From Prochlorococcus marinus str. MIT 9107 (lineage in GTDB: Bacteria > Cyanobacteriota > Cyanobacteriia > PCC-6307 > Cyanobiaceae), in the NCBI RefSeq assembly GCF_000759855.1, contig NZ_JNAI01000001.1:1-64000 (forward strand): a stretch of 64,000 bases of DNA. Reading direction: 5' to 3'. This document shows, one piece after another, positions 1 through 64,000 of the stretch. The notes below the pieces were generated by a model that saw nothing but the letters and a program-made list of their open reading frames with translations, ran no database searches and had not been told where the DNA came from. Both the position numbers and the translations under genes were made by a program. Position 1 is the stretch's first letter. Each line of letters begins with the position of its first letter.

Positions 1-2
1 AA

Positions 3-389
3 TTACTTTCCTATATCTGAACCCACACCTTTGTTATTGAGTTCCTTTTGATATGCCTCTTTGCTTGAGAGTATGAAATCTTTAATCGAGAATTTATTAA
101 ATAATGACTTTCCTATATCTGAACCCACACCTTTGTTATTGAGTTCCTTTTGATATGCCTCTTTGCTTGAGAGTATGAAATCTTTAATCGAGAATTTATT
201 AAATAATGATTTTCCTATATCTGAACCCACACCTTTGTTATTGAGTTCCTTTTCATATGCCTCTTTGCTTGAGAGTATGATATCTTGAATCGAGAATTTA
301 TTTAACAATGACATTCTTAGTTTGTGAAAATTGCTTTGGAGAGGCTCACTTAAGTTCTCAATTCTTTTATAACGCATAGCAATTTGCAC
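3..389 (-). CDS. Tandem-repeat protein of unknown function, 128 aa
   Basis: I do not recognise a function. After a short N-terminal part (about residues 1-28) the protein is three successive copies of a 34-residue unit. The unit has a core of NKFSIKDFILSSKEAYQKEL followed by NNKGVGSDIGKS. The last copy ends at Lys128, where the expected Ser codon of the repeat is replaced by a TAA stop at 3-5, so the gene is complete inside the window. No signal peptide or membrane segment is visible. The unit is charged and probably helical with a Gly-rich turn. The two copies nearest the stop are identical at DNA level, so the array expanded recently. It lies in the accessory left end of the window, with a small unknown ORF upstream on the same strand. 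That it is a real protein is supported by repeat units in phase with codons (102 bp = 34 codons). Confidence 0.6.
   Translation of the reverse strand: MQIAMRYKRIENLSEPLQSNFHKLRMSLLNKFSIQDIILSSKEAYEKELNNKGVGSDIGKSLFNKFSIKDFILSSKEAYQKELNNKGVGSDIGKSLFNKFSIKDFILSSKEAYQKELNNKGVGSDIGK
5..310. repeat. Three direct repeats of 102 bp
   Basis: Units run about 5-106, 107-208 and 209-310. The first two appear identical over 102 bp. The third differs at several positions, for example ttttga versus ttttca, and tctttaatc versus tcttgaatc. The period is an exact multiple of three and the array lies wholly inside the ORF at 3-389, so copy number can change without frameshifting. The array may continue beyond the left edge as DNA, but the reading frame stops at position 3. 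Confidence 0.9.
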
Positions 390-438
390 TTCAACTGTGT
401 GAGATCTTTTTTGAAAATCTACATATCGAACTTTTCAA

Positions 439-687
439 TTATCTTGATTTGGTTCTCTTCCAAAACTCTTTTAATGATGATTGCATTTGCCCTGTATTTT
501 CTTTTGGATCAAACTTGTCATATCCTTTCAATTTTTTCCATCTGGTGTAGAGATAACCAAGATAGATACTCTGCATAAATGATTTTGGTCCATTTTTGAG
601 AAACTTACTAGCAAACTTGGATTGGTTAAACTCCAAACTCCCTAATATTTCTTGCTTCCAATTTGTATCGTCAAAATCTTTTGTCAT
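439..687 (-). CDS. Small hypothetical protein, 82 aa
   Basis: This is a basic, soluble-looking protein rich in Lys, Phe and Trp, with no signal peptide. I recognise no domain. Support for the start: an AGGAGG Shine-Dalgarno sequence sits about 13 nt upstream of the ATG (reverse complement of 701-706), which is unusual in this genome, where most starts lack one. The ATG overlaps the TAA of a short open frame upstream as TAATG, the arrangement of translationally coupled genes. It lies 49 nt from the repeat-protein start on the same strand, so the two may be co-transcribed. The function is unknown and the gene could be strain-specific. Confidence 0.45.
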   Translation of the reverse strand: MTKDFDDTNWKQEILGSLEFNQSKFASKFLKNGPKSFMQSIYLGYLYTRWKKLKGYDKFDPKENTGQMQSSLKEFWKRTKSR

Positions 688-755
688 TATTGTTGTTGAT
701 CCTCCTGTATTTTCTTCAATCTATTGTATTCCTGATTCAAGGTTTCCTCAACTAT

Positions 756-1200
756 TCATTAGGGGAACACTTTAGAGGTGCCAGTTAATATCATTTACCT
801 CCCGAAATTCCTGACGAAAAAGTTAATCAAGAGCAAAAATAAGCACTAAAAATAACCTTTATGTGCGGTTAGTGGGCGGTTAGTTGTTAATTATTATCGC
901 TGAAACTGCAGATAAAGTCTTGTTTTTTAGTATTAATACCCCAATTCGAATCTGGGTGCAACCTTTATTATTTGGGTTAAAAGATTCGCTGTAACCCCTT
1001 CCAAAAACTTGAGTTTAGAATATCTATTATTAAATTTCAAAGCGTTTTTAGCGGTAGGTGAGTGATAGGTTAATCGAACTTTTTCCCTTTTTTAATATTA
1101 TCCCATAAGTTCACCTAACACCTCTCATATGAGAAAAAGTATTTCTGAAGAGAATTCAAATTTCTTTGAAGAAAATTATCTATTTTTAATCATTGTGAGA
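756..1200. other. Gene-poor accessory spacer
   Basis: No reading frame of convincing length or coding character is seen on either strand. Visible structure includes two close copies of GCGGTTAGT near 865-883 and a related gcggtaggtgagtgataggt near 1051-1070. There is also a T-arm-like motif at 938-964 and a 12-bp perfect palindrome TCTCATATGAGA at 1123-1134. The content resembles decayed DNA next to an integration site, but this is inference. Confidence 0.5.
938..964 (+). other. tRNA T-arm/acceptor-like fragment
   Basis: The segment CCCAATTCGAATCTGGG reads like a tRNA T-arm. The loop is TTCGAAT and the stem is CCCAA/CTGGG with four of five pairs. It is followed by a possible 7-nt acceptor 3' half, TGCAACC. 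No D-arm, anticodon arm or 5' acceptor half precedes it. Partial tRNA 3' ends are typical att-site remnants of island integration in Prochlorococcus, but the match here is short and one stem pair is broken, so chance remains possible. Confidence 0.25.
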
Positions 1201-1201
1201 G

Positions 1202-1223
1202 CAACTGTCACATGTGACAGTTG
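1202..1223. promoter_or_regulatory. 22-bp perfect palindrome, likely operator
   Basis: The half-site CAACTGTCACA is followed immediately by its exact inverse TGTGACAGTTG, giving a 22-bp palindrome with no spacer. Its right edge overlaps a consensus -35 box TTGACA at 1221-1226. The core ACATGTG recurs once at 1274-1280, also inside a TTGACA-led segment. It resembles the symmetrical sites of dimeric helix-turn-helix repressors or CRP/FNR-type regulators. It does not fit the NtcA consensus GTA-N8-TAC. The regulator is unknown and no regulator gene is adjacent. Confidence 0.55.
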
Positions 1224-1250
1224 ACAAAGAATAATATTGAAACTTTAAAT
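1221..1250 (+). promoter_or_regulatory. Candidate promoter for the gene at 1315
   Basis: A perfect -35 TTGACA at 1221-1226 is followed after 18 nt by TTAAAT (1245-1250), a 4/6 match to TATAAT. Transcription would start near 1257, leaving a leader of about 58 nt. A second TTGACA at 1271-1276 has a poorer -10. The overlap with the palindrome suggests repression by occlusion. Confidence 0.4.
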
Positions 1251-1314
1251 TTTAAATAAATAATTTAATGTTGACATGTGTGAGTGAGTTGCTGAAAATA
1301 TCTTAATTTTTAAA

Positions 1315-1758
1315 ATGAAAACATTTATCGCAATTCTTATATTTGGTTCATCTCTTCCAGTAAATGCTTATGAGAGCATTGGAGATCGCAGTAATCGTGA
1401 AGCATATGAGTCACAAAAAGGATACGCATACGAAAACAAGTGTTTCCGTTATGAGTACAGGGAACAATATATTCCAGGCAATTCAATGTCGCCTGGTTAT
1501 GTCAAATCTTATAACGAGAAAGTTTCTATCCCATGCAATAATCATCGAAAAGTATTTAATTATTATCATCACAAACCTGAACCCCAAACTTCATATGTAA
1601 AATATAAACCTGCTCCAAAATGCACTACTAGTAAAACTTTAGGTGGATTGATTGGAGGTGGACTTGCAGCATCTTTATCAAAACGAGATGCATATGGTTG
1701 GACTATTCCTTTAGGGGCAGTTTTAGGCGCAGGGATAGGAAATGCTGAATGTAAATAA
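1315..1758 (+). CDS. Secreted/outer-envelope glycine-zipper protein, 147 aa
   Basis: The N-terminus is a classical signal peptide: MKTF, a hydrophobic stretch, then cleavage after VNA near residue 18. The middle region is rich in Tyr, Glu, Asn and Lys, with Cys residues at about 43, 74 and 103. The C-terminal 40 residues form a glycine zipper (GGLIGGGLAASLSKRDAYGW, then IPLGAVLGAGIGNAECK). This pattern is found in outer-membrane lipoproteins and surface antigens of the 17 kDa type. There is no lipobox Cys directly after the signal, so lipidation is unlikely. The role is probably structural or surface-associated, which is inferred from the motif only. The gene stands alone, with a dedicated promoter and a strong palindrome upstream, and no same-strand neighbour for 2.6 kb. 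Confidence 0.75.
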   Translation: MKTFIAILIFGSSLPVNAYESIGDRSNREAYESQKGYAYENKCFRYEYREQYIPGNSMSPGYVKSYNEKVSIPCNNHRKVFNYYHHKPEPQTSYVKYKPAPKCTTSKTLGGLIGGGLAASLSKRDAYGWTIPLGAVLGAGIGNAECK

Positions 1759-2311
1759 ATTTATTGAAAGTGCTGGTACTAATCGTTTTATTCTTTTTTC
1801 ATAAAATCCACTAATGAAATCCTGCAAGTTTTTACTTGATCTTTTATAAAGAGATGATGTTATTACAAATCCTTAGATAACAAAAAATATATCAACTCCA
1901 AGGTATCCCTTGGGAAATATTTCTTTGTTGAAGTGATTGATAATAACAGCTCCTACTAAAATGCTCTTAAACCATCAATCTCTAAAAGGTAACGAGTATT
2001 TTCTAATGGAATATTTTTGGAGAAAAGATTAGTCACTCAAAAATAAATATTATTAAACTATTTTACTTTTACATACTGTTTTGTTTTTTCAATATTTTGA
2101 GGTTCTGAAAAATAAAATATGAGGAAATTTGTTTGCCCACTTCAAGTCTTATGCACTCATTATCTAAAAAGTTACAATCACTTATTTATATGTAGAAAAA
2201 TAACCTTTCTTAATTGTAGATAAATATTAACTTGATATATTCATGTATAAAAAACATTAAATGAATTTATTTATTATCACCAGATTATTTTCTATATATT
2301 GCTGAACTATT
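1759..2311. other. Intergenic stretch without a supported gene
   Basis: Only very short ORFs are present, for example a 23-codon frame at 1961-2032 and a 34-codon frame starting near 2118, both without a ribosome binding site. A 6-bp inverted repeat CCAAGG/CCTTGG with a 4-nt loop lies at 1898-1913 but lacks a T-run, so it is not a clear terminator. I see nothing else. Confidence 0.5.
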
Positions 2312-2479
2312 TTAGTAATCATTATCTGCGACACACATTCCTAGACATCTAACACCATTTGATGATGTCCTTTTACAATGATTACACAAAATCGTATCTT
2401 TCTTTAGAGGAACATTAATTTTTGAACTATTTTGAACCTTTAAACTTATAAACCCTTTTCTTGAATCAAATAGAGCCAT
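2312..2479 (-). CDS. Small four-cysteine protein, 55 aa
   Basis: Taking the ATG at 2479 gives a 55-residue protein that starts MALFDSRKG. An upstream in-frame Met at 2524 would lie deep inside the preceding gene and is less likely. The C-terminal half carries CNHCKR, then a spacer, then CLGMC and an acidic end. This CxxC...CxxxC arrangement suggests a small metal-binding (zinc) knuckle. I recall similar short proteins in Prochlorococcus but know of no assigned function. The start overlaps the end of the upstream 214-aa gene by 14 nt in a different frame, suggesting coupled translation. Confidence 0.6.
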   Translation of the reverse strand: MALFDSRKGFISLKVQNSSKINVPLKKDTILCNHCKRTSSNGVRCLGMCVADNDY

Positions 2480-3110
2480 TCTTGGAGTCATCACTTGAGT
2501 CAATACTAACAACAAGTGAAGCATTTGTGTTGGAAGAGGGTATGTCCATGATTTTTACAGTTTCTTTAGGCTCATCAATAATTTGATTTTCTTCAGCACT
2601 CTCATCAACTGCGCATGCTTCAAGAGCCTCTCTAAGTAGTGAATCAAAAGTAGCACCTGGCAATCTATGTCTAGCAACCTCAAGAAAAGTTCTAGGTAAA
2701 GATTCAGAAGCAGCATCTCTCAAAGCAGGATTATTCTTTCTATGTTCTTGTTCTTCTTCTATGGATTTAATAAATCTAAGTGTGACATCTCTTTTAGTAG
2801 AAGCTTTTATCAGCGTATCGTTTTCAGGGTTAATAACGTTAGGCTCATTCTCAAGATCACTCAGCCTTTTTTCCAAACTATTTAAAACCTCATTAGCTTC
2901 TTTACTAATATGAGCTAATTGACCATCGGACAAATTAGGCAAATCAGCAACAAACACCTTCCCATGATCCCTCAGTGTCAAAAAAGTAGGTCTTGGACCC
3001 TGAGCTTGTCTTCCACTAAATTCAGAATTATTACCTATAGGTCTTTTGGGAGGTGTAGGACCAGCTGAACTACGTCTACGTGTAATTCTTTGATTATTTG
3101 CAAAAGGCAT
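2466..3110 (-). CDS. Conserved hypothetical protein, 214 aa
   Basis: No known domain is recognised. Residues 1-45 are basic, Pro/Arg/Gly-rich and probably disordered (MPFANNQRITRRRSSAGPTP). Residues 55-120 contain a helical, coiled-coil-like segment around LSDGQLAHISKEANEVLNSL. Residues 135-175 include a second helical part (LPRTFLEVARHRLPGATFDS). The last 30 residues are Ser/Asp-rich and acidic. There is no signal peptide or membrane segment. A basic disordered head with an acidic tail suggests a nucleic-acid- or partner-binding protein, but that is inference. It appears to be the first gene of a pair with the small Cys-rich gene downstream. Confidence 0.7.
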   Translation of the reverse strand: MPFANNQRITRRRSSAGPTPPKRPIGNNSEFSGRQAQGPRPTFLTLRDHGKVFVADLPNLSDGQLAHISKEANEVLNSLEKRLSDLENEPNVINPENDTLIKASTKRDVTLRFIKSIEEEQEHRKNNPALRDAASESLPRTFLEVARHRLPGATFDSLLREALEACAVDESAEENQIIDEPKETVKIMDIPSSNTNASLVVSIDSSDDSKNGSI

Positions 3111-3243
3111 TGAATTAAAGGTTAAATCTTAATACTTAAACTTCCGATATAATTCGGTGCTAATTTTATTATATTACACCTAACTTTTTCATTTGTGTAT
3201 AAAAAAAAATTTTTAAATTCATTTTAGAAATAAGATAAAAAAT

Positions 3244-4287
3244 TTAAGTTAAAATTTCAGGCAAAAATTTACTAACTTTTGAATCTTTTTTTCGTACTAT
3301 CTGTCCAATCTCCCAACTATCGATTTGATGATCTTTACAAATATTTAATATTGAATCTTTAAATTGTTTATCAATAATTAAACAAAATCCGACTCCAAGA
3401 TTAAAAGTATTCCAGAAATCTTTTTCAGGAATCATCCCTTTTTCTTTTAAAAATTTAAATAAAGTAGGAATTTCCCAAGATTTAGTATCGATATAGGGAA
3501 TAAAATGAGAGGGTATGCATCTTGGTAGATTCTCTGGAATGCCTCCACCAGTAATGTGAGACATAGCTTTAATTTCTATATTTTCATTTAACATTTGATT
3601 AATAACATTATTGTAGATTTTTGTAGGTTTTAATAACTCATCATAAAAATTTAAGTGAGAAACTTTTTCGAATTCTTTATCTATTTGATTATTATTTTGA
3701 ATAATTTTTCTTACTAAACTAAAGCCGTTACTATGGATTCCATTACTTTTTAAAGCAATTATTAAGTCATCTTCTGATACTTTTTTACCATTAATAAGCT
3801 TGTCCTCATCAACTATTCCTACACAAAATCCAGCTAAATCATATTTATTCTTTGAATAAAATCCAGGCATTTCAGCAGTTTCCCCACCTAGTAATGAACA
3901 TTTATTTTTTACACAGGCATATGAAATGCCTTGAACAACCTGCAATAATTTTTTCTTATCAAGCTTGCCAGTAGCAATATAATCAAGAAAAAATAAAGGT
4001 CTTGCGCCGCTAGTAATAATATCGTTCATGCACATCGCAACCAAATCAATCCCAACCTCAAAGTGAAAATTTTCACTTTGGGCTAATTCTAATTTCGTTC
4101 CAACGCCATCGGTTCCTGAAACTAGAACTGGTTTTTTAAAACTATCTATAGGAATTCTAAATAAACCTCCAAACCCACCAATACCTTCAATCACATTAGA
4201 TGTATGCGTTCCTTCAACTGCCTGTTTAATTTCGGAAACAAATTCTCGACCAGCTTCTATATCAACGCCTGATGTTTTGTAATCCAT
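3244..4287 (-). CDS. purM: Phosphoribosylformylglycinamidine cyclo-ligase (AIR synthetase)
   Basis: This is the fifth step of de novo purine synthesis: ATP-dependent closure of FGAM to aminoimidazole ribotide in the cytosol. The 347-aa length is normal for PurM. The N-terminal MDYKTSGVDIEAGREFV, the GFGGLF segment near residues 38-43 and the SGTDGVGTKL nucleotide/metal-binding segment near 58-67 are diagnostic. So is the C-terminal HITGGGIPENLPR motif near 244-256. It is transcribed divergently from panC-cmk with a 98-nt shared promoter region, and is not in an operon with other pur genes here. Confidence 0.97.
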   Translation of the reverse strand: MDYKTSGVDIEAGREFVSEIKQAVEGTHTSNVIEGIGGFGGLFRIPIDSFKKPVLVSGTDGVGTKLELAQSENFHFEVGIDLVAMCMNDIITSGARPLFFLDYIATGKLDKKKLLQVVQGISYACVKNKCSLLGGETAEMPGFYSKNKYDLAGFCVGIVDEDKLINGKKVSEDDLIIALKSNGIHSNGFSLVRKIIQNNNQIDKEFEKVSHLNFYDELLKPTKIYNNVINQMLNENIEIKAMSHITGGGIPENLPRCIPSHFIPYIDTKSWEIPTLFKFLKEKGMIPEKDFWNTFNLGVGFCLIIDKQFKDSILNICKDHQIDSWEIGQIVRKKDSKVSKFLPEILT

Positions 4288-4385
4288 AAAATAAAAATGA
4301 TAGACTCTCTCTATATAGATATTCCTACTAAGATTGCTTTTGTCCAGTAATTATTTATCAAATAGATTTATTTTAAAAAAACAAA

Positions 4386-5918
4386 GTGAAGAAAGTAATT
4401 ATAAGGAAAACAGAAGAAATAAAAAATTGGAGAAAAAATATAAATAGTGATATTAATTTCATTCCAACAATGGGTAATCTTCATAATGGACATACAAAAC
4501 TAATATCAACAGCTAAAAATGAAAATTCCAATGTTAATTTAGTAAGTATTTTTGTTAATCCACTTCAATTTGATGACAAGTCAGATTTAGAGAATTACCC
4601 TAAAACAATTGATAATGATATTAATATCACTTTTGCAAATGGTGCAGATGCCATCTTCATCCCCAGTACTGAAGATATGTATCCGCCAAATAATAGAAAT
4701 ATTACATTCCTGAAAGCTTCTGCAGAATTATCTTCTCAATTATGTGGATTAAATCGAATTGGACATTTTGATGGAGTTTGCACTGTAGTTTATAGATTAA
4801 TTAATCTCATCAAGCCAAAAAATCTTTATTTAGGAGAAAAAGATTGGCAACAACTCTTAATTTTAAAAAATCTTGTCCTAACAAAGAAATTAAATGTTAC
4901 TATCAAATCTATTCCTACACAAAGAGATTTTGATGGAATTCCTTTAAGTTCTCGTAATTTACATTTATCAAAAAACGAAAGAAAATTAATTAGATTTTTT
5001 TCAAAAGAATTATTATTAGCAAAAAAAACTTTTCAAGAAGAAAAAAAGATCAGTGTAAAAGAAATAATTAAAAAGCTGTCAGCAAAAAAAATTTCAATCG
5101 AATATTTAGAACATTTACACCCTCATACCCTCCAAAAAGCAAGAATTGAGGATAATATTTCTTTACTGGCTGGTGCGATAAGATGTGGAGAGACAAGATT
5201 AATTGATCACGTTTTTCTAATGAAAAGAAGACCGATTATTGCAATTGATGGCCCTGCAGGTTCAGGTAAAAGTACCGTAACAAAGTTAATAGCCAAGAAA
5301 CTTCAACTTTTATATTTAGATACTGGTGCAATGTATAGGGCATTGAGTTGGCTCTTAATAAAAGAAAATATTGATTATAAAAAAGAAAAAAAATTACAAA
5401 ATGTTCTTAAAAATATTTCTATTGTGTTCAAGTCAAATGAAAATTCACACCAGGATGTTTTTATTAATAACTACTGTGTTACTGAAGAAATTAGGTCGCA
5501 AGAGATAAGTTCCATCGTTTCTAAAATTTCCTCAATTAAAGAAGTAAGAAAATTCTTAGTAGAAGAACAAAGAAAAATTGGGGAAACAGGCGGACTTGTT
5601 GCTGAGGGCAGAGATATAGGAACTACTGTTTTTCCTCATGCAGAACTTAAAATATTTTTAACTGCAAGCATCGATGAAAGAGCAAAAAGAAGAAGATCTG
5701 ACAAAAAAAATAAAGACTCACAAGAAATAGATCTTCATATATTAAAGGAACTTATAAAGAAAAGAGATTTTGAAGACTCTAATAGGGAAATTTCACCTTT
5801 ATTAAAAGCGAATGACGCAATAGAAATCGTTACGGATGAATATTCAATTCATGAGGTAGTAGATAAAATTATTGATCTTTATAATGACAAGATTCCTAAA
5901 GAGATTCAGATCCAATAA
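4386..5918 (+). CDS. panC-cmk: Bifunctional pantothenate synthetase / cytidylate kinase
   Basis: Two enzymes are fused, an arrangement characteristic of cyanobacteria. Residues 1 to about 278 are PanC, joining pantoate and beta-alanine with ATP. The HxGH motif lies in TMGNLHNGHTKL (His33 and His36), and the KMSKS-like loop is GIPLSSRNLHLS near 188-199. Residues from Met279 onward are CMP kinase (CMP/dCMP to CDP/dCDP) with P-loop GPAGSGKS at 289-296. Further Cmk motifs are LDTGAMYRA and VAEGRDIGT. Translation starts with GTG at 4386; no better ATG precedes it. Coenzyme A supply and pyrimidine nucleotide supply are thereby encoded by one transcript, divergent from purM. Confidence 0.96.
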   Translation: MKKVIIRKTEEIKNWRKNINSDINFIPTMGNLHNGHTKLISTAKNENSNVNLVSIFVNPLQFDDKSDLENYPKTIDNDINITFANGADAIFIPSTEDMYPPNNRNITFLKASAELSSQLCGLNRIGHFDGVCTVVYRLINLIKPKNLYLGEKDWQQLLILKNLVLTKKLNVTIKSIPTQRDFDGIPLSSRNLHLSKNERKLIRFFSKELLLAKKTFQEEKKISVKEIIKKLSAKKISIEYLEHLHPHTLQKARIEDNISLLAGAIRCGETRLIDHVFLMKRRPIIAIDGPAGSGKSTVTKLIAKKLQLLYLDTGAMYRALSWLLIKENIDYKKEKKLQNVLKNISIVFKSNENSHQDVFINNYCVTEEIRSQEISSIVSKISSIKEVRKFLVEEQRKIGETGGLVAEGRDIGTTVFPHAELKIFLTASIDERAKRRRSDKKNKDSQEIDLHILKELIKKRDFEDSNREISPLLKANDAIEIVTDEYSIHEVVDKIIDLYNDKIPKEIQIQ

Positions 5919-5920
5919 AT

Positions 5921-6394
5921 TCAAGAAATACTTGCCAAGAAGCCACTTACAGAGTCTTCTAAAATATCAAGAACATAATCAAAGCCCTCATCACCTCCAA
6001 AATATGGGTCTGGAACTTCTTGCTCATTAAAAACTGATCTGAAATTTTGTATTTTATTAATTGATGAAAAATCAGTTGAAGTTGTTCTATTTTTAAGATC
6101 TTGAATATTTCTAAAATTTGAGTCGTCCATCGCAAGAATATAGTTAAATTGGTCAAAATCTTTACTAGTAATTTGACGAGCCCTGCTCAAGATATTTAGA
6201 TCTCTTCTTGATGCTGCAATTCTCATTCTCGAATCAGCTTTTTTTCCAATATGCCAACTCCCAGTTCCAGCAGAATCTACAATAAAGCCATCAGTTAATC
6301 CATTCTTTTCAATGAGACTTATAAAAATAGCTTCTGCAGCAGGAGACCTGCAAATATTTCCCAAACATACAAAAAGTACAGAAATTTTTTTCAT
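5921..6394 (-). CDS. Low-molecular-weight protein-tyrosine phosphatase family protein
   Basis: A cytosolic phosphatase of the LMW-PTP/arsenate-reductase fold, 157 aa. The catalytic P-loop is C10-LGNIC-R16-S17, and the general acid is Asp129 in VPDPYFGG, so both key residues are present. A conserved SAGTGSWHIG segment at 41-50 supports the family. The substrate is unknown; in bacteria such enzymes dephosphorylate tyrosine kinases or other phosphoproteins. It lies 31 nt downstream of pebB on the same strand and could be read through from the bilin operon. It is convergent with panC-cmk, 2 nt apart. Confidence 0.9.
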   Translation of the reverse strand: MKKISVLFVCLGNICRSPAAEAIFISLIEKNGLTDGFIVDSAGTGSWHIGKKADSRMRIAASRRDLNILSRARQITSKDFDQFNYILAMDDSNFRNIQDLKNRTTSTDFSSINKIQNFRSVFNEQEVPDPYFGGDEGFDYVLDILEDSVSGFLASIS

Positions 6395-6425
6395 ATTATT
6401 TCAAATTTAGTTAACTATAAGACTT

Positions 6426-7187
6426 TTAAGTAGTAAATAAAACTTCTTTAATTAAAGATTCAGTAAATTCCTTGCCAAACAAACTCGATAACATTGGCCT
6501 TGCTGGATCGTTATCTCTTCTATATTTCAAGTAATTTTTTTGACCATTTATTAATTCTTTTTGCAGTTCCGTATTAGCTTCCTTACTTTCAAAAAGAATT
6601 TCCAAATACAAAGTTAGATATTCCTTAAATGATTTATACAGCTGATTAGCAATTAAAGAATCACTCCTTTCATCTTTTGGCAATTTTGACCAGATTACTC
6701 CTGGAGAAAAGAATCTCGCTACATCTGAAGACATTTTTTCAGCTAATGGGAGTGATGAATGACAATGAGTTTTGAGTTTTATAAGTTTTTCTAATAAATC
6801 ATTATTATATTGATTTTGTATTTTTAATGAAGGCTGGAAATCTAATACTAATAAATGACTATTAGGTAAGGAAACAAAATCTACTCCAAAAAATGGTACG
6901 TTATACATAGTATTTGGAATAATTAAAAAATTTAAAACAGAATAATTTGGACTGTTAATACAAACTGCTCTTGCAAATTGAATTCTTTTTTTATGCTTTA
7001 CACCCCAAGTAGAAAGATTCACATTTTTTTTTGATTTTTTTGAACCATAATTTGAATCTTTATAAGAATATTCGGAGGGTATTATTTTTTCTAAACAATT
7101 ATATTTACTTAAATTATTAATTAAATATTTTAGAAAATTATGCCATCTCCAATCTGGTCTATAAAAAATAGTATCTTGGATTAACAT
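6426..7187 (-). CDS. pebB: Phycoerythrobilin:ferredoxin oxidoreductase
   Basis: A ferredoxin-dependent bilin reductase that converts 15,16-dihydrobiliverdin to phycoerythrobilin. The 253-aa length is near that of PebB. The ferredoxin-dependent bilin reductase pattern is visible: [18 protein letters not shown] near 102-119, FFSPGVIW near 159-166, and a C-terminal [14 protein letters not shown] segment near 225-238. The ATG at 7187 directly abuts the TGA of pebA (TGAATG), so the two are translationally coupled, which fits substrate hand-over between PebA and PebB. In Prochlorococcus, which has no phycobilisomes, the product is thought to serve residual phycoerythrin or a signalling role. Confidence 0.93.
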
Positions 7188-7898
7188 TCAATGAATAATT
7201 TCATTATTTAGTGTAAAAAGAAATTTATTAATAAATTGTTTTGTCCATTTGTCACCAAAAAAAGATTTAAACAATTTATCCGCAGGGTCTTTTTCAAAAC
7301 TGTACTTATCGTATTTAATTTGATTAATCTTTATTTGTTCAGTATTTAAAAATTGATTAACAGGATTCAATTTATAGATATTCAAATAATTATTTACAAA
7401 TGAATGGAATATATTATTTAAATCTCTATCAAGGTTTAATTTATTTCCTCTACATATAATCACCCATGGGGAGAAATACTTTTTTGCATCATAGATATTC
7501 TTCATTTTATTATTATCAAATGCAGAATATTTTTTCTTAATAATACCTAAACTTGAACAATATTTTTCAAGATACTTGCATTCTTGAATTAAAGGTTGAT
7601 AATCAAGGATTGCTAATAACTTTTGAGAAGCTCCAAACCATAAAATATCCGCTCCTAGAATAGGCACTTCACTATCAAAATTTGGATATGCAACTGTATT
7701 AAACACTTGCAGTTTTTTGCCACCGTCTAATCTAGTTATTCGCCATTTTCTATATTCGGGAGATGAAAAAAGCCAATTCTTAATAATATATTTTGAGTCT
7801 TCATTCTGATGTTCTTTGAATTCGCTAGATATTTGCACTTCATGACCATTTAATTCATCAATATTGGTTTTAAGGAAATCAACTAATGAATCAAACAT
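7188..7898 (-). CDS. pebA: 15,16-dihydrobiliverdin:ferredoxin oxidoreductase
   Basis: The first reductase of the phycoerythrobilin branch; it reduces biliverdin IXalpha at the 15,16 double bond with ferredoxin electrons. The 236-aa length is typical. Features include [20 protein letters not shown] near residues 49-68, [20 protein letters not shown] near 78-97, FSPWVI near 145-150, and the C-terminal [13 protein letters not shown] near 210-222. It is 5 nt downstream of ho1 and immediately upstream of pebB, giving the full heme to phycoerythrobilin pathway in one operon. Confidence 0.93.
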
Positions 7899-7903
7899 AA
7901 ATA

Positions 7904-8614
7904 CTAGGTCTCAGTGCTTCCTTTCCTAACTTTTTTTGTAATGTAATTGAATACAATCTTGCCTAAAACAGCAATCAAGTTGCCTTCAAGCTCCTTAAAC
8001 ATTTTCATATTATAAGTAAAAGCTTGATTAGCTTCATCAATAATTTGATCAGCAGTTTTTTGATTTATTGGAAGTTGATTCAAAGTAAGGGAGTATTCTT
8101 CCTTGAATTTCTTTTCGTCAGTAATTAATTCAAATTCATAAAAATTTAAACCATCATTTCCCTGCAAATTTAATGCTTTTTTAGCAATCCTTTTTAAAAT
8201 TTGACCACCAGATAAATCTCCTATATAGCGCGTGTAGTGGTGACCAACCAACAACTCCGGTGAATTTTTTGCAACCTCACGGATTCTTTCAACGTATTCT
8301 TTTGCTGATTGAGAAATATTAATTTCATTCTTCCAATTATCACCAAAATAAAATTTAAGATCATTTTCAAGGGTTTCTTTTCTGAATAAAGATTTAAAAC
8401 CAATAGGTTTTATTACGGGATGTTCCTCGGAAACTAATCTTTCAATTTCTTCTTCCATAGCCTCATAAACAAAATATAAATCACTAATTAATTTTCTATA
8501 AGATTTTTTTTCAACAACTCCTTTTAAAAAACAAGCCACAAAACCAGTATTTTCGGCCATGGTATGGGATTTTTTTGTCCCTTCTCTTAGTTGTCCTGCA
8601 AGAGCGACTGTCAT
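7904..8614 (-). CDS. ho1: Heme oxygenase
   Basis: Opens heme to biliverdin IXalpha, CO and iron using ferredoxin. The 236-aa length matches soluble cyanobacterial HO1. The proximal heme ligand is His17 in [12 protein letters not shown]. The distal-helix signature near residues 129-141 is [13 protein letters not shown]. It is the first gene of ho1-pebA-pebB; the promoter must lie in the 57-nt gap upstream or beyond the 143-aa gene before it. There is no membrane segment. Confidence 0.96.
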
Positions 8615-8671
8615 TTATTTTGAATTAATTTTTTAAGTGTATTTAATCTACAAGGAAAATACATAAAACAG

Positions 8672-9103
8672 CTAATTTTTGTTACCAGCGGATGTTGTAG
8701 AGAATAACTTATAAAGTTCTTTACAAACCAAAAAAAGATTATCTTTCTGTTCCTTTTGCGGTAAATGAGTACCAGTCACTTCCCAGTGGCCGATAGTCGC
8801 TACTCTCCATCTCTCGGAGGGTACAATCATACCTCTCATTATTATTCCTAACAATTTTGGGACTCTGTTATTGTCATCATTTTCAATTCTTAATTGTAAA
8901 AGTATTGCTCTACATTCAATGAGAGGACTCCAACCAGGGAAATGAAACGCAAAGTCAATGCTATCTTGCATAGATTCATTGTTTGAATTTTCCCAGGGAC
9001 TAAAGTTTACGCTGGCATCTGGAAAATATTTCCGAAACAACACTGCAGTGGAAGCAATTTTATTAGCTATTTCAACATTACTTACGTTTGAACTCGCATT
9101 CAT
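8672..9103 (-). CDS. Conserved hypothetical protein, 143 aa
   Basis: I recognise the general type of a small soluble cyanobacterial protein but no function. Visible features are an Asn/Ser-rich start, a core with FAFHFPGWSPLIECRAILLQ near 52-71 and a GHWEVTGTHLPQ segment near 106-117. The mix of aromatic residues and beta-prone stretches suggests a compact alpha/beta fold. There is no signal peptide or metal motif. It lies 57 nt upstream of ho1 on the same strand and may be co-transcribed with the bilin genes, but that link is positional only. Confidence 0.75.
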   Translation of the reverse strand: MNASSNVSNVEIANKIASTAVLFRKYFPDASVNFSPWENSNNESMQDSIDFAFHFPGWSPLIECRAILLQLRIENDDNNRVPKLLGIIMRGMIVPSERWRVATIGHWEVTGTHLPQKEQKDNLFLVCKELYKLFSTTSAGNKN

Positions 9104-9316
9104 AAATAGCTAAGTGTTTTTTTTGAAAATGACATAATTTCATTTAACTTGCTTATTAACTACTTTTTCTTTTAATAAAGATGTTGATATGCTGATCAAT
9201 AAAGTATTCCCTATTCACATTTGAATAATAAATTTCTAGCTTTTAAAGAAAATAACTCATCGCAAATTACAATACGAAGAACTTAAATGAGTTATCTTAG
9301 TTATTAATTCAATGCT
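9104..9316. promoter_or_regulatory. Shared divergent promoter region of the 143-aa gene and icd
   Basis: An A/T-rich 213-nt gap. I searched for GTA-N8-TAC (NtcA) and saw no intact copy; the nearest is GTATTCCCTATTCAC, whose second half fails. No terminator hairpin is seen. Any nitrogen control of icd is not shown by sequence here. Confidence 0.4.
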
Positions 9317-10741
9317 ATGCCAAAATTTGAAAAATTAAATTTACCTAATGAAGGAGAGATAATAACTTTTAATGAAGGCAAGCCTAATGTTCCTAATAAT
9401 CCAATTGTCCCATTTATTAGGGGTGATGGAACTGGAGTTGATATATGGCCAGCGACTCAACTTGTTCTTGATGCAGCGATAAAAAAAAGCTATGGAGATC
9501 AAAGAAAAATTAATTGGTTTAAAGTCTATGCAGGGGATGAAGCTTGTGAAATTTATGGAACATATAACTATCTCCCTCAAGATACTATTGAAGCAATTAA
9601 ACACTTCGGTGTGGCCATCAAAGGTCCTTTAACAACTCCAATAGGAGGAGGTATTAGATCACTTAATGTTGCATTAAGACAAATCTTTGATTTATATAGC
9701 TGTGTTAGACCATGTAGATATTATACAGGAACTCCAAGCCCTCACAAAAACCCTCAAAATTTAGACGTTATTGTTTATAGAGAAAATACTGAGGACATCT
9801 ACATGGGAATTGAATGGGAGGCTGAAGATCATAATTGTATTGAATTAATTAATCACTTAAATAACGTTGTAATACCAAATAGTAAAAATTTAAAAAATAG
9901 ATCAATTCCAAAGGGGTCTGGAATTGGAATAAAACCAGTCAGTAAAATAGGTAGCCAAAGGCATATTAGAAAGGCTATTGAACATGCAAAAAGGTTAGCA
10001 AGAGATAAAAGACATGTAACTCTTGTACATAAAGGTAATATTATGAAGTATACAGAAGGTGCTTTTAGAGATTGGGGATATGAATTGGCAGTGAATGAAT
10101 TTAGAGAAGACTGCATTACGGAAAGAGAAAGCTGGATTTTAGATAATATTCAGAAAAATCCAGAAATTACAGTTGAGAATAATGCACAAAAAATCGAACC
10201 AGGTTTTGACAAACTTACTAAAAATAAAAAGGCATTAATCTGCGAAGAAATTAGAGAAGTTATTTCCTCAATCTCTCATTCCCATGGAGATGGTAAATGG
10301 AAAGAACTAATTCTTGTTGATGATCGGATAGCTGATAGTATATTTCAACAAATTCAAACTAGACCTCAAGAATATTCAATTCTTGCAACATTAAATCTTA
10401 ATGGCGACTATGTTTCTGATGCAGCTGCGGCAATAGTTGGTGGACTTGGTATGGCTCCTGGTGCGAATATTGGTGATAATGCAGCAATTTTTGAAGCAAC
10501 GCATGGTACTGCGCCAAAACACGCAGGATTAAATAAAATTAATCCAGGTTCAGTAATTCTGAGTGGTGTTATGATGCTTGAATATTTTGGTTGGGATGAA
10601 GCCGCTAACTTAATTACTAACGGTTTAAGTAAGGCAATAGAGAAAAAAAAAGTCACCTATGATCTAGCACGTTTAATGGAACCCAAAGTAGAACCATTAT
10701 CCTGCAGTAGTTTTGCTAAAGAAATTATCTCAAAATTCTAA
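9317..10741 (+). CDS. icd: NADP-dependent isocitrate dehydrogenase
   Basis: Oxidative decarboxylation of isocitrate to 2-oxoglutarate, the nitrogen-status signal and carbon skeleton for ammonium assimilation in cyanobacteria. It is 474 aa. RGDGTGVDIWPA near residues 35-46 and PLTTPIGGGIRSLNVALRQ near 99-117 (the isocitrate-binding loop) are typical. So are YRENTEDIYMGIEW near 154-167, and the dimer/metal region DAAAAIVGGLGMAPGANIGD. It has its own 213-nt upstream region, in which I find no perfect NtcA site (GTA-N8-TAC). It is convergent with the kinase-like gene, with a 2-nt gap. Confidence 0.96.
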   Translation: MPKFEKLNLPNEGEIITFNEGKPNVPNNPIVPFIRGDGTGVDIWPATQLVLDAAIKKSYGDQRKINWFKVYAGDEACEIYGTYNYLPQDTIEAIKHFGVAIKGPLTTPIGGGIRSLNVALRQIFDLYSCVRPCRYYTGTPSPHKNPQNLDVIVYRENTEDIYMGIEWEAEDHNCIELINHLNNVVIPNSKNLKNRSIPKGSGIGIKPVSKIGSQRHIRKAIEHAKRLARDKRHVTLVHKGNIMKYTEGAFRDWGYELAVNEFREDCITERESWILDNIQKNPEITVENNAQKIEPGFDKLTKNKKALICEEIREVISSISHSHGDGKWKELILVDDRIADSIFQQIQTRPQEYSILATLNLNGDYVSDAAAAIVGGLGMAPGANIGDNAAIFEATHGTAPKHAGLNKINPGSVILSGVMMLEYFGWDEAANLITNGLSKAIEKKKVTYDLARLMEPKVEPLSCSSFAKEIISKF

Positions 10742-10743
10742 AT

Positions 10744-12093
10744 TTAAAAATTATTTTTATTTTCAAAAACTTTCCATATATTGACTAATGAATCTTTAGT
10801 GCCAATGTTTCCAGGATGTGTAACTATAGGAAGCTTTTCATCATTTTTTAAGTTGTAAGTCACTACAGAAATGCCTGTTAGAATCTGTCCCTCAAGATAA
10901 ACATAATCTGCATTAAGTCCATTACTAAGAATCACATTTGTTGTTATTCCACCTTTTGAAATCAAATATCCTATCTCATACTTCAAATCTGCGACTAATT
11001 CAGCAATAAAAAAAGCAAGTGAATTATACAAATTAAATTGTTCAGAGTAATCTAAGGACAAAATTTTTCTTGAAGTAAACAATACAGGAGTTTTTCCTTG
11101 ATCAAAAGAAAGTCTAATTTCTCTCAAAAATTTGTTTTTAAAGTAATTCTTTAGCTCCTGATTATTGTCTGATGAATTAATTTTAAAGAATTCAAAAACA
11201 TCTAATTCAATTGGGCTGCAATTACTTATCTCTAATAAATTTTTCAATTGTATCGTTGAAAGTTCCACATAGGATCCAACAATTATCAATCCTGGAAGAA
11301 AACTATTTTCTTTATTTCTTATTCTTAAATTAGAGAAAAATGTTTTCCCCTGAGAGGCGCTTTTTTTCTCAGAAATTGAACTTATAAAACTTGCTGCAGT
11401 TCGAAAAAGGAATTTTTTTTGTTTAGTTAATTTTTTAATTACTAAAGAAAATTTTTTTAGTTGAGAATAATTTTCTACATCTACAATTACATGTTTATTA
11501 TTCTTCAAGTTCTTTAATGTTTTAAAAACAATGTTATTTTCTTCATCATTCAGAATTTCTATATCTGACAATAAAAGATTTTGAATATCTTCAAAATTTA
11601 TTTGCGATTTACTCTTCTTAAATAAAAGATTCTTGACATTACTTGTCTCATATCCAAAAATTTTATCTCTTGCAAAAATTGTTTGATTGATAGGGGTTTT
11701 ATCAACAAAGTGTGATCCATTAATTGTTAATCTTTTACCCTCTATAAAAGCTGGAATATGAAAAGTAGCATCAAAAGGACCTAAGCAACTATTTAGGGCA
11801 CTTGGCTCTATAAAATTATGTCCTCGAAGAGTAGAGTCTCCTCTACTTATAAAAATAATTTCTTCTTCATAAGAATGAGAAGCCATGACGGTCTTAAGAT
11901 TTTTGCAAATTTCCTCTATAGTTAATTGCGCATCATTTTCCGAAAGTGACCTTGTATTAGCCAAAATAAAAAATAAATTAGATTTAGATTCAAAACCTTT
12001 GACTAAAGTTGAGCAGTCCCACTTAAGAAGTAATAAGCAATCATGTACAGTTTGAGAGCCTGTTGGATCATCATCAATAACAACAAATTTCAT
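10744..12093 (-). CDS. Four-carbon acid-sugar kinase family protein (DUF1537-type)
   Basis: The family phosphorylates four-carbon acid sugars such as threonate and erythronate (OtnK/DtnK). This 449-aa protein shows the N-terminal DDDPTGSQTVHDC motif at 7-19 and the SRGDSTLRGH segment near 84-93. The C-terminal nucleotide-binding part has SKGGITTNVIL and a glycine loop HPGNIGTKDS near 425-434. In other bacteria such kinases sit with a PdxA-like dehydrogenase and an aldolase or decarboxylase; none is adjacent here. Instead it follows an aldose-epimerase-like gene by 13 nt, an alpha/beta hydrolase and an antiporter, all on the same strand. The substrate is therefore unknown; a damaged-metabolite or sugar-acid salvage role is possible. 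Confidence 0.85.
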   Translation of the reverse strand: MKFVVIDDDPTGSQTVHDCLLLLKWDCSTLVKGFESKSNLFFILANTRSLSENDAQLTIEEICKNLKTVMASHSYEEEIIFISRGDSTLRGHNFIEPSALNSCLGPFDATFHIPAFIEGKRLTINGSHFVDKTPINQTIFARDKIFGYETSNVKNLLFKKSKSQINFEDIQNLLLSDIEILNDEENNIVFKTLKNLKNNKHVIVDVENYSQLKKFSLVIKKLTKQKKFLFRTAASFISSISEKKSASQGKTFFSNLRIRNKENSFLPGLIIVGSYVELSTIQLKNLLEISNCSPIELDVFEFFKINSSDNNQELKNYFKNKFLREIRLSFDQGKTPVLFTSRKILSLDYSEQFNLYNSLAFFIAELVADLKYEIGYLISKGGITTNVILSNGLNADYVYLEGQILTGISVVTYNLKNDEKLPIVTHPGNIGTKDSLVNIWKVFENKNNF

Positions 12094-12106
12094 CAGTATT
12101 ACATAA

Positions 12107-12961
12107 TTAATTAAGAGATTTTATTTGTATTGAGGCATCAAACCTTTGACTATAATTTGAAGGAATCATAATGTTTCTGAAACCATCAACAAAAGAATTT
12201 CGGGGACTAGTCCAAGGTTCAAAACATATCATTCTTCTTGGAGGATCACTCCAAATCACTCCTAGATCAAAAGGATATGGATGATTTAAAGTTACCTGTC
12301 TTTTGAAAACTCTATCTCGAAAAGAGCTCCTACCGGATGTATACATAAGAAGATCAACTCCTAACTTAATATTGTTTAATTCATCCAAAGTATTACTTAT
12401 GACGTTTTTTTCTTGATTCTGACAATTAAGTGGAATATCAATAAACTCTAAATTCTTGAAATCTGAAACATTAAAATAAGGATGCAATCCAAAATTTATA
12501 GGCATTGCAGTGTCTGTTTTATTATAAATCTTAATTTCAAATTCTAAACAGTTAATATTTAAGATAACTTCTATTTTTAATTCGAAATCGAAAGGATAAT
12601 ATTTTTTGGTTTTTTTAGATTCATTTAAAAATAAGCATAAAGATTTTTCATTTTCGTTAAAACAGTATTGCCATTGCAAATCCCTAGCAAAACCATGTTG
12701 AGTTAATTGCATATAATCTTTTCCAAATACTGAACTAGAGGTATTGAGATTTCCACAAATTGGGAACAAGATTGGAATGCCTCCCCTAATACTTTTTGTT
12801 TTATCCATAAATCTTTTTTCATCGAAATAAAGTATCTCTTTACCATCCGAAACCCAATTTGTAATAACACCTCCTCTTTGAGGACAAAATTTAATATAGT
12901 TATTTTGATCTAATTGAAAGACAAAAATTCCATTGTCTTTATTAGATAATTTAGTTTGCAC
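12107..12961 (-). CDS. Aldose 1-epimerase / glucose-6-phosphate 1-epimerase-like protein
   Basis: Galactose-mutarotase fold, 284 aa, almost entirely beta strand. GLHPYFNVSD near residues 159-168 contains the conserved His, and CFEPWTSPRNSF near 249-260 carries the likely catalytic Glu. Both motifs fit the YeaD-type hexose-phosphate mutarotase subgroup. It would interconvert anomers of a hexose or hexose phosphate in the cytosol. It is located between an alpha/beta hydrolase (12 nt upstream) and the acid-sugar kinase-like gene (13 nt downstream), apparently one operon. The exact sugar is not determinable. Confidence 0.85.
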   Translation of the reverse strand: MQTKLSNKDNGIFVFQLDQNNYIKFCPQRGGVITNWVSDGKEILYFDEKRFMDKTKSIRGGIPILFPICGNLNTSSSVFGKDYMQLTQHGFARDLQWQYCFNENEKSLCLFLNESKKTKKYYPFDFELKIEVILNINCLEFEIKIYNKTDTAMPINFGLHPYFNVSDFKNLEFIDIPLNCQNQEKNVISNTLDELNNIKLGVDLLMYTSGRSSFRDRVFKRQVTLNHPYPFDLGVIWSDPPRRMICFEPWTSPRNSFVDGFRNIMIPSNYSQRFDASIQIKSLN

Positions 12962-12973
12962 AATAATTTTTAC

Positions 12974-13873
12974 TTAGAGAGAATCAACCCAATCCAAAAT
13001 ATGCTGATTAACTAATTCAGGTATTTCATCATGAGGACAATGCCCAGCATCTAGAATGATTTCTTTTGTATTCTTTGGTGTAAATTTATTATATAAATTT
13101 CTTTTTTTTGGAGTGTTCATCCAAGGATCTTTGCTTCCCCAGAGCAGTAATAATGGTGAATCGAGTTTTGCGAATAACTTATCCAACGGCAATCCCTGAG
13201 GACCTGATGGGTTAAATACACTTCTAAAAACATTAAAAGCTCCGTAATCTAGCGAAGGCTTTCTTATTGACTCAACTAAAAAATCATCAACATTTTTTTT
13301 GTCAACATAAACTTGATTCAAAGTTTTTTTAATATTTTTAGGATTTCTCATGTTCTCAAAAATTAAACGTTGAAGAACAACATTTTTCAAAAATATGCCT
13401 GCAACTGTTTCAATTGAAGTTTGCAACATATTCTTTTTGATAGTTTTTTCTTCACTAAAATATCCTGCAGCATTAAGTAATATCACTCCTGCGTTTAGCT
13501 CATTTAATTCTGAACCAGCTGCTAATGCTGCATAACCACCTAATGAATTTCCAACAACAATTGTAGGTTTTTTTATTTTCTCTTTTACATAAGCGACAAC
13601 CTGATCTTTCCATAAAGATCCTGAGTATTCAACATCTTGAGGCTTAGGACTTTTTCCAAAACCCAGTAGGTCCATAGCGTGAACTTCGTATTTGTTACTC
13701 AAAATAGGAATATTGAATCTCCAATGATCCGTAGAAGCCCCGAAACCATGAATTAATAAAATTGCACATTCTTTTGATATTTGCTCAGGCTTAGCAGAAA
13801 CAGTATGTATGGGGTAATTTAAAAAATTCCAATCATAATTTACATCACTATCTATCAAAGCTGATTTTTCCAT
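12974..13873 (-). CDS. Alpha/beta hydrolase
   Basis: A 299-aa serine hydrolase. The oxyanion segment is LLIHGFGASTDHW near residues 35-47, and the nucleophile elbow is VVGNSLGGYAAL near 106-117 (Ser in GNSLGG). The acid is in WGSKDPWM, and the catalytic His is in AGHCPHDEIPE near the end. The triad is complete. The CPHDE ending and GFGAS loop resemble the chloroplast/cyanobacterial group that includes chlorophyll dephytylase-like enzymes, so an esterase acting on chlorophyll or another isoprenoid ester is one possibility; that is inference. A close relative with the same motifs is encoded at 41413-42327. It lies 43 nt downstream of the antiporter gene. Confidence 0.88.
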   Translation of the reverse strand: MEKSALIDSDVNYDWNFLNYPIHTVSAKPEQISKECAILLIHGFGASTDHWRFNIPILSNKYEVHAMDLLGFGKSPKPQDVEYSGSLWKDQVVAYVKEKIKKPTIVVGNSLGGYAALAAGSELNELNAGVILLNAAGYFSEEKTIKKNMLQTSIETVAGIFLKNVVLQRLIFENMRNPKNIKKTLNQVYVDKKNVDDFLVESIRKPSLDYGAFNVFRSVFNPSGPQGLPLDKLFAKLDSPLLLLWGSKDPWMNTPKKRNLYNKFTPKNTKEIILDAGHCPHDEIPELVNQHILDWVDSL

Positions 13874-13916
13874 TTATTGAAAATATTATGTAGTTTGATT
13901 CTAATAAACTTATTTC

Positions 13917-15284
13917 CTAAAGAAGACCAACAGGATCAGCTGCAACATCATCTGAAATTTTATTACCATCATTTGGGGGCTTATCTTTTAGAACAATTCT
14001 CAAGAGAACAGGTGCAAGAAAAGTAGTTCCAATAACCATTAATAAAATAGCTGCCTCAAGAGAAGGAGTTAACAACTTAGCGCTTGTTCCTAGCCCAAGG
14101 AAAATTAAACCAACCTCTCCTCTAGGCATCATACCCAAACCTACAACTAATCTATTTGTAGGTTTATCAATTGAAAATACCCATCCGGCTGCAATTTTTC
14201 CAATAATTGCAACAACTAATAAAAATCCTGCAACTACAAGAGCTGATCTACTTGTTGGATCAAGTGGATTGATAACTGATAAATCCATTCCAGCTCCAAC
14301 TAATACAAAGAAAATAGTTGCGAATAAGGAAACTAAAGGTAAAACAGATTGTTGTATTGCATGATTATTTTTAGAACTACTAAGAATTAATCCAGCTGCA
14401 AAAGCACCTAAAGCTGCTTCCAATCCAATGGCTGTTGCGACAAAACAACATAATACAAGTATTACAAAAGAAGCCACTACTACAGCTCCAGGAGCTTTTA
14501 ATCTATCTAATAACCAATCAAATCCTGGGGCTGCTGTTCGACTTAATGCAATAGCAGCAATAACAAATACTACTGCTGCCGCAACTAATTTAATAATAGG
14601 AGCAATTTCTAAAGAACCTCCTGCAGCAAGAGCCACAACAACTGCCAGAATAACAATTCCCAAAATATCATCTAGCACTGCTGCGCCAATAACAATTTGC
14701 CCTTCTCTAGTTTTTAAATATCCTAATTCACCGAAAACACTAGCAGTAATTCCTATACTTGTGGCTGTCATAGATGCACCAGCAAAAACTGCTGGAATTA
14801 GATCTACTTGGAAAATAAACATTAATCCAAGAGTTCCAAAAGCAAACGGTAAAATTACCCCAGCCATAGCAACAGTAAAAGCCTGCGCACCGACAGCTAC
14901 CAATTCCTCTAACTCACTTTCTAATCCTGTTAAAAATAAAAGTGCATATAAACCAAGTGTTGCGACTGCTTGGAGAGATGGAAAACTTTCGAAATAAACA
15001 TCAGGTACTGCTTCCGGAGGAATTGAAGCCAATGAACTAATAACATTTACAAGTCCCTCATTTAGTTCAGTTCCAGCTGAGGGCGGTATCAATAAATGGA
15101 ATCCTGAAGCCCCTATTACAACCCCTGCCAGAAGCTCACCTACAATCGTTGGTAAACTTAATCTTACTAATACTTCTGCTAATGCTCTTGCTGATAAAAA
15201 GATCAGTAGAAATCTTATAACTCCGATCAACGTTTCAGCAACTTCTAAATCATGCGCACTTAATTCAGCAAGTAAAGAATACAT
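13917..15284 (-). CDS. Na+/H+ antiporter of the CPA2 (NapA/KefB-like) family
   Basis: An integral membrane protein of 455 aa with roughly a dozen hydrophobic segments. The first is near residues 20-40, followed by a PTIVGELLAGVVIGASGF motif at about 45-62 that is typical of monovalent cation:proton antiporters. A GAAVLDDILGIVIL segment near 201-214 carries the paired Asp residues expected at the ion site. There is no C-terminal TrkA-N domain, unlike KefB. It probably exports Na+ in exchange for H+ across the plasma or thylakoid membrane. It is the first gene of a four-gene same-strand run with the hydrolase, epimerase and kinase. Confidence 0.92.
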   Translation of the reverse strand: MYSLLAELSAHDLEVAETLIGVIRFLLIFLSARALAEVLVRLSLPTIVGELLAGVVIGASGFHLLIPPSAGTELNEGLVNVISSLASIPPEAVPDVYFESFPSLQAVATLGLYALLFLTGLESELEELVAVGAQAFTVAMAGVILPFAFGTLGLMFIFQVDLIPAVFAGASMTATSIGITASVFGELGYLKTREGQIVIGAAVLDDILGIVILAVVVALAAGGSLEIAPIIKLVAAAVVFVIAAIALSRTAAPGFDWLLDRLKAPGAVVVASFVILVLCCFVATAIGLEAALGAFAAGLILSSSKNNHAIQQSVLPLVSLFATIFFVLVGAGMDLSVINPLDPTSRSALVVAGFLLVVAIIGKIAAGWVFSIDKPTNRLVVGLGMMPRGEVGLIFLGLGTSAKLLTPSLEAAILLMVIGTTFLAPVLLRIVLKDKPPNDGNKISDDVAADPVGLL

Positions 15285-15420
15285 ATGAAATTCGAGAAAA
15301 AATAAACTACATAATTGGAAGATAGTTTATTGAGGGCCCACTTTAAGAAATATGTAAAAAAAAAGCAAAAATACTCAACAAGTGTGGATCTGAAGTTACT
15401 ACAAAGAAATTTTCTAAAAA

Positions 15421-17985
15421 ATGGCTATTGTCTTAAATATGGCTAATCCAATGAATTCCAACGAACCCTTAGATCTACGCTTGCCTACTCCTGGTTGCTA
15501 CTTAGATCCTGAGAAAGCTGGCATGGATTCGGATGCTGTTTTTCAAGGAATGACGGCTCATTTATTTTATACTCTTGGGAAATTAGCAACTTCTGCAAGT
15601 CCTCATGACTTGTATATGGCATTAAGTTACGCAGTTAAAGACAGGCTAATGACAAGATATTTAGCCAGCCAAGAAGCCATAAGAAAAAAACCACAAAAAA
15701 CAGTAGCTTACTTATCAGCGGAATTTCTAATAGGTCCTCAATTAAGTAATAACCTCCTCAATCTTGGCATAACTCAAGAAGCAGAAGATGCTTTAAAGAG
15801 ATTTGGGATTGAATCATTGTCAACAATTCTTGAAGTAGAAGAAGAGCCAGGATTAGGAAATGGCGGACTTGGCAGACTTGCAGCATGTTATATGGAATCA
15901 TTAGCATCCTTACAAGTACCAGCTGTGGGATATGGTATTCGCTATGAATTTGGAATATTCAATCAATTAATTAGAGATGGTTGGCAAGTTGAAGTGACAG
16001 ATAAATGGCTTAAAGGAGGATGGCCATGGGAACTTCCACAACCTGACGAATCATGTTTTGTGGGTTTTGGAGGAAGAACTGAAAGTTATAGAGATGACAA
16101 GGGAAACTATAGATCAAGATGGATACCTTCAGAACACGCAATTGGAGTTCCTCATGATGTTCCAGTCCTGGGATATAGGGTAAATACATGTGACAGATTA
16201 AGATTATGGAGAGCTGATGCGACAGAAAGTTTTGACTTTTATGCCTTCAACATTGGTGATTACTATGGAGCAGTAGAAGAAAAAGTTGCATCTGAAACTC
16301 TTTCAAAAGTTCTATATCCAAACGATGGAACCGATGAAGGTAGAAGATTAAGACTCAAACAACAACACTTTTTCGTAAGTTGCTCTCTTCAGGATATGTT
16401 GAGAAGCCTTGAAAAAAGATCAATACCAATAACTGAATTTCCTCTACATTGGACAGTCCAATTAAACGATACCCATCCAGCTATTGCTGTCGCAGAATTA
16501 ATGCGACTTCTTATTGACCAATATCAAATAGGTTGGGATAAAGCTTGGAACATAACAACATCATCGGTTGCATATACCAACCACACCTTACTTCCAGAGG
16601 CTTTAGAAAAATGGGATTTAAGTTTATTTAATGATCTTCTTCCTCGCCATCTAGAAATTATTTATGAAATTAATTGGCGTTTTTTACAACAATTAAGGCT
16701 ACGTTATCCTGGTGATGACAAAATTCTTCAAAAACTCTCAATTATTGATGAAGAAGGATCAAAATCAGTAAGAATGGCACACTTAGCTACAATTGGAGCA
16801 CATCATATAAATGGGGTTGCGACTCTTCACTCAGATCTCATAAAAAGACAGCTTCTCCCTGAATTTGCAAAATTATGGCCTGAAAAATTTACAAATGTTA
16901 CTAATGGAGTTACTCCAAGAAGATGGGTCGCCCTCTCAAACCCATCTTTATCTGACCTTTTAGAAAAAGAAGTAGGTCCTGATTGGATAACTAATATGGA
17001 ACTTTTGAAAAAGTTAGAAGGGAAAAAAGACGATGCCAATTTTTTACAAAAATTTGAGGAAACTAAATTAAATGGTAAACGAAAATTAGCTAGCTTTATC
17101 CATTCAAAAACAAGCATACTTGTAGATCCATCAAGTTTATTTGATGTTCAAGTAAAAAGAATTCATCAATATAAAAGACAACATTTAAATGCCTTACAAA
17201 TTATTGCTCAATATCTAAGAATAAAGAATGGCACAAACAAATATGAAGTACCAAGAACAATAATCTTTGGAGGTAAAGCTGCCCCTGGTTACTTTATGGC
17301 AAAACTTATGATTCGATTCATTAATGGTATTGCTGATGTAGTTAATTCAGATCCAGATATGGATGGTCTATTAAGGGTTGTTTTTTTGCCAGACTATAAT
17401 GTAAAGCTTGGTGAAATAGTTTATCCTGCCACAGATCTATCAGAACAAATTTCAACTGCAGGAAAAGAAGCTTCTGGTACTGGAAATATGAAGTTTGCCA
17501 TGAATGGTGCACTGACTATTGGAACCTTAGATGGAGCTAATGTAGAATTAAGGGATCTTGTGAATAAGGAAAATTTCTTCCTTTTTGGGAAAACTGAAAG
17601 TGAAATTATGGATTTAAAAAACAATAATTACTTGCCCAATACTTTTATTGAGAATTGTCCAGAGCTTAAAGAGGTGATACGCCTAATAGAAATTGGGCAC
17701 TTTAGTAACGGTGATAAAGAATTATTTAAACCCTTATTAAATAGCTTGACCGGACATGACCCATTCTTTGTAATGGCTGACTTCCAAGATTACTTAAATA
17801 AGCAGGATGAAGTTAGTAAATGCTGGAATAATAAAAATTCTTGGAATAAAATGGCATTATTAAATACAGCAAGATCAGGTTATTTTTCATCAGATAGATC
17901 TATAAGAGAATACTGCAAATCAATTTGGAAAGTCTCTCCAATGCCCGTAGAGATTACTTGCGATGTCGAAGAATTATCTAATTAA
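15421..17985 (+). CDS. glgP: Glycogen phosphorylase
   Basis: Phosphorolysis of glycogen to glucose-1-phosphate, the mobilisation of the daytime carbon store. 854 aa, full length. The pyridoxal-phosphate Lys is Lys691 in GTGNMKFAMNGALT, with GTLDGANVE following. VEEEPGLGNGGLGRLAACY near 139-157 and NDTHPAIAVAEL near 350-361 are also conserved. The ATG at 15421 gives a short extra MAIVLN; a second ATG at 15439 (MANPMNSNE) is an equally plausible start. The 3' end overlaps the next convergent gene by 8 nt. It is divergent from the antiporter with a 136-nt intergenic region. Confidence 0.97.
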   Translation: MAIVLNMANPMNSNEPLDLRLPTPGCYLDPEKAGMDSDAVFQGMTAHLFYTLGKLATSASPHDLYMALSYAVKDRLMTRYLASQEAIRKKPQKTVAYLSAEFLIGPQLSNNLLNLGITQEAEDALKRFGIESLSTILEVEEEPGLGNGGLGRLAACYMESLASLQVPAVGYGIRYEFGIFNQLIRDGWQVEVTDKWLKGGWPWELPQPDESCFVGFGGRTESYRDDKGNYRSRWIPSEHAIGVPHDVPVLGYRVNTCDRLRLWRADATESFDFYAFNIGDYYGAVEEKVASETLSKVLYPNDGTDEGRRLRLKQQHFFVSCSLQDMLRSLEKRSIPITEFPLHWTVQLNDTHPAIAVAELMRLLIDQYQIGWDKAWNITTSSVAYTNHTLLPEALEKWDLSLFNDLLPRHLEIIYEINWRFLQQLRLRYPGDDKILQKLSIIDEEGSKSVRMAHLATIGAHHINGVATLHSDLIKRQLLPEFAKLWPEKFTNVTNGVTPRRWVALSNPSLSDLLEKEVGPDWITNMELLKKLEGKKDDANFLQKFEETKLNGKRKLASFIHSKTSILVDPSSLFDVQVKRIHQYKRQHLNALQIIAQYLRIKNGTNKYEVPRTIIFGGKAAPGYFMAKLMIRFINGIADVVNSDPDMDGLLRVVFLPDYNVKLGEIVYPATDLSEQISTAGKEASGTGNMKFAMNGALTIGTLDGANVELRDLVNKENFFLFGKTESEIMDLKNNNYLPNTFIENCPELKEVIRLIEIGHFSNGDKELFKPLLNSLTGHDPFFVMADFQDYLNKQDEVSKCWNNKNSWNKMALLNTARSGYFSSDRSIREYCKSIWKVSPMPVEITCDVEELSN

Positions 17986-18433
17986 AATTTTTCTTATCTG
18001 GAAAATCTGGAGTTTGATGAAATAACCTGTTCAAAATTAATCTATCAACGTTTAAGGGGTCTGGTGCAAGTTCGTTTGCAATTTCTTTGAATTTTAATTC
18101 AATATTATTTGAAATTTTTGTATCAAAAATTCTTTCCATTAATGCTTCAATTGAATATAAATAAGCATTAACAATTTCAAGTTCATCTAAAGCTTCAGCA
18201 ATTTCTCTATCAGAAATATGTTTTTCTACAGAACTTATATTTTCATTAGATTCTCTTTCAGATAATTGTCTCTGTAATTCACTAGTCATTTTATTACAGA
18301 GAGTTCTAAAAGATTGAATTGATGTCCAATTTAATTCTTGTTGCTGCTTAAAAGTAGGGAATTCTCTAATCAAACGATCATGCTCTTTATAAAATCTCTG
18401 ACAATCAGAGCATTGACAGGGTTCTTCAGTCAA
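17978..18433 (-). CDS. Conserved hypothetical protein, 151 aa
   Basis: I recognise no function. The N-terminus has MTEEPCQCSDCQRFYKEHDR, with three Cys in CxCxxC spacing that could bind a metal. The rest is highly helical and charged, with two probable coiled-coil stretches near residues 45-65 and 75-115. The protein is soluble, with no signal peptide. It lies 31 nt downstream of the 110-aa gene on the same strand and overlaps the glgP stop by 8 nt in convergent orientation. Confidence 0.7.
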   Translation of the reverse strand: MTEEPCQCSDCQRFYKEHDRLIREFPTFKQQQELNWTSIQSFRTLCNKMTSELQRQLSERESNENISSVEKHISDREIAEALDELEIVNAYLYSIEALMERIFDTKISNNIELKFKEIANELAPDPLNVDRLILNRLFHQTPDFPDKKNFN

Positions 18434-18464
18434 AAGAAAATATAACTCTTTCTATATCATCCCA

Positions 18465-18797
18465 CTATTTGGGCATAATTGTAGGTCCATCCAATAATTC
18501 GTCATTTTCATCTGGTGAATCTGGACTATCTGGCAAAGGTATCTCAATACTAGTAACCAAGTTTATTACGTCTCTTAATCTCATAGAATCGGCAAACCAT
18601 CCCATTGCTTGTTCAGCATCTCCTCTTTTTTCAGCATCATTTGCTTGATCTTCATGAGCTTCTGCCAATAAAGCAAGCCAGCATAAGCATCTTGCTTGAA
18701 CTATTGAAAGATCTACATCATTAGGTTGAGATTTAGAAATGCGTTCGTGCTCTTGTTGAATTAAGAGCTTTAAACGCATATCATGCAACTTAGCCAT
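18465..18797 (-). CDS. Conserved hypothetical protein, 110 aa
   Basis: A helical, acidic small protein beginning MAKLHDMRLKLLIQQEHERI, with an Ala-rich helix pair near 30-75 and a Pro/Asp/Glu-rich tail of about 25 residues (PDSPDSPDENDELLDG). No motif of known function is visible. The layout of two long helices plus an acidic disordered tail suggests a partner-binding protein. It is probably in an operon with the 151-aa gene downstream and is 78 nt from the tRNA-Arg gene. Confidence 0.7.
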   Translation of the reverse strand: MAKLHDMRLKLLIQQEHERISKSQPNDVDLSIVQARCLCWLALLAEAHEDQANDAEKRGDAEQAMGWFADSMRLRDVINLVTSIEIPLPDSPDSPDENDELLDGPTIMPK

Positions 18798-18875
18798 AAA
18801 AGATTTATTACTAATTATACGCTAGCTAGAGAGTAGGAAATTTGCACACATACTACATATAGTTTATTACTTAAA

Positions 18876-18949
<74 letters not shown>

Positions 18950-18986
18950 ATAGATGATTTTTGGGGTATTAAGCACTATGCTAAAT

Positions 18987-19363
18987 GAAAGCAGGAGAGG
19001 CAATCGCAAAAAAGTTTTATTTTGTTTCCAAAATAAAACTTTTTTGAGGAAAGTCCGGGCTCCCACATGGTCAGGCTTGCTGGGTAATTCCCAGTGCGGG
19101 TAACCGTGAGGATAGTGCCACAGAAACATACCGCCTAATACTTTTAGTATGGCAAGGGTGCAATGGTGCGGTAAGAGCGCACCAGCAACATTGAGAAGTG
19201 TTGGCTAGGTAAACCCCGGCAGGGTGCAAGGCTTAGTAGATTTATGACCATTACAAGATCTACTTTTAAGTGCCGCTTGAGACTGTGAAGTAATTCCAGC
19301 CCTAGATAGATGATTGCCCATCTTAGTTAAGATGAACAGAACCCGGCTTATGACCTGCTTTCC
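18987..19363 (+). ncRNA. rnpB: RNase P RNA (bacterial type A)
   Basis: The catalytic RNA that removes tRNA 5' leaders. The 5' end GAAAGCAGG pairs with CCTGCTTTC at 19354-19362 (P1). The hallmark blocks are present: GAGGAAAGTCCGGGCTCCCA near 19046-19065, GGTAAGAGCGCACCAG near 19170-19185, and ACAGAACCCGGCTTATGACC at 19336-19355. The P3 helix is unusually long and A/T-rich: a perfect 17-bp stem at 19008-19045 closed by TTTC. The RNase III gene begins 24 nt after the 3' end, so two RNA-processing activities are adjacent on one strand. Confidence 0.96.
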
Positions 19364-19387
19364 AATTGATGCGATTATTAAAATCAT

Positions 19388-20137
19388 ATGAAAAATACAA
19401 TTAACGAAAAGAGGATAAATCAAATAGTTACTTTTTTAAAGTACTTAAAAATTAAATCAAAAAGATTTTCTGAGATAATTCAAAAACAAAATATTTCAGT
19501 GATTCAAGATTTTAATCAAGCATTAATCCATTCCTCAAATGACAAAATAATAAATTACGAAAACTTAGAATTCTTTGGGGATGCAGTACTCAGATTAGCT
19601 GCGTCTATTTTTATTGAAAAAAAATATCCTCAAATGAGTGTAGGAGAAAGATCAGAGCTAAGAGCACAAATCGTAAGTGATGAATGGTTAACTAAATTAG
19701 GCAAAAAAATTGGTATAGAGGAACTTATAATTAAAGGCCCTAAAGCTCTAGGTGATGAAAATTCAAAAAACACTATTATTTGTGAAGCTACAGAAGCTTT
19801 AATCGGTGCCCTTTATAAGTGCTTTAATTCTATTAAGGAAGTAAATCTATGGCTAGATGATATTTGGGAGAAAGATTCAGAAATTTTTTTAAAAGCTCCA
19901 TATAAATTCAAATCTAAGACTGTATTACAAGAGTGGTGTCAAAGTAAAGGTTACGATTTGCCAGTTTATAAAATAATTGAAGTATCTAATAAAAATGGCG
20001 ACCCAAAAAGATTTTGTTGCGAAATATTTATCGAAGGATTAAAAGAATCTTCTGCATTTGGAAAATCTCATAAGGAAGCAGAGACAAATGCAGCTAGAAT
20101 TTTGATAGAAAAATTTATAACTACAGGTAAAATCTAA
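19388..20137 (+). CDS. rnc: Ribonuclease III
   Basis: A double-strand-specific endoribonuclease for rRNA precursor and regulatory RNA processing, 249 aa. The catalytic signature NYENLEFFGDAVLRLAAS lies near residues 57-74, with acidic residues Glu62 and Asp66. The second acidic patch is in CEATEALIGALY near 138-149. A C-terminal double-stranded-RNA-binding domain spans about 170-246. It starts right behind rnpB and may share its promoter by read-through. It is convergent with ndhS, 3 nt apart. Confidence 0.95.
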   Translation: MKNTINEKRINQIVTFLKYLKIKSKRFSEIIQKQNISVIQDFNQALIHSSNDKIINYENLEFFGDAVLRLAASIFIEKKYPQMSVGERSELRAQIVSDEWLTKLGKKIGIEELIIKGPKALGDENSKNTIICEATEALIGALYKCFNSIKEVNLWLDDIWEKDSEIFLKAPYKFKSKTVLQEWCQSKGYDLPVYKIIEVSNKNGDPKRFCCEIFIEGLKESSAFGKSHKEAETNAARILIEKFITTGKI

Positions 20138-20140
20138 TTT

Positions 20141-20326
20141 TTATACTATTTCTAAATTAATTAGCTGAAAAGTTATGAGTTTATCCCAGTTACCCCCTTC
20201 AAACAGAACAGCAGCTCTTTTTTTTGTAACTCGCTGTACGAAGCCTTTATATCCTCTATATATGGAGTTGGCATCTTTTACAATAACAAAAGAGCCAGGG
20301 AGTATTGGTTTAGTTGATAATTCCAT
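20141..20326 (-). CDS. ndhS: NAD(P)H dehydrogenase-like complex subunit S
   Basis: A 61-aa SH3-like protein. The pattern [20 protein letters not shown], then [20 protein letters not shown], then ITFQL matches the NdhS family (DUF3252). NdhS sits at the ferredoxin-binding tip of the photosynthetic NDH-1 complex on the stromal/cytosolic face and supports cyclic electron flow. It is short because it lacks the N-terminal extension seen in plants. It is placed alone between rnc (convergent) and rimM (divergent, 21 nt). Confidence 0.8.
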
Positions 20327-20347
20327 AAATTACTATTAATACAATTT

Positions 20348-20884
20348 ATGATAGATAAAAATGAATGGTTAGTTGTTGGATTGATAACATCATGTCATGG
20401 AATTAAGGGACAAGTAAAGGTTAAATCTTTAAGTGATTTTGAAGAAAGATTTTTAAAACCAGGAATGAGATGGTTACAAAAAGAAAATGAACCTCCTTCA
20501 GAGATAGAACTCATCTCTGGTTTTAAACAACCTGGGAAAGAAACTTTTATCATTAAATTCCAAGGGATAAATAATAGAAATAATGCAGAGCAACTGAAAA
20601 AATATAAAATTCTTGTAAAAACAAATAAACTTCCTAAATTAAAAAAAGAGGAATACCATTTATTAGAACTTATAAATTTACAAGTCAAGACTGTAGAAAA
20701 TGATGAATTAATAATTGGGAAAGTTACTAATTTAGAAAATGAGAAAAACAATTTACTTGTTATTGAACTATTTAAAAATCAAAAAAAAGTTCTCATACCA
20801 TTTGTCAAAGAAATAGTCCCAGTAGTAGATATTAAAAATAACTTTCTAATCATCAATCCTCCAAAGGGGCTGTTAGAGCTATAA
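20348..20884 (+). CDS. rimM: Ribosome maturation factor RimM
   Basis: A 30S assembly factor that binds ribosomal protein S19 and helps 16S rRNA 3' domain maturation. 178 aa, normal length. The N-terminal RimM barrel begins with [20 protein letters not shown] near residues 10-29. The C-terminal PRC-barrel includes [19 protein letters not shown] near 144-162. It follows rnc by about 210 nt with ndhS between on the other strand; all three RNA-maturation genes (rnpB, rnc, rimM) point the same way. Confidence 0.93.
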
Positions 20885-20900
20885 ATCTAAAAAAGATTAA

Positions 20901-22796
20901 TCATTCCACTGTTACACTTTTAGCTAAATTTCTTGGTTGATCTACGTCAAGTCCTCTATGAGCTGCGATATGGTAACTCAATAATTGCAAAGGTATTATA
21001 TTAAGTAAAGGGGAAATCCATTCATTAGAGGAAGGAATTTGCATTAAATAATCAAAGATTTCAGTTCCATTAATTTCAGGAGCTATCCCAATCAAATATG
21101 AATTTCTTGCTTTTGCTTCTTGAGCATTACTAATTACTTTATCAAAAACTTCGCCAGAGGAGGCAATAGAAATTACAGGTACTTTTTTATCTAACAAAGC
21201 TATTGGACCATGCTTCATTTCTCCAGCTGGATATCCAGCTGCATGAATATAACTTATTTCCTTTAATTTTAGAGCTCCTTCAAGAGCAATAGGATAATTT
21301 ATACCTCTCCCTAAAAATATGACATCTTTGATATTAAAAAAATCATGTGCTAACTTTTCTGATGATTTATTATGTTTCTCTAAGAGATCTTCTATTATTG
21401 GTGGCAATTTTAATAATTCTGTTATTAATTTATCTATTTCATTTGAACTTCGACTGCATTTAATATGCGCAAATTTTATAGCTAATCCATAAAAAGAAAG
21501 TAATTGTGCAAAAAAAGTTTTTGTTGCCGCAACTCCCACTTCTATTCCTGCACAGATATCAATTATATTTGGGATCTGCCTTCCTATCGAGCTTTCTTTT
21601 CTATTTGTTATTGCAATAAGATTGGGTTTAAATTTTTTATCATCAATTGAAGACCGTCTTTTAATTTCCATATCGAGTGCTGCAATTGTGTCAGCAGTTT
21701 CTCCAGATTGTGTGACGCCAATCGTTAATGTATTTGGGAGAAGTGGAGGTGGTGAATATCGAAATTCGCTTGCGTAAAAGACATTTGCAGGTATACCTGC
21801 AAATTGTTCTAATAAAAAGCTTCCCACCATTGCAGCATGTTTACTTGTGCCACAAGCGATAATTTCTATTCTCTCAATTGATTTTAAAAACTTCGTATCA
21901 AAAGGATATTTGATTTGATATTGACCATTTTCTAAGTTTTTGATTAAGTAATTTTCTAACCAGTTTTTTGCAGTGCCAGGCTGATCATATATCTCTTTTA
22001 ACATGTAGTGTTTGAAATTCATCTTATCCATTATTTGCTCTGAGACTTTTAAAGAGACTGGATTTCTATATTGTCTTTCGTTGTTTGAGTCATATATTTC
22101 GATCCCAAGAGGGGTTAATAAAGCTATTTCCTCATCTTCCATAGGCAAAATAATATTTGTAAAGTTTGCAATAGCTGGAGTATCACTCGCACAAATAAAT
22201 TCTCCTTCACCCAAACCAATAATCAAAGGTGCTTGCCTTCTTGCAACTACAAGAGAGGTTGGAGCTTCAGCCCATAAAACTGCCAAAGCATAAGATCCTT
22301 CTAGATCAGATATTACATTTCTCACAGCTACTAATAATGTTGAACCATTATTCTCAAGATTAAGTTTACTTAATGTATTTAATTCTCTTTCAATTAAATG
22401 GGGAATGACCTCGGTATCTGTATCGGAATTAAAACTAATACCCTCTTTTTCTAATTTATTTTTTAAATCTTGAAAATTTTCAATAATGCCATTTTGAACA
22501 ACTGCTATGGTTCCCGCACTATCAGTATGGGGATGAGCATTTTTAAGTTCAGGTTTTCCATGAGTTGCCCAACGAGTATGTCCTATACCCACAGTTCCCG
22601 GAATATTCTGATCATTAAGATTACTTATTAAATTCTTAAGTTTCCCCTCTGCTTTGTTACAAGTTATAGAATTTGTTTCTGAATTTATAATTGCAATACC
22701 TGAGGAATCATAGCCTCTATATTCAAGTTTTTCTAAACCATTAATCAATATTGGTAAAGCTTTTTTATAACCAGTTACAGCAACTATCCCACACAT
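20901..22796 (-). CDS. glmS: Glutamine--fructose-6-phosphate aminotransferase (isomerising)
   Basis: Makes glucosamine-6-phosphate for peptidoglycan and lipopolysaccharide. 631 aa. The glutaminase nucleophile is Cys2 (MCGIVAVTG). GIGHTRWATHGKP near 71-83 and AVVQNGIIENF near 94-104 are typical of class II amidotransferases. Two SIS sugar-isomerase domains follow, with ACGTSKHA near 314-321 and VTQSGETADT near 359-368. The C-terminus DVDQPRNLAKSVTVE is the conserved tail. No glmS ribozyme is seen in the 81-nt upstream gap, only an A/T-rich hairpin. Confidence 0.97.
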   Translation of the reverse strand: MCGIVAVTGYKKALPILINGLEKLEYRGYDSSGIAIINSETNSITCNKAEGKLKNLISNLNDQNIPGTVGIGHTRWATHGKPELKNAHPHTDSAGTIAVVQNGIIENFQDLKNKLEKEGISFNSDTDTEVIPHLIERELNTLSKLNLENNGSTLLVAVRNVISDLEGSYALAVLWAEAPTSLVVARRQAPLIIGLGEGEFICASDTPAIANFTNIILPMEDEEIALLTPLGIEIYDSNNERQYRNPVSLKVSEQIMDKMNFKHYMLKEIYDQPGTAKNWLENYLIKNLENGQYQIKYPFDTKFLKSIERIEIIACGTSKHAAMVGSFLLEQFAGIPANVFYASEFRYSPPPLLPNTLTIGVTQSGETADTIAALDMEIKRRSSIDDKKFKPNLIAITNRKESSIGRQIPNIIDICAGIEVGVAATKTFFAQLLSFYGLAIKFAHIKCSRSSNEIDKLITELLKLPPIIEDLLEKHNKSSEKLAHDFFNIKDVIFLGRGINYPIALEGALKLKEISYIHAAGYPAGEMKHGPIALLDKKVPVISIASSGEVFDKVISNAQEAKARNSYLIGIAPEINGTEIFDYLMQIPSSNEWISPLLNIIPLQLLSYHIAAHRGLDVDQPRNLAKSVTVE

Positions 22797-22803
22797 ACGA
22801 AAT

Positions 22804-22834
22804 TTTTTTTTTTCAATTATATTGAAAAAAAAAA
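22804..22834. terminator. A/T-only hairpin between psaC and glmS, possible terminator
   Basis: Ten T followed by CAAT, a TAT loop, then ATTG and ten A form a perfect 14-bp stem. On the minus strand it lies 43 nt after the psaC stop and 7 nt before the glmS start. It has no G+C-rich core, so it is not a textbook intrinsic terminator, but in an A/T-rich genome it could end or stabilise the short, abundant psaC message. Confidence 0.35.
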
Positions 22835-22877
22835 CTTATTTCTGAATGTATGGACTCTCTTGAAACTGCACTATAAG

Positions 22878-23147
<270 letters not shown>

Positions 23148-23256
23148 TTATATAATACTATTGTCTTACAAAGAAATTAAAAAAATTAAGATATGCTTCA
23201 CTCTTGTTAACTCTAGGGCATAAAATCTTATAGATAATTAGTAATTTCCATAAACT

Positions 23257-23496
23257 ATGTCAGAAGAAATCCTCGAAAAAGTCTGTTCTATTGTTTCAGA
23301 GCAATTAAGCGTTGAAGCAGGAGAAGTAAAATCAGACTCCAATTTCCAAAATGATTTGGGTGCAGATTCTCTAGATACCGTTGAATTAGTGATGGCTCTA
23401 GAAGAAGCATTTGATATTGAAATCCCTGATGAAGCAGCTGAAGGAATCGCAACAGTTGGCGATGCAGTTAAATTCATCGAAGAAAAAAAAGGTTAA
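23257..23496 (+). CDS. acpP: Acyl carrier protein
   Basis: Carries growing acyl chains on 4'-phosphopantetheine for type II fatty acid synthesis. 79 aa. The attachment serine is Ser38 in [12 protein letters not shown]. The four-helix acidic ACP pattern is intact. It is followed after 6 nt by fabF on the same strand, the classic acpP-fabF pair. The pantothenate needed for its prosthetic group comes from panC-cmk at 4386. Confidence 0.97.
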
Positions 23497-23502
23497 TCAA
23501 GA

Positions 23503-24747
23503 ATGCGAAATCTCCATCGAGTAGTTATTACTGGTATCGGAGCAGTAACTCCAATTGGTAACAACATTGATGAATATTTACTCAGTCTTCAAAAGGGAAT
23601 GAATGGGGTCTCAGGAATTACTCTCTTTGATCCAGTAGAACATCCTTGCAAATTTGCAGCAGAAGTTAAAAACCTTCAAACTGACAATTTTATTGAAGCT
23701 AAAGAATCAAAAAGGTGGGATCGTTTTTCACAGTTTGGTGTTATTGCTGCAAAGCAAGCCTTTAATGATTCTGGACTTGAAATTACTGAAGCTAATGCTT
23801 CAAGAATTGGAGTAATTATTGGCTCGGGAGTTGGAGGCTTACTAACAATGGAAAGCCAAGCTCAGATACTGAGTCATAAAGGACCAAAAAGAGTAAGTCC
23901 ATTTACAGTTCCAATGATGATACCCAATATGGCAACTGGACTAGCTGCCATTGCTTTAGGCGCAAAAGGACCAAGCTCTTCTGTTTCCACTGCTTGCGCT
24001 GCCGGTTCTAATGCAATTGGAGATTCTTTTAGATTGCTCCAACTCGGGAAAGCAGATGCAATGATCTGTGGAGGGGCAGAAGCAAGTATTACTCCTCTTG
24101 GAGTAGCTGGTTTTGCCAGTGCTAAAGCTCTTTCCTTCAGAAATGAAAGTCCTGAAACAGCGAGTAGACCTTTTGATGCAGAAAGAGATGGATTTGTTAT
24201 TGGAGAAGGATCTGGAATTCTTATTTTAGAAACTCTAGAAAATGCACAAAAAAGGGATGCAAGAATCTATGCAGAAATTATTGGATATGGAACAACATGC
24301 GATGCTCATCACATCACTGCTCCCTCTCCAGGTGGGGTTGGAGGAGCAGAAGCTATCAAACTAGCCATTGAAGACAGTTCTCTAAGCCTTGAAAAAGTTG
24401 ATTACATAAATGCTCATGGAACGAGTACATCAGCTAATGACAAAAATGAAACTTCTGCAATTAAATCAATATTTAAAGACAGATCTTACCTTATTCCTGT
24501 AAGCTCTACTAAGTCGATGACTGGTCATCTCCTAGGAGGTTCAGGAGGTATAGAAGCTGTAGCTTGTATACTTTCTTTGACACATAATTTTATCCCTCCT
24601 ACAATTAACTACGTCAATCCAGATCCTGATTGTGATCTTGATTATGTACCAAATAATGCAAGAGACGCTCAAGTAGGAGTTGCTCTTTCAAATTCTTTCG
24701 GGTTTGGTGGTCACAATGTTTGCCTTGCTTTCAGCAAAATGAATTGA
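23503..24747 (+). CDS. fabF: 3-oxoacyl-[acyl-carrier-protein] synthase II
   Basis: Condenses malonyl-ACP with acyl-ACP in fatty acid elongation. 414 aa. The active-site Cys165 is in [14 protein letters not shown]. The catalytic His residues are in [12 protein letters not shown] near 303-314 and [15 protein letters not shown] near 334-348. The C-terminal [10 protein letters not shown] motif is present. It is coupled to acpP by a 6-nt gap and followed by tkt 43 nt downstream. Confidence 0.97.
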
Positions 24748-24790
24748 AGACAACCAATTCTGTATTTCCAACTTATCTTATTTTAAAACA

Positions 24791-26797
24791 ATGGTCGCTG
24801 CATCTGTTTCATTAGAATCACTCTGTGTAAATAGTATAAGAATGCTTGCTGTAGATGCAGTAAATAAATCTAATAGTGGACATCCTGGATTGCCAATGGG
24901 TTGTGCTCCTATGGGTTATGCATTATGGCAAAACATACTTAATCACAATCCTAATAATCCAAAATGGTTCAATAGAGATCGTTTTGTATTATCAGCTGGT
25001 CATGGCTGTATGTTGTTATATTCTTTGCTGCATCTGACAGGTTACAAATCGGTTTCCATAGAAGATATTAAAGAATTTAGGCAATGGGGATCCAAAACTC
25101 CTGGACATCCAGAAACTTTCGAAACTGAGGGAGTTGAAGTTACTGCTGGACCTCTAGGAGCTGGAATTTCTAATGCAGTTGGTTTAGCAATAGCGGAAAC
25201 TCACTTAGCAGCTAAATTCAATAAGCCTGATTGCGATATCGTTGATCATTATACTTACGTAATTATGGGTGACGGCTGCAATCAAGAGGGTATTGCATCA
25301 GAAGCTTGCTCATTAGCTGGTCATCTTAAGCTTGGGAAATTAATTGCACTCTATGACGATAATCAAATTACTATTGATGGGCGAACCGATGTTTCTTTCA
25401 CTGAAGATGTTTTGAAAAGATATGAAGCTTATGGATGGCATGTCCAACATGTTGAAGATGGAAATCATGATGTTAAAGGAATAACTGAAGCTATTGAAAA
25501 GGCAAAATTAGTTACAGACAAACCCTCAATAATAAAAATCTCAACAACCATAGGTTATGGTTCGCCTAATAAATCAGATACTGCTGGAATTCATGGAGCG
25601 GCTGTTGGAGAAGAAGAAGCTTCATTAACCAGAGAGTTTTTAAATTGGGAATATCCTCCATTTGAAATACCAGATGAAGTATATAAGCACTTTAGAAAAT
25701 CAATAAACAAAGGACAAAACTTAGAGAAAGAATGGGATTCTAGATTTGAAGAATATCAGAAAAAATATCCGTCTGAAGGAGCCGAGTTAAACAGAATGTT
25801 AAAAGGCCAATTACCTGAGAATTGGGACTCAGATCTACCCTCTTATACACCTGATGATAAAGGTTTAGCCACCAGAAAGCATTCACAAATATGTTTAGGT
25901 GCCCTTGGTCCTAACTTACCTGAATTAATAGGTGGTTCAGCAGACCTAACTCACTCTAACTACACAGATATCAAAGGAGAAACTGGATCTTTCCAGTCTC
26001 ACAGCCCTAAAAAAAGATATTTACATTTTGGAGTTCGAGAGCATGCAATGGCAGCAGTACTTAATGGGATTGCATACCACAATAGTGGCCTCATACCTTA
26101 TGGTGGAACCTTCCTTGTTTTCGCAGATTACATGAGAGGATCAATGAGGCTTTCAGCACTTAGCGAATTAGGAGTTATCTATGTATTAACACATGATTCA
26201 ATTGGTGTTGGAGAAGATGGTCCGACACATCAACCTATTGAAACTATCCCTTCTCTTCGTGCAATGCCTAACATGCTAGTTTTCAGACCAGGAGATGGGA
26301 ATGAGACGAGTGGGGCTTATAAGCTTGCTATTCAGAATCGAAAAAGGCCTTCTGCTCTTTGTTTAAGTAGACAAGGTATGCCTAACCAAGATAATACTTC
26401 AATCGAAAAAGTTGCATTAGGAGGATATATAGTTTCTGATTGCGAAGGGACGCCAGATTTAATCTTTATTGGCACTGGAAGTGAACTAAATCTTTGTATT
26501 GAAGCAAGTAAGGAGATTTCAAACTTAGGTAAAAAGACTAGAGTTGTCTCTATGCCTTGCGTAGAACTCTTCGAAGAACAAGAAGAATCTTACAAAGAAA
26601 GTGTTTTACCTAATAGTGTAACTAAGAGAGTTGTAGTAGAAGCTGCCCATTCATTTGGTTGGCACAAATATACAGGTTTTGATGGGATTTGTATTACTAT
26701 GGATAGGTTTGGCGCGTCAGCTCCTGGCGGCGAGTGTATGAAGAATTTTGGATTTACGGTTGAAAACGTTGTTAATAAGACAAAAGAAATTCTATAA
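24791..26797 (+). CDS. tkt: Transketolase
   Basis: A thiamine-diphosphate enzyme of the Calvin cycle and pentose phosphate pathway that transfers two-carbon ketol units. 668 aa. The ThDP motif [20 protein letters not shown] near residues 159-178 carries GDG. The N-terminal [14 protein letters not shown] and [14 protein letters not shown] segments and the pyrimidine-domain [15 protein letters not shown] are conserved. It is the last gene of acpP-fabF-tkt on the plus strand. It is convergent with thiC, which makes its cofactor precursor, 14 nt apart; that is probably coincidence of position. Confidence 0.97.
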
Positions 26798-26811
26798 ATA
26801 TTAATTAATAA

Positions 26812-28185
<1,374 letters not shown>

Positions 28186-28225
28186 TTATAAGTTTTTAAA
28201 GTTTTATTACTAAAGTTTGATCAGA

Positions 28226-28308
28226 TTTCCACTTCCCTTCATCAAAATGAATGATTCAGGTTCAAAGGGTATGATCTCAGCTAAGTTAAATTTCCTAGCA
28301 CCCCTAGT
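28226..28308 (-). promoter_or_regulatory. TPP-class riboswitch (THI element) upstream of thiC
   Basis: Read on the minus strand, ACTAGGGGTGC opens P1/P2. GCTAGG pairs with CTTAGC around an AT loop (P3). GCTGAGATCATACCC is the invariant pyrimidine-binding junction and P2 strand, GAACCTGA is the J2/4-P4 strand, and AGGGAAGTGG closes P4/P1. These match the TPP aptamer closely, in the same order and spacing as the thiM aptamer of E. coli. The P5 arm differs: ATCA/TGAT pairs around TTCATTT, and the usual UAAU loop and GCG junction are missing. About 43 nt separate it from the thiC ATG. No strong Shine-Dalgarno or terminator is visible, so the output mechanism is unclear. Confidence 0.85.
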
Positions 28309-28378
28309 ATTAATATTATTAATAGCTCTTTTCTAAAAAATAGTCATCACATGTTGCGTAAAAATAAATAAAAGAATT

Positions 28379-28594
28379 CTATTTAACTTTTTGATAGGAC
28401 TTTATCTTGTTTAAAATATTTTTCCTATCCAATCTTCTACTTAGATCTTTCTCCAAAATAATTGAAATCCCCATTAAGCCAATAGGCAAATAAAATATCC
28501 TCCTAGTATTATCCCTCAATATTAAGCCAATAGCTGATATGAAAATCATCAAAGGAGCTACAAAAGATAAAAGAAATCTTTTATTAATTTTCAT
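28379..28594 (-). CDS. Small membrane protein of unknown function, 71 aa
   Basis: Two hydrophobic segments, about residues 7-26 and 33-47, separated by RDNTRR, then a basic tail (RRLDRKNILNKIKSYQKVK). The topology is probably a hairpin with the basic tail in the cytosol. No function is recognised. Its ATG overlaps the stop of the M20 hydrolase gene as ATGA (28591-28594), so translation is likely coupled to it. Confidence 0.7.
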   Translation of the reverse strand: MKINKRFLLSFVAPLMIFISAIGLILRDNTRRIFYLPIGLMGISIILEKDLSRRLDRKNILNKIKSYQKVK

Positions 28595-29775
28595 TTATCA
28601 ACTGCATTAATTGTTTCATTATTTAATTTTACTATGGATTCTGTTATCACTTTAATTCCAACAGCAATAGCTCTTTCATCTGGATCAAATTTGGAACTAT
28701 GTAGTGGAGCACATCCATTTGGACTAGAAACACCAAGCCTAAACATAGCTCCAGGGATCTCATTCAAGAACTCAGCGAAATCTTCAGCACCTAATGATGG
28801 TTTTTGGAGCTCGATAACATTTTCTTGACCCAAAACCTTAATTCCAGAATGTCTGAGGACTCTATTGATTTCAGAATTATTATTAACTGGTGGAGTAATT
28901 TCTCTAAATATTACTTTTGCATCAGCTCCACAACTATTAGCTAAATCAGAAATAGTTTCATTGAGCCAATTACCAATATTCTTAAATAATTTAAGATTAG
29001 TGCATCTAACAGTACCGATTAAATTAACCTTTTCTGCAAGAACATTGAATGCATTGCCACCATTTATTTTGCCAAAAGTTATTACGACAGGATCTAGAGG
29101 ATCCAATTTACGTGTTATTGATTCCTGAATTCCCGAGACCACTTTAGAGGCAACCCAAATAGCATCAACCCCTTCATGAGGTCGAGCACCATGGCCTGAT
29201 TTTCCTTTAATCTCAACCTTAAGTTCTCCAGCGGCCGCAGTTAAACTTCCCTCTTTAATTCCAATAGTCCCTACAGATAAATCGGGGTAGACATGAACTC
29301 CAATAATATGAGTTAAACCATTTGTTGCTCCATCCTTAATCATCCATCTAGCGCCACTCGCAATTTCTTCAGCAGGCTGAAAAATTATTCGAGTCCCAAA
29401 ATTAAGTTTTAAATCCTTAACAATTTTTGCTACACCCAATCCAATCGATATATGCAAATCGTGACCACATGCATGCATAACACCATCAACTTTTGAAGAA
29501 AAACTTAATTTAGTCTCCTCAAATATTGGTAAAGCATCCATATCGACTCTTAATCCTATAATACCTTTATCTAAGGGCCCAAAATCAGCTATAACTCCAG
29601 TCCTGCCTATAGATTCTCTAACTTCCCAACCAATATTTTTTAAATAACCACTTATCAAAATAGCTGTTTGATTTTCAAGACCACTTAATTCAGGATGTGC
29701 ATGGATATATCTTCTTAAATTAATTAATTCATCATTAAACGAATCAATTTTTTTAAAAAACTGGTCTCTATTCAT
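28591..29775 (-). CDS. M20-family amidohydrolase (IAA-amino-acid hydrolase/hippurate hydrolase type)
   Basis: A zinc-dependent hydrolase of N-acyl amino acids or similar amides, 394 aa, soluble. Metal-site motifs are VDMDALPIFEET near residues 78-89, HACGHDLHISIG near 102-113, QPAEEIASGA near 133-142, and the late HSSKFDPDE with a metal His. The dimerisation domain carries GKSGHGARPHEGVDAI. The physiological substrate in cyanobacteria is unknown. It lies 3 nt downstream of the TPR protein gene and overlaps the next small membrane-protein gene. Confidence 0.9.
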   Translation of the reverse strand: MNRDQFFKKIDSFNDELINLRRYIHAHPELSGLENQTAILISGYLKNIGWEVRESIGRTGVIADFGPLDKGIIGLRVDMDALPIFEETKLSFSSKVDGVMHACGHDLHISIGLGVAKIVKDLKLNFGTRIIFQPAEEIASGARWMIKDGATNGLTHIIGVHVYPDLSVGTIGIKEGSLTAAAGELKVEIKGKSGHGARPHEGVDAIWVASKVVSGIQESITRKLDPLDPVVITFGKINGGNAFNVLAEKVNLIGTVRCTNLKLFKNIGNWLNETISDLANSCGADAKVIFREITPPVNNNSEINRVLRHSGIKVLGQENVIELQKPSLGAEDFAEFLNEIPGAMFRLGVSSPNGCAPLHSSKFDPDERAIAVGIKVITESIVKLNNETINAVDK

Positions 29776-29778
29776 TAC

Positions 29779-30579
29779 TTATTTTAAATCGATAAATTTC
29801 ATTAAATCTTTAATTGGTTTTGGAGGCCATCTTCTTATTTTTTTTAACCATTCCTCATCACTATACCTAGGATCTAATTCAGTTACTGCTATCCAATTAC
29901 TCTCTGCCTTACCAAATTCACCCTTGGACCAATTCAAAGCTGTTAAAGCTGCCCTAGCATCTGCAAAAGTTGGATAACGTCTAATTAAATTTTTTAATTC
30001 TTTTTCAGATTTATCAATATTTCCCAACTGGAAATCTGCTAACGCCATACTTGACCTTGCCATAGCAAATCCAGGATTAGATAAAGCAGCTTTTGAAAAT
30101 AAATCTCTTGCTTTTTCCCATTCTGATGTAGAGCCTTCAACATTAGCTAAATTGTATAATGCGGAGAAATTTTTACTATCTTGCGAAATAACAAACATAT
30201 AATCCTTTTTTGCTTGCGACCATAGACCCAATGCTTCCTCTGCTATACCTCTGTTAATGTAAGGATCAATTTCATTAGGATTTAATGTTATTGCCTTATT
30301 CTGGTCATCTATTGATCCCTCTATATCACCTATGACAAGTCTTACATTGCCTCTATTGCTCAAACCTGCAGCATCATCAGGATAAGAATCAATATAGCGA
30401 TTCCATTCTTGTAAAGCGAGATTAAAATTTCCGCCTGAGCTTAAATCTAATGCATTCTTAAATAAATCCTCTCTCAAAGATAATGAATAGGATGGTGCAA
30501 TATAAAAAATATTGAAAAAAACAAAAATTAATAAAAAACAAACCTTAACTTTTTTAAAAGTTATCATTTTTTGAATCAA
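29779..30579 (-). CDS. TPR-repeat protein with signal peptide
   Basis: 266 aa. The N-terminus (Lys-rich, then [20 protein letters not shown]) is a signal peptide or membrane anchor. From about residue 35 on come tandem tetratricopeptide repeats with the usual A/L/Y/G spacing ([64 protein letters not shown]). It is likely a lumenal or periplasmic scaffold for complex assembly; such proteins often serve photosystem biogenesis in cyanobacteria, but nothing here specifies it. The start overlaps the ruvB end by 26 nt; an internal Met five residues in would reduce this to 14 nt. Confidence 0.85.
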
Positions 30580-31612
30580 TGTACTTTTTTCCTAAAGCAG
30601 TAAGCACTCTTCCTCGAGGAGTTCTCATGAGGAAACCAATTTGAATCAGATATGGTTCAATAACATATTCTAACATTGAAGAATCATCACCCAATCCGGC
30701 TGCTATTGAATCTAGGCCAATTGGAATATTATTGTTTTGGTTGAGAAAAGATAAGTATTGTCTGTCTAAAGAATCCAATCCTTTTTCGTCTATTTGGTAT
30801 GAATTTAAAGCTTTTTTTATTAAATTTATGGAGACTACATTAGTTTTTTTAACAACTTGAGCATAATCCCTAACTCTTCTTAATAATCTCAAAGCAATTC
30901 TTGGCGTCCCTCGAGATATCTTCGCTAAATTATAAGATGCTTCATCATCTAAATTAAGGTTTATAAATCGGGAGAAATTAACAATTATATGTTTTAATTC
31001 ATCATATGTATAAAATTCAATTTTCTGAGAAATACCAAATCTATCTCTGAGAGGGGCACTAATTGAGGCTAATTTAGTTGTTGCACCGATCAGTGTAAAC
31101 CTAGGAAGATTAATTGTTCTGCAACGTGCACCTCTATTAGCTCCCATAGTTAAATCTAGTCTAAAATCCTCCATTGCAGAATATAACAATTCTTCAGTTA
31201 ACCTATTTAAGCGATGTATCTCATCGATAAATAAAACTTCACCTTCTTTTAATCCAAGCAGTAACCCCACAATATCTCTTGGTCTTTCGATTGCAGGTGC
31301 AGTAGCTATCCTACATTTTGTATTCATTTCATGAGCTATCAAAAAAGCAAGGGTGGTCTTACCTAAACCGGGCTGTCCATATAAAAGAGTATGCTCTAAA
31401 GGTTCTTTCCTATAAATTGAAGCATCTATAGCTATTCTTAAAGAAGACTTAAGTTGTTCTTGGCCAATAAATTCTTTCAAAGAAACAGGACGAGCTAAGT
31501 TCAGATTATGTTTTATTTTTTCTTCTGGAATGATTTTAGAATCAACTAACCTAAGCTCTTTTTTACGAAGAGAAAAGTCATTATCGCCTATATTGGAGGA
31601 AATTATTGCCAT
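30554..31612 (-). CDS. ruvB: Holliday junction branch-migration helicase subunit RuvB
   Basis: The hexameric AAA+ motor that works with RuvA at recombination junctions. 352 aa. Walker [10 protein letters not shown] lies at 79-87, Walker B LFIDEIH at 127-133, sensor 1 near IGATTKLA, and the arginine finger in LRDRFG. The C-terminal winged helix contains [16 protein letters not shown]. It is divergent from smpB with 52 nt between. Confidence 0.97.
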
Positions 31613-31664
31613 AATGAAAGGTTAATTGCAATTGTTCCGAGTAGAAAGATTTCTTACAACTAAA

Positions 31665-32159
31665 ATGGCAAAAAATTCAAACAAAGTTCAAAAAAATACT
31701 AAAAAAGAAAATAATTTTAAACGTTTAGCTGAAAATAGATATGCAAAATTTCAATATGCCATATCTGAGACAATCGAAGCTGGAATTGAACTTTTAGGGA
31801 CTGAAGTAAAATCTATTAGAAACGGAAAAGCAAATTTAAGAGATGGATACTGTTCGTTCAGAGATGGTGAAATTTTATTATTGAATGTTCACATTTCACC
31901 ACACAAAAATGTAGGGTCTTTTTTTAATCATGATCCATTAAGAAATAGAAAGTTGCTACTACATAAAAAAGAAATAATAAAACTTAAATCCAATAGTGAA
32001 AAAAAGGGAATGACTATTGTTCCATTATCTCTTTACTTAAAAGGCTCATGGATAAAACTAACTATTGGTGTCGGTAAAGGGAAAAAATTACATGACAAAA
32101 GACAATCTGAAAAACAAAAAAGTTTAAAAAAAGAAATCAACTCTGCACTAAAAAGATAA
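31665..32159 (+). CDS. smpB: SsrA-binding protein SmpB
   Basis: Binds tmRNA and delivers it to stalled ribosomes for trans-translation. With the ATG at 31665 ([10 protein letters not shown]) the protein is 164 aa, the expected size; an upstream in-frame ATG at 31626 would add 13 unconserved residues. [40 protein letters not shown] and a basic tail ([20 protein letters not shown]) are diagnostic. No tmRNA gene is seen in this window. Confidence 0.95.
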
Positions 32160-32183
32160 AAATATAATTCAAACTTATTGAAA

Positions 32184-32432
32184 CTATGCATCTAAACTTA
32201 CTGAGCTTGGAGGAGGGGAAGGATCTGGATCAGCAATCAACATATGCTGTAAAACAGTTTCAGGTCTCTCACTATCTCTCCAGCGAATTTTGTAAGCAGG
32301 CATTTTGGTACCCCTGCTTGTAGTTTGCTCTACTGGTTCAATAACCCATCCTCTTCTTGATCGGCCTTGAGGATTTCTTTTAACTACTGCATCCGCATGT
32401 TTGAAACGGAAACCAACACGTTCACCACTCAT
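32184..32432 (-). CDS. Conserved cyanobacterial hypothetical protein, 82 aa
   Basis: A small basic protein starting MSGERVGFRFKHADAVVKRN, with a core GRSRRGWVIEPVEQTTSRGT and IRWRDSERPETVLQHMLIAD, then a Pro/Ser tail. The alternating hydrophobic/charged pattern and RGW...Y.IRW suggest a small SH3-like beta barrel. I recall near-identical proteins across marine picocyanobacteria, so it is strongly conserved, but I know no function. It is 28 nt downstream of lysS on the same strand. Confidence 0.8.
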   Translation of the reverse strand: MSGERVGFRFKHADAVVKRNPQGRSRRGWVIEPVEQTTSRGTKMPAYKIRWRDSERPETVLQHMLIADPDPSPPPSSVSLDA

Positions 32433-32460
32433 TTAAAAATTTCGTATTGGATTAATTTTT

Positions 32461-33999
32461 TTATTTTACTTCATTCAAGGGTGATTTTTCATTTTTTTTC
32501 GAAGTTATTTCTGGTCTTAACAATGGGAAAGGAATTACATCTCTAATGGATGGACTATTAGTAATTAACATTATAAGTCTATCAATGCCTATACCTAAGC
32601 CTCCAGTAGGAGGCATCCCAATCTCTAAAGCATTCAAAAAGTCTTCATCTATACAATGAGCCTCAAAATCTCCTTCATCTCTAAGATTTTGTTGTAATTC
32701 CATTCTTTCTCTTTGATCAACTGGATCTATCAACTCGCTAAAAGCATTTGCCAACTCTCGGCCAACAATGAATAATTCGAATCTTTGAACTATTTCTTTA
32801 TTATCAACATGAGGCCTAGCTAATGGAGAAATTTCAATAGGATAATCGATAACAAAAGTAGGTTCTATAAGTACTGGCTCTACTTTTTGCTCGAAGACCT
32901 CATTTAAAAGTCTTCCCATAGTATTGATCTTAGTAGAAAATTCAACATTTATACTTTTAACTGCCTTTTTTGCTGCTTGAAAGTCCCCACTGAAAGAATC
33001 AAAATCAATCCCTGTATATTTTTTGACTATATCTTTCATAGATATTCTTAACCAAGGTTTAGAGAAATCAATCTCTTTACTTTGATAATTTATTACTAAA
33101 GAGCCACATGCATCGGCTACGATATCTTTAATGAGTTCTTCTGTTAAATTCATCATATCGACATAGTTAGAAAAAGCCTCATAGATTTCAACTGAAGTAA
33201 ATTCTGGATTATGCTTTGTACTTATCCCCTCATTTCGAAAGATTCTTCCCAATTCATAAACTTTCTCAAATCCTCCAACAACCATTCTTTTTAAATGTAA
33301 TTCTGTAGCTATTCTTAAATACAACGGAATATCTAATGTATTGTGATGTGTAATAAATGGTCTTGCTTCAGCACCACCAGCTTGAGATTGCAGAATTGGA
33401 GTTTCTATCTCTAAAAAATTTCTATCATCTAGCCATTTTCTTATAAAACTTATGCATTTTGCTCTTATTTTAAATACATTCTTTGAGTGAGGATTCACTA
33501 TCAAATCTAGATAACGTTGTCTATATCTTTTTTCAATATCAGTCAATCCATGCCATTTATCCGGCAAAGGCTGTAATGATTTTGATAACATTTCCCACTT
33601 TTCAACTTTAATTGAAAGCTCACCTTTATTAGTTTTTTTAATAGTGCCGTAGACCCCTATCCAATCTCCAATATCTACTAGTTCTTTAATATCATCAAAA
33701 GAGAGTAATTTTTGTTTTTCTAAATTGCAATTAATAATTCGTTTATCTAAAAAAAGCTGAATCTGACCTTCTTGATCGCTTATTGTAAAAAAAGCAATTT
33801 TACCCATTACCCTTTTTGCCATCACTCTACCCGCAATAGAGACACTGAAGTCTTCCTCTTGACCATTTTCTAAATAATCAAATTTTTTAGCAAGAAAATT
33901 TATAGTATGGGTAACCCTAAAACTTTCTGCGTAAGAAGCGAATCCTTTACTGAGTAGTAAATTAGCTTTTTGAAGGCGTACTTCTCTTATTTCGGACAA
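32461..33999 (-). CDS. lysS: Lysyl-tRNA synthetase (class II)
   Basis: Charges tRNA-Lys. 512 aa. The N-terminal OB-fold anticodon-binding domain contains [18 protein letters not shown]. The class II catalytic core has motif 1 near [20 protein letters not shown], motif 2 [20 protein letters not shown], and motif 3 [18 protein letters not shown] near 471-488. It is downstream of rpaB on the same strand, with a 49-nt gap lacking a clear terminator. Confidence 0.97.
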
Positions 34000-34048
34000 A
34001 ATTTATCTTAAATGTTTGTTTTATTTAATAAAAGTATCAGACAAATGC

Positions 34049-34795
34049 TCAACTTGCCAAAGATGTTGCTGTTTCGCCAACTCTCTGAGATGCATAACCA
34101 ATTCCTCGAACAGTTAATATTAATTCTGGATTTCGTGGATCTGGTTCCAATTTACCTCTTAGTCTTGCTACATAAACATCTACAACTCTTAAATCTGCAG
34201 CTCTCCGAGGAGGATAACCCCATAACTGTTCTAAGATTTCAGCTCTTGGGACAACCTTTCCAGGCTCATCGAATAATAACTCTAAAAGGCTAAATTCAGT
34301 ATAAGTAAGGCTAATTCTTTCCCCGGCTCTAGAGACTTGTCTACGATTAGTATCAACAACTAAACTTCCAAATTTCATAACTCCTTTACCAGATGGAACC
34401 TCTTTAGTTTCGTTAACCGAGACAGTGGGTCCCATTCTTCTCAAAATAGTCGCTATCCTAGCTTCTAACTCTTTTGGGCTAAAGGGTTTAGATAAGTAAT
34501 CATCAGCACCTAAATCTAAACCTGCGACTCTCTCTGAAATTGCCTCTAGAGCCGTTAAAAATATTATTGGGACAACTGATTCAGCTCTAATTCTTCTGCA
34601 AACTGCAAATCCATCCATTTTTGGAAGCATAACATCAAGAACTATTAAATCTGGGGAGTCTCTGTGAAAAGATTCAAGAGCTTCTTCGCCGTTAGTGGCT
34701 GAATAAACTTGATATCCTGCAAGTTGAAGTCTTGTAACTAATACCTTCAAAACTGCTGGCTCATCATCAACAACTAAAATTCTTGCTTTTGACAT
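34049..34795 (-). CDS. rpaB: OmpR-type response regulator RpaB
   Basis: An essential redox/high-light response regulator of cyanobacteria that controls photosystem I and high-light genes through HLR1 sites. 248 aa. The receiver domain has Asp10/Asp11, phospho-acceptor Asp54 (IVLDVMLPKMDG) and Lys103 (LSKPFSP). The C-terminal winged helix carries YTEFSLLELLFDEPGKVVPR and RVVDVYVARLRGKLEPDPRN. The sequence is close to what I know of RpaB/Ycf27. Its histidine kinase gene (NblS type) is not in the window. It follows the mreBCD run after a 180-nt gap on the same strand. Confidence 0.93.
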   Translation of the reverse strand: MSKARILVVDDEPAVLKVLVTRLQLAGYQVYSATNGEEALESFHRDSPDLIVLDVMLPKMDGFAVCRRIRAESVVPIIFLTALEAISERVAGLDLGADDYLSKPFSPKELEARIATILRRMGPTVSVNETKEVPSGKGVMKFGSLVVDTNRRQVSRAGERISLTYTEFSLLELLFDEPGKVVPRAEILEQLWGYPPRRAADLRVVDVYVARLRGKLEPDPRNPELILTVRGIGYASQRVGETATSLAS

Positions 34796-34975
34796 AGATA
34801 AAAAAGATTTTCAGACATTTCAAAGCAAAGAATTATTGCATTGAATTTTTATTCTAACAATTAAAAATATAACATTAAGAACCCTCAAAGAGATATTCCT
34901 TAGATTTACAGAAATTTTAAATAATTTAAAATTATGTATTTTTTTTGCAGACTTTTCATTTCTTTGCAAAATTTA

Positions 34976-35494
34976 TTATTGAAATTTTCTCCCTGAAGAT
35001 TTGAACATTCTAAAAAGTTGAGAGCAAATAAAAGGAGCAAAAAATCCTGTAAGAAAAACTTCAGCTAAGATATTTTGAAAACTGGGTATAAATAATAAAA
35101 AAGTACCATCTGAAAAATTTTTAAATAAAATCTGAAAAAAATAAAGAGTCCCACATAAAAAACTTCCAAAAGAACAAATTAAACCAAACCTAAAATGATT
35201 TAACACAATATCACTATGTAATTTAATTCGCCCAAACAAAAATCCACATAAAATCAAACCTGGAATTTGAGTAAAATTATTATCCAGAGTTAAAGAATCT
35301 AAAATCAGTCCTAAAAACAAACCAAATATTAGTCCATTAATTGATCCATTAATCATTGACCAAGGCAATAACCAAAATAAAGGCCAATATGGCTGTACTC
35401 CTAAAAATCCAAGCCAATTAGGGTGCCATAAAAAAATAATTGGGACAAAAATAAAAAAAATCATAGTAATTTTTTTTGTAAAAAATTTATACAT
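34976..35494 (-). CDS. mreD: Rod-shape protein MreD
   Basis: An inner-membrane protein of the elongasome, with about five hydrophobic segments across 172 aa starting with MYKFFTKK. I place the start at 35494 because its ATG overlaps the mreC stop as TAATG; an ORF start ten codons further upstream would overlap mreC by 31 nt. Assignment rests on length, topology and position directly behind mreC. Confidence 0.85.
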   Translation of the reverse strand: MYKFFTKKITMIFFIFVPIIFLWHPNWLGFLGVQPYWPLFWLLPWSMINGSINGLIFGLFLGLILDSLTLDNNFTQIPGLILCGFLFGRIKLHSDIVLNHFRFGLICSFGSFLCGTLYFFQILFKNFSDGTFLLFIPSFQNILAEVFLTGFFAPFICSQLFRMFKSSGRKFQ

Positions 35495-36243
35495 TAAATT
35501 TTTACTTCTAAAATTTGAACCCAATCAATTGCGTAAGGTTTTGCTAAAAGTGATATTTTGGCTGTTTTTCTTGCTTTAAATGGCTCATCTATGGAGTGGA
35601 CAATGCCAATAGGTATATTGGGAGGTAATAAAGTACTCGCAGGAGAAGATGATACAAAATCTCCGACTTTAATATCAGCATCCTTTGAATAAAGTATTAA
35701 GCGAGGATAATCATCCCCTAAACCGACCATTAATCCATTAATTTGGATTCTATCCACCCATACTCCCACTTTACTTTCTGGTGAAGTTAATAAAGTTACC
35801 GAAGAAGTAAATAAAGAAGTATTTTGTACTCTTCCTAATAATCCACCAGGACCAACAACAGTATTACCAATTTCCACTCCATCTTTTGAACCTTTGTTTA
35901 AGATTATTTGTCTCCACCAGCTACCTGTTTTCCTAGAAATAACTGCAGCTGAAATCCTGTCATTATTAGATGAGTCTTGAAGAGATAAAATTTTCCTCAA
36001 TCTTATATTATCTTTTGTAAGAAGATTGAAGTTTATTAAAGATTCTTGTTTTATACTCTCAAGAATAACTTCTTTTTGAAATTGACCAGGCCAAAAAGGC
36101 TTGGAAATAAAATAATAAAAATCCTTATAGATAGATCCTTTTGATATCCTTACAAAAACTAAAAATAAAAAAATTCCAAAAAATATCCAACTTTTCTTTT
36201 TATGCCACCAACGACTAGTAGAAATTCGTCGGATACCTAACAT
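35494..36243 (-). CDS. mreC: Rod-shape-determining protein MreC
   Basis: A bitopic envelope protein linking MreB to the peptidoglycan synthesis machinery. 249 aa. There is a short basic cytosolic head, one transmembrane segment near residues 18-32, a helical/coiled region at about 60-90, then beta domains with ISRKTGSWWRQIILNKGSKD and VVGPGGLLGRV, a typical MreC signature. It is 4 nt downstream of mreB. Confidence 0.93.
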   Translation of the reverse strand: MLGIRRISTSRWWHKKKSWIFFGIFLFLVFVRISKGSIYKDFYYFISKPFWPGQFQKEVILESIKQESLINFNLLTKDNIRLRKILSLQDSSNNDRISAAVISRKTGSWWRQIILNKGSKDGVEIGNTVVGPGGLLGRVQNTSLFTSSVTLLTSPESKVGVWVDRIQINGLMVGLGDDYPRLILYSKDADIKVGDFVSSSPASTLLPPNIPIGIVHSIDEPFKARKTAKISLLAKPYAIDWVQILEVKI

Positions 36244-36247
36244 AGTT

Positions 36248-37300
36248 TTAATTTCTTATCGCGTTACTTATAAACTCTGGATTATCCACAACTCTTTTAA
36301 GTTTTTTAAAATCATCCAAAACCTCACCACAGCCATTAACTACACACAGCAGTGGGTTTTCTGCTATGTGAGTAAAAATACCCGTTTCATTGCTCAATAA
36401 ATCATTAATACCTCTTACTAAAGCACCCCCTCCTGCAAGCATAATGCCTCTTTCAACAATATCTGCAGCAAGTTCAGGAGGGGTTCTCTCTAAAGTTCTT
36501 TTTACAGCTTCAACTATTTTGATAAGTGTATCAGCCATGGCTTCTCTAATTTCTCCTGACGTTAAAGTTATTGATCTAGGTAACCCAGATAAAAGATGTA
36601 ACCCTCTCACTTCTAATGTAGTTTTATCAAAATCATCATCTGGAAATGCAGATCCAATTTTAATCTTAATTTCTTCTGCAGTTCTCTCTCCAACAACTAA
36701 ATTATGAACTTTCTTAAGATACGAGGCAATTGATTCATTTATTTCATCGCCTGCTATTCGAACAGACTCACTTAATACAGTACCTCCCAAACTTAATACT
36801 GCAACCTCAGTAGTACCGCCACCAATATCAACAATCATAGTTCCAATTGGCTCAGTTACTGGTAATGATGCTCCTATTGCTGCTGCAACAGGTTCATCAA
36901 TTAAGTGAACTTCTCTAGATCCGGCTAATCCAGCTTCTCTAACTGCTCTTCGCTCAACACTGGTAACTCCACTTGGAATACCAATAACTATTCTTGGGGC
37001 TACTATACCCTTACCTTCGTTACATTTCTGAATAAAAGTTTTTATCATTTGTTCTGCCGCATCAAAATCTGCGATAACCCCATCTCTTAGTGGTCTGACG
37101 GCTCTTATATTGCCAGGAGTTCTTCCAAGCATTAACTTTGCTTCTTTACCGACAGCCAACGGAATCCCTTCGTCTAAATCCATTGCGACTACTGAAGGCT
37201 CCTGTAAAACAACCCCCTTCCCTGATACGTGTATAAGAGTATTGGCCGTTCCCAAATCTATGCCAATGTCTCTAGAAAATTTAAATCTGTTAAAAATCAC
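36248..37300 (-). CDS. mreB: Actin-like cell-shape protein MreB
   Basis: An ATP-binding filament protein of the bacterial actin family, 350 aa. Phosphate 1 motif is [15 protein letters not shown] near 11-25, phosphate 2 is [15 protein letters not shown] near 164-178, and the adenosine motif is [13 protein letters not shown] near 292-304. It is the first gene of mreB-mreC-mreD. Upstream (37301-37434) is a shared 134-nt region with the divergent ssb gene. Confidence 0.97.
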
Positions 37301-37434
37301 AATAAGAACCCTTTCTTAGTAAATGATATAACTATTTTTTGTTGAGCCATGACATTTCTCTTATTTAGTTATGAATAGCACGCAAAACTTTGAGCAGAAT
37401 CTGAGAATATGAGTAATATTAAAAAAAAAATATT

Positions 37435-37800
37435 ATGACAATCAATTCAGTTAGTTTAGTTGGAAGAGCAGGAGCAGATCCTGAAATAAAAAACTTTGAT
37501 TCCGGAGCAATGGTTACTAAATTTGCCATAGCAGTCAACAGAAGAAAAGACGAAATGCCTGATTGGTTTAATCTTGAGATATGGGGAAACCAAGCTCAAG
37601 TAGCTGTCGACTATGTCAAAAAGGGTTCTTTAGTAGGAATAGTAGGGAGACTAAATATTGAATCATGGTCAGATAGAAATACCAATGAAACTAGATTTAG
37701 GCCAGTAGTAAGGGTAGATAAACTTCATTTATTAGGTTCTAAAAGAGATTCTAATAATAGTTCTTCTTACAATAATAACTCTGGTGAAATCCCTTTCTAA
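37435..37800 (+). CDS. ssb: Single-stranded DNA-binding protein
   Basis: An OB-fold protein coating ssDNA in replication and repair. 121 aa, shorter than the E. coli type because the disordered linker is only about 15 Ser/Asn residues. It starts MTINSVSLVGRAGADPEI and ends with GEIPF, a variant of the acidic DIPF tip that recruits partners. The stop overlaps the convergent DedA gene by 4 nt. Confidence 0.92.
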   Translation: MTINSVSLVGRAGADPEIKNFDSGAMVTKFAIAVNRRKDEMPDWFNLEIWGNQAQVAVDYVKKGSLVGIVGRLNIESWSDRNTNETRFRPVVRVDKLHLLGSKRDSNNSSSYNNNSGEIPF

Positions 37801-38456
37801 GCTCTATTTTTTGTTAAAAACCTAATCAGTAGTTTTATAAAAAAATAAAAGAAAATTAAAATTAAAATTGGCTTCACAACATATTTAATTTGATCTAAAT
37901 AAGTTTCAATAATTGGATAATTTTCACCAAATAAATAGCCTGAATAAGTGAGCAGCGCGATCCATATCAAGCTACCAAATGTAGTCCAAATCAAAAATTT
38001 TCTTAATGGCATAAGTTCTATGCCAGCAGGAACTGAAATTAAAGTTCTTATACCTGGTACTAATCGCCCCCAAAAAACTAAAGAAACCCCGTATTTCTCA
38101 AACCACCTTTTGCTTTTATTTAGATCATTAGAAGAAATTCCTAGATATTTCCCTTTTTTATCTAGAAAATTTGAAAGTCTTTTTTCATTAACTAATCTAC
38201 CTAAGTAATACCAAGGAAGTGATCCTAGAATCGTTCCCAGCAACCCCCAAAAAACTAAAATATAGAAATTTAATTTTTGTTGATAAACAAAAAATCCGCC
38301 CAATGGCATTATTATTTCAGAAGGGATTGGGGGTATTATATTTTCTAAAAACATAGCCAAACAGATAGTAAGGTATGCAATTGTTGAATTCTTTTCAACA
38401 GCCAAACTGATATATTCTGGAATTGAAGTGAATAAATTTATAAAAATTAAAATCAA
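37797..38456 (-). CDS. DedA-family membrane protein
   Basis: A 219-aa polytopic membrane protein with hydrophobic segments near residues 25-50, 60-85, 125-150, 155-175 and 190-210. The DedA/SNARE-associated pattern is visible: ENIIPPIPSEIIMPLGGFFV near 39-58 and FWGRLVPGIRTLISVPAGIE near 128-147. The family acts in membrane lipid (undecaprenyl-phosphate or phospholipid) translocation and proton-dependent homeostasis. It is 2 nt downstream of ahcY on the same strand. Confidence 0.9.
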   Translation of the reverse strand: MILIFINLFTSIPEYISLAVEKNSTIAYLTICLAMFLENIIPPIPSEIIMPLGGFFVYQQKLNFYILVFWGLLGTILGSLPWYYLGRLVNEKRLSNFLDKKGKYLGISSNDLNKSKRWFEKYGVSLVFWGRLVPGIRTLISVPAGIELMPLRKFLIWTTFGSLIWIALLTYSGYLFGENYPIIETYLDQIKYVVKPILILIFFYFFIKLLIRFLTKNRA

Positions 38457-38458
38457 GC

Positions 38459-39877
38459 TTAGTATCTATAAAGTTCTGGCTTATAAGGTCCCTCAACAGA
38501 AACATTAATATAATCAGCCTGTTCTTTGGTTAATTTTGTTAATTTTGCACCAATTTTATCTAAATGTAATCTTGCTACCATTTCATCTAAATGTTTGGGC
38601 AAAACATACACCTCTTTCTCATATTGCTCTGACTTATTGAAAAGTTCGATTTGAGCTAATACTTGATTAGTAAAAGAATTACTCATAACAAAGCTTGGAT
38701 GTCCAGTGGCACAACCTAAGTTGACTAATCTACCTTCAGCTAAAAGAATAATTTTGTTTCCACTAGGTAAAGTTATATGATCAACTTGTGGTTTAATATT
38801 TTCCCATGGATAATTTTTTAATGAAGCTACATCAATTTCATTATCGAAATGTCCAATATTACAAACTATGGCCTCATCCTTCATCTTGATAAGATTTTCG
38901 TGTGTTATCACCTGATAATTACCAGTAGCTGTAACAAATATATCTATATTTTCCACAACATCATCTAGCCTGACAACGCTAAATCCTTCCATTGCGGCTT
39001 GAAGAGCACAAATTGGATCAACTTCAGCAACTTTTACAATTGCACCAAGTCCTCTTAATGATTGCGCTGAACCTTTACCTACATCACCAAAACCAATTAC
39101 TAAAGCAACCTTACCTGCAATCATCACATCAGTTGCACGCTTTATGCTATCTACTAAAGATTCTCGGCATCCATATAAGTTATCAAATTTGCTTTTAGTT
39201 ACTGAATCATTAACGTTAATAGCAGGAAAAGGCAAAGCATTTTGCTTTTGCAGTTGATAAAGTCTTGCAACTCCCGTAGTAGTTTCTTCAGTGACACCAA
39301 TAATATTACTCTTAATTCTAGAATAAAAGTTACTATCGGCTTGCAGTTTAGATTTAATAGCGTTGAATAAAGCAATTTCTTCTTCATTACTAGGGTTATC
39401 TAGAACAGACAAATCCTTTTCTGCCTTACTACCGAGTATTAATAAACCAGTTGCATCTCCTCCATCATCAAGAATCATATTTGGTGAATCTGAACCCCAA
39501 TCAAGGATATAGTGGGTGTATTGCCAATATTCATCAAGAGTCTCACCTTTTTTTGCATATACAGAAATTCCTTGGTCTGCAATAGCTGCAGCCGCATGAT
39601 CTTGAGTTGAAAAAATATTACATGAAGCCCATTTAACTTTTGCACCAAGATCAACAAGAGTTTCAATTAATACTGCTGTCTGAATAGTCATATGTAGACT
39701 ACCAGCTATTTTTGCTCCCTTGAGTGGCTTTTCAGTTTGATATTTATCTCTAAGTGCCATTAATCCTGGCATTTCAGTTTCGGCAATTTTAATTTCTTTA
39801 CGTCCAAAATCTGACAAGGAAATATCAGAAATTACGAATTTGGGTGTAGAAGTCTTAACTGAATTTGCAATAACCAT
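38459..39877 (-). CDS. ahcY: Adenosylhomocysteinase
   Basis: Hydrolyses S-adenosylhomocysteine to adenosine and homocysteine, keeping methyltransferases active. With the ATG at 39877 ([10 protein letters not shown]) it has 472 aa; an ATG four codons upstream (39889) is also possible. The NAD-binding loop [18 protein letters not shown], the substrate segment [17 protein letters not shown] and the C-terminal KPELYRY (Lys and Tyr contact NAD of the neighbouring subunit) are present. Confidence 0.96.
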
Positions 39878-39916
39878 TTCTAGCAACATGTTTTTCTATT
39901 AAACTATAAATGATTT

Positions 39917-40366
39917 TTGTGTAATTTTGTGTTTATTGAGAGTTTAAAAGAAACTTTAAATTTAGGGGAACAACTCTCACAAAAATTAAATCCCCAATCA
40001 ATAGTTTTATTACAGGGTCCAATTGGGGCAGGAAAAACTTCATTTGTGCAAGGCATTGCCAATGGGTTATCTATCTCTGAGGATATTACAAGCCCTACAT
40101 TTTCTTTGTCGCATCATTATAGTTCAGGAAAAATTCCGCTGATTCATCTTGATTTATACAGGTTAGAAAATATTTCCTCAGCGAAAGAAGTTTTTTTTTC
40201 TGAAGAAGAAGAAGCAGTACAAAACCAAGCCATTTTAGTTATTGAATGGCCTGAATTAATAGAACCACTTATTGATAATTTCTGGAAAATAAAAATTAGT
40301 TACGCAAGAAATTATGGCAGGCATTATGAAATAAGGGATCCTAAAAATTTATTAACCTTTTCATAA
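39917..40366 (+). CDS. tsaE: tRNA threonylcarbamoyladenosine biosynthesis ATPase TsaE
   Basis: Partner of TsaB/TsaD in making t6A37 of ANN-decoding tRNAs. 149 aa. Walker A GPIGAGKTS lies near residues 35-43, followed by the SPTFSLSHHY segment and HLDLYRLE, all family marks. The 3' end overlaps the convergent sugar-kinase gene by 43 nt. Confidence 0.92.
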   Translation: MCNFVFIESLKETLNLGEQLSQKLNPQSIVLLQGPIGAGKTSFVQGIANGLSISEDITSPTFSLSHHYSSGKIPLIHLDLYRLENISSAKEVFFSEEEEAVQNQAILVIEWPELIEPLIDNFWKIKISYARNYGRHYEIRDPKNLLTFS

Positions 40367-41322
40367 TCTGGCTGTTGCTCGATAGCGCCTTCACCAAGAC
40401 AAGTTAATAATCCGCAAACACTTGCGAACTTAATACAATCTTCTATCTCCATTTTATTTGAAGGATAGCCAGAAGAAATTAACTTTGAAATTAATCCTGC
40501 GAGAAAAGCATCTCCGGCACCAGTAGTGTCGACAATCTTTTGTGAATGAGAAGTTTCAGTAGTTCCCTGCAGTCCATTGATATGCCATGCAACAGGATTT
40601 TTTCCATCAGTTATTATGACATCTGGTCTTTTTGGCATTTGTTGAGATATTAGCGAAGGATTTTCATGCTCAAAAAATAGAGTCGCTTCTTCCTTAGCAA
40701 GTTTTAAAACATGAGCATGATTTAAAAAATTTTTAATTAAATAAACTCTCTCAGTTTTACTAATCTTTGATGAAAAACTTGAATAATCCCAAAACACCTC
40801 TCTCCAATTTAAATCAATAATTATTTTGACTTCAAATTTATTGGCCTGTTCTAAAAGAAAAAAGATAGTCTCTGCTGATTTTGGAGATGATAGTACAATT
40901 GTTCCCATTACCAAATATTTTGTTTCTAAAAAAATTTTCTCCAAATTTGGAAGTTTCTTCTCGATTAATTTTTTACTCAGAGCCTCGTCAGCGAAGCATG
41001 AATAAGAGCTTGGTTCAAATCCTGAAAAGAAGCGATCTCCAAAGTGATCTCTGTCTACATTAACCACGCGAGTAGAAAAAACATTATCTAATTGCAATAA
41101 ATCTAAATTAACCTCCAATTCATTAAATTGCCTGATAAATTTTTTCCCAAAATCATCACTCCCTAAACGTCCAATAAATATTGAATCTATTTTCAATTTT
41201 TTTAATGCGCAAGCAACATTAGCCGGTGCACCGCCCAAAAAATCTGTAAATCCTTGATTTGACTTATTCCTGATCCTGTCTATTAAAGCCTCTCCAATAC
41301 ATACGACCTTAGTCTTTTCCAT
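40324..41322 (-). CDS. PfkB-family sugar kinase (fructokinase-like)
   Basis: A ribokinase-fold kinase of 332 aa. The N-terminal CIGEALIDRI and GGAPANVACALKKL near residues 30-43 bind sugar. The ATP/catalytic signature DTTGAGDAFLAGLISK near 271-286 includes the base Asp in GAGD. The motif set favours fructose or a related ketose, but the substrate cannot be fixed from sequence alone. It overlaps tsaE at the 3' end by 43 nt. Confidence 0.88.
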   Translation of the reverse strand: MEKTKVVCIGEALIDRIRNKSNQGFTDFLGGAPANVACALKKLKIDSIFIGRLGSDDFGKKFIRQFNELEVNLDLLQLDNVFSTRVVNVDRDHFGDRFFSGFEPSSYSCFADEALSKKLIEKKLPNLEKIFLETKYLVMGTIVLSSPKSAETIFFLLEQANKFEVKIIIDLNWREVFWDYSSFSSKISKTERVYLIKNFLNHAHVLKLAKEEATLFFEHENPSLISQQMPKRPDVIITDGKNPVAWHINGLQGTTETSHSQKIVDTTGAGDAFLAGLISKLISSGYPSNKMEIEDCIKFASVCGLLTCLGEGAIEQQPDYEKVNKFLGSLIS

Positions 41323-41412
41323 AAGATAAAACCATTTTTCTTACCTAAGAATAATTAATCAAAAACATTATTTTTTTTTTTGAATTAAAGTTTAATTAAT
41401 ATTCTATTAATA

Positions 41413-42327
41413 GTGACTTTTACTAAATCTGAAACTTGGAAATGGAAAGATTGGAAAATTTCATGGTCTTTATCCAAAAAATCTACTATCGAAAATAATA
41501 TCAATATTTTATTAGTGCATGGATTTGGGGCATCAAAAAAACATTGGAGACATAATCAAGATTTTCTTGGCAAAGTTTCTAATTGCTATGCAATTGACTT
41601 ACTAGGATTCGGAGAAAGCAGTCAGCCTAGTGCTCTACTGAATTACGAACCTTACAGAGAAAATTCAATTAAATATTCATTTGACTTGTGGAGTAATCAA
41701 ATATCAACATTTTGCTCAGAGGTAATAAAATCTCCTGTTTACTTAGTAGGCAACTCTATTGGTGGTGTTATTGCATTAAAAGCTGCTGAAATTCTTAAAG
41801 ATGATTGTAAAGGTGTCATTTTGATTGATTGTGCGCAAAGAACTATGGATGATAAACGCTTGAAAAAAAATGATATTTTAATGAATTTATTCAGGCCAGT
41901 TTTAAAAACGTTAGTGAGACAAAGAATAATTAGTAGTACACTTTTTACAAGAGCTGCTAATCCAAAAATTATAAAGAAAATACTTAAACAAGCTTACCCA
42001 TCAGGGAAAAATATCGATGAAGAATTAATCGAGATACTTTATCAACCCTCTCAAAGGACAAACTCTAAAGAAGCGTTTCGTGGCTTTATTAACCTATTTG
42101 ATGATTATCTTGCTACAGACCTTTTCGATAAGGTTATGATTCCAATCCAAATGATTTGGGGAGAAAAAGATCCTTGGGAATCCTTAAGTGAAGCAAAAGA
42201 GTGGAAGAAAAAATTCAGAAATATTAAAAGATTAGATATTATCGAAGGTGCTGGACATTGTCCTCATGATGAAGAGCCTGAAAAAACAAATAAGTTAATA
42301 TGTGAATTTCTTCAGGAAACAAAATAA
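41413..42327 (+). CDS. Alpha/beta hydrolase (second paralogue)
   Basis: 304 aa, with a GTG start at 41413. The oxyanion loop is LLVHGFGASKKHW near residues 34-46, the nucleophile is VGNSIGGVIAL near 115-125, the acid is GEKDPWE near 253-259, and the His is in AGHCPHDEEPE near 284-294. All four elements match the protein at 12974-13873 almost word for word, so the two are paralogues of one subfamily. It may hydrolyse a lipid or chlorophyll-type ester, which is inference. A 16-nt overlap with the convergent sigma-factor gene is seen. Confidence 0.88.
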   Translation: MTFTKSETWKWKDWKISWSLSKKSTIENNINILLVHGFGASKKHWRHNQDFLGKVSNCYAIDLLGFGESSQPSALLNYEPYRENSIKYSFDLWSNQISTFCSEVIKSPVYLVGNSIGGVIALKAAEILKDDCKGVILIDCAQRTMDDKRLKKNDILMNLFRPVLKTLVRQRIISSTLFTRAANPKIIKKILKQAYPSGKNIDEELIEILYQPSQRTNSKEAFRGFINLFDDYLATDLFDKVMIPIQMIWGEKDPWESLSEAKEWKKKFRNIKRLDIIEGAGHCPHDEEPEKTNKLICEFLQETK

Positions 42328-43313
42328 GCTTCCACATTATCACTAAGTCTTCTTAAACCTCTTAAACCATCTCGTTCCAGGTTTCTAACTCTATCTCTAC
42401 TTATTCCTAGCACCCTTCCTATACCTGTTAGAGACATTGGCTCGTCACCATCCATACCGTATCTCATTCTTAAAACTCTACATTGCAGGTCTGGTAATTG
42501 ATGCAAAAGAGAATGAAGATCGCCTCTCATACAATCCATCTCAATTTGTTCATCTGGCAAATCCTCGCCGCCTGCTAGTAAATCTAATAAAACGGTGTCT
42601 TCGCCATCACCGACTTTTGTTTCAAGACTAACTGGCTGCCCAGCTTTACACATCAAATCTTTAACATCTTCTTCAGGAAGCTCTACGTATTTCGCCAGTT
42701 CACTAACTGTTGGAGTTCTAGACATTTCTTGACTCAGCTCTCTTTGACCTTTTTTCAACTTATTCAGCATTTCAGTTATGTGAATTGGTAGTCTTATTGC
42801 CCTACTTTTTTCAGCAATTGCTCTAGTAATACCTTGTCTAATCCACCAGTATGCATAAGTTGAAAACTTATAACCTCTGGCTGGATCAAATTTTTCTACT
42901 CCCCTTACCAGACCTATTGTTCCCTCCTGGATTAAATCTAATAATTCCATATTTCTTTTTGTATATTTTTTTGCAACACTTACTACTAACCTTAAATTAG
43001 CTGCAACCATTCTTTCTTTAGCCCTTTGTCCAGCCCTCAATCTTTTCTTTATTGTGGCAGCAGATAAATTTAACTTACTTGATAATTCTTCAATACTTGG
43101 CTTATCACCTGTTAAATCAATAATCTCTAATTCTGCTCTTTCGACTTGCATATACTCTTGCACCTGCCTACCAAGGGTAATTTCTTGCTCATGCGATAGT
43201 AATGGAACTCTACCTATGTCCCTCAAATATGATCTAACAAGGTCGACATCATTACTAGCCTTTAAAGTCGATATTGTCGCTAATTTATTCTCACTTAATG
43301 TTTCAGAAGGCAT
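42312..43313 (-). CDS. RNA polymerase sigma-70 factor, group 2
   Basis: 333 aa if started at 43313 (MPSETLSENK); an ATG at 43346 would add 11 residues. Region 1.2 is DVDLVRSYLRDIGRVPLLS. Region 2 (ANLRLVVSVAKKYTKRNMEL through KFSTYAYWWIRQGITRAI) is highly conserved, with the -10-contacting residues intact. Regions 3 and 4 follow, ending in a helix-turn-helix SLTGIGRVLGISRDRVRNLE. It lacks the long region 1.1 of the primary sigma, so it is a non-essential-type (SigB/C/D/E-like) factor. The exact orthologue letter cannot be assigned here. Confidence 0.92.
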   Translation of the reverse strand: MPSETLSENKLATISTLKASNDVDLVRSYLRDIGRVPLLSHEQEITLGRQVQEYMQVERAELEIIDLTGDKPSIEELSSKLNLSAATIKKRLRAGQRAKERMVAANLRLVVSVAKKYTKRNMELLDLIQEGTIGLVRGVEKFDPARGYKFSTYAYWWIRQGITRAIAEKSRAIRLPIHITEMLNKLKKGQRELSQEMSRTPTVSELAKYVELPEEDVKDLMCKAGQPVSLETKVGDGEDTVLLDLLAGGEDLPDEQIEMDCMRGDLHSLLHQLPDLQCRVLRMRYGMDGDEPMSLTGIGRVLGISRDRVRNLERDGLRGLRRLSDNVEAYFVS

Positions 43314-43413
43314 GAAAATTAAAAGTTGTTCTGTAAACAATACCATTAAGAAATGTAAAGTTAAACAAAAAAATCCACATTTTTACAAAAATGAGAATAA
43401 ATACCTAGTGAAT

Positions 43414-44820
43414 TTAGCTCAATGAAGAGCTTAATAACCATTTTGCTGTACTTAGATAAATAAAAACACCTGCAATGTCAGTAACAGTTGTTATGAAAGG
43501 GGAAGACATTAAAGCTGGGTCTAATTTCATTCTGTCAAACAACAAAGGTAAAAGAGCACCTGTAGTGGCAGCCAAAGTAGTTATGCATATTAAACTTATT
43601 CCTACCGCAGAGGCTATTAAAGGACCTTCCCCCTGCCACCAAGCAAAGGGGAATACTACTAGCATCATCAAAACACCCAAAATAGCGCCTGTTATTGCCT
43701 CCTTAACTACTGCCTTAATTGCACCAAGAGACTTCAATTTTTGAGTACTTAAACCTCTTATTACAACTGTTGAACTTTGAGCGCCAACATTCCCCCCAGT
43801 ACCTATCAGCAACGGAATAAATGCAGCTAGTAAAACTATTTCTTTTAAAATTTGATCATTCATTGCTATAACCTTTGTCGTCAAACCATTTGCTAACACT
43901 AAAATTAACAGCCACAAAATTCTTCGTCGAGCGATGGTAAACAAACTACTTTGAAAATAATCATCTTCATCTCCAGGTTGAACTGCCCCAGCTGCATAAA
44001 TATCTCTTGTTGCTTCTTGCTCTATGACGTCAATTAGATCATCGACAGTTACTATCCCAACGAGTCTTTTTTCTTTATCAACAACTGGTAGGGCTAAAAA
44101 ATCATATCTTTGTATTGCTCTTGCGACCTCTTCTTGATTAGTATTCGTAGAAATATTAACTACATCTCTTGTCATAACATTTCCAATTGGCTTAGAGGGA
44201 TCGGCAGTTACAAGGTCTCTCAAAGATAGAATGCCCGTTAAATGTCTTTCTTTATCCGTAACATATAAACTGTAGATTGTTTCTGTAAATGGAGCTCTTT
44301 TCCTGACTAAAGAAAGAGCCTCAGCTGCTGTTTGCATCTCTTTAAGGTCTATGAATTCAGTCGTCATTAATCTTCCAGCAGTTTCAGGCTCATATCCAAG
44401 CAATTCAGCTGTTACTTTCCTTTCTCCAGGACTAAGAGCAGACAAAAATTTTCGTACAACTTTTGCAGGTAATTCGTCAAAGAGTTGAACCCTGTCATCA
44501 GGAGACATTTTCTCAACGATTTCTAAAACTTCTCCTGAACGAAGTCTGTCTAATAAAGTTTGCTGAACTATTGGATCTAAATATTCATAAACTTCAATTG
44601 CCTCATTTTTCTTTAACAATCGAAATGCCAATGCCTGCAATATTAAAGGAAGACTTCCAATAGCATCTGCAATATCAACAGGTTGGGAAGGTTCTAAAAG
44701 TAACTTTGCTTCATCATAATTACCTGCGACGAGCAATTCTTCTAATTGAATAGTAATATTTTCTCGTTCACTTAAGTCTGAAGATAATGATGTAACCGGT
44801 TCAAGATTATTTTCATTCAT
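43414..44820 (-). CDS. mgtE: Magnesium transporter MgtE
   Basis: A Mg2+ channel/transporter of 468 aa. The N-terminal MgtE-N superhelix (about residues 20-140) contains MSPDDRVQLFDELPAKVVRK. Two CBS domains span about 145-265 with VMTRDVVNISTNTNQEEVAR and VVDKEKRLVGIVTVDDLID. The C-terminal part has five membrane segments, with GTGGNVGAQSSTVVIRGL in the pore region. No Mg2+-sensing leader can be seen in the short upstream gap. Confidence 0.95.
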   Translation of the reverse strand: MNENNLEPVTSLSSDLSERENITIQLEELLVAGNYDEAKLLLEPSQPVDIADAIGSLPLILQALAFRLLKKNEAIEVYEYLDPIVQQTLLDRLRSGEVLEIVEKMSPDDRVQLFDELPAKVVRKFLSALSPGERKVTAELLGYEPETAGRLMTTEFIDLKEMQTAAEALSLVRKRAPFTETIYSLYVTDKERHLTGILSLRDLVTADPSKPIGNVMTRDVVNISTNTNQEEVARAIQRYDFLALPVVDKEKRLVGIVTVDDLIDVIEQEATRDIYAAGAVQPGDEDDYFQSSLFTIARRRILWLLILVLANGLTTKVIAMNDQILKEIVLLAAFIPLLIGTGGNVGAQSSTVVIRGLSTQKLKSLGAIKAVVKEAITGAILGVLMMLVVFPFAWWQGEGPLIASAVGISLICITTLAATTGALLPLLFDRMKLDPALMSSPFITTVTDIAGVFIYLSTAKWLLSSSLS

Positions 44821-44864
44821 AAAATATAATCCCTATTCAAAGTACCAACACCATTATATGAAAT

Positions 44865-45209
44865 CTAAGTAATTTTTCTACTTATCCAGAACCCCAAATA
44901 CATTGTGAATAGATTTACAATGATTATTAAATTAAAAAATATTATAAATTTTAGCCAATCCTTTTGATTAAGAATTTCATACAAAAAATATATAAATCCG
45001 CTAAAAGATGTAAAGCAAGAAAAAAAACCGCTTAGTAAAATTTTTTTGCTTGAGAAACTTAATTTCTTACTAGTAATAAAACCAACGCAAAATGATCCTA
45101 GAATTGAAATAACAAAGTTATTAGCTATAAATATCCTTAAAAAAGTGGCTAGATAACAAGCTAAAAGAATATAAATAACACTTTTTATTTTCACTTTAAA
45201 AAAATTCAA
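44865..45209 (-). CDS. crcB: Fluoride channel CrcB/Fluc, second of a pair
   Basis: A 114-aa four-helix membrane protein. Family marks that remain are LRIFIANNF near 24-32, SILGSFCVGFITS near 34-46 and GFFSCFTSFSGF near 61-72, which carries the pore Phe residues. It is more diverged than its partner and its start overlaps the partner end by 14 nt, suggesting co-expression and a heterodimer. Confidence 0.8.
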   Translation of the reverse strand: MNFFKVKIKSVIYILLACYLATFLRIFIANNFVISILGSFCVGFITSKKLSFSSKKILLSGFFSCFTSFSGFIYFLYEILNQKDWLKFIIFFNLIIIVNLFTMYLGFWISRKIT

Positions 45210-45561
45210 TCAGAAAGTAACCTAGATAAAAGAAAAGAAAAGAAAGAAACACTACTTCTAAATAGTGAATAAATAAAATTTTAAATTTCCTCTTCTGAAA
45301 AAGAATAAATAGTTGATATATAAATGAAGAAAATGTGCTAAAACATCCTAAAAATCCAGTATAGAAAAACAATAATATGTAATTATTGGTGGGGTTTAAA
45401 GCTACTAAATTTCCCAAAAAAAAAGATGCTACGATATTCAATATTGAAGTATTTTGAATATCAAAACCTATCTTTAATTTTAAATTATTTTGTATAAATA
45501 TTCTTAGTATTAATCCAATAGTACTCCCAACTAACAAAATAACTATTGAACGAAAATCCAA
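45196..45561 (-). CDS. crcB: Fluoride channel CrcB/Fluc, first of a pair
   Basis: A 121-aa four-helix membrane protein. GSTIGLILRIFIQNNL near residues 12-27, NIVASFFLGNLVALN with the conserved Asn, and TGFLGCFSTFSSFIYQ with the two pore Phe residues are present. Fluc channels are dual-topology dimers, and paired genes encode opposite-oriented halves. It is 3 nt downstream of the SH3-like gene. No fluoride riboswitch is visible upstream. Confidence 0.85.
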   Translation of the reverse strand: MDFRSIVILLVGSTIGLILRIFIQNNLKLKIGFDIQNTSILNIVASFFLGNLVALNPTNNYILLFFYTGFLGCFSTFSSFIYQLFILFQKRKFKILFIHYLEVVFLSFLFFYLGYFLIEFF

Positions 45562-45564
45562 AAT

Positions 45565-47858
<2,294 letters not shown>

Positions 47859-48009
47859 TTAATATAAAAAAAAAACATTAAACTTTTAAAAAATATTTTA
47901 AAAGGTCTTACTATTAAACTTACCACCGCAATAAGAGAAAGGCTCGAAGTCTATGAAAAATTTAATCACTTTAATTATATAGCTAATATATTAATCCTCA
48001 AAAATTCAT

Positions 48010-48909
48010 ATGTCTTCTTATCTACCTCATGTAATAGTTTTAATTGGACCAACAGCAAGTGGCAAGACAGAATTAGCTATTGAAATTGCAGAATATTTCA
48101 AAACTCGTATACATAATATCGATTCAAGACAAATTTATAAGTCTATGGACATTGGAACGGCCAAACCATCTGAAAATCAACAAAAACAAATAAAGCATTT
48201 TTTAATAGATATTGAAGAGCCCGTTAATCCAATTAATGTGAAACAATTTCAAGAAATTGCTCAAAAATCAATAAAAACAGAAATCAAACAGAAGAATTTA
48301 CCTTTTCTTGTTGGAGGAAGCGGGTTATACATGAACTCAATAACAAAAGGGTTGTTTCTTCCAAATATCCCGCCGCAAAATAATTTAAGAGGACAATTAG
48401 AGGAACTTGGTCAGAAAAAGTGTTGGGAACTTTTAAAAAATTGTGATCCAATTTCAACAAAGAAAATTAATTTTGCTGATCAGATTAGAACAATAAGAGC
48501 TTTAGAAGTTTTTTACGTAACAGGTAAACCTCTGTCAACTCTTCAATTTCAAAAACCACCGAAATGGAAAATACTAGAGCTTGGATTAGATAGAGATAAC
48601 TTAAAAGAAAGAATTTTACAAAGAACAAAAAGTATGTTTTTATCTGGAATTCTTGAAGAGACAAAACAACTGATTTCTCAATATGGTTCTGATTTACCAA
48701 TTTTGAAAACTATTGGATACTGCGAAGCTAGGGATGTCATAAACAATCGTTTAGCGATTGATAAAGCGATTGAGTTAACCACTACAAAAACTATACAATT
48801 TGCCAAAAGACAAAAAACATGGTTTCGTAATAAAAATAATCCTATTTGGCTTAATAACAAAAACCTGCTAAAAGATGCAATAATTAAAATAGAGTCTTTT
48901 TTAGGCTAA
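48010..48909 (+). CDS. miaA: tRNA dimethylallyltransferase
   Basis: Adds dimethylallyl to A37 of UNN-decoding tRNAs. 299 aa. The P-loop is [14 protein letters not shown] near residues 13-26, [18 protein letters not shown] near 38-55 is diagnostic, and a [19 protein letters not shown] segment follows near 157-175. It is the first gene of a plus-strand run miaA, infC, GntR-type regulator, cysE. Confidence 0.95.
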
Positions 48910-48963
48910 CTTTATAAATAATAGATTTTGTTCATCATCTAATCAATTTATTAACTAAACTGA

Positions 48964-49536
48964 ATGCCCCCACGCCCACGCTTTGACCGCCGCGCTCCTA
49001 TTAGAGAGCTCCCAAATATAAATGAAAGAATAAAATACCCTCAACTGAGAGTCGTTGATTCAGATGGTAAACAATTAGGAGTTATAGATAGATTAAAAGC
49101 ATTAGAAGTAGCCTCTCAAAGAGAACTTGATTTGGTTTTGGTAAGTGAAAAAGCGAATCCACCTGTTTGTAGAATTATGGACTATGGAAAATATAAATTT
49201 GAACAAGAAAAGAAAGCAAAAGAAGCAAGAAAAAAATCTCATCAAACAGAAGTTAAAGAAGTAAAAATGAGGTACAAAATTGACAAGCATGATTATGACG
49301 TTCGAATAGGCCAAGCTACTAAATTTTTGAAATCAGGAGATAAAGTAAAATGTACTGTAATTTTTAGGGGTAGAGAAATTCAACACTCAAATTTAGCTGA
49401 AACACTCCTATTAAAAATGGCTAATGATTTAGAGGAGCAATCAGAAGTACAACAGAAGCCAAAAAGAGAAGGGAGAAACATGATTATGTTTTTAAGCCCT
49501 AGAAAAACTCCTCTTATAAAAAAAGAGGCAGAGTGA
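48964..49536 (+). CDS. infC: Translation initiation factor IF-3
   Basis: Prevents premature 50S joining and proofreads start-codon selection. 190 aa. The N-domain begins [20 protein letters not shown], the linker is Lys-rich ([16 protein letters not shown]), and the C-domain has [20 protein letters not shown]. The start here is ATG, not the rare AUU/AUC codon of enteric infC. The first 50 nt are strikingly GC-rich (33/50 by my count), with four CGC Arg codons, unlike the AGA-dominated rest of the gene. Confidence 0.96.
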
Positions 49537-49613
49537 AAAATTGTTACCAAAAACTATGCCGAATGTTAAAGTGTCACTATAAATAAAAATTAATTTGTCA
49601 GGATTTTTTTAAA

Positions 49614-50588
49614 GTGAGATTCCATATTCATCAAGAAAGTGATATACCTGCATCGACTCAACTATATAATCAAATTTGCTTTGCAATAGCAGCTAGACAT
49701 TTTCCACCTGGTCACAGGCTTCCAAGTACTAGGCAACTAGCAATGCAAACTGGACTCCATCGCAATACAATAAGTAAAGTTTACAGGCAACTTGAAATAG
49801 ACGGGGTTGTTGAAGCGATAGCTGGATCAGGTATCTACGTAAGAGATAATCTTACAAAAAGAGACTTAAAAAAAACAATTTCCCCAGGTAAAACGCCATA
49901 TCAAGAAGCAAAAAAAACTATTGATAACTTCATAAATATTGGATGTACCTTACAAGAAACAAGAGAAATCTTAACTAATGAAATTGATTGGCGTATTAAA
50001 TGCGGAGCAAGAATTATCGTCAGCACTCCTAGAGAAGATATAGGAGCTTCTATGCTAATAGCAGAAGACCTTTCTCCAACAATTAATGTACCAGTAGAAG
50101 TTGTTCCTATGGAAGAATTAGAAAAAGTTTTAAGTAGTTCGAATAATGGGACTATTGTCACAAGCAGATATTTTTTACAGCCCTTAGAAAAAGTTGCCAA
50201 ACAATATGGAGTGCGAGCTATTACAGTTGACTTGAGCGACTTTCAAAAGGAATTGAAAATTCTCAAAGAATTAAATACTGGAAGTTGTGTAGGTATTGTT
50301 AGCATTAGTCCTGGTTTATTAAGGGCAGCAGAAGTTATCATACACAGCATGAGAGGTGGAGAATTAATGTTGATGACAGCAATTTCAGATAATAACAATA
50401 GATTACTATCGCTTTTAAAGGCTGCAAGCCATATAGTTTGTGATGGGCCTAGTCTATCAGTTGTGGAAAACACATTATTAAAAAATCGTTCTCAGCTTAT
50501 AAGGTTACCTCAAATAATATGCGCTAAAAATTATTTGAGTACAGAGACTATAAGTCAATTAAAGAAAGAAATAGGAGTTATTAATTAG
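49614..50588 (+). CDS. GntR-type transcriptional regulator with unusual C-terminal domain
   Basis: 324 aa with a GTG start at 49614. Residues 1-75 are a GntR winged helix (STQLYNQICFAIAARHFPPG, then RLPSTRQLAMQTGLHRNTIS as the recognition helix). The C-terminal 240 residues do not match the FadR, HutC or MocR classes as I know them. They alternate beta and alpha elements (RIIVSTPREDIGASMLIAED, GIVSISPGLLRAAEVIIHSM), resembling a periplasmic-binding-protein-like sensor. The ligand is unknown. It lies between infC (77 nt) and cysE (6 nt), so it might be co-transcribed with cysE. Confidence 0.85.
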   Translation: MRFHIHQESDIPASTQLYNQICFAIAARHFPPGHRLPSTRQLAMQTGLHRNTISKVYRQLEIDGVVEAIAGSGIYVRDNLTKRDLKKTISPGKTPYQEAKKTIDNFINIGCTLQETREILTNEIDWRIKCGARIIVSTPREDIGASMLIAEDLSPTINVPVEVVPMEELEKVLSSSNNGTIVTSRYFLQPLEKVAKQYGVRAITVDLSDFQKELKILKELNTGSCVGIVSISPGLLRAAEVIIHSMRGGELMLMTAISDNNNRLLSLLKAASHIVCDGPSLSVVENTLLKNRSQLIRLPQIICAKNYLSTETISQLKKEIGVIN

Positions 50589-50594
50589 ACCATA

Positions 50595-51329
50595 ATGCTA
50601 AGAACTTTTAAATCCGATATAGAAATTATTAAGGAAAGAGATCCTGCTGCTAGAGGAATATTAGAAATTTTTCTTTGCTACCCAGGCTTTCAATCAATTG
50701 TTATTCATAGGTTTACCCATAAATTATGGCAATTAAAAATTCCTTTAATTCCCCGCGTATTAAGTCATTTCAATAGGCTAGTTACAGGCATTGAAATCCA
50801 TCCTGGAGCCAAAATTGGTAAAAGGGTTTTCATTGATCATGGAATGGGAGTTGTAATTGGAGAAACAGCTGAGATAGGCAATAATTGTCTGCTTTATCAG
50901 GGAGTGACATTAGGAGGCACTGGTAAAAGCAATGGGAAAAGACACCCAACCTTAATGGAAAATGTTGTAGTTGGAGCAGGGGCTAAAGTTCTTGGATCCA
51001 TCACAGTAGGATCTAATACCCGTATTGGTGCTGGTTCAGTTGTTGTACGTAATGTAGAAGGGAACAGTACTGTGGTTGGAATTCCTGGCAGAGTAGTACA
51101 TCAAAGTGGGGTTAAAGTAAATCCATTAGCTCACTCAGCTTTACCAGATGCAGAAGCTAATGTGATAAAAAATTTAATGGATAGAATAGACTTACTTGAA
51201 AATGAAATTCTAAAATTACAAAAAACTCTTCAATGCCTAGCCAACTCAGAATCTATTGATATTTCCAAACTAGGAGAGGCGCAAAACCTCAAAGACAAAG
51301 AAATTATAGAATTTCTTGGAGATGATTAA
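50595..51329 (+). CDS. cysE: Serine O-acetyltransferase
   Basis: First step of cysteine synthesis from serine and acetyl-CoA. 244 aa. An N-terminal helical region is followed by the left-handed beta-helix of hexapeptide repeats (IEIHPGAKIGKRVFIDHGMG near 68-87). The catalytic His lies in FIDHGMGVVIGETAEIGNN, and GGTGKSNGKRHPTL is the typical loop. It is 6 nt after the GntR-type gene and convergent with secA. Confidence 0.94.
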   Translation: MLRTFKSDIEIIKERDPAARGILEIFLCYPGFQSIVIHRFTHKLWQLKIPLIPRVLSHFNRLVTGIEIHPGAKIGKRVFIDHGMGVVIGETAEIGNNCLLYQGVTLGGTGKSNGKRHPTLMENVVVGAGAKVLGSITVGSNTRIGAGSVVVRNVEGNSTVVGIPGRVVHQSGVKVNPLAHSALPDAEANVIKNLMDRIDLLENEILKLQKTLQCLANSESIDISKLGEAQNLKDKEIIEFLGDD

Positions 51330-51337
51330 ATCTTGCT

Positions 51338-54169
51338 TTAATTTTTATCATCCACTTCAATTTTAGGTTCAAACATAAACATTGAATAAATAACATTGCG
51401 TCTCATATTAGTCATCATTTCAAGGAACATATCATATCCTTCGTTTTTATATTCTATTAAAGGATCTTTTTGCCCATAACCTCGCAATCCAACAGATTCC
51501 CTCAAGGAATCCATGGATTGAAGATGTTCACGCCATAAATTATCAATTTGCTGCAAAATAAAAAATCTTTCAGCTTCTCTCATTAATCCTGGACGAATCT
51601 TTTCTATTTGCGATTCTTTTAAATCATAAGCAATTCTCAACTGCTCTTGAAGATAATTCTTTAATTCTTCTATTGACAGTAAATTGACATCATCTGCTTT
51701 AAGGTCGTCTAATAAATAAATAAATTCTTTGACTTTAGAAATTAATTGATCAATATTCCATTCTTCCGGAGGAAGATCAGGATTAATATAAGCCTCTACA
51801 ATTTCAGACATTGTTCTTTCTCCATATCCTATTACTTGTCTCTTTAAATCAATTCCTTGCAAGACTCTTATTCTTTCGCCATAAACTGCTTTTCTTTGAT
51901 TGTTCATTACCTCGTCATATTCAAATACTTGTTTTCTAATATCGTAATAGTAGGTTTCAACTTTCTTTTGAGCACTTTCCAGAGACCTAGTAAGCATTCC
52001 TGACTCGATAGGCATATCTTCATCAACCCTAAATGCATTCATTAGATTTGCCACTCTGTCACCTCCAAAAATCCTTAATAAATTATCTTCTAAGGATAAA
52101 AAGAATCTGGTGCTTCCAAGATCACCTTGTCTTCCTGATCTACCTCTAAGTTGATTATCCACTCTTCTTGATTCATGTCTCTCAGTACCAATAACATGTA
52201 AACCGCCAGCCTCTCTTACTTTTGCTTCTTCATGAATCAAAACTTTTTCATATTCTTTTTTTACATCTGATAAAGATTCTCTCAAACGCTTTATCAAATT
52301 ATCCTCGGTTGGTGCTTTTTCTGCAGCTGTAGCTATTCTGTCATCTAGCTCCAAGACAGAGAGTTGTCTTTCTCCCCAATTCTTAACAAGTTCATCAGAT
52401 AAAAGAGAGAGTTTCTTTTCAATTTCTTCATCGAGGTTGCAAGGGAAAAGACTAGTTGAAGAATTTGGAATATTCTTTTTCAAATTTGATCCGAGCTTTG
52501 AAGAAAAACCAGCCTTAGTTTTTGAATTTCTTTGTTTAGGGATTGGTGGTTTATGCTCATTAGCAGGCTTTACTAGCAAAGGAATTAAAATTTCTTTTAA
52601 TTTAAGTCTTGCCATATAGTCACTATTACCGCCAAGAATTATATCTGTACCCCTTCCAGCCATATTAGTCGCGATAGTAACAGCCCCCGCTCTTCCTGCC
52701 TGGGCAACAATTTCCGCCTCACGTTCTACGTTCTCTGGTTTAGCATTTAACAAATTATGTGGGATTCTTTCTTCAGATAAAAGTGAACTTAATAACTCAC
52801 TTTTTTCAACACTTGTTGTACCAACTAAAACAGGTCTGCCATCTCTATGGATTTGTGCAGTTTCTTTAGCAACGGCTTTCCATTTGCCAATCTCTGTTTT
52901 GAATACTTGATCAGGCCAATCTTGTCTCTTTCGTATTTGATTTGTTGGTATAACTGTTGATTCTAATTTATAAGTTTTTTCAAATTCAACCTCCTCAGTT
53001 TTTGCAGTTCCTGTCATTCCTGCTAGACCAGGATATAAGAGGAAAAAATTCTGATAAGTAATGGATGCTAATGTTTGAGTCTCAGGCTGAATTTTAAGAC
53101 TCTCTTTTGCTTCTATTGCCTGATGCTGTCCGTCACTCCAACGCCTTCCTGGCATAACCCTGCCAGTAAATTCATCCACAATAACAGCCTCATCATTTTT
53201 AATTATGTAATTTACATCTTTAATAAATAATTCTTTGGCTTTTAAAGCGTTGGTTATATAGTGCGCCCAAGGATCTTTGGGATTATATAAATCATTAACT
53301 CTCAAATACTCTTCACACTTAGCGAAACCCTGATCAGTTAATATACAACTTCTCTGCTTTTCATCAACTTCATAATCACCTTCTGGATCAATACCATCTT
53401 TACTTAATTCTTTTGCTTTAACTAAAGTCAGAGATAATTCTGCAGCTTTTTGATATTTTTCCTGTGGTCTTTCAATTTGACCAGAGATAATTAAAGGCGT
53501 TCTAGCTTCATCAATTAATATTGAATCAACCTCGTCAATCACACAGTAATTAAATTTTCTTTGCACTACCTCATTTATATCAGTAGCCATATTATCTCTC
53601 AAATAGTCAAATCCTAATTCGGAATTAGTGGCATAAGTTATATCACAATCATAATTTTTCTTTCTCTCAACTGGACTCATATCTTGCTGAATCAAGCCAA
53701 CTGAAATACCTAAGAAACGATGAACTTGTCCCATCCACTCTGCATCTCTTCTAGCTAAATAATCATTTACAGTAACAACGTGAACACCTTTTCCAGTAAG
53801 AGCATTTAAATAACAAGGTAATGTAGCTACAAGAGTTTTTCCCTCTCCGGTCTTCATCTCAGAAATTTGACACTCATGTAAAACCATCCCACCAATTAAC
53901 TGAACATCAAAATGTCTCATATCAAGGACACGTTTACTTGCTTCTCTAACGATTGCAAAGGCTTTAGGAAGAGATTCATCTAAGAGTTCCTTTTGTTTCT
54001 TAAGATCTAATTCTGATGAGATCTTTGATTTAAGATTATGAGTCTCTCTTCTTAACTCATCATCAGTCAATTTAGAAATCTCCTCTTCTAAAAAATTTAT
54101 CTCTTCAACTATTGGTTGATAGCGCTTTAACTTTCGTGTATTCGGATCTCCTAACAAAAGTTTTAGCAT
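51338..54169 (-). CDS. secA: Preprotein translocase ATPase SecA
   Basis: The motor of Sec-dependent export across plasma and thylakoid membranes. 943 aa. Walker A is [11 protein letters not shown] near residues 105-115, the DEAD-type box is [11 protein letters not shown] near 208-218, and [13 protein letters not shown] and [13 protein letters not shown] are the second ATPase-domain motifs. A charged insert of about 100 residues near 540-640 is of the cyanobacterial/plastid kind. The C-terminus [11 protein letters not shown] lacks the zinc-binding Cys motif, as usual in cyanobacteria. Confidence 0.97.
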
Positions 54170-54340
54170 AAGTAACAGTCCAAAAATTTATCTTATTACA
54201 AACATTATAAATTAGTGCGTTACAACAGAATGAAGAAAACTTCTATCTCTTTATTTTTTATAAATGATCGACTAAGGTATTTAGATTGAAATTACAAAGA
54301 TTACCTAGTTATCTGTACTTTTCTAAAACCTTTATAAAAA

Positions 54341-54796
54341 ATGAAAGAAATATCTCTAATCCAGCATTCCAAAGGAGCTTTAGGATTAAGGTTATTTGGA
54401 TTAGGTCCTAATCTAAGACCGACAAATGGATTAAGTAAGCTTCAAAAATTATTAGATACTAATACTTTCTGGGCAAAAAATAGAACAATTAACGATCTAA
54501 AAAAATCTCTTGCAAACAGTGACGTTGTAATAAGTCTTTGGGTTGGGAAAGAAATAGTTGGTTTTGGTAGAGCTTTAACCGATGGGATTTACCGCGGGGT
54601 GCTTTGGGATATTGTTATCGATCAGAATCACCAAGGGAAAGGGTTTGGCAAATTAATTGTAAACAATCTTTTATCCTCTAAAAAAGTTAAAAATACAAAG
54701 AAGTTATATTTAATGACGACGAATAAAAAATTATTTTATTCTCAATTGGACTTTAAAGAAGTTACTTCTCAAAATTTATTAATTCGTGAAATCTAA
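54341..54796 (+). CDS. GNAT-family N-acetyltransferase
   Basis: 151 aa. The acetyl-CoA-binding motif A is DIVIDQNHQGKGFGKLIVNN near residues 88-107 (Q-x-x-G-x-G). VGFGRALTDGIYRGVLWDIV precedes it. The substrate is unknown; related short cyanobacterial acetyltransferases are uncharacterised. It stands alone, divergent from secA with a 171-nt gap. Confidence 0.85.
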   Translation: MKEISLIQHSKGALGLRLFGLGPNLRPTNGLSKLQKLLDTNTFWAKNRTINDLKKSLANSDVVISLWVGKEIVGFGRALTDGIYRGVLWDIVIDQNHQGKGFGKLIVNNLLSSKKVKNTKKLYLMTTNKKLFYSQLDFKEVTSQNLLIREI

Positions 54797-54851
54797 AGAA
54801 CTTTTTATTTAAAAAACTCAAATAATTAAGATACTCAATTTATCAATAAAA

Positions 54852-55283
54852 TCAAGAAACAAACTTACTATAAAGCCACCTTATAAAAGAACCTAAAATA
54901 GGAACTGGTCCAAAAGTTGGTCCACAAAAATCAAAATAATCTCTGTGCTCTTTTATTAAGCCATTTTTACTAAATAATAAACGAGTAGTTCCAGGATAAA
55001 TAAATTCTTTACCCATAATTTTTAAAACCATTGTCCATTCAACAAATCCACAATTTCCACTTATGGAGATCGCATGAGTTTCTAAAAAGACATCATCACA
55101 TCTTTTAACTAGCTTTTCTTGAGCTTTGATATAAGAATCTAAACCCTCTGTTTCCTGCGTTGGGTCAATAAAAATAACATTATCATTATAAAATTCAGCC
55201 CATTTTTGCTTTGTTGGTGCAGATGCACCATAAGGTTTAGTAAATAATTCTCTTAAATCATCTATAGAAATTACTCTTGACAT
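54852..55283 (-). CDS. NTF2/SnoaL-like protein, 143 aa
   Basis: The pattern of a cone-shaped NTF2-like fold is seen: an N-terminal helix with FTKPYGASAPTKQKWAEFYN, then VIFIDPTQETEGLDSYIKAQ, and later strands VEWTMVLKIMGKEFIYPGTT and KEHRDYFDFCGPTFG. An Asp-rich pocket is possible. The tail VPILGSFIRWLYSKFV is amphipathic or hydrophobic and may touch a membrane. No specific reaction can be assigned; it could be a ketosteroid-isomerase-like enzyme or a small-ligand binder. Confidence 0.7.
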   Translation of the reverse strand: MSRVISIDDLRELFTKPYGASAPTKQKWAEFYNDNVIFIDPTQETEGLDSYIKAQEKLVKRCDDVFLETHAISISGNCGFVEWTMVLKIMGKEFIYPGTTRLLFSKNGLIKEHRDYFDFCGPTFGPVPILGSFIRWLYSKFVS

Positions 55284-55328
55284 TACAAATTTATAATTAT
55301 TTTTACTTTAAAAGATACAAACATTAAA

Positions 55329-55400
55329 AGCGGATGAAGAGATTCGAACTCTCGACATTCTCCTTGGCAAGGAGATGCTCTACCACTGAGCTACATCCGC
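55329..55400 (-). tRNA. tRNA-Gly (anticodon GCC)
   Basis: A complete 72-nt cloverleaf on the minus strand from G at 55400. The acceptor GCGGATG pairs with CATCCGC and the discriminator is T. The D-arm is TAGCTCAGTGGTAGAGC. The anticodon stem-loop TCTCC-TTGCCAA-GGAGA gives anticodon GCC. The T-arm is CGAGAGTTCGAATCTCT. CCA is not encoded. Confidence 0.97.
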
Positions 55401-55461
55401 AGATTATTGACATTTTATATCAAAGAAGGGATCAATGATAGAAATAATTAAATTTTTTCAA

Positions 55462-55938
55462 TTAATTTAAATTTTTAATTAAGGATCCCATCTCAATTGC
55501 TTGTAAAGCATAATTCCAACCAAGATTGTTTTTAATCCCTGCTCTTTCTAGAGCCTGCTGCATAGTATCAGTAGTTAAAACTCCAAAAATAATTGGAACA
55601 TTATTTTCATTTGAAACTTGTGAAATACCTTTGCTAGCCTCAGATATAACTACATCATAGTGGGAAGTTTCACCACGGATCACAGCCCCAAGAGCAATTA
55701 CAACGTCATAACTCTTTTTTTTCATGAGGGTTTTAGCTGCGATTGGTAATTCGAATGAACCAGGAACCCAAACTATATCTACTTGATTGCTTAATTCAGA
55801 AGTATCTAAACCATGTCTTTTTAGACAATCAAGGCAACCAGAAAGTATTTTATTTGTAATTAAATCATTAAATCTTGCTATTACAATGCCTACTTTTAAA
55901 GTAGATGCATTAGTAAAAGACCCCTCAAAAATAGCCAT
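55462..55938 (-). CDS. ribH: 6,7-dimethyl-8-ribityllumazine synthase
   Basis: The penultimate riboflavin step; it forms a 60-mer or pentamer. 158 aa. [20 protein letters not shown] near residues 18-37, [16 protein letters not shown] near 54-69, and [20 protein letters not shown] near 82-101 (catalytic His) are all present. It is upstream of tRNA-Gly on the same strand and downstream of psbZ. Confidence 0.95.
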
Positions 55939-55988
55939 TAAATTTTACTTCGATATATTATATAGACTCTCACGAAAAGGTATTAAAT

Positions 55989-56186
55989 TCAAACCAAACC
56001 TGCAATAACACCATTAATTAGAACTAGATGGAACCAAACTCCACCAATAATTTCTACTTTTTTGATTTCTGGATTACGACGATCAGAAGGATCGGTTTGA
56101 GTTGCATACAAATAAGGTACACCCACCACAAGAATTAAAGATGCGAACAAAAGAGCATTTATAAAGAAAAAGTTAACAGCCTGCAT
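55989..56186 (-). CDS. psbZ: Photosystem II protein Z
   Basis: A small core subunit of photosystem II (Ycf9), 65 aa, with two transmembrane helices at about residues 4-24 and 45-63. The loop DPSDRRNPEIKKVEIIGGVW is characteristic. It is 50 nt upstream of ribH on the same strand. The upstream gap to mutS (divergent, 135 nt) should contain both promoters. Confidence 0.92.
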   Translation of the reverse strand: MQAVNFFFINALLFASLILVVGVPYLYATQTDPSDRRNPEIKKVEIIGGVWFHLVLINGVIAGLV

Positions 56187-56321
56187 AATTAAAAATTTAC
56201 ATTTATGGGTATTATATTCTCATGAAAATGCTTTTTTTGGTAAAAGTTTACATACTCGTAGTGACTTGTAAGATGCAAAAAAAAAAATTCTACCTAATAT
56301 CTATTTAGGAATTAAAAAAGT

Positions 56322-59063
56322 ATGCAAGAAGATACGATAATTCAAAAGAATTTATTTGCTATTGAAAATGAAAATAATGAGCAAAAAGAAATAACACAAA
56401 TTCCAGAAGATTTATCTTGGGAAGATTTAAAAAAAGAATCGCAAAAAAGACCCAGACAAAGAAAAAATTCAACTAATTTAACAAGTAAATTCAAGACTAA
56501 TTTAATTTCAAATAACAAAAATGTTTGCATTAATGAAGAATCTTATAGTTACAAAACAGTCTCAAAACTGAAATTAACTCCTGTAATGAAGCACTATGTA
56601 ACTCTAAAAGAGGAAAATAAAGATAGGTTATTGCTTTATAGATTAGGAGATTTTTTTGAATGTTTTTTTGAGGACGCTGTATTAATATCTAACCTTTTAG
56701 AAATAACACTGACCAGTAAAGATGCTGGCAAAGAGATTGGTAAAATCCCCATGGCAGGGGTTCCTTATCATGCAATGGAGAGGTACTGTGCTGATTTAAT
56801 TAAAAAAAATTATTCTGTAGTTATATGCGACCAATTAGAAAAAAGTTCTGGCAATTACGGGACTCCAATTAAAAGAGGAATAACAAGAATCATTACTCCT
56901 GGAACTGTAATTGAAGAGGGGATGTTGATAGCAAAGAAAAATAATTGGATTACTGCTATTTACTTATCAGAAGAAAACTCAGATGAATCTTATGAATGGG
57001 GTATATCAAAAGCTGATGTAAGCACAGGAGAATTAATAACTTTAGAAGGACAATCTCTGTCAAAACTATTTGATGAAATTATTAAATTAGATTCTTCAGA
57101 AATCATTGTGGGCAGCAATGAAGTAAGGAATTTATTAATTAAAGGAAATAGTCAAATTACTTATACTGTTTCTCAAGAGACTAATTTTGGCATTAATGAA
57201 GCAAATTATCTAATAAAAAAATATTTCCAAATTGCAACTCTAGAGGGAATAGGGCTTAAAAATTTAAACAATGCAACTAAATCGCTTGGGGGTTTATTAA
57301 ATTATTTAGAAAAAATTAATCCTTCAAATTTAGATAAAGATTCTTCTGTGAAAATCTCATTAGACTTCCCACAAATTCAATTTGGTCACAACAAATTAAT
57401 TATTGATTATCAAACTCAAAAAAACTTAGAAATCAAAAATACACAACGAGAAAATAATTATGTAGGTTCGCTACTGTGGAGTATTGATAGGACTTATACT
57501 TGCATGGGTGCAAGGTGTTTAAGAAGGTGGCTAGATTCACCACTATTAAACGTTAATGAAATTTATAAAAGACAAAATATAATTACAAACTTTCTTGAAT
57601 CTAAACAATTACGTATAGATACCCAAAATTTGCTTAGAGCAATGGGCGATTTAGAAAGGCTTGCAGGTAGAGCTTGTGCAGGTCATGCGAGTCCTAGAGA
57701 CTTAATTGCAATAGCTGAAAGTTTAAAAAAATTACCAAGGCTAAAATCAATTATTGAATTATTTAAATATGATCTACCAGATTGGACTGATCAATTAAAA
57801 AATATTGATGAAGGACTCTTAGAATTAGCTGATACTATAAGTTTTAAACTAATAGAGAATCCTCCTCTAAACATAAGTGAAGGAGGCATGATCCACGATG
57901 GTGTTGACAATATATTAGATGGTTTACGCAATTTAATGGATGATTACTCTGAATGGCTAAATAAAGAGGAATTAAAAGAAAGGAAAATTAGCAAAATTTC
58001 GAATCTAAAAATTCAATTTCACAAAAATTTTGGGTACTACATATCTATAAATAAGTCAAAAGTTAATTTAGCTCCACAACATTGGATCAAAAGGCAAACA
58101 CTTACTAATGAAGAAAGGTATATCACTTCAGAAATTAAAAATAAAGAAAATAAGATTTTCCAAATAAAAAGTAGAGCTTCATCAAGAGAATATGAAATTT
58201 TCTGCGAATTAAGAAATATTGTTGCTGAAAAAACAAAACAAATAAGATCAATCTCAAAATCCATAGCATCTCTTGATGCATTGCTTGGTTTATCAATTAC
58301 TTCGGTAGAAAACAATTTTATAAAACCTTCATTAATACCAATAAATGATTCATTGACAAAAAATAGTACAACAATTAAGGCAGGAAGAAATCCAATAGTT
58401 GAGCAATTGTTAAATGATAAAAAGTTTATAGCGAATGATATTTCTTTTGATGATAATCAAAAATTAATTATATTAACCGGTCCCAATGCAAGCGGAAAAA
58501 GTTGCTTTATAAGACAAATTGGTTTAATCCAAATTCTTGCACAAATTGGTAGCTTTGTTCCTGCTAATAATGCTGAAATCAAGATTTCAGATAGGATTTT
58601 TACAAGGATTGGGGCAGTTGATGATCAATCATCTGGCCAATCAACATTTATGGTAGAAATGTCTGAAACTGCATCAATTCTAAATCAGGCAACTTCCAGC
58701 TCACTAGTTTTACTTGATGAGATAGGTAGAGGGACATCTACTTTTGATGGCCTTTCAATAGCTTGGTCGGTAAGTGAATATCTTGCAAAAAAAATTAAAT
58801 GCAACACAATTTTTGCTACTCACTATCATGAATTGAATTTTTTAAAAAATTCAAATAAGAATATTGTAAATTTTCAAGTTTTAGTAGAGCAAAATAACGA
58901 TCAGCTAATTTTTAGTCATAAGATTGCAAAAGGAGGCTCAAACAAAAGCTATGGTATAGAAGCAGCAAAATTAGCAGGAGTTCCTAGAGAAGTTATAGAA
59001 AAGGCAAAATCAGTTTTAAATTCTTTAGAAGAAAACAATAAATTAAATCATAATATTGATTAG
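56322..59063 (+). CDS. mutS: DNA mismatch repair protein MutS
   Basis: Recognises mispaired bases and initiates repair. 913 aa. Residues 1-85 are an extra charged N-terminal extension. The mismatch-reading FxE motif is in [12 protein letters not shown] near 108-119. Walker A is [10 protein letters not shown] near 721-730, and Walker B is [16 protein letters not shown] near 798-813. [10 protein letters not shown] is the family switch. The extension includes QKNLF at residues 8-12, resembling a beta-clamp-binding pentapeptide. Confidence 0.96.
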
Positions 59064-59095
59064 ATTATGGACATTTTCATAAGTATAGATGTTTG

Positions 59096-59719
59096 TCAAA
59101 TAGATTCCCTCAATAACGCATTAATCGCAGCAGCTGCCATAGCAGCCCCTCCTCTAGTTGAATTCACAATAATACTAGGAAGATTGGTAGAAATCAGTTT
59201 TTTTTTGCTTTTTTCTACTCCTATAAATCCAACTGGCATTCCAATGATTAAACTAGGTAAATCGTTAGTATTCTGTAAAATATCAATTAAATACGATAAA
59301 GCTGTTGGCGAGCTGCCAATTACTACAACAGGTGACTTTTTCCCAGAATTTTTAACAGATAACTCCTTCCAACCTTCACTCAATCCATATGCTGTTTTAG
59401 TTAATTTTGTGTGATTATTTTCTCCAAACCACATTCTAGCGGTGAACACTTTATTCCTAGTGGTATTTTCTGCCATTGATTTTATAGCTGCTGCAGCCAT
59501 ATCGGTATCAGTTAAAATCGGAGCACCATTTTTAAGAGCCTGAAGCCCCTTCTCACATGCACCTTCACTAAACTCTATAAGATTTTGAACAGAAAAATCT
59601 CCCGAAGTATGCACTAATCTCTCTAAAACTTTTTTTTCCAAATCATTTAAATCATTGGCTCCCAAATGAGATCTTATGAATCTGATACTTTCCAAAAAAA
59701 TCGGATGATCTATTACCAT
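59096..59719 (-). CDS. cobH: Precorrin-8X methylmutase
   Basis: Moves a methyl group from C-11 to C-12 to give hydrogenobyrinate (or its cobalt form) in the cobalamin/pseudocobalamin pathway. 207 aa. The catalytic His is in RLVHTSGDFSVQ near residues 34-45. APILTDTDMAAAAIKSM near 66-82 is diagnostic, and IGSSPTALSYLIDIL is a later motif. It is convergent with mutS with a 32-nt gap, and divergent from holA with 59 nt between. Confidence 0.92.
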   Translation of the reverse strand: MVIDHPIFLESIRFIRSHLGANDLNDLEKKVLERLVHTSGDFSVQNLIEFSEGACEKGLQALKNGAPILTDTDMAAAAIKSMAENTTRNKVFTARMWFGENNHTKLTKTAYGLSEGWKELSVKNSGKKSPVVVIGSSPTALSYLIDILQNTNDLPSLIIGMPVGFIGVEKSKKKLISTNLPSIIVNSTRGGAAMAAAAINALLRESI

Positions 59720-59778
59720 TGAATTTAATTTGTGTTAAAAGTAATCATAGTTAATATAAGATTTTTTATTGAGCGATT

Positions 59779-60780
59779 ATGCCAATACAAATATTATGGG
59801 GCAATGATTTAAATGCACAAAATACATTTATCCAAGAATTAATTGAAAAAGAAGTATCCAAAGAATGGAAAGAAATAAACGTAACTAATTTAAATGGAGA
59901 TGATGATGAGCAAGTAAATAAAGCTTTTGATGAAATTCTTACACCGCCTTTTGGAGACGGATACAGAATTGTTACTTTAAAAAATAATCCAATTTTTACT
60001 ACAAAAAATGAGTTTTTAAGAATTAAATTTGAAAAAATTCATGGCAATATTCCTACAAAAACTTATTTGATTTTACAAAATACAAAAAAACCTGACTCAA
60101 GGCTTAAGAGTACTAAATTCTTACAAAAACTTATCAAAAATAATTTAGCCAAAGAAAAATCATTTTTATTACCAGAAATTTGGGACTATGAAGGACGCAA
60201 AAGATTTTTAGAAGATGCAGCAAATGCAATGCATATCAAAATTGATAAAAACGCAGTCGAATTAATTATTGATTCTGTTGGAAATGATAGCTTTAAATTG
60301 AAAAATGAATTAGCTAAAGCAAAAACATATCTTTCTGCATTAGCAAGTGATTCGAATTCACAACTTTTTCTAAAAAGTATTGATGTAAAAAAAATATTTA
60401 GTGATCATCAATCCAACATTTTCAAAATCATTGATCTTCTCTTACAAAAAAATATTAATGAAAGCCTTATTGAAATAAATTATTCCTTACAGAAAGGAGA
60501 ACCTGCTTTAAAACTAAATGCAGGTTTAATTAGTCAAATAAGAATTCATACCATTATAAAATTAGCAATTAATTCAGGAAGCGATAATTCAGAAAAGATT
60601 TGTAATCTTGCAGGTATTTCCAATCCAAAAAGAATTTTTTTTATTCGAAAAAAAGTAAAAAATATATCGCAAGAATATTTAATTAATTTACTTAGTAAAT
60701 TATTAGATATTGAATCATTACTAAAACAAGGTAATAATCCTATAAATGTTTTTACCGAGAATTTAATTAATTTAAGTTAA
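59779..60780 (+). CDS. holA: DNA polymerase III subunit delta
   Basis: A clamp-loader subunit that opens the beta sliding clamp. 333 aa. The assignment rests on the N-terminal pattern MPIQILWGNDLNAQ, the GYRIVTLKN segment near 64-72, the central LILQNTKKPDSRLKSTKFLQ and the C-terminal helical collar. Sequence identity to E. coli delta is low in this family, so the call depends on the cyanobacterial pattern. It is followed by lysC after 39 nt. Confidence 0.85.
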   Translation: MPIQILWGNDLNAQNTFIQELIEKEVSKEWKEINVTNLNGDDDEQVNKAFDEILTPPFGDGYRIVTLKNNPIFTTKNEFLRIKFEKIHGNIPTKTYLILQNTKKPDSRLKSTKFLQKLIKNNLAKEKSFLLPEIWDYEGRKRFLEDAANAMHIKIDKNAVELIIDSVGNDSFKLKNELAKAKTYLSALASDSNSQLFLKSIDVKKIFSDHQSNIFKIIDLLLQKNINESLIEINYSLQKGEPALKLNAGLISQIRIHTIIKLAINSGSDNSEKICNLAGISNPKRIFFIRKKVKNISQEYLINLLSKLLDIESLLKQGNNPINVFTENLINLS

Positions 60781-60819
60781 CCAAATTTTAAGTTCACGAA
60801 TTTACATTATGATTTAAAT

Positions 60820-62580
60820 ATGGCTTTACTAGTAAAAAAATTTGGCGGTACTTCTGTCGATGATATTAAAAAGCTTCAAGATATTGCAACTAGTATTTGT
60901 CAAAGTAAAGAAGCAGGAAATGAAATTGTCGTAGTTGTCTCTGCAATGGGGAAAACTACAGATGATTTAAATTGTTTAGCGGAATCAATAAGTAAAAATC
61001 CTAATCGAAGAGAATTGGATATGCTTCTCTCAACTGGAGAGCAAGTAACCATAGCTCTTCTCTCAATGGTATTAAACGAATATGGAGTACCTGCAATTTC
61101 AATGACCGGGAGCCAGGTAGGAATTATTACTGAATCTATACATGGGAAAGCAAGAATTCTAGATATTAAAACAGAAAGAATCCAAAATTATGTAAATCAA
61201 GGTTTTGTAGTTGTAGTCGCTGGATTTCAAGGAACAACATTAAGCCATACTGGATCAATGGAAATTACAACTTTGGGTAGAGGTGGTTCAGATACATCCG
61301 CAGTAGCTTTGTCAACAGCGTTAGGAGCTGAGACTTGCGAAATTTATACAGACGTTCCAGGGGTTCTTACTACTGATCCAAGAATTGTTCCTAATGCAAA
61401 ACTCTTAGATGAAATTAGTTGTGAAGAAATGCTTGAACTTGCAAGCGTAGGTGCTTCAGTTCTGCATCCAAGAGCTGTAGAAATTGCCCGCAATTATGGA
61501 ATTAAATTGTGCGTCAAATCTAGCCATAGTGACTCAAGTGGGACTTTCCTAGAAAGTCAAATCCAACCTCTCCCACTGAAAAGAGGAAGTTTAGAATTAA
61601 CAAAAACAGTAAATAGTCTTGAAGTATTAGAAAACCAAGCAGTATTCAGTCTTTCAAATATTCCTGATAGACCAGGGATTGCAGCACAAATATTTGAAAA
61701 GCTATCAGAAGCATGTATCAATGTAGATTTAATAATACAAGCGACAAATGATGGAAATAATAACGATATTACATTTACTGTAAATGAAATAGAAGTTAAA
61801 AAGACTGCAGAACAATGTGAACTTATAACTAGTCAATTAGGAGGAGAATACAATCTAAAAACAAACATGACTAAATTAAGTATTCAAGGTGCAGGCATTA
61901 TGGGTAGACCAAGTGTTTCAGCTGATTTATTTGATACTTTATCTCAAGCAAATATAAATGTCAGGTTAATAGCTACTAGTGAAATTAAGATCAGCTGCGT
62001 AATTGAAATTAATAATATCCCAAAAGCTATTAGATTTGTTGCTGAGAAATTTAAATTATCTGATACACAAATATTTGTTAATCCAATCAATGAAAAACAA
62101 GATCAACCTGAAGTAAGAGGAATTGCGTTAGATAAAAATCAAGTTCAAGTAAGTTTTCGGAAATTGCCTGATCGTCCAGGTGTTGCAGCATCGATATGCT
62201 TAGCATTAGCTGAGAATAATTTACTTTTCGATACTATCGTGCAATCTGAAAGAATTTCTTCTTTAAAAACTAAGGATATTAGTCTTACCATGAATAAGCA
62301 AGATAGAGAAAAAGCTAACTTAGTTTTTGAAGCCCTAACAAAGAAATTACCTGGTTCATACATTGAAGATGGCCCTGCAATTGCTAAAGTAAGCACTGTA
62401 GGAGCAGGAATGGCATTTAAGGTTGGAACGGCTGGAAAAATATTTAGAGCATTGGCCAACCAAAATATCAATATTGAAATGATTGCCACTAGTGAAATTA
62501 GAACTTCTTGTATTGTCCTAGAAAAAGATTGTGACAAAGCAGTTAATGCAATTCATGATCATTTCGAATTAGAGAAATAA
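60820..62580 (+). CDS. lysC: Aspartate kinase with four ACT domains
   Basis: Entry step of lysine, threonine, methionine and isoleucine synthesis. 586 aa, the long cyanobacterial form. The kinase domain starts MALLVKKFGGTSVDDIKKLQ, has the TLGRGGSDTSAVALSTALGA motif near 148-167, and ends with VLHPRAVEIARNYGIKL. The remainder holds two ACT pairs (near 265-420 and 430-580) with FSLSNIPDRPGIAAQIFEKL and VSFRKLPDRPGVAASICLAL as repeated elements. Allosteric control by lysine and threonine is expected from the family. It is convergent with uvrB, 7 nt apart. Confidence 0.95.
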   Translation: MALLVKKFGGTSVDDIKKLQDIATSICQSKEAGNEIVVVVSAMGKTTDDLNCLAESISKNPNRRELDMLLSTGEQVTIALLSMVLNEYGVPAISMTGSQVGIITESIHGKARILDIKTERIQNYVNQGFVVVVAGFQGTTLSHTGSMEITTLGRGGSDTSAVALSTALGAETCEIYTDVPGVLTTDPRIVPNAKLLDEISCEEMLELASVGASVLHPRAVEIARNYGIKLCVKSSHSDSSGTFLESQIQPLPLKRGSLELTKTVNSLEVLENQAVFSLSNIPDRPGIAAQIFEKLSEACINVDLIIQATNDGNNNDITFTVNEIEVKKTAEQCELITSQLGGEYNLKTNMTKLSIQGAGIMGRPSVSADLFDTLSQANINVRLIATSEIKISCVIEINNIPKAIRFVAEKFKLSDTQIFVNPINEKQDQPEVRGIALDKNQVQVSFRKLPDRPGVAASICLALAENNLLFDTIVQSERISSLKTKDISLTMNKQDREKANLVFEALTKKLPGSYIEDGPAIAKVSTVGAGMAFKVGTAGKIFRALANQNINIEMIATSEIRTSCIVLEKDCDKAVNAIHDHFELEK

Positions 62581-62587
62581 GTTTTCT

Positions 62588-64000
62588 TTAGTTATTTCTT
62601 GCCAATTTTTGTCTTAATTTTTTAATTCTATCTCTCAAATTTGCTGCTTCTTCAAAATTTAACTCTTTTGCCGCATCTTTCATTTTAATTTCTAACTTGT
62701 CTATTAAGTCAGGCAATTCTTCTAGCAAACACTGATTATCGCTAGCATTCAGAATTACATCAGTTTTGTTATTAACTATATTTATTAAATCTTTAGATAA
62801 ACCATTAGCATCTAATTTTCTGGAAAGTTCTAGAAAAGATAATATTGAATTTTCTATTTTTTTACCTGCAGGTTTTGGAGTAATACCATTGACCTGATTA
62901 TATTTTTTTTGAATAGTTCTTCTTCTGTCAGTTTCAGATATTGCTCTTTTCATTGAATCTGTGAAGTTATCTGCATAAAGCAAGGCAACTCCCTCAACAT
63001 GTCTTGCAGCTCTTCCTATTGTTTGAATCAATGATCTTTCTGCCCTTAAAAAACCTTCTTTATCTGCATCTAAAATAGCGACTAATGATACTTCAGGAAG
63101 ATCTAGTCCCTCTCTTAATAAATTAACTCCTACCAAAACATCATATTCGCCCATTCTAAGGTCTTGAATAATTTCAATTCTTTCAATTGAATGGATTTCA
63201 GAATGCAAATATCTAACTCTTACTTTATTTTCAGCTAAAAAATCAGTTAGATCTTCAGCCATTCTCTTTGTAAGTGTAGTGACTAGCACTCTTTGATTCT
63301 TTGCAGCTCTAATTCTTATTTCAGATAAAAGATCTTCTATTTGGCCCTCGCTAGGTCTCACATCAATTACAGGGTCTAATACCCCAGTTGGTCTTATAAC
63401 TTGCTCAATAAATTCACCATTACATTGATCTAATTCCCATTGACCGGGAGTTGCACTAATAAATAATGTCTGTTTTGATTTTTCCCAAAACTCTTCACAT
63501 TTTAAAGGTCTATTATCTGCAGCACTTGGCAATCTAAAACCATGATCTATTAACACTTTTTTTCTAGATTGATCACCATTGTACATTGCATGAAGTTGAG
63601 GGCATGTTACATGACTCTCATCGACTACCAACAACCAATCTTTAGGAAAGTAATCTATTAAACATTCTGGCGGTGAACCTTCCTCCCTACCTGATAAATG
63701 ACGAGCATAATTCTCAACTCCATTACAATAACCAACCTCTTTTAGCATTTCTAAATCATATTTTGTGCGTTGTTCAAGACGTTGAGCCTCTAATAATTTT
63801 CCTTCATATGTAAATTTATCTAGTTGAGTTTTTAATTCACTTCTAATTGCACTGATTGCACTCTCCAGTCTTTCTTTTGGAGTAACAAAATGCTTTGCTG
63901 GGTAAACGCTAACTTGTTCTAAACTTTCAATTATTTCTCCTGTAGTAGGGTCAACATATCTAATAGCCTCGACTTCATCCCCAAATAATTCGATTCTTAT
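62588..64000 (-). CDS. uvrB: UvrABC system protein B (5' part cut by window edge)
   Basis: The nucleotide-excision-repair damage verifier. The frame is open from 62588 to the right edge; the internal Met at 63748 is not the start. Visible at the edge is the reverse-complement coding for [18 protein letters not shown]. About 470 residues are present, including [20 protein letters not shown] and helicase motifs ([20 protein letters not shown] and QTIGRAARH). The C-terminal UVR domain ([20 protein letters not shown]) binds UvrC. The N-terminal Walker A lies outside the window. Confidence 0.95.

Follow-up and report, generated by a model that had tools for sequence, protein, structure and literature searches.

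Which part of its ligand does the RNA leader of thiC in this Prochlorococcus genome still recognize? The leader lies on the minus strand of the window, by which we mean the whole stretch of 64,000 nucleotides analysed. A first-pass annotation of this DNA described a textbook HMP (pyrimidine) half joined to a degenerate pyrophosphate-sensing arm and proposed relaxed or changed ligand specificity. The features needed for an answer are given below. Clade counts refer to the 99 distinct thiC leaders of the window's group, and arm positions follow E. coli thiM numbering, which we take to agree with the residues named in PMC3764141.

26812-28182, minus strand: thiC, HMP-P synthase, an ORF of 456 aa (relatives 93-98% identical; named by way of the cyanobacterial thiC leaders in excerpts of PMC1242208)
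28217-28315, minus strand: TPP-riboswitch-like aptamer, full-length RF00059 match (model positions 1-105) at 53.2 bits
28298-28304, minus strand: GGGGUGC, 5′ strand of P2 and start of P3, in 97 of 99 clade leaders
28280-28299, minus strand: P3 hairpin GCUAGG...CUUAGC, part of the predicted lowest-energy fold
28275-28281, minus strand: GCUGAGA, the J3-2 T-loop and putative HMP (pyrimidine) pocket, in 99 of 99 clade leaders
28267-28270, minus strand: ACCC, 3′ strand of P2, with GCUGAGAUCAUACCC in 98 of 99 clade leaders
28257-28260, minus strand: 5′ strand of P4, C57 C58 U59 G60, conserved in 97, 98, 99 and 93 of 99 clade leaders, respectively
28255-28256, minus strand: J4-5, A61 A62, with A62 in 95 of 99 clade leaders and A62-U77 in 84 of 94 equal-length arms
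28241-28255, minus strand: P5 in the version of the first-pass annotation, AUCA/UUCAUUU/UGAU, seen in the letters, the predicted fold and the pairing of clade arms
28247-28250, minus strand: L5, UCAU, which fits UNRN and is the same in relatives with an intact junction
28240-28241, minus strand: J5-4, U77 G78, where the pair that contacts pyrophosphate/Mg is altered (canonical C77 G78; C-G in 1 of 99 clade leaders)
28232-28239, minus strand: AAGGGAAG, 3′ strand of P4 and next junction (A79 A80 G81 G82 G83 A84 A85 G86)
28204-28224, minus strand: conserved downstream element CUGAUCAAACUUUAGUAAUAA, with UGAUC in 99 of 99 and UUUAGU in 98 of 99 clade leaders

Covariance alignment gave the leader 53.2 bits (E 1.7e-8), 1.1 bits below the RF00059 gathering score of 54.3, so that by this score it falls short of family membership. 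In the genus, 266 genomes yielded 72 with a match above the cut-off; a family sample of 400, at least 68 of them from the same genus, yielded 292. The match at thiC is the sole TPP match in the genome at E ≤0.001, and 34 nt separate it from the thiC start codon, which places it in the leader of a thiamine gene. An Rfam search of the leader at E ≤10 returned no HMP-PP riboswitch and, chance-level matches aside, TPP only. On the minus strand, the letters of the HMP half are as first described (GCTGAGATCATACCC, GAACCTGA and AGGGAAGTGG), including the 6-bp P3 (GCUAGG/CUUAGC), and the putative HMP pocket is present as J3-2 CUGAGA together with P2 GGGG/ACCC. Tail to tail with thiC, at a distance of 14 nt, lies a 668-aa ORF (24791-26797, plus strand) that by eye encodes transketolase, a TPP-dependent enzyme. 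A 71-aa ORF with hydrophobic stretches, likewise judged by eye, is located upstream of the leader (28379-28594, minus strand). The window also carries a class A RNase P RNA (18987-19366, plus strand) beside tRNA-Arg(cct) (18876-18949, minus strand) and a tRNA-Gly(gcc) (55329-55400, minus strand); these are its Rfam matches at or above the respective gathering scores.

The other half of the aptamer departs from the canonical form at specific positions. U59, G60, C77, G78 and A80 are among the highly conserved residues of TPP riboswitches; positions 59-60 and 77-78 lie near the pyrophosphate, and the direct contact is made by G78 (PMC3764141, in excerpt). According to the accessible part of PMC7824784, the pyrophosphate hydrogen-bonds directly to both C77 and G78. 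The window arm reads C57 C58 U59 G60 A61 A62, P5 U63 C64 A65, loop UUCAUUU, U74 G75 A76 and U77 G78 A79 A80 G81 G82. U59, G60 and A80 are all present (U59-A80 in P4, G60 in J4-5), and the pyrophosphate/Mg site has U77 G78 in place of C77 G78. The internal loop departs in two letters, U at C77 and A at U62. The ATCA/TGAT helix around a TTCATTT loop at 28241-28255 is indeed found on the minus strand, and no canonical GCG junction emerged in another register when sought by Rfam covariance alignment. The reported lack of a GCG junction holds for C77, which is U, and for G76, which is A, but not for G78, which is kept. The lack of a UAAU motif is literally correct as well, but its reading as an abnormality is not. 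The L5 letters UCAU (28250-28247) agree with the 'UNRN tetraloop' of PMC3764141 and are shared with many intact-junction relatives in other genera. In TPP riboswitches, the UNRN loop docks on P3. An absent UAAU is therefore ordinary, and we dropped it as a sign of degeneracy. The same applies to A79, which occurs in leaders with C-G (24 of 65 from other genera, 25 of 28 from the rest of the genus). The window arm is also one nucleotide shorter than that of its relatives (29 versus 30 letters).

Clade thiC leaders were gathered by gene (80 loci, and 40 more by thiC coordinates). Together with the window and L171, this brought the window's group to 118 leaders, and 99 distinct sequences remained when the first 95 nt were compared; 40 of the leaders were placed in the clade by thiC similarity and not by the tree, and L102 and L109 were left out because the leader was absent or too short. 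The group includes strain MIT 9302, presumably an HLII strain. On the thiC tree (FastTree, SH-like support, 152 rows, five of them without label: L102, L109, L256, L261 and L262; L144 and L124 labelled as C-G by hand, L124 ahead of the parsing of its arm), a starred branch (99) separates 80 rows of the group from the others. L108 is placed just beyond this branch, but a smaller tree puts it within the group with starred support (98).

Among the 99 distinct leaders, positions 77-78 are UG in 63, UA in 11, UU in 10, UC in 7, GG in 3 and AU in 2, with CG, GA and AG once each; L041 is the lone C-G leader. C77 is thus gone in 98, replaced by U in 91. As it is also lost in all 20 leaders L212-L231, taken mostly from near-complete genomes, U77 of the window is not a sequencing slip. 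Position 78 is G in 68 leaders, A in 12, U in 12 and C in 7, and it requires at least 15 changes within the group on the thiC tree. GAACCUG is retained in 90 of the 99. Compared with the invariant GCUGAGA, the changes at position 78 indicate that the pyrophosphate contact of the clade is drifting and the HMP pocket is fixed. The departure from the canonical TPP riboswitch is confirmed as real and clade-wide. General A/U drift was considered as its cause and found insufficient, as the sister clade, with arms apparently as A/U-rich, retains C-G in the leaders read.

The substitutions alter the predicted pairing of the arm. In the 94 clade arms of equal length (the register of the other 5 of 99 rests on their 3′ anchor, since their length differs), pairing is possible at 62-77 in 87 (A-U in 84), at 63-76 in 94, at 64-75 in 93 and at 65-74 in 82, but at 61-78 in 11 only. 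The exchange of C77 for U would thus lengthen P5 by one pair and leave a one-by-one mismatch. In sister leaders, C77 opposes A62 or U62, often with an extra mismatch at 63-76, and among 65 leaders from other genera all but one (64) have U62. A covariation check of P5, proposed with the original annotation and run on the clade, revealed a compensatory change at pair 63-76 alone (L038), a result equalled by 13 of 500 shuffles. The P5 pairing of the clade is therefore a matter of conservation.

When the window leader is folded in silico, the structure of lowest energy contains P3 and the P4/P5 arm and lacks P1 and P2, in place of which GAUCA of the aptamer core pairs with the downstream UGAUC. 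Such a fold would suit the ligand-free state. We also considered the downstream element as a possible anti-aptamer platform: UGAUC and UUUAGU are conserved, but complementarity of the downstream region to the aptamer does not reliably exceed that of shuffled flanks in the clade. Among 110 clade leaders, 25% had a complementarity to the 5′ strand of P1 that ranked within the top 5% of shuffles, and 3% had such a complementarity to J3-2; the corresponding values for 28 leaders from the rest of the genus were 79% and 0%. A GUGAUC form of the downstream UGAUC appears in many other genera.

Loss of the contact pair is not confined to the window's clade, as weakly scoring Rfam matches from other genera of the family display a like dissociation. 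We sampled 162 loci from other genera by Rfam score (the 30 best, 38 more with high scores, 80 from the middle and the 14 lowest), of which 159 could be parsed (L256, L265 and L268 were left out). C-G was in place in 134 of the 159 and missing in 25, spread over 14 of 51 genera; because loci were sampled by score, these figures are no natural frequencies. 'Missing' here means that the dinucleotide is not in place, and a few leaders, for example L359, retain one of its letters. The CUGAGAU..ACCC core is intact in all 25, with the qualification that outside the genus leaders were sought by Rfam match, a search biased towards an intact core. Other sampled members of 9 of the 14 genera keep C-G. 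Genus g56 has taken the same path as the window's clade, with UG in several members and UU or UC in others; two of its arms with UG (L185 and L211) were already present in a first set from other genera, in which C-G occurred in 63 of 65. Further loci without C77-G78 in place are L255, L257, L258, L259, L260, L263, L264, L266, L346, L354, L358 and L359, and in L255, L257 (CCUGGGCCGG/CCGGCCUAGG) and L264 P4/P5 has become a near-continuous hairpin. Arms of genus g34 with one extra nucleotide retain C-G. Outside the family, C-G was present in all 40 fetched loci from 39 genomes (57 matches listed), 37 of them read by script (L381 re-read by eye, since the script had misplaced its match) and 3 by eye. 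The C-G label needs 10 changes on the thiC tree, and at least 5 of these changes are forced by starred branches. Several related lineages thus appear, from their sequences, to have lost C77-G78 separately.

In the rest of the genus the picture is mixed. C-G was present in 28 of 28 distinct leaders, a biased choice consisting mainly of the 29 best Rfam scores. Seven further genomes of the genus were located through thiC irrespective of Rfam score. L274, L404 and L406 kept C-G, and L403 (G082), on a separate branch of the genus, had lost it, with UU at 77-78 and an intact core. In L275 (G115), L277 (G104) and L407 (G265), of which the last two are sisters on the tree, the aptamer is wholly eroded, core included, next to a full-length thiC match; the downstream element of L275 is still recognisable. 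L404 (G052) and L406 (G073) of the sister clade present the reverse of the window's clade, as C77-G78 is kept and the HMP half is changed (GAGAUUGUACCU; GCCGAGA). These cases demonstrate that a thiC leader can decay in either half. Within the window's clade, only one half has decayed. A TPP match was absent or very weak in 26 genomes, and in 17 of these no thiC could be located. G142 has a strong TPP match (L166) besides two weak ones on contig 11 (L270 at 14792-14884 and L272 at 16088-16180, 24.9 bits each, about 1.3 kb apart).

What does such an RNA respond to? We propose that it is a descendant of a thiC TPP riboswitch that is indifferent to pyrophosphate, has lower affinity, reads the HMP/thiamine moiety and still lowers thiC expression. 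From the sequence comparison we give this reading a probability of roughly 0.47, that is, slightly below one half. The pyrophosphate-binding internal loop would have been altered or closed when C77 became U and paired with A62, lengthening P5. One mismatch between A61 and position 78 would then replace the canonical open two-by-two loop and leave position 78 free to vary. The RNA would recognize thiamine compounds by their HMP end, hardly distinguishing phosphates and with lower affinity, and in the cell it would be occupied by any HMP-bearing vitamer in good supply, including TPP. An abundance of such compounds would lower thiC expression, a direction adopted by analogy with TPP riboswitches.

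The homology of the leader to RF00059 over its full length speaks for this reading, as does the presence of C-G in 1 of 99 clade leaders versus 134 of 159 in other genera and 40 of 40 outside the family. Since the leader retains its HMP pocket, three-way junction and downstream element, sensing of the HMP end has most likely persisted. The computation shows that C77 is lost and position 78 variable, that the loss has gone to fixation in the clade, with recurrences elsewhere, and that the rest of the aptamer is conserved. Relaxed or changed recognition of the phosphates would be expected to leave such a dissociation. Persisting ligand binding and switching, and a lowered affinity, are what we infer from it. 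Half-site binding is real, if weak, as thiamine and TMP occupy one half of the site and bind a TPP aptamer incompletely in single-molecule work (PMC4775224, in excerpt). The specificity proposal of the first-pass annotation thus survives with respect to an intact HMP half and an altered pyrophosphate-contact residue that is fixed in the clade and recurrent elsewhere. It had relied in part on the wrong feature, as the information lies in positions 77-78 and not in a missing UAAU. Against the proposed HMP-end sensor stand the retention of G78, the eroded leaders and those with a damaged HMP half, and the window fold without P1 and P2. Moreover, E. coli thiM requires pyrophosphate for switching and has a KD of 50 µM for thiamine versus 50 nM for TPP (PMC4112796, in excerpt), so that a switch insensitive to phosphate may not be strong enough.

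The retention of G78 leads to the best of the alternatives, which we nevertheless consider unlikely: a weakened TPP riboswitch in which the pyrophosphate is bound, despite the loss of C77, through G78, G60 and contacts to the backbone or Mg, with a higher KD tuned to the TPP level of the cell. As the directly contacting G78 is kept in the window and in 68 of 99 clade leaders, the RNA may still bind TPP, and U59 (99 of 99), G60 (93 of 99) and A80 (96 of 99) are conserved as well. Yet G78 is absent in 31 of 99 clade leaders in which GCUGAGA persists without exception, and the near-continuous helix that replaces the loop in L255, L257 and L264 leaves no evident pocket for pyrophosphate.

Similarly unlikely, in our estimate, is a non-switching relic: thiamine control of thiC would have been given up in small genomes, and the core either decays slowly or is kept for other reasons such as leader folding or mRNA stability. 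Decay known in the genus counts toward this explanation, both the complete erosion in L275, L277 and L407, two of them sisters, and the damage to the HMP half in the sister-clade leaders L404 and L406. Well-conserved diatom TPP aptamers are unresponsive to thiamine or HMP (PMC9544697, in excerpt), and no known B1 transporter is reported to occur in high-light Prochlorococcus (PMC10470507, in excerpt). However, neutral decay would strike both halves, whereas in the clade GCUGAGA is invariant while J5-4 drifts, and leader folding alone is no reason to retain CUGAGA.

A more far-reaching version of the HMP-end sensor, in which the TPP riboswitch of thiC was repeatedly converted in picocyanobacteria to half-site sensing of free HMP or HMP-P, appears improbable to us. 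If true, thiC would be controlled by its own product, HMP-P, and not by the finished cofactor. That the leader is an ordinary TPP riboswitch with its pyrophosphate arm misplaced by the alignment is very improbable. The score, just 1.1 bits under the cut-off, speaks for it, but 94 of 99 clade arms have the same length and align without gaps, with C-G at 77-78 in L041 alone.

The vitamin economy of these organisms gives the question a wider meaning. A gene for a TenA-family protein (PF03070, 108.6 bits) is present in this genome. High-light Prochlorococcus are reported to possess TenA_C, for which intracellular salvage of degraded B1 has been speculated (PMC10470507, in excerpt). SAR11 requires a thiamin precursor that is present in spent Prochlorococcus medium (PMC6775983, in excerpt). 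Looser control of thiC could alter the amount of thiamin precursor made and thereby vitamin exchange in the ocean. The ligand of the thiC leader in this clade is now a testable question. A clade without C77 and with a drifting position 78, together with sister genera whose losses seem to be separate, provides a series for testing the loss or change of riboswitch specificity. The sister genera with losses have close canonical relatives, and the E. coli thiM riboswitch reportedly needs pyrophosphate (PMC4112796, in excerpt). Among the open-literature titles and abstracts listed, a scope outside which most subscription papers fall, none describes the loss of C77-G78, and the excerpts of PMC1242208 and PMC2662882 only name the thiC riboswitch.

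Several known systems resemble this leader in part. The TPP aptamers of diatoms are likewise conserved in marine phototrophs with their response in doubt, but they are eukaryotic, reside in the 3′UTR and have a P4/P5 reported as well conserved (PMC9544697, in excerpt). The HMP-PP riboswitch (thiS motif) is also a thiamin-pathway riboswitch with a ligand other than TPP; in contrast to the window leader, which does not match it, it is an unrelated compact aptamer inside a terminator stem (PMC6478431, in excerpt). A comparable element, likewise at thiC, was predicted in 2005 for Prochlorococcus and Synechococcus and named 'putative TPP riboswitch', with nothing on the pyrophosphate arm in the excerpted text (PMC1242208). 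With the canonical RF00059 riboswitch as represented by E. coli thiM, the leader shares the P1-P5 layout, the letters of the J3-2 HMP pocket, U59/A80 in P4 and the position upstream of thiC, and its L5 letters fit UNRN. The clade differs from it in the replacement of C77 by U or another letter, a position 78 that is not conserved, an A62 that can pair with U77 and a shorter arm.
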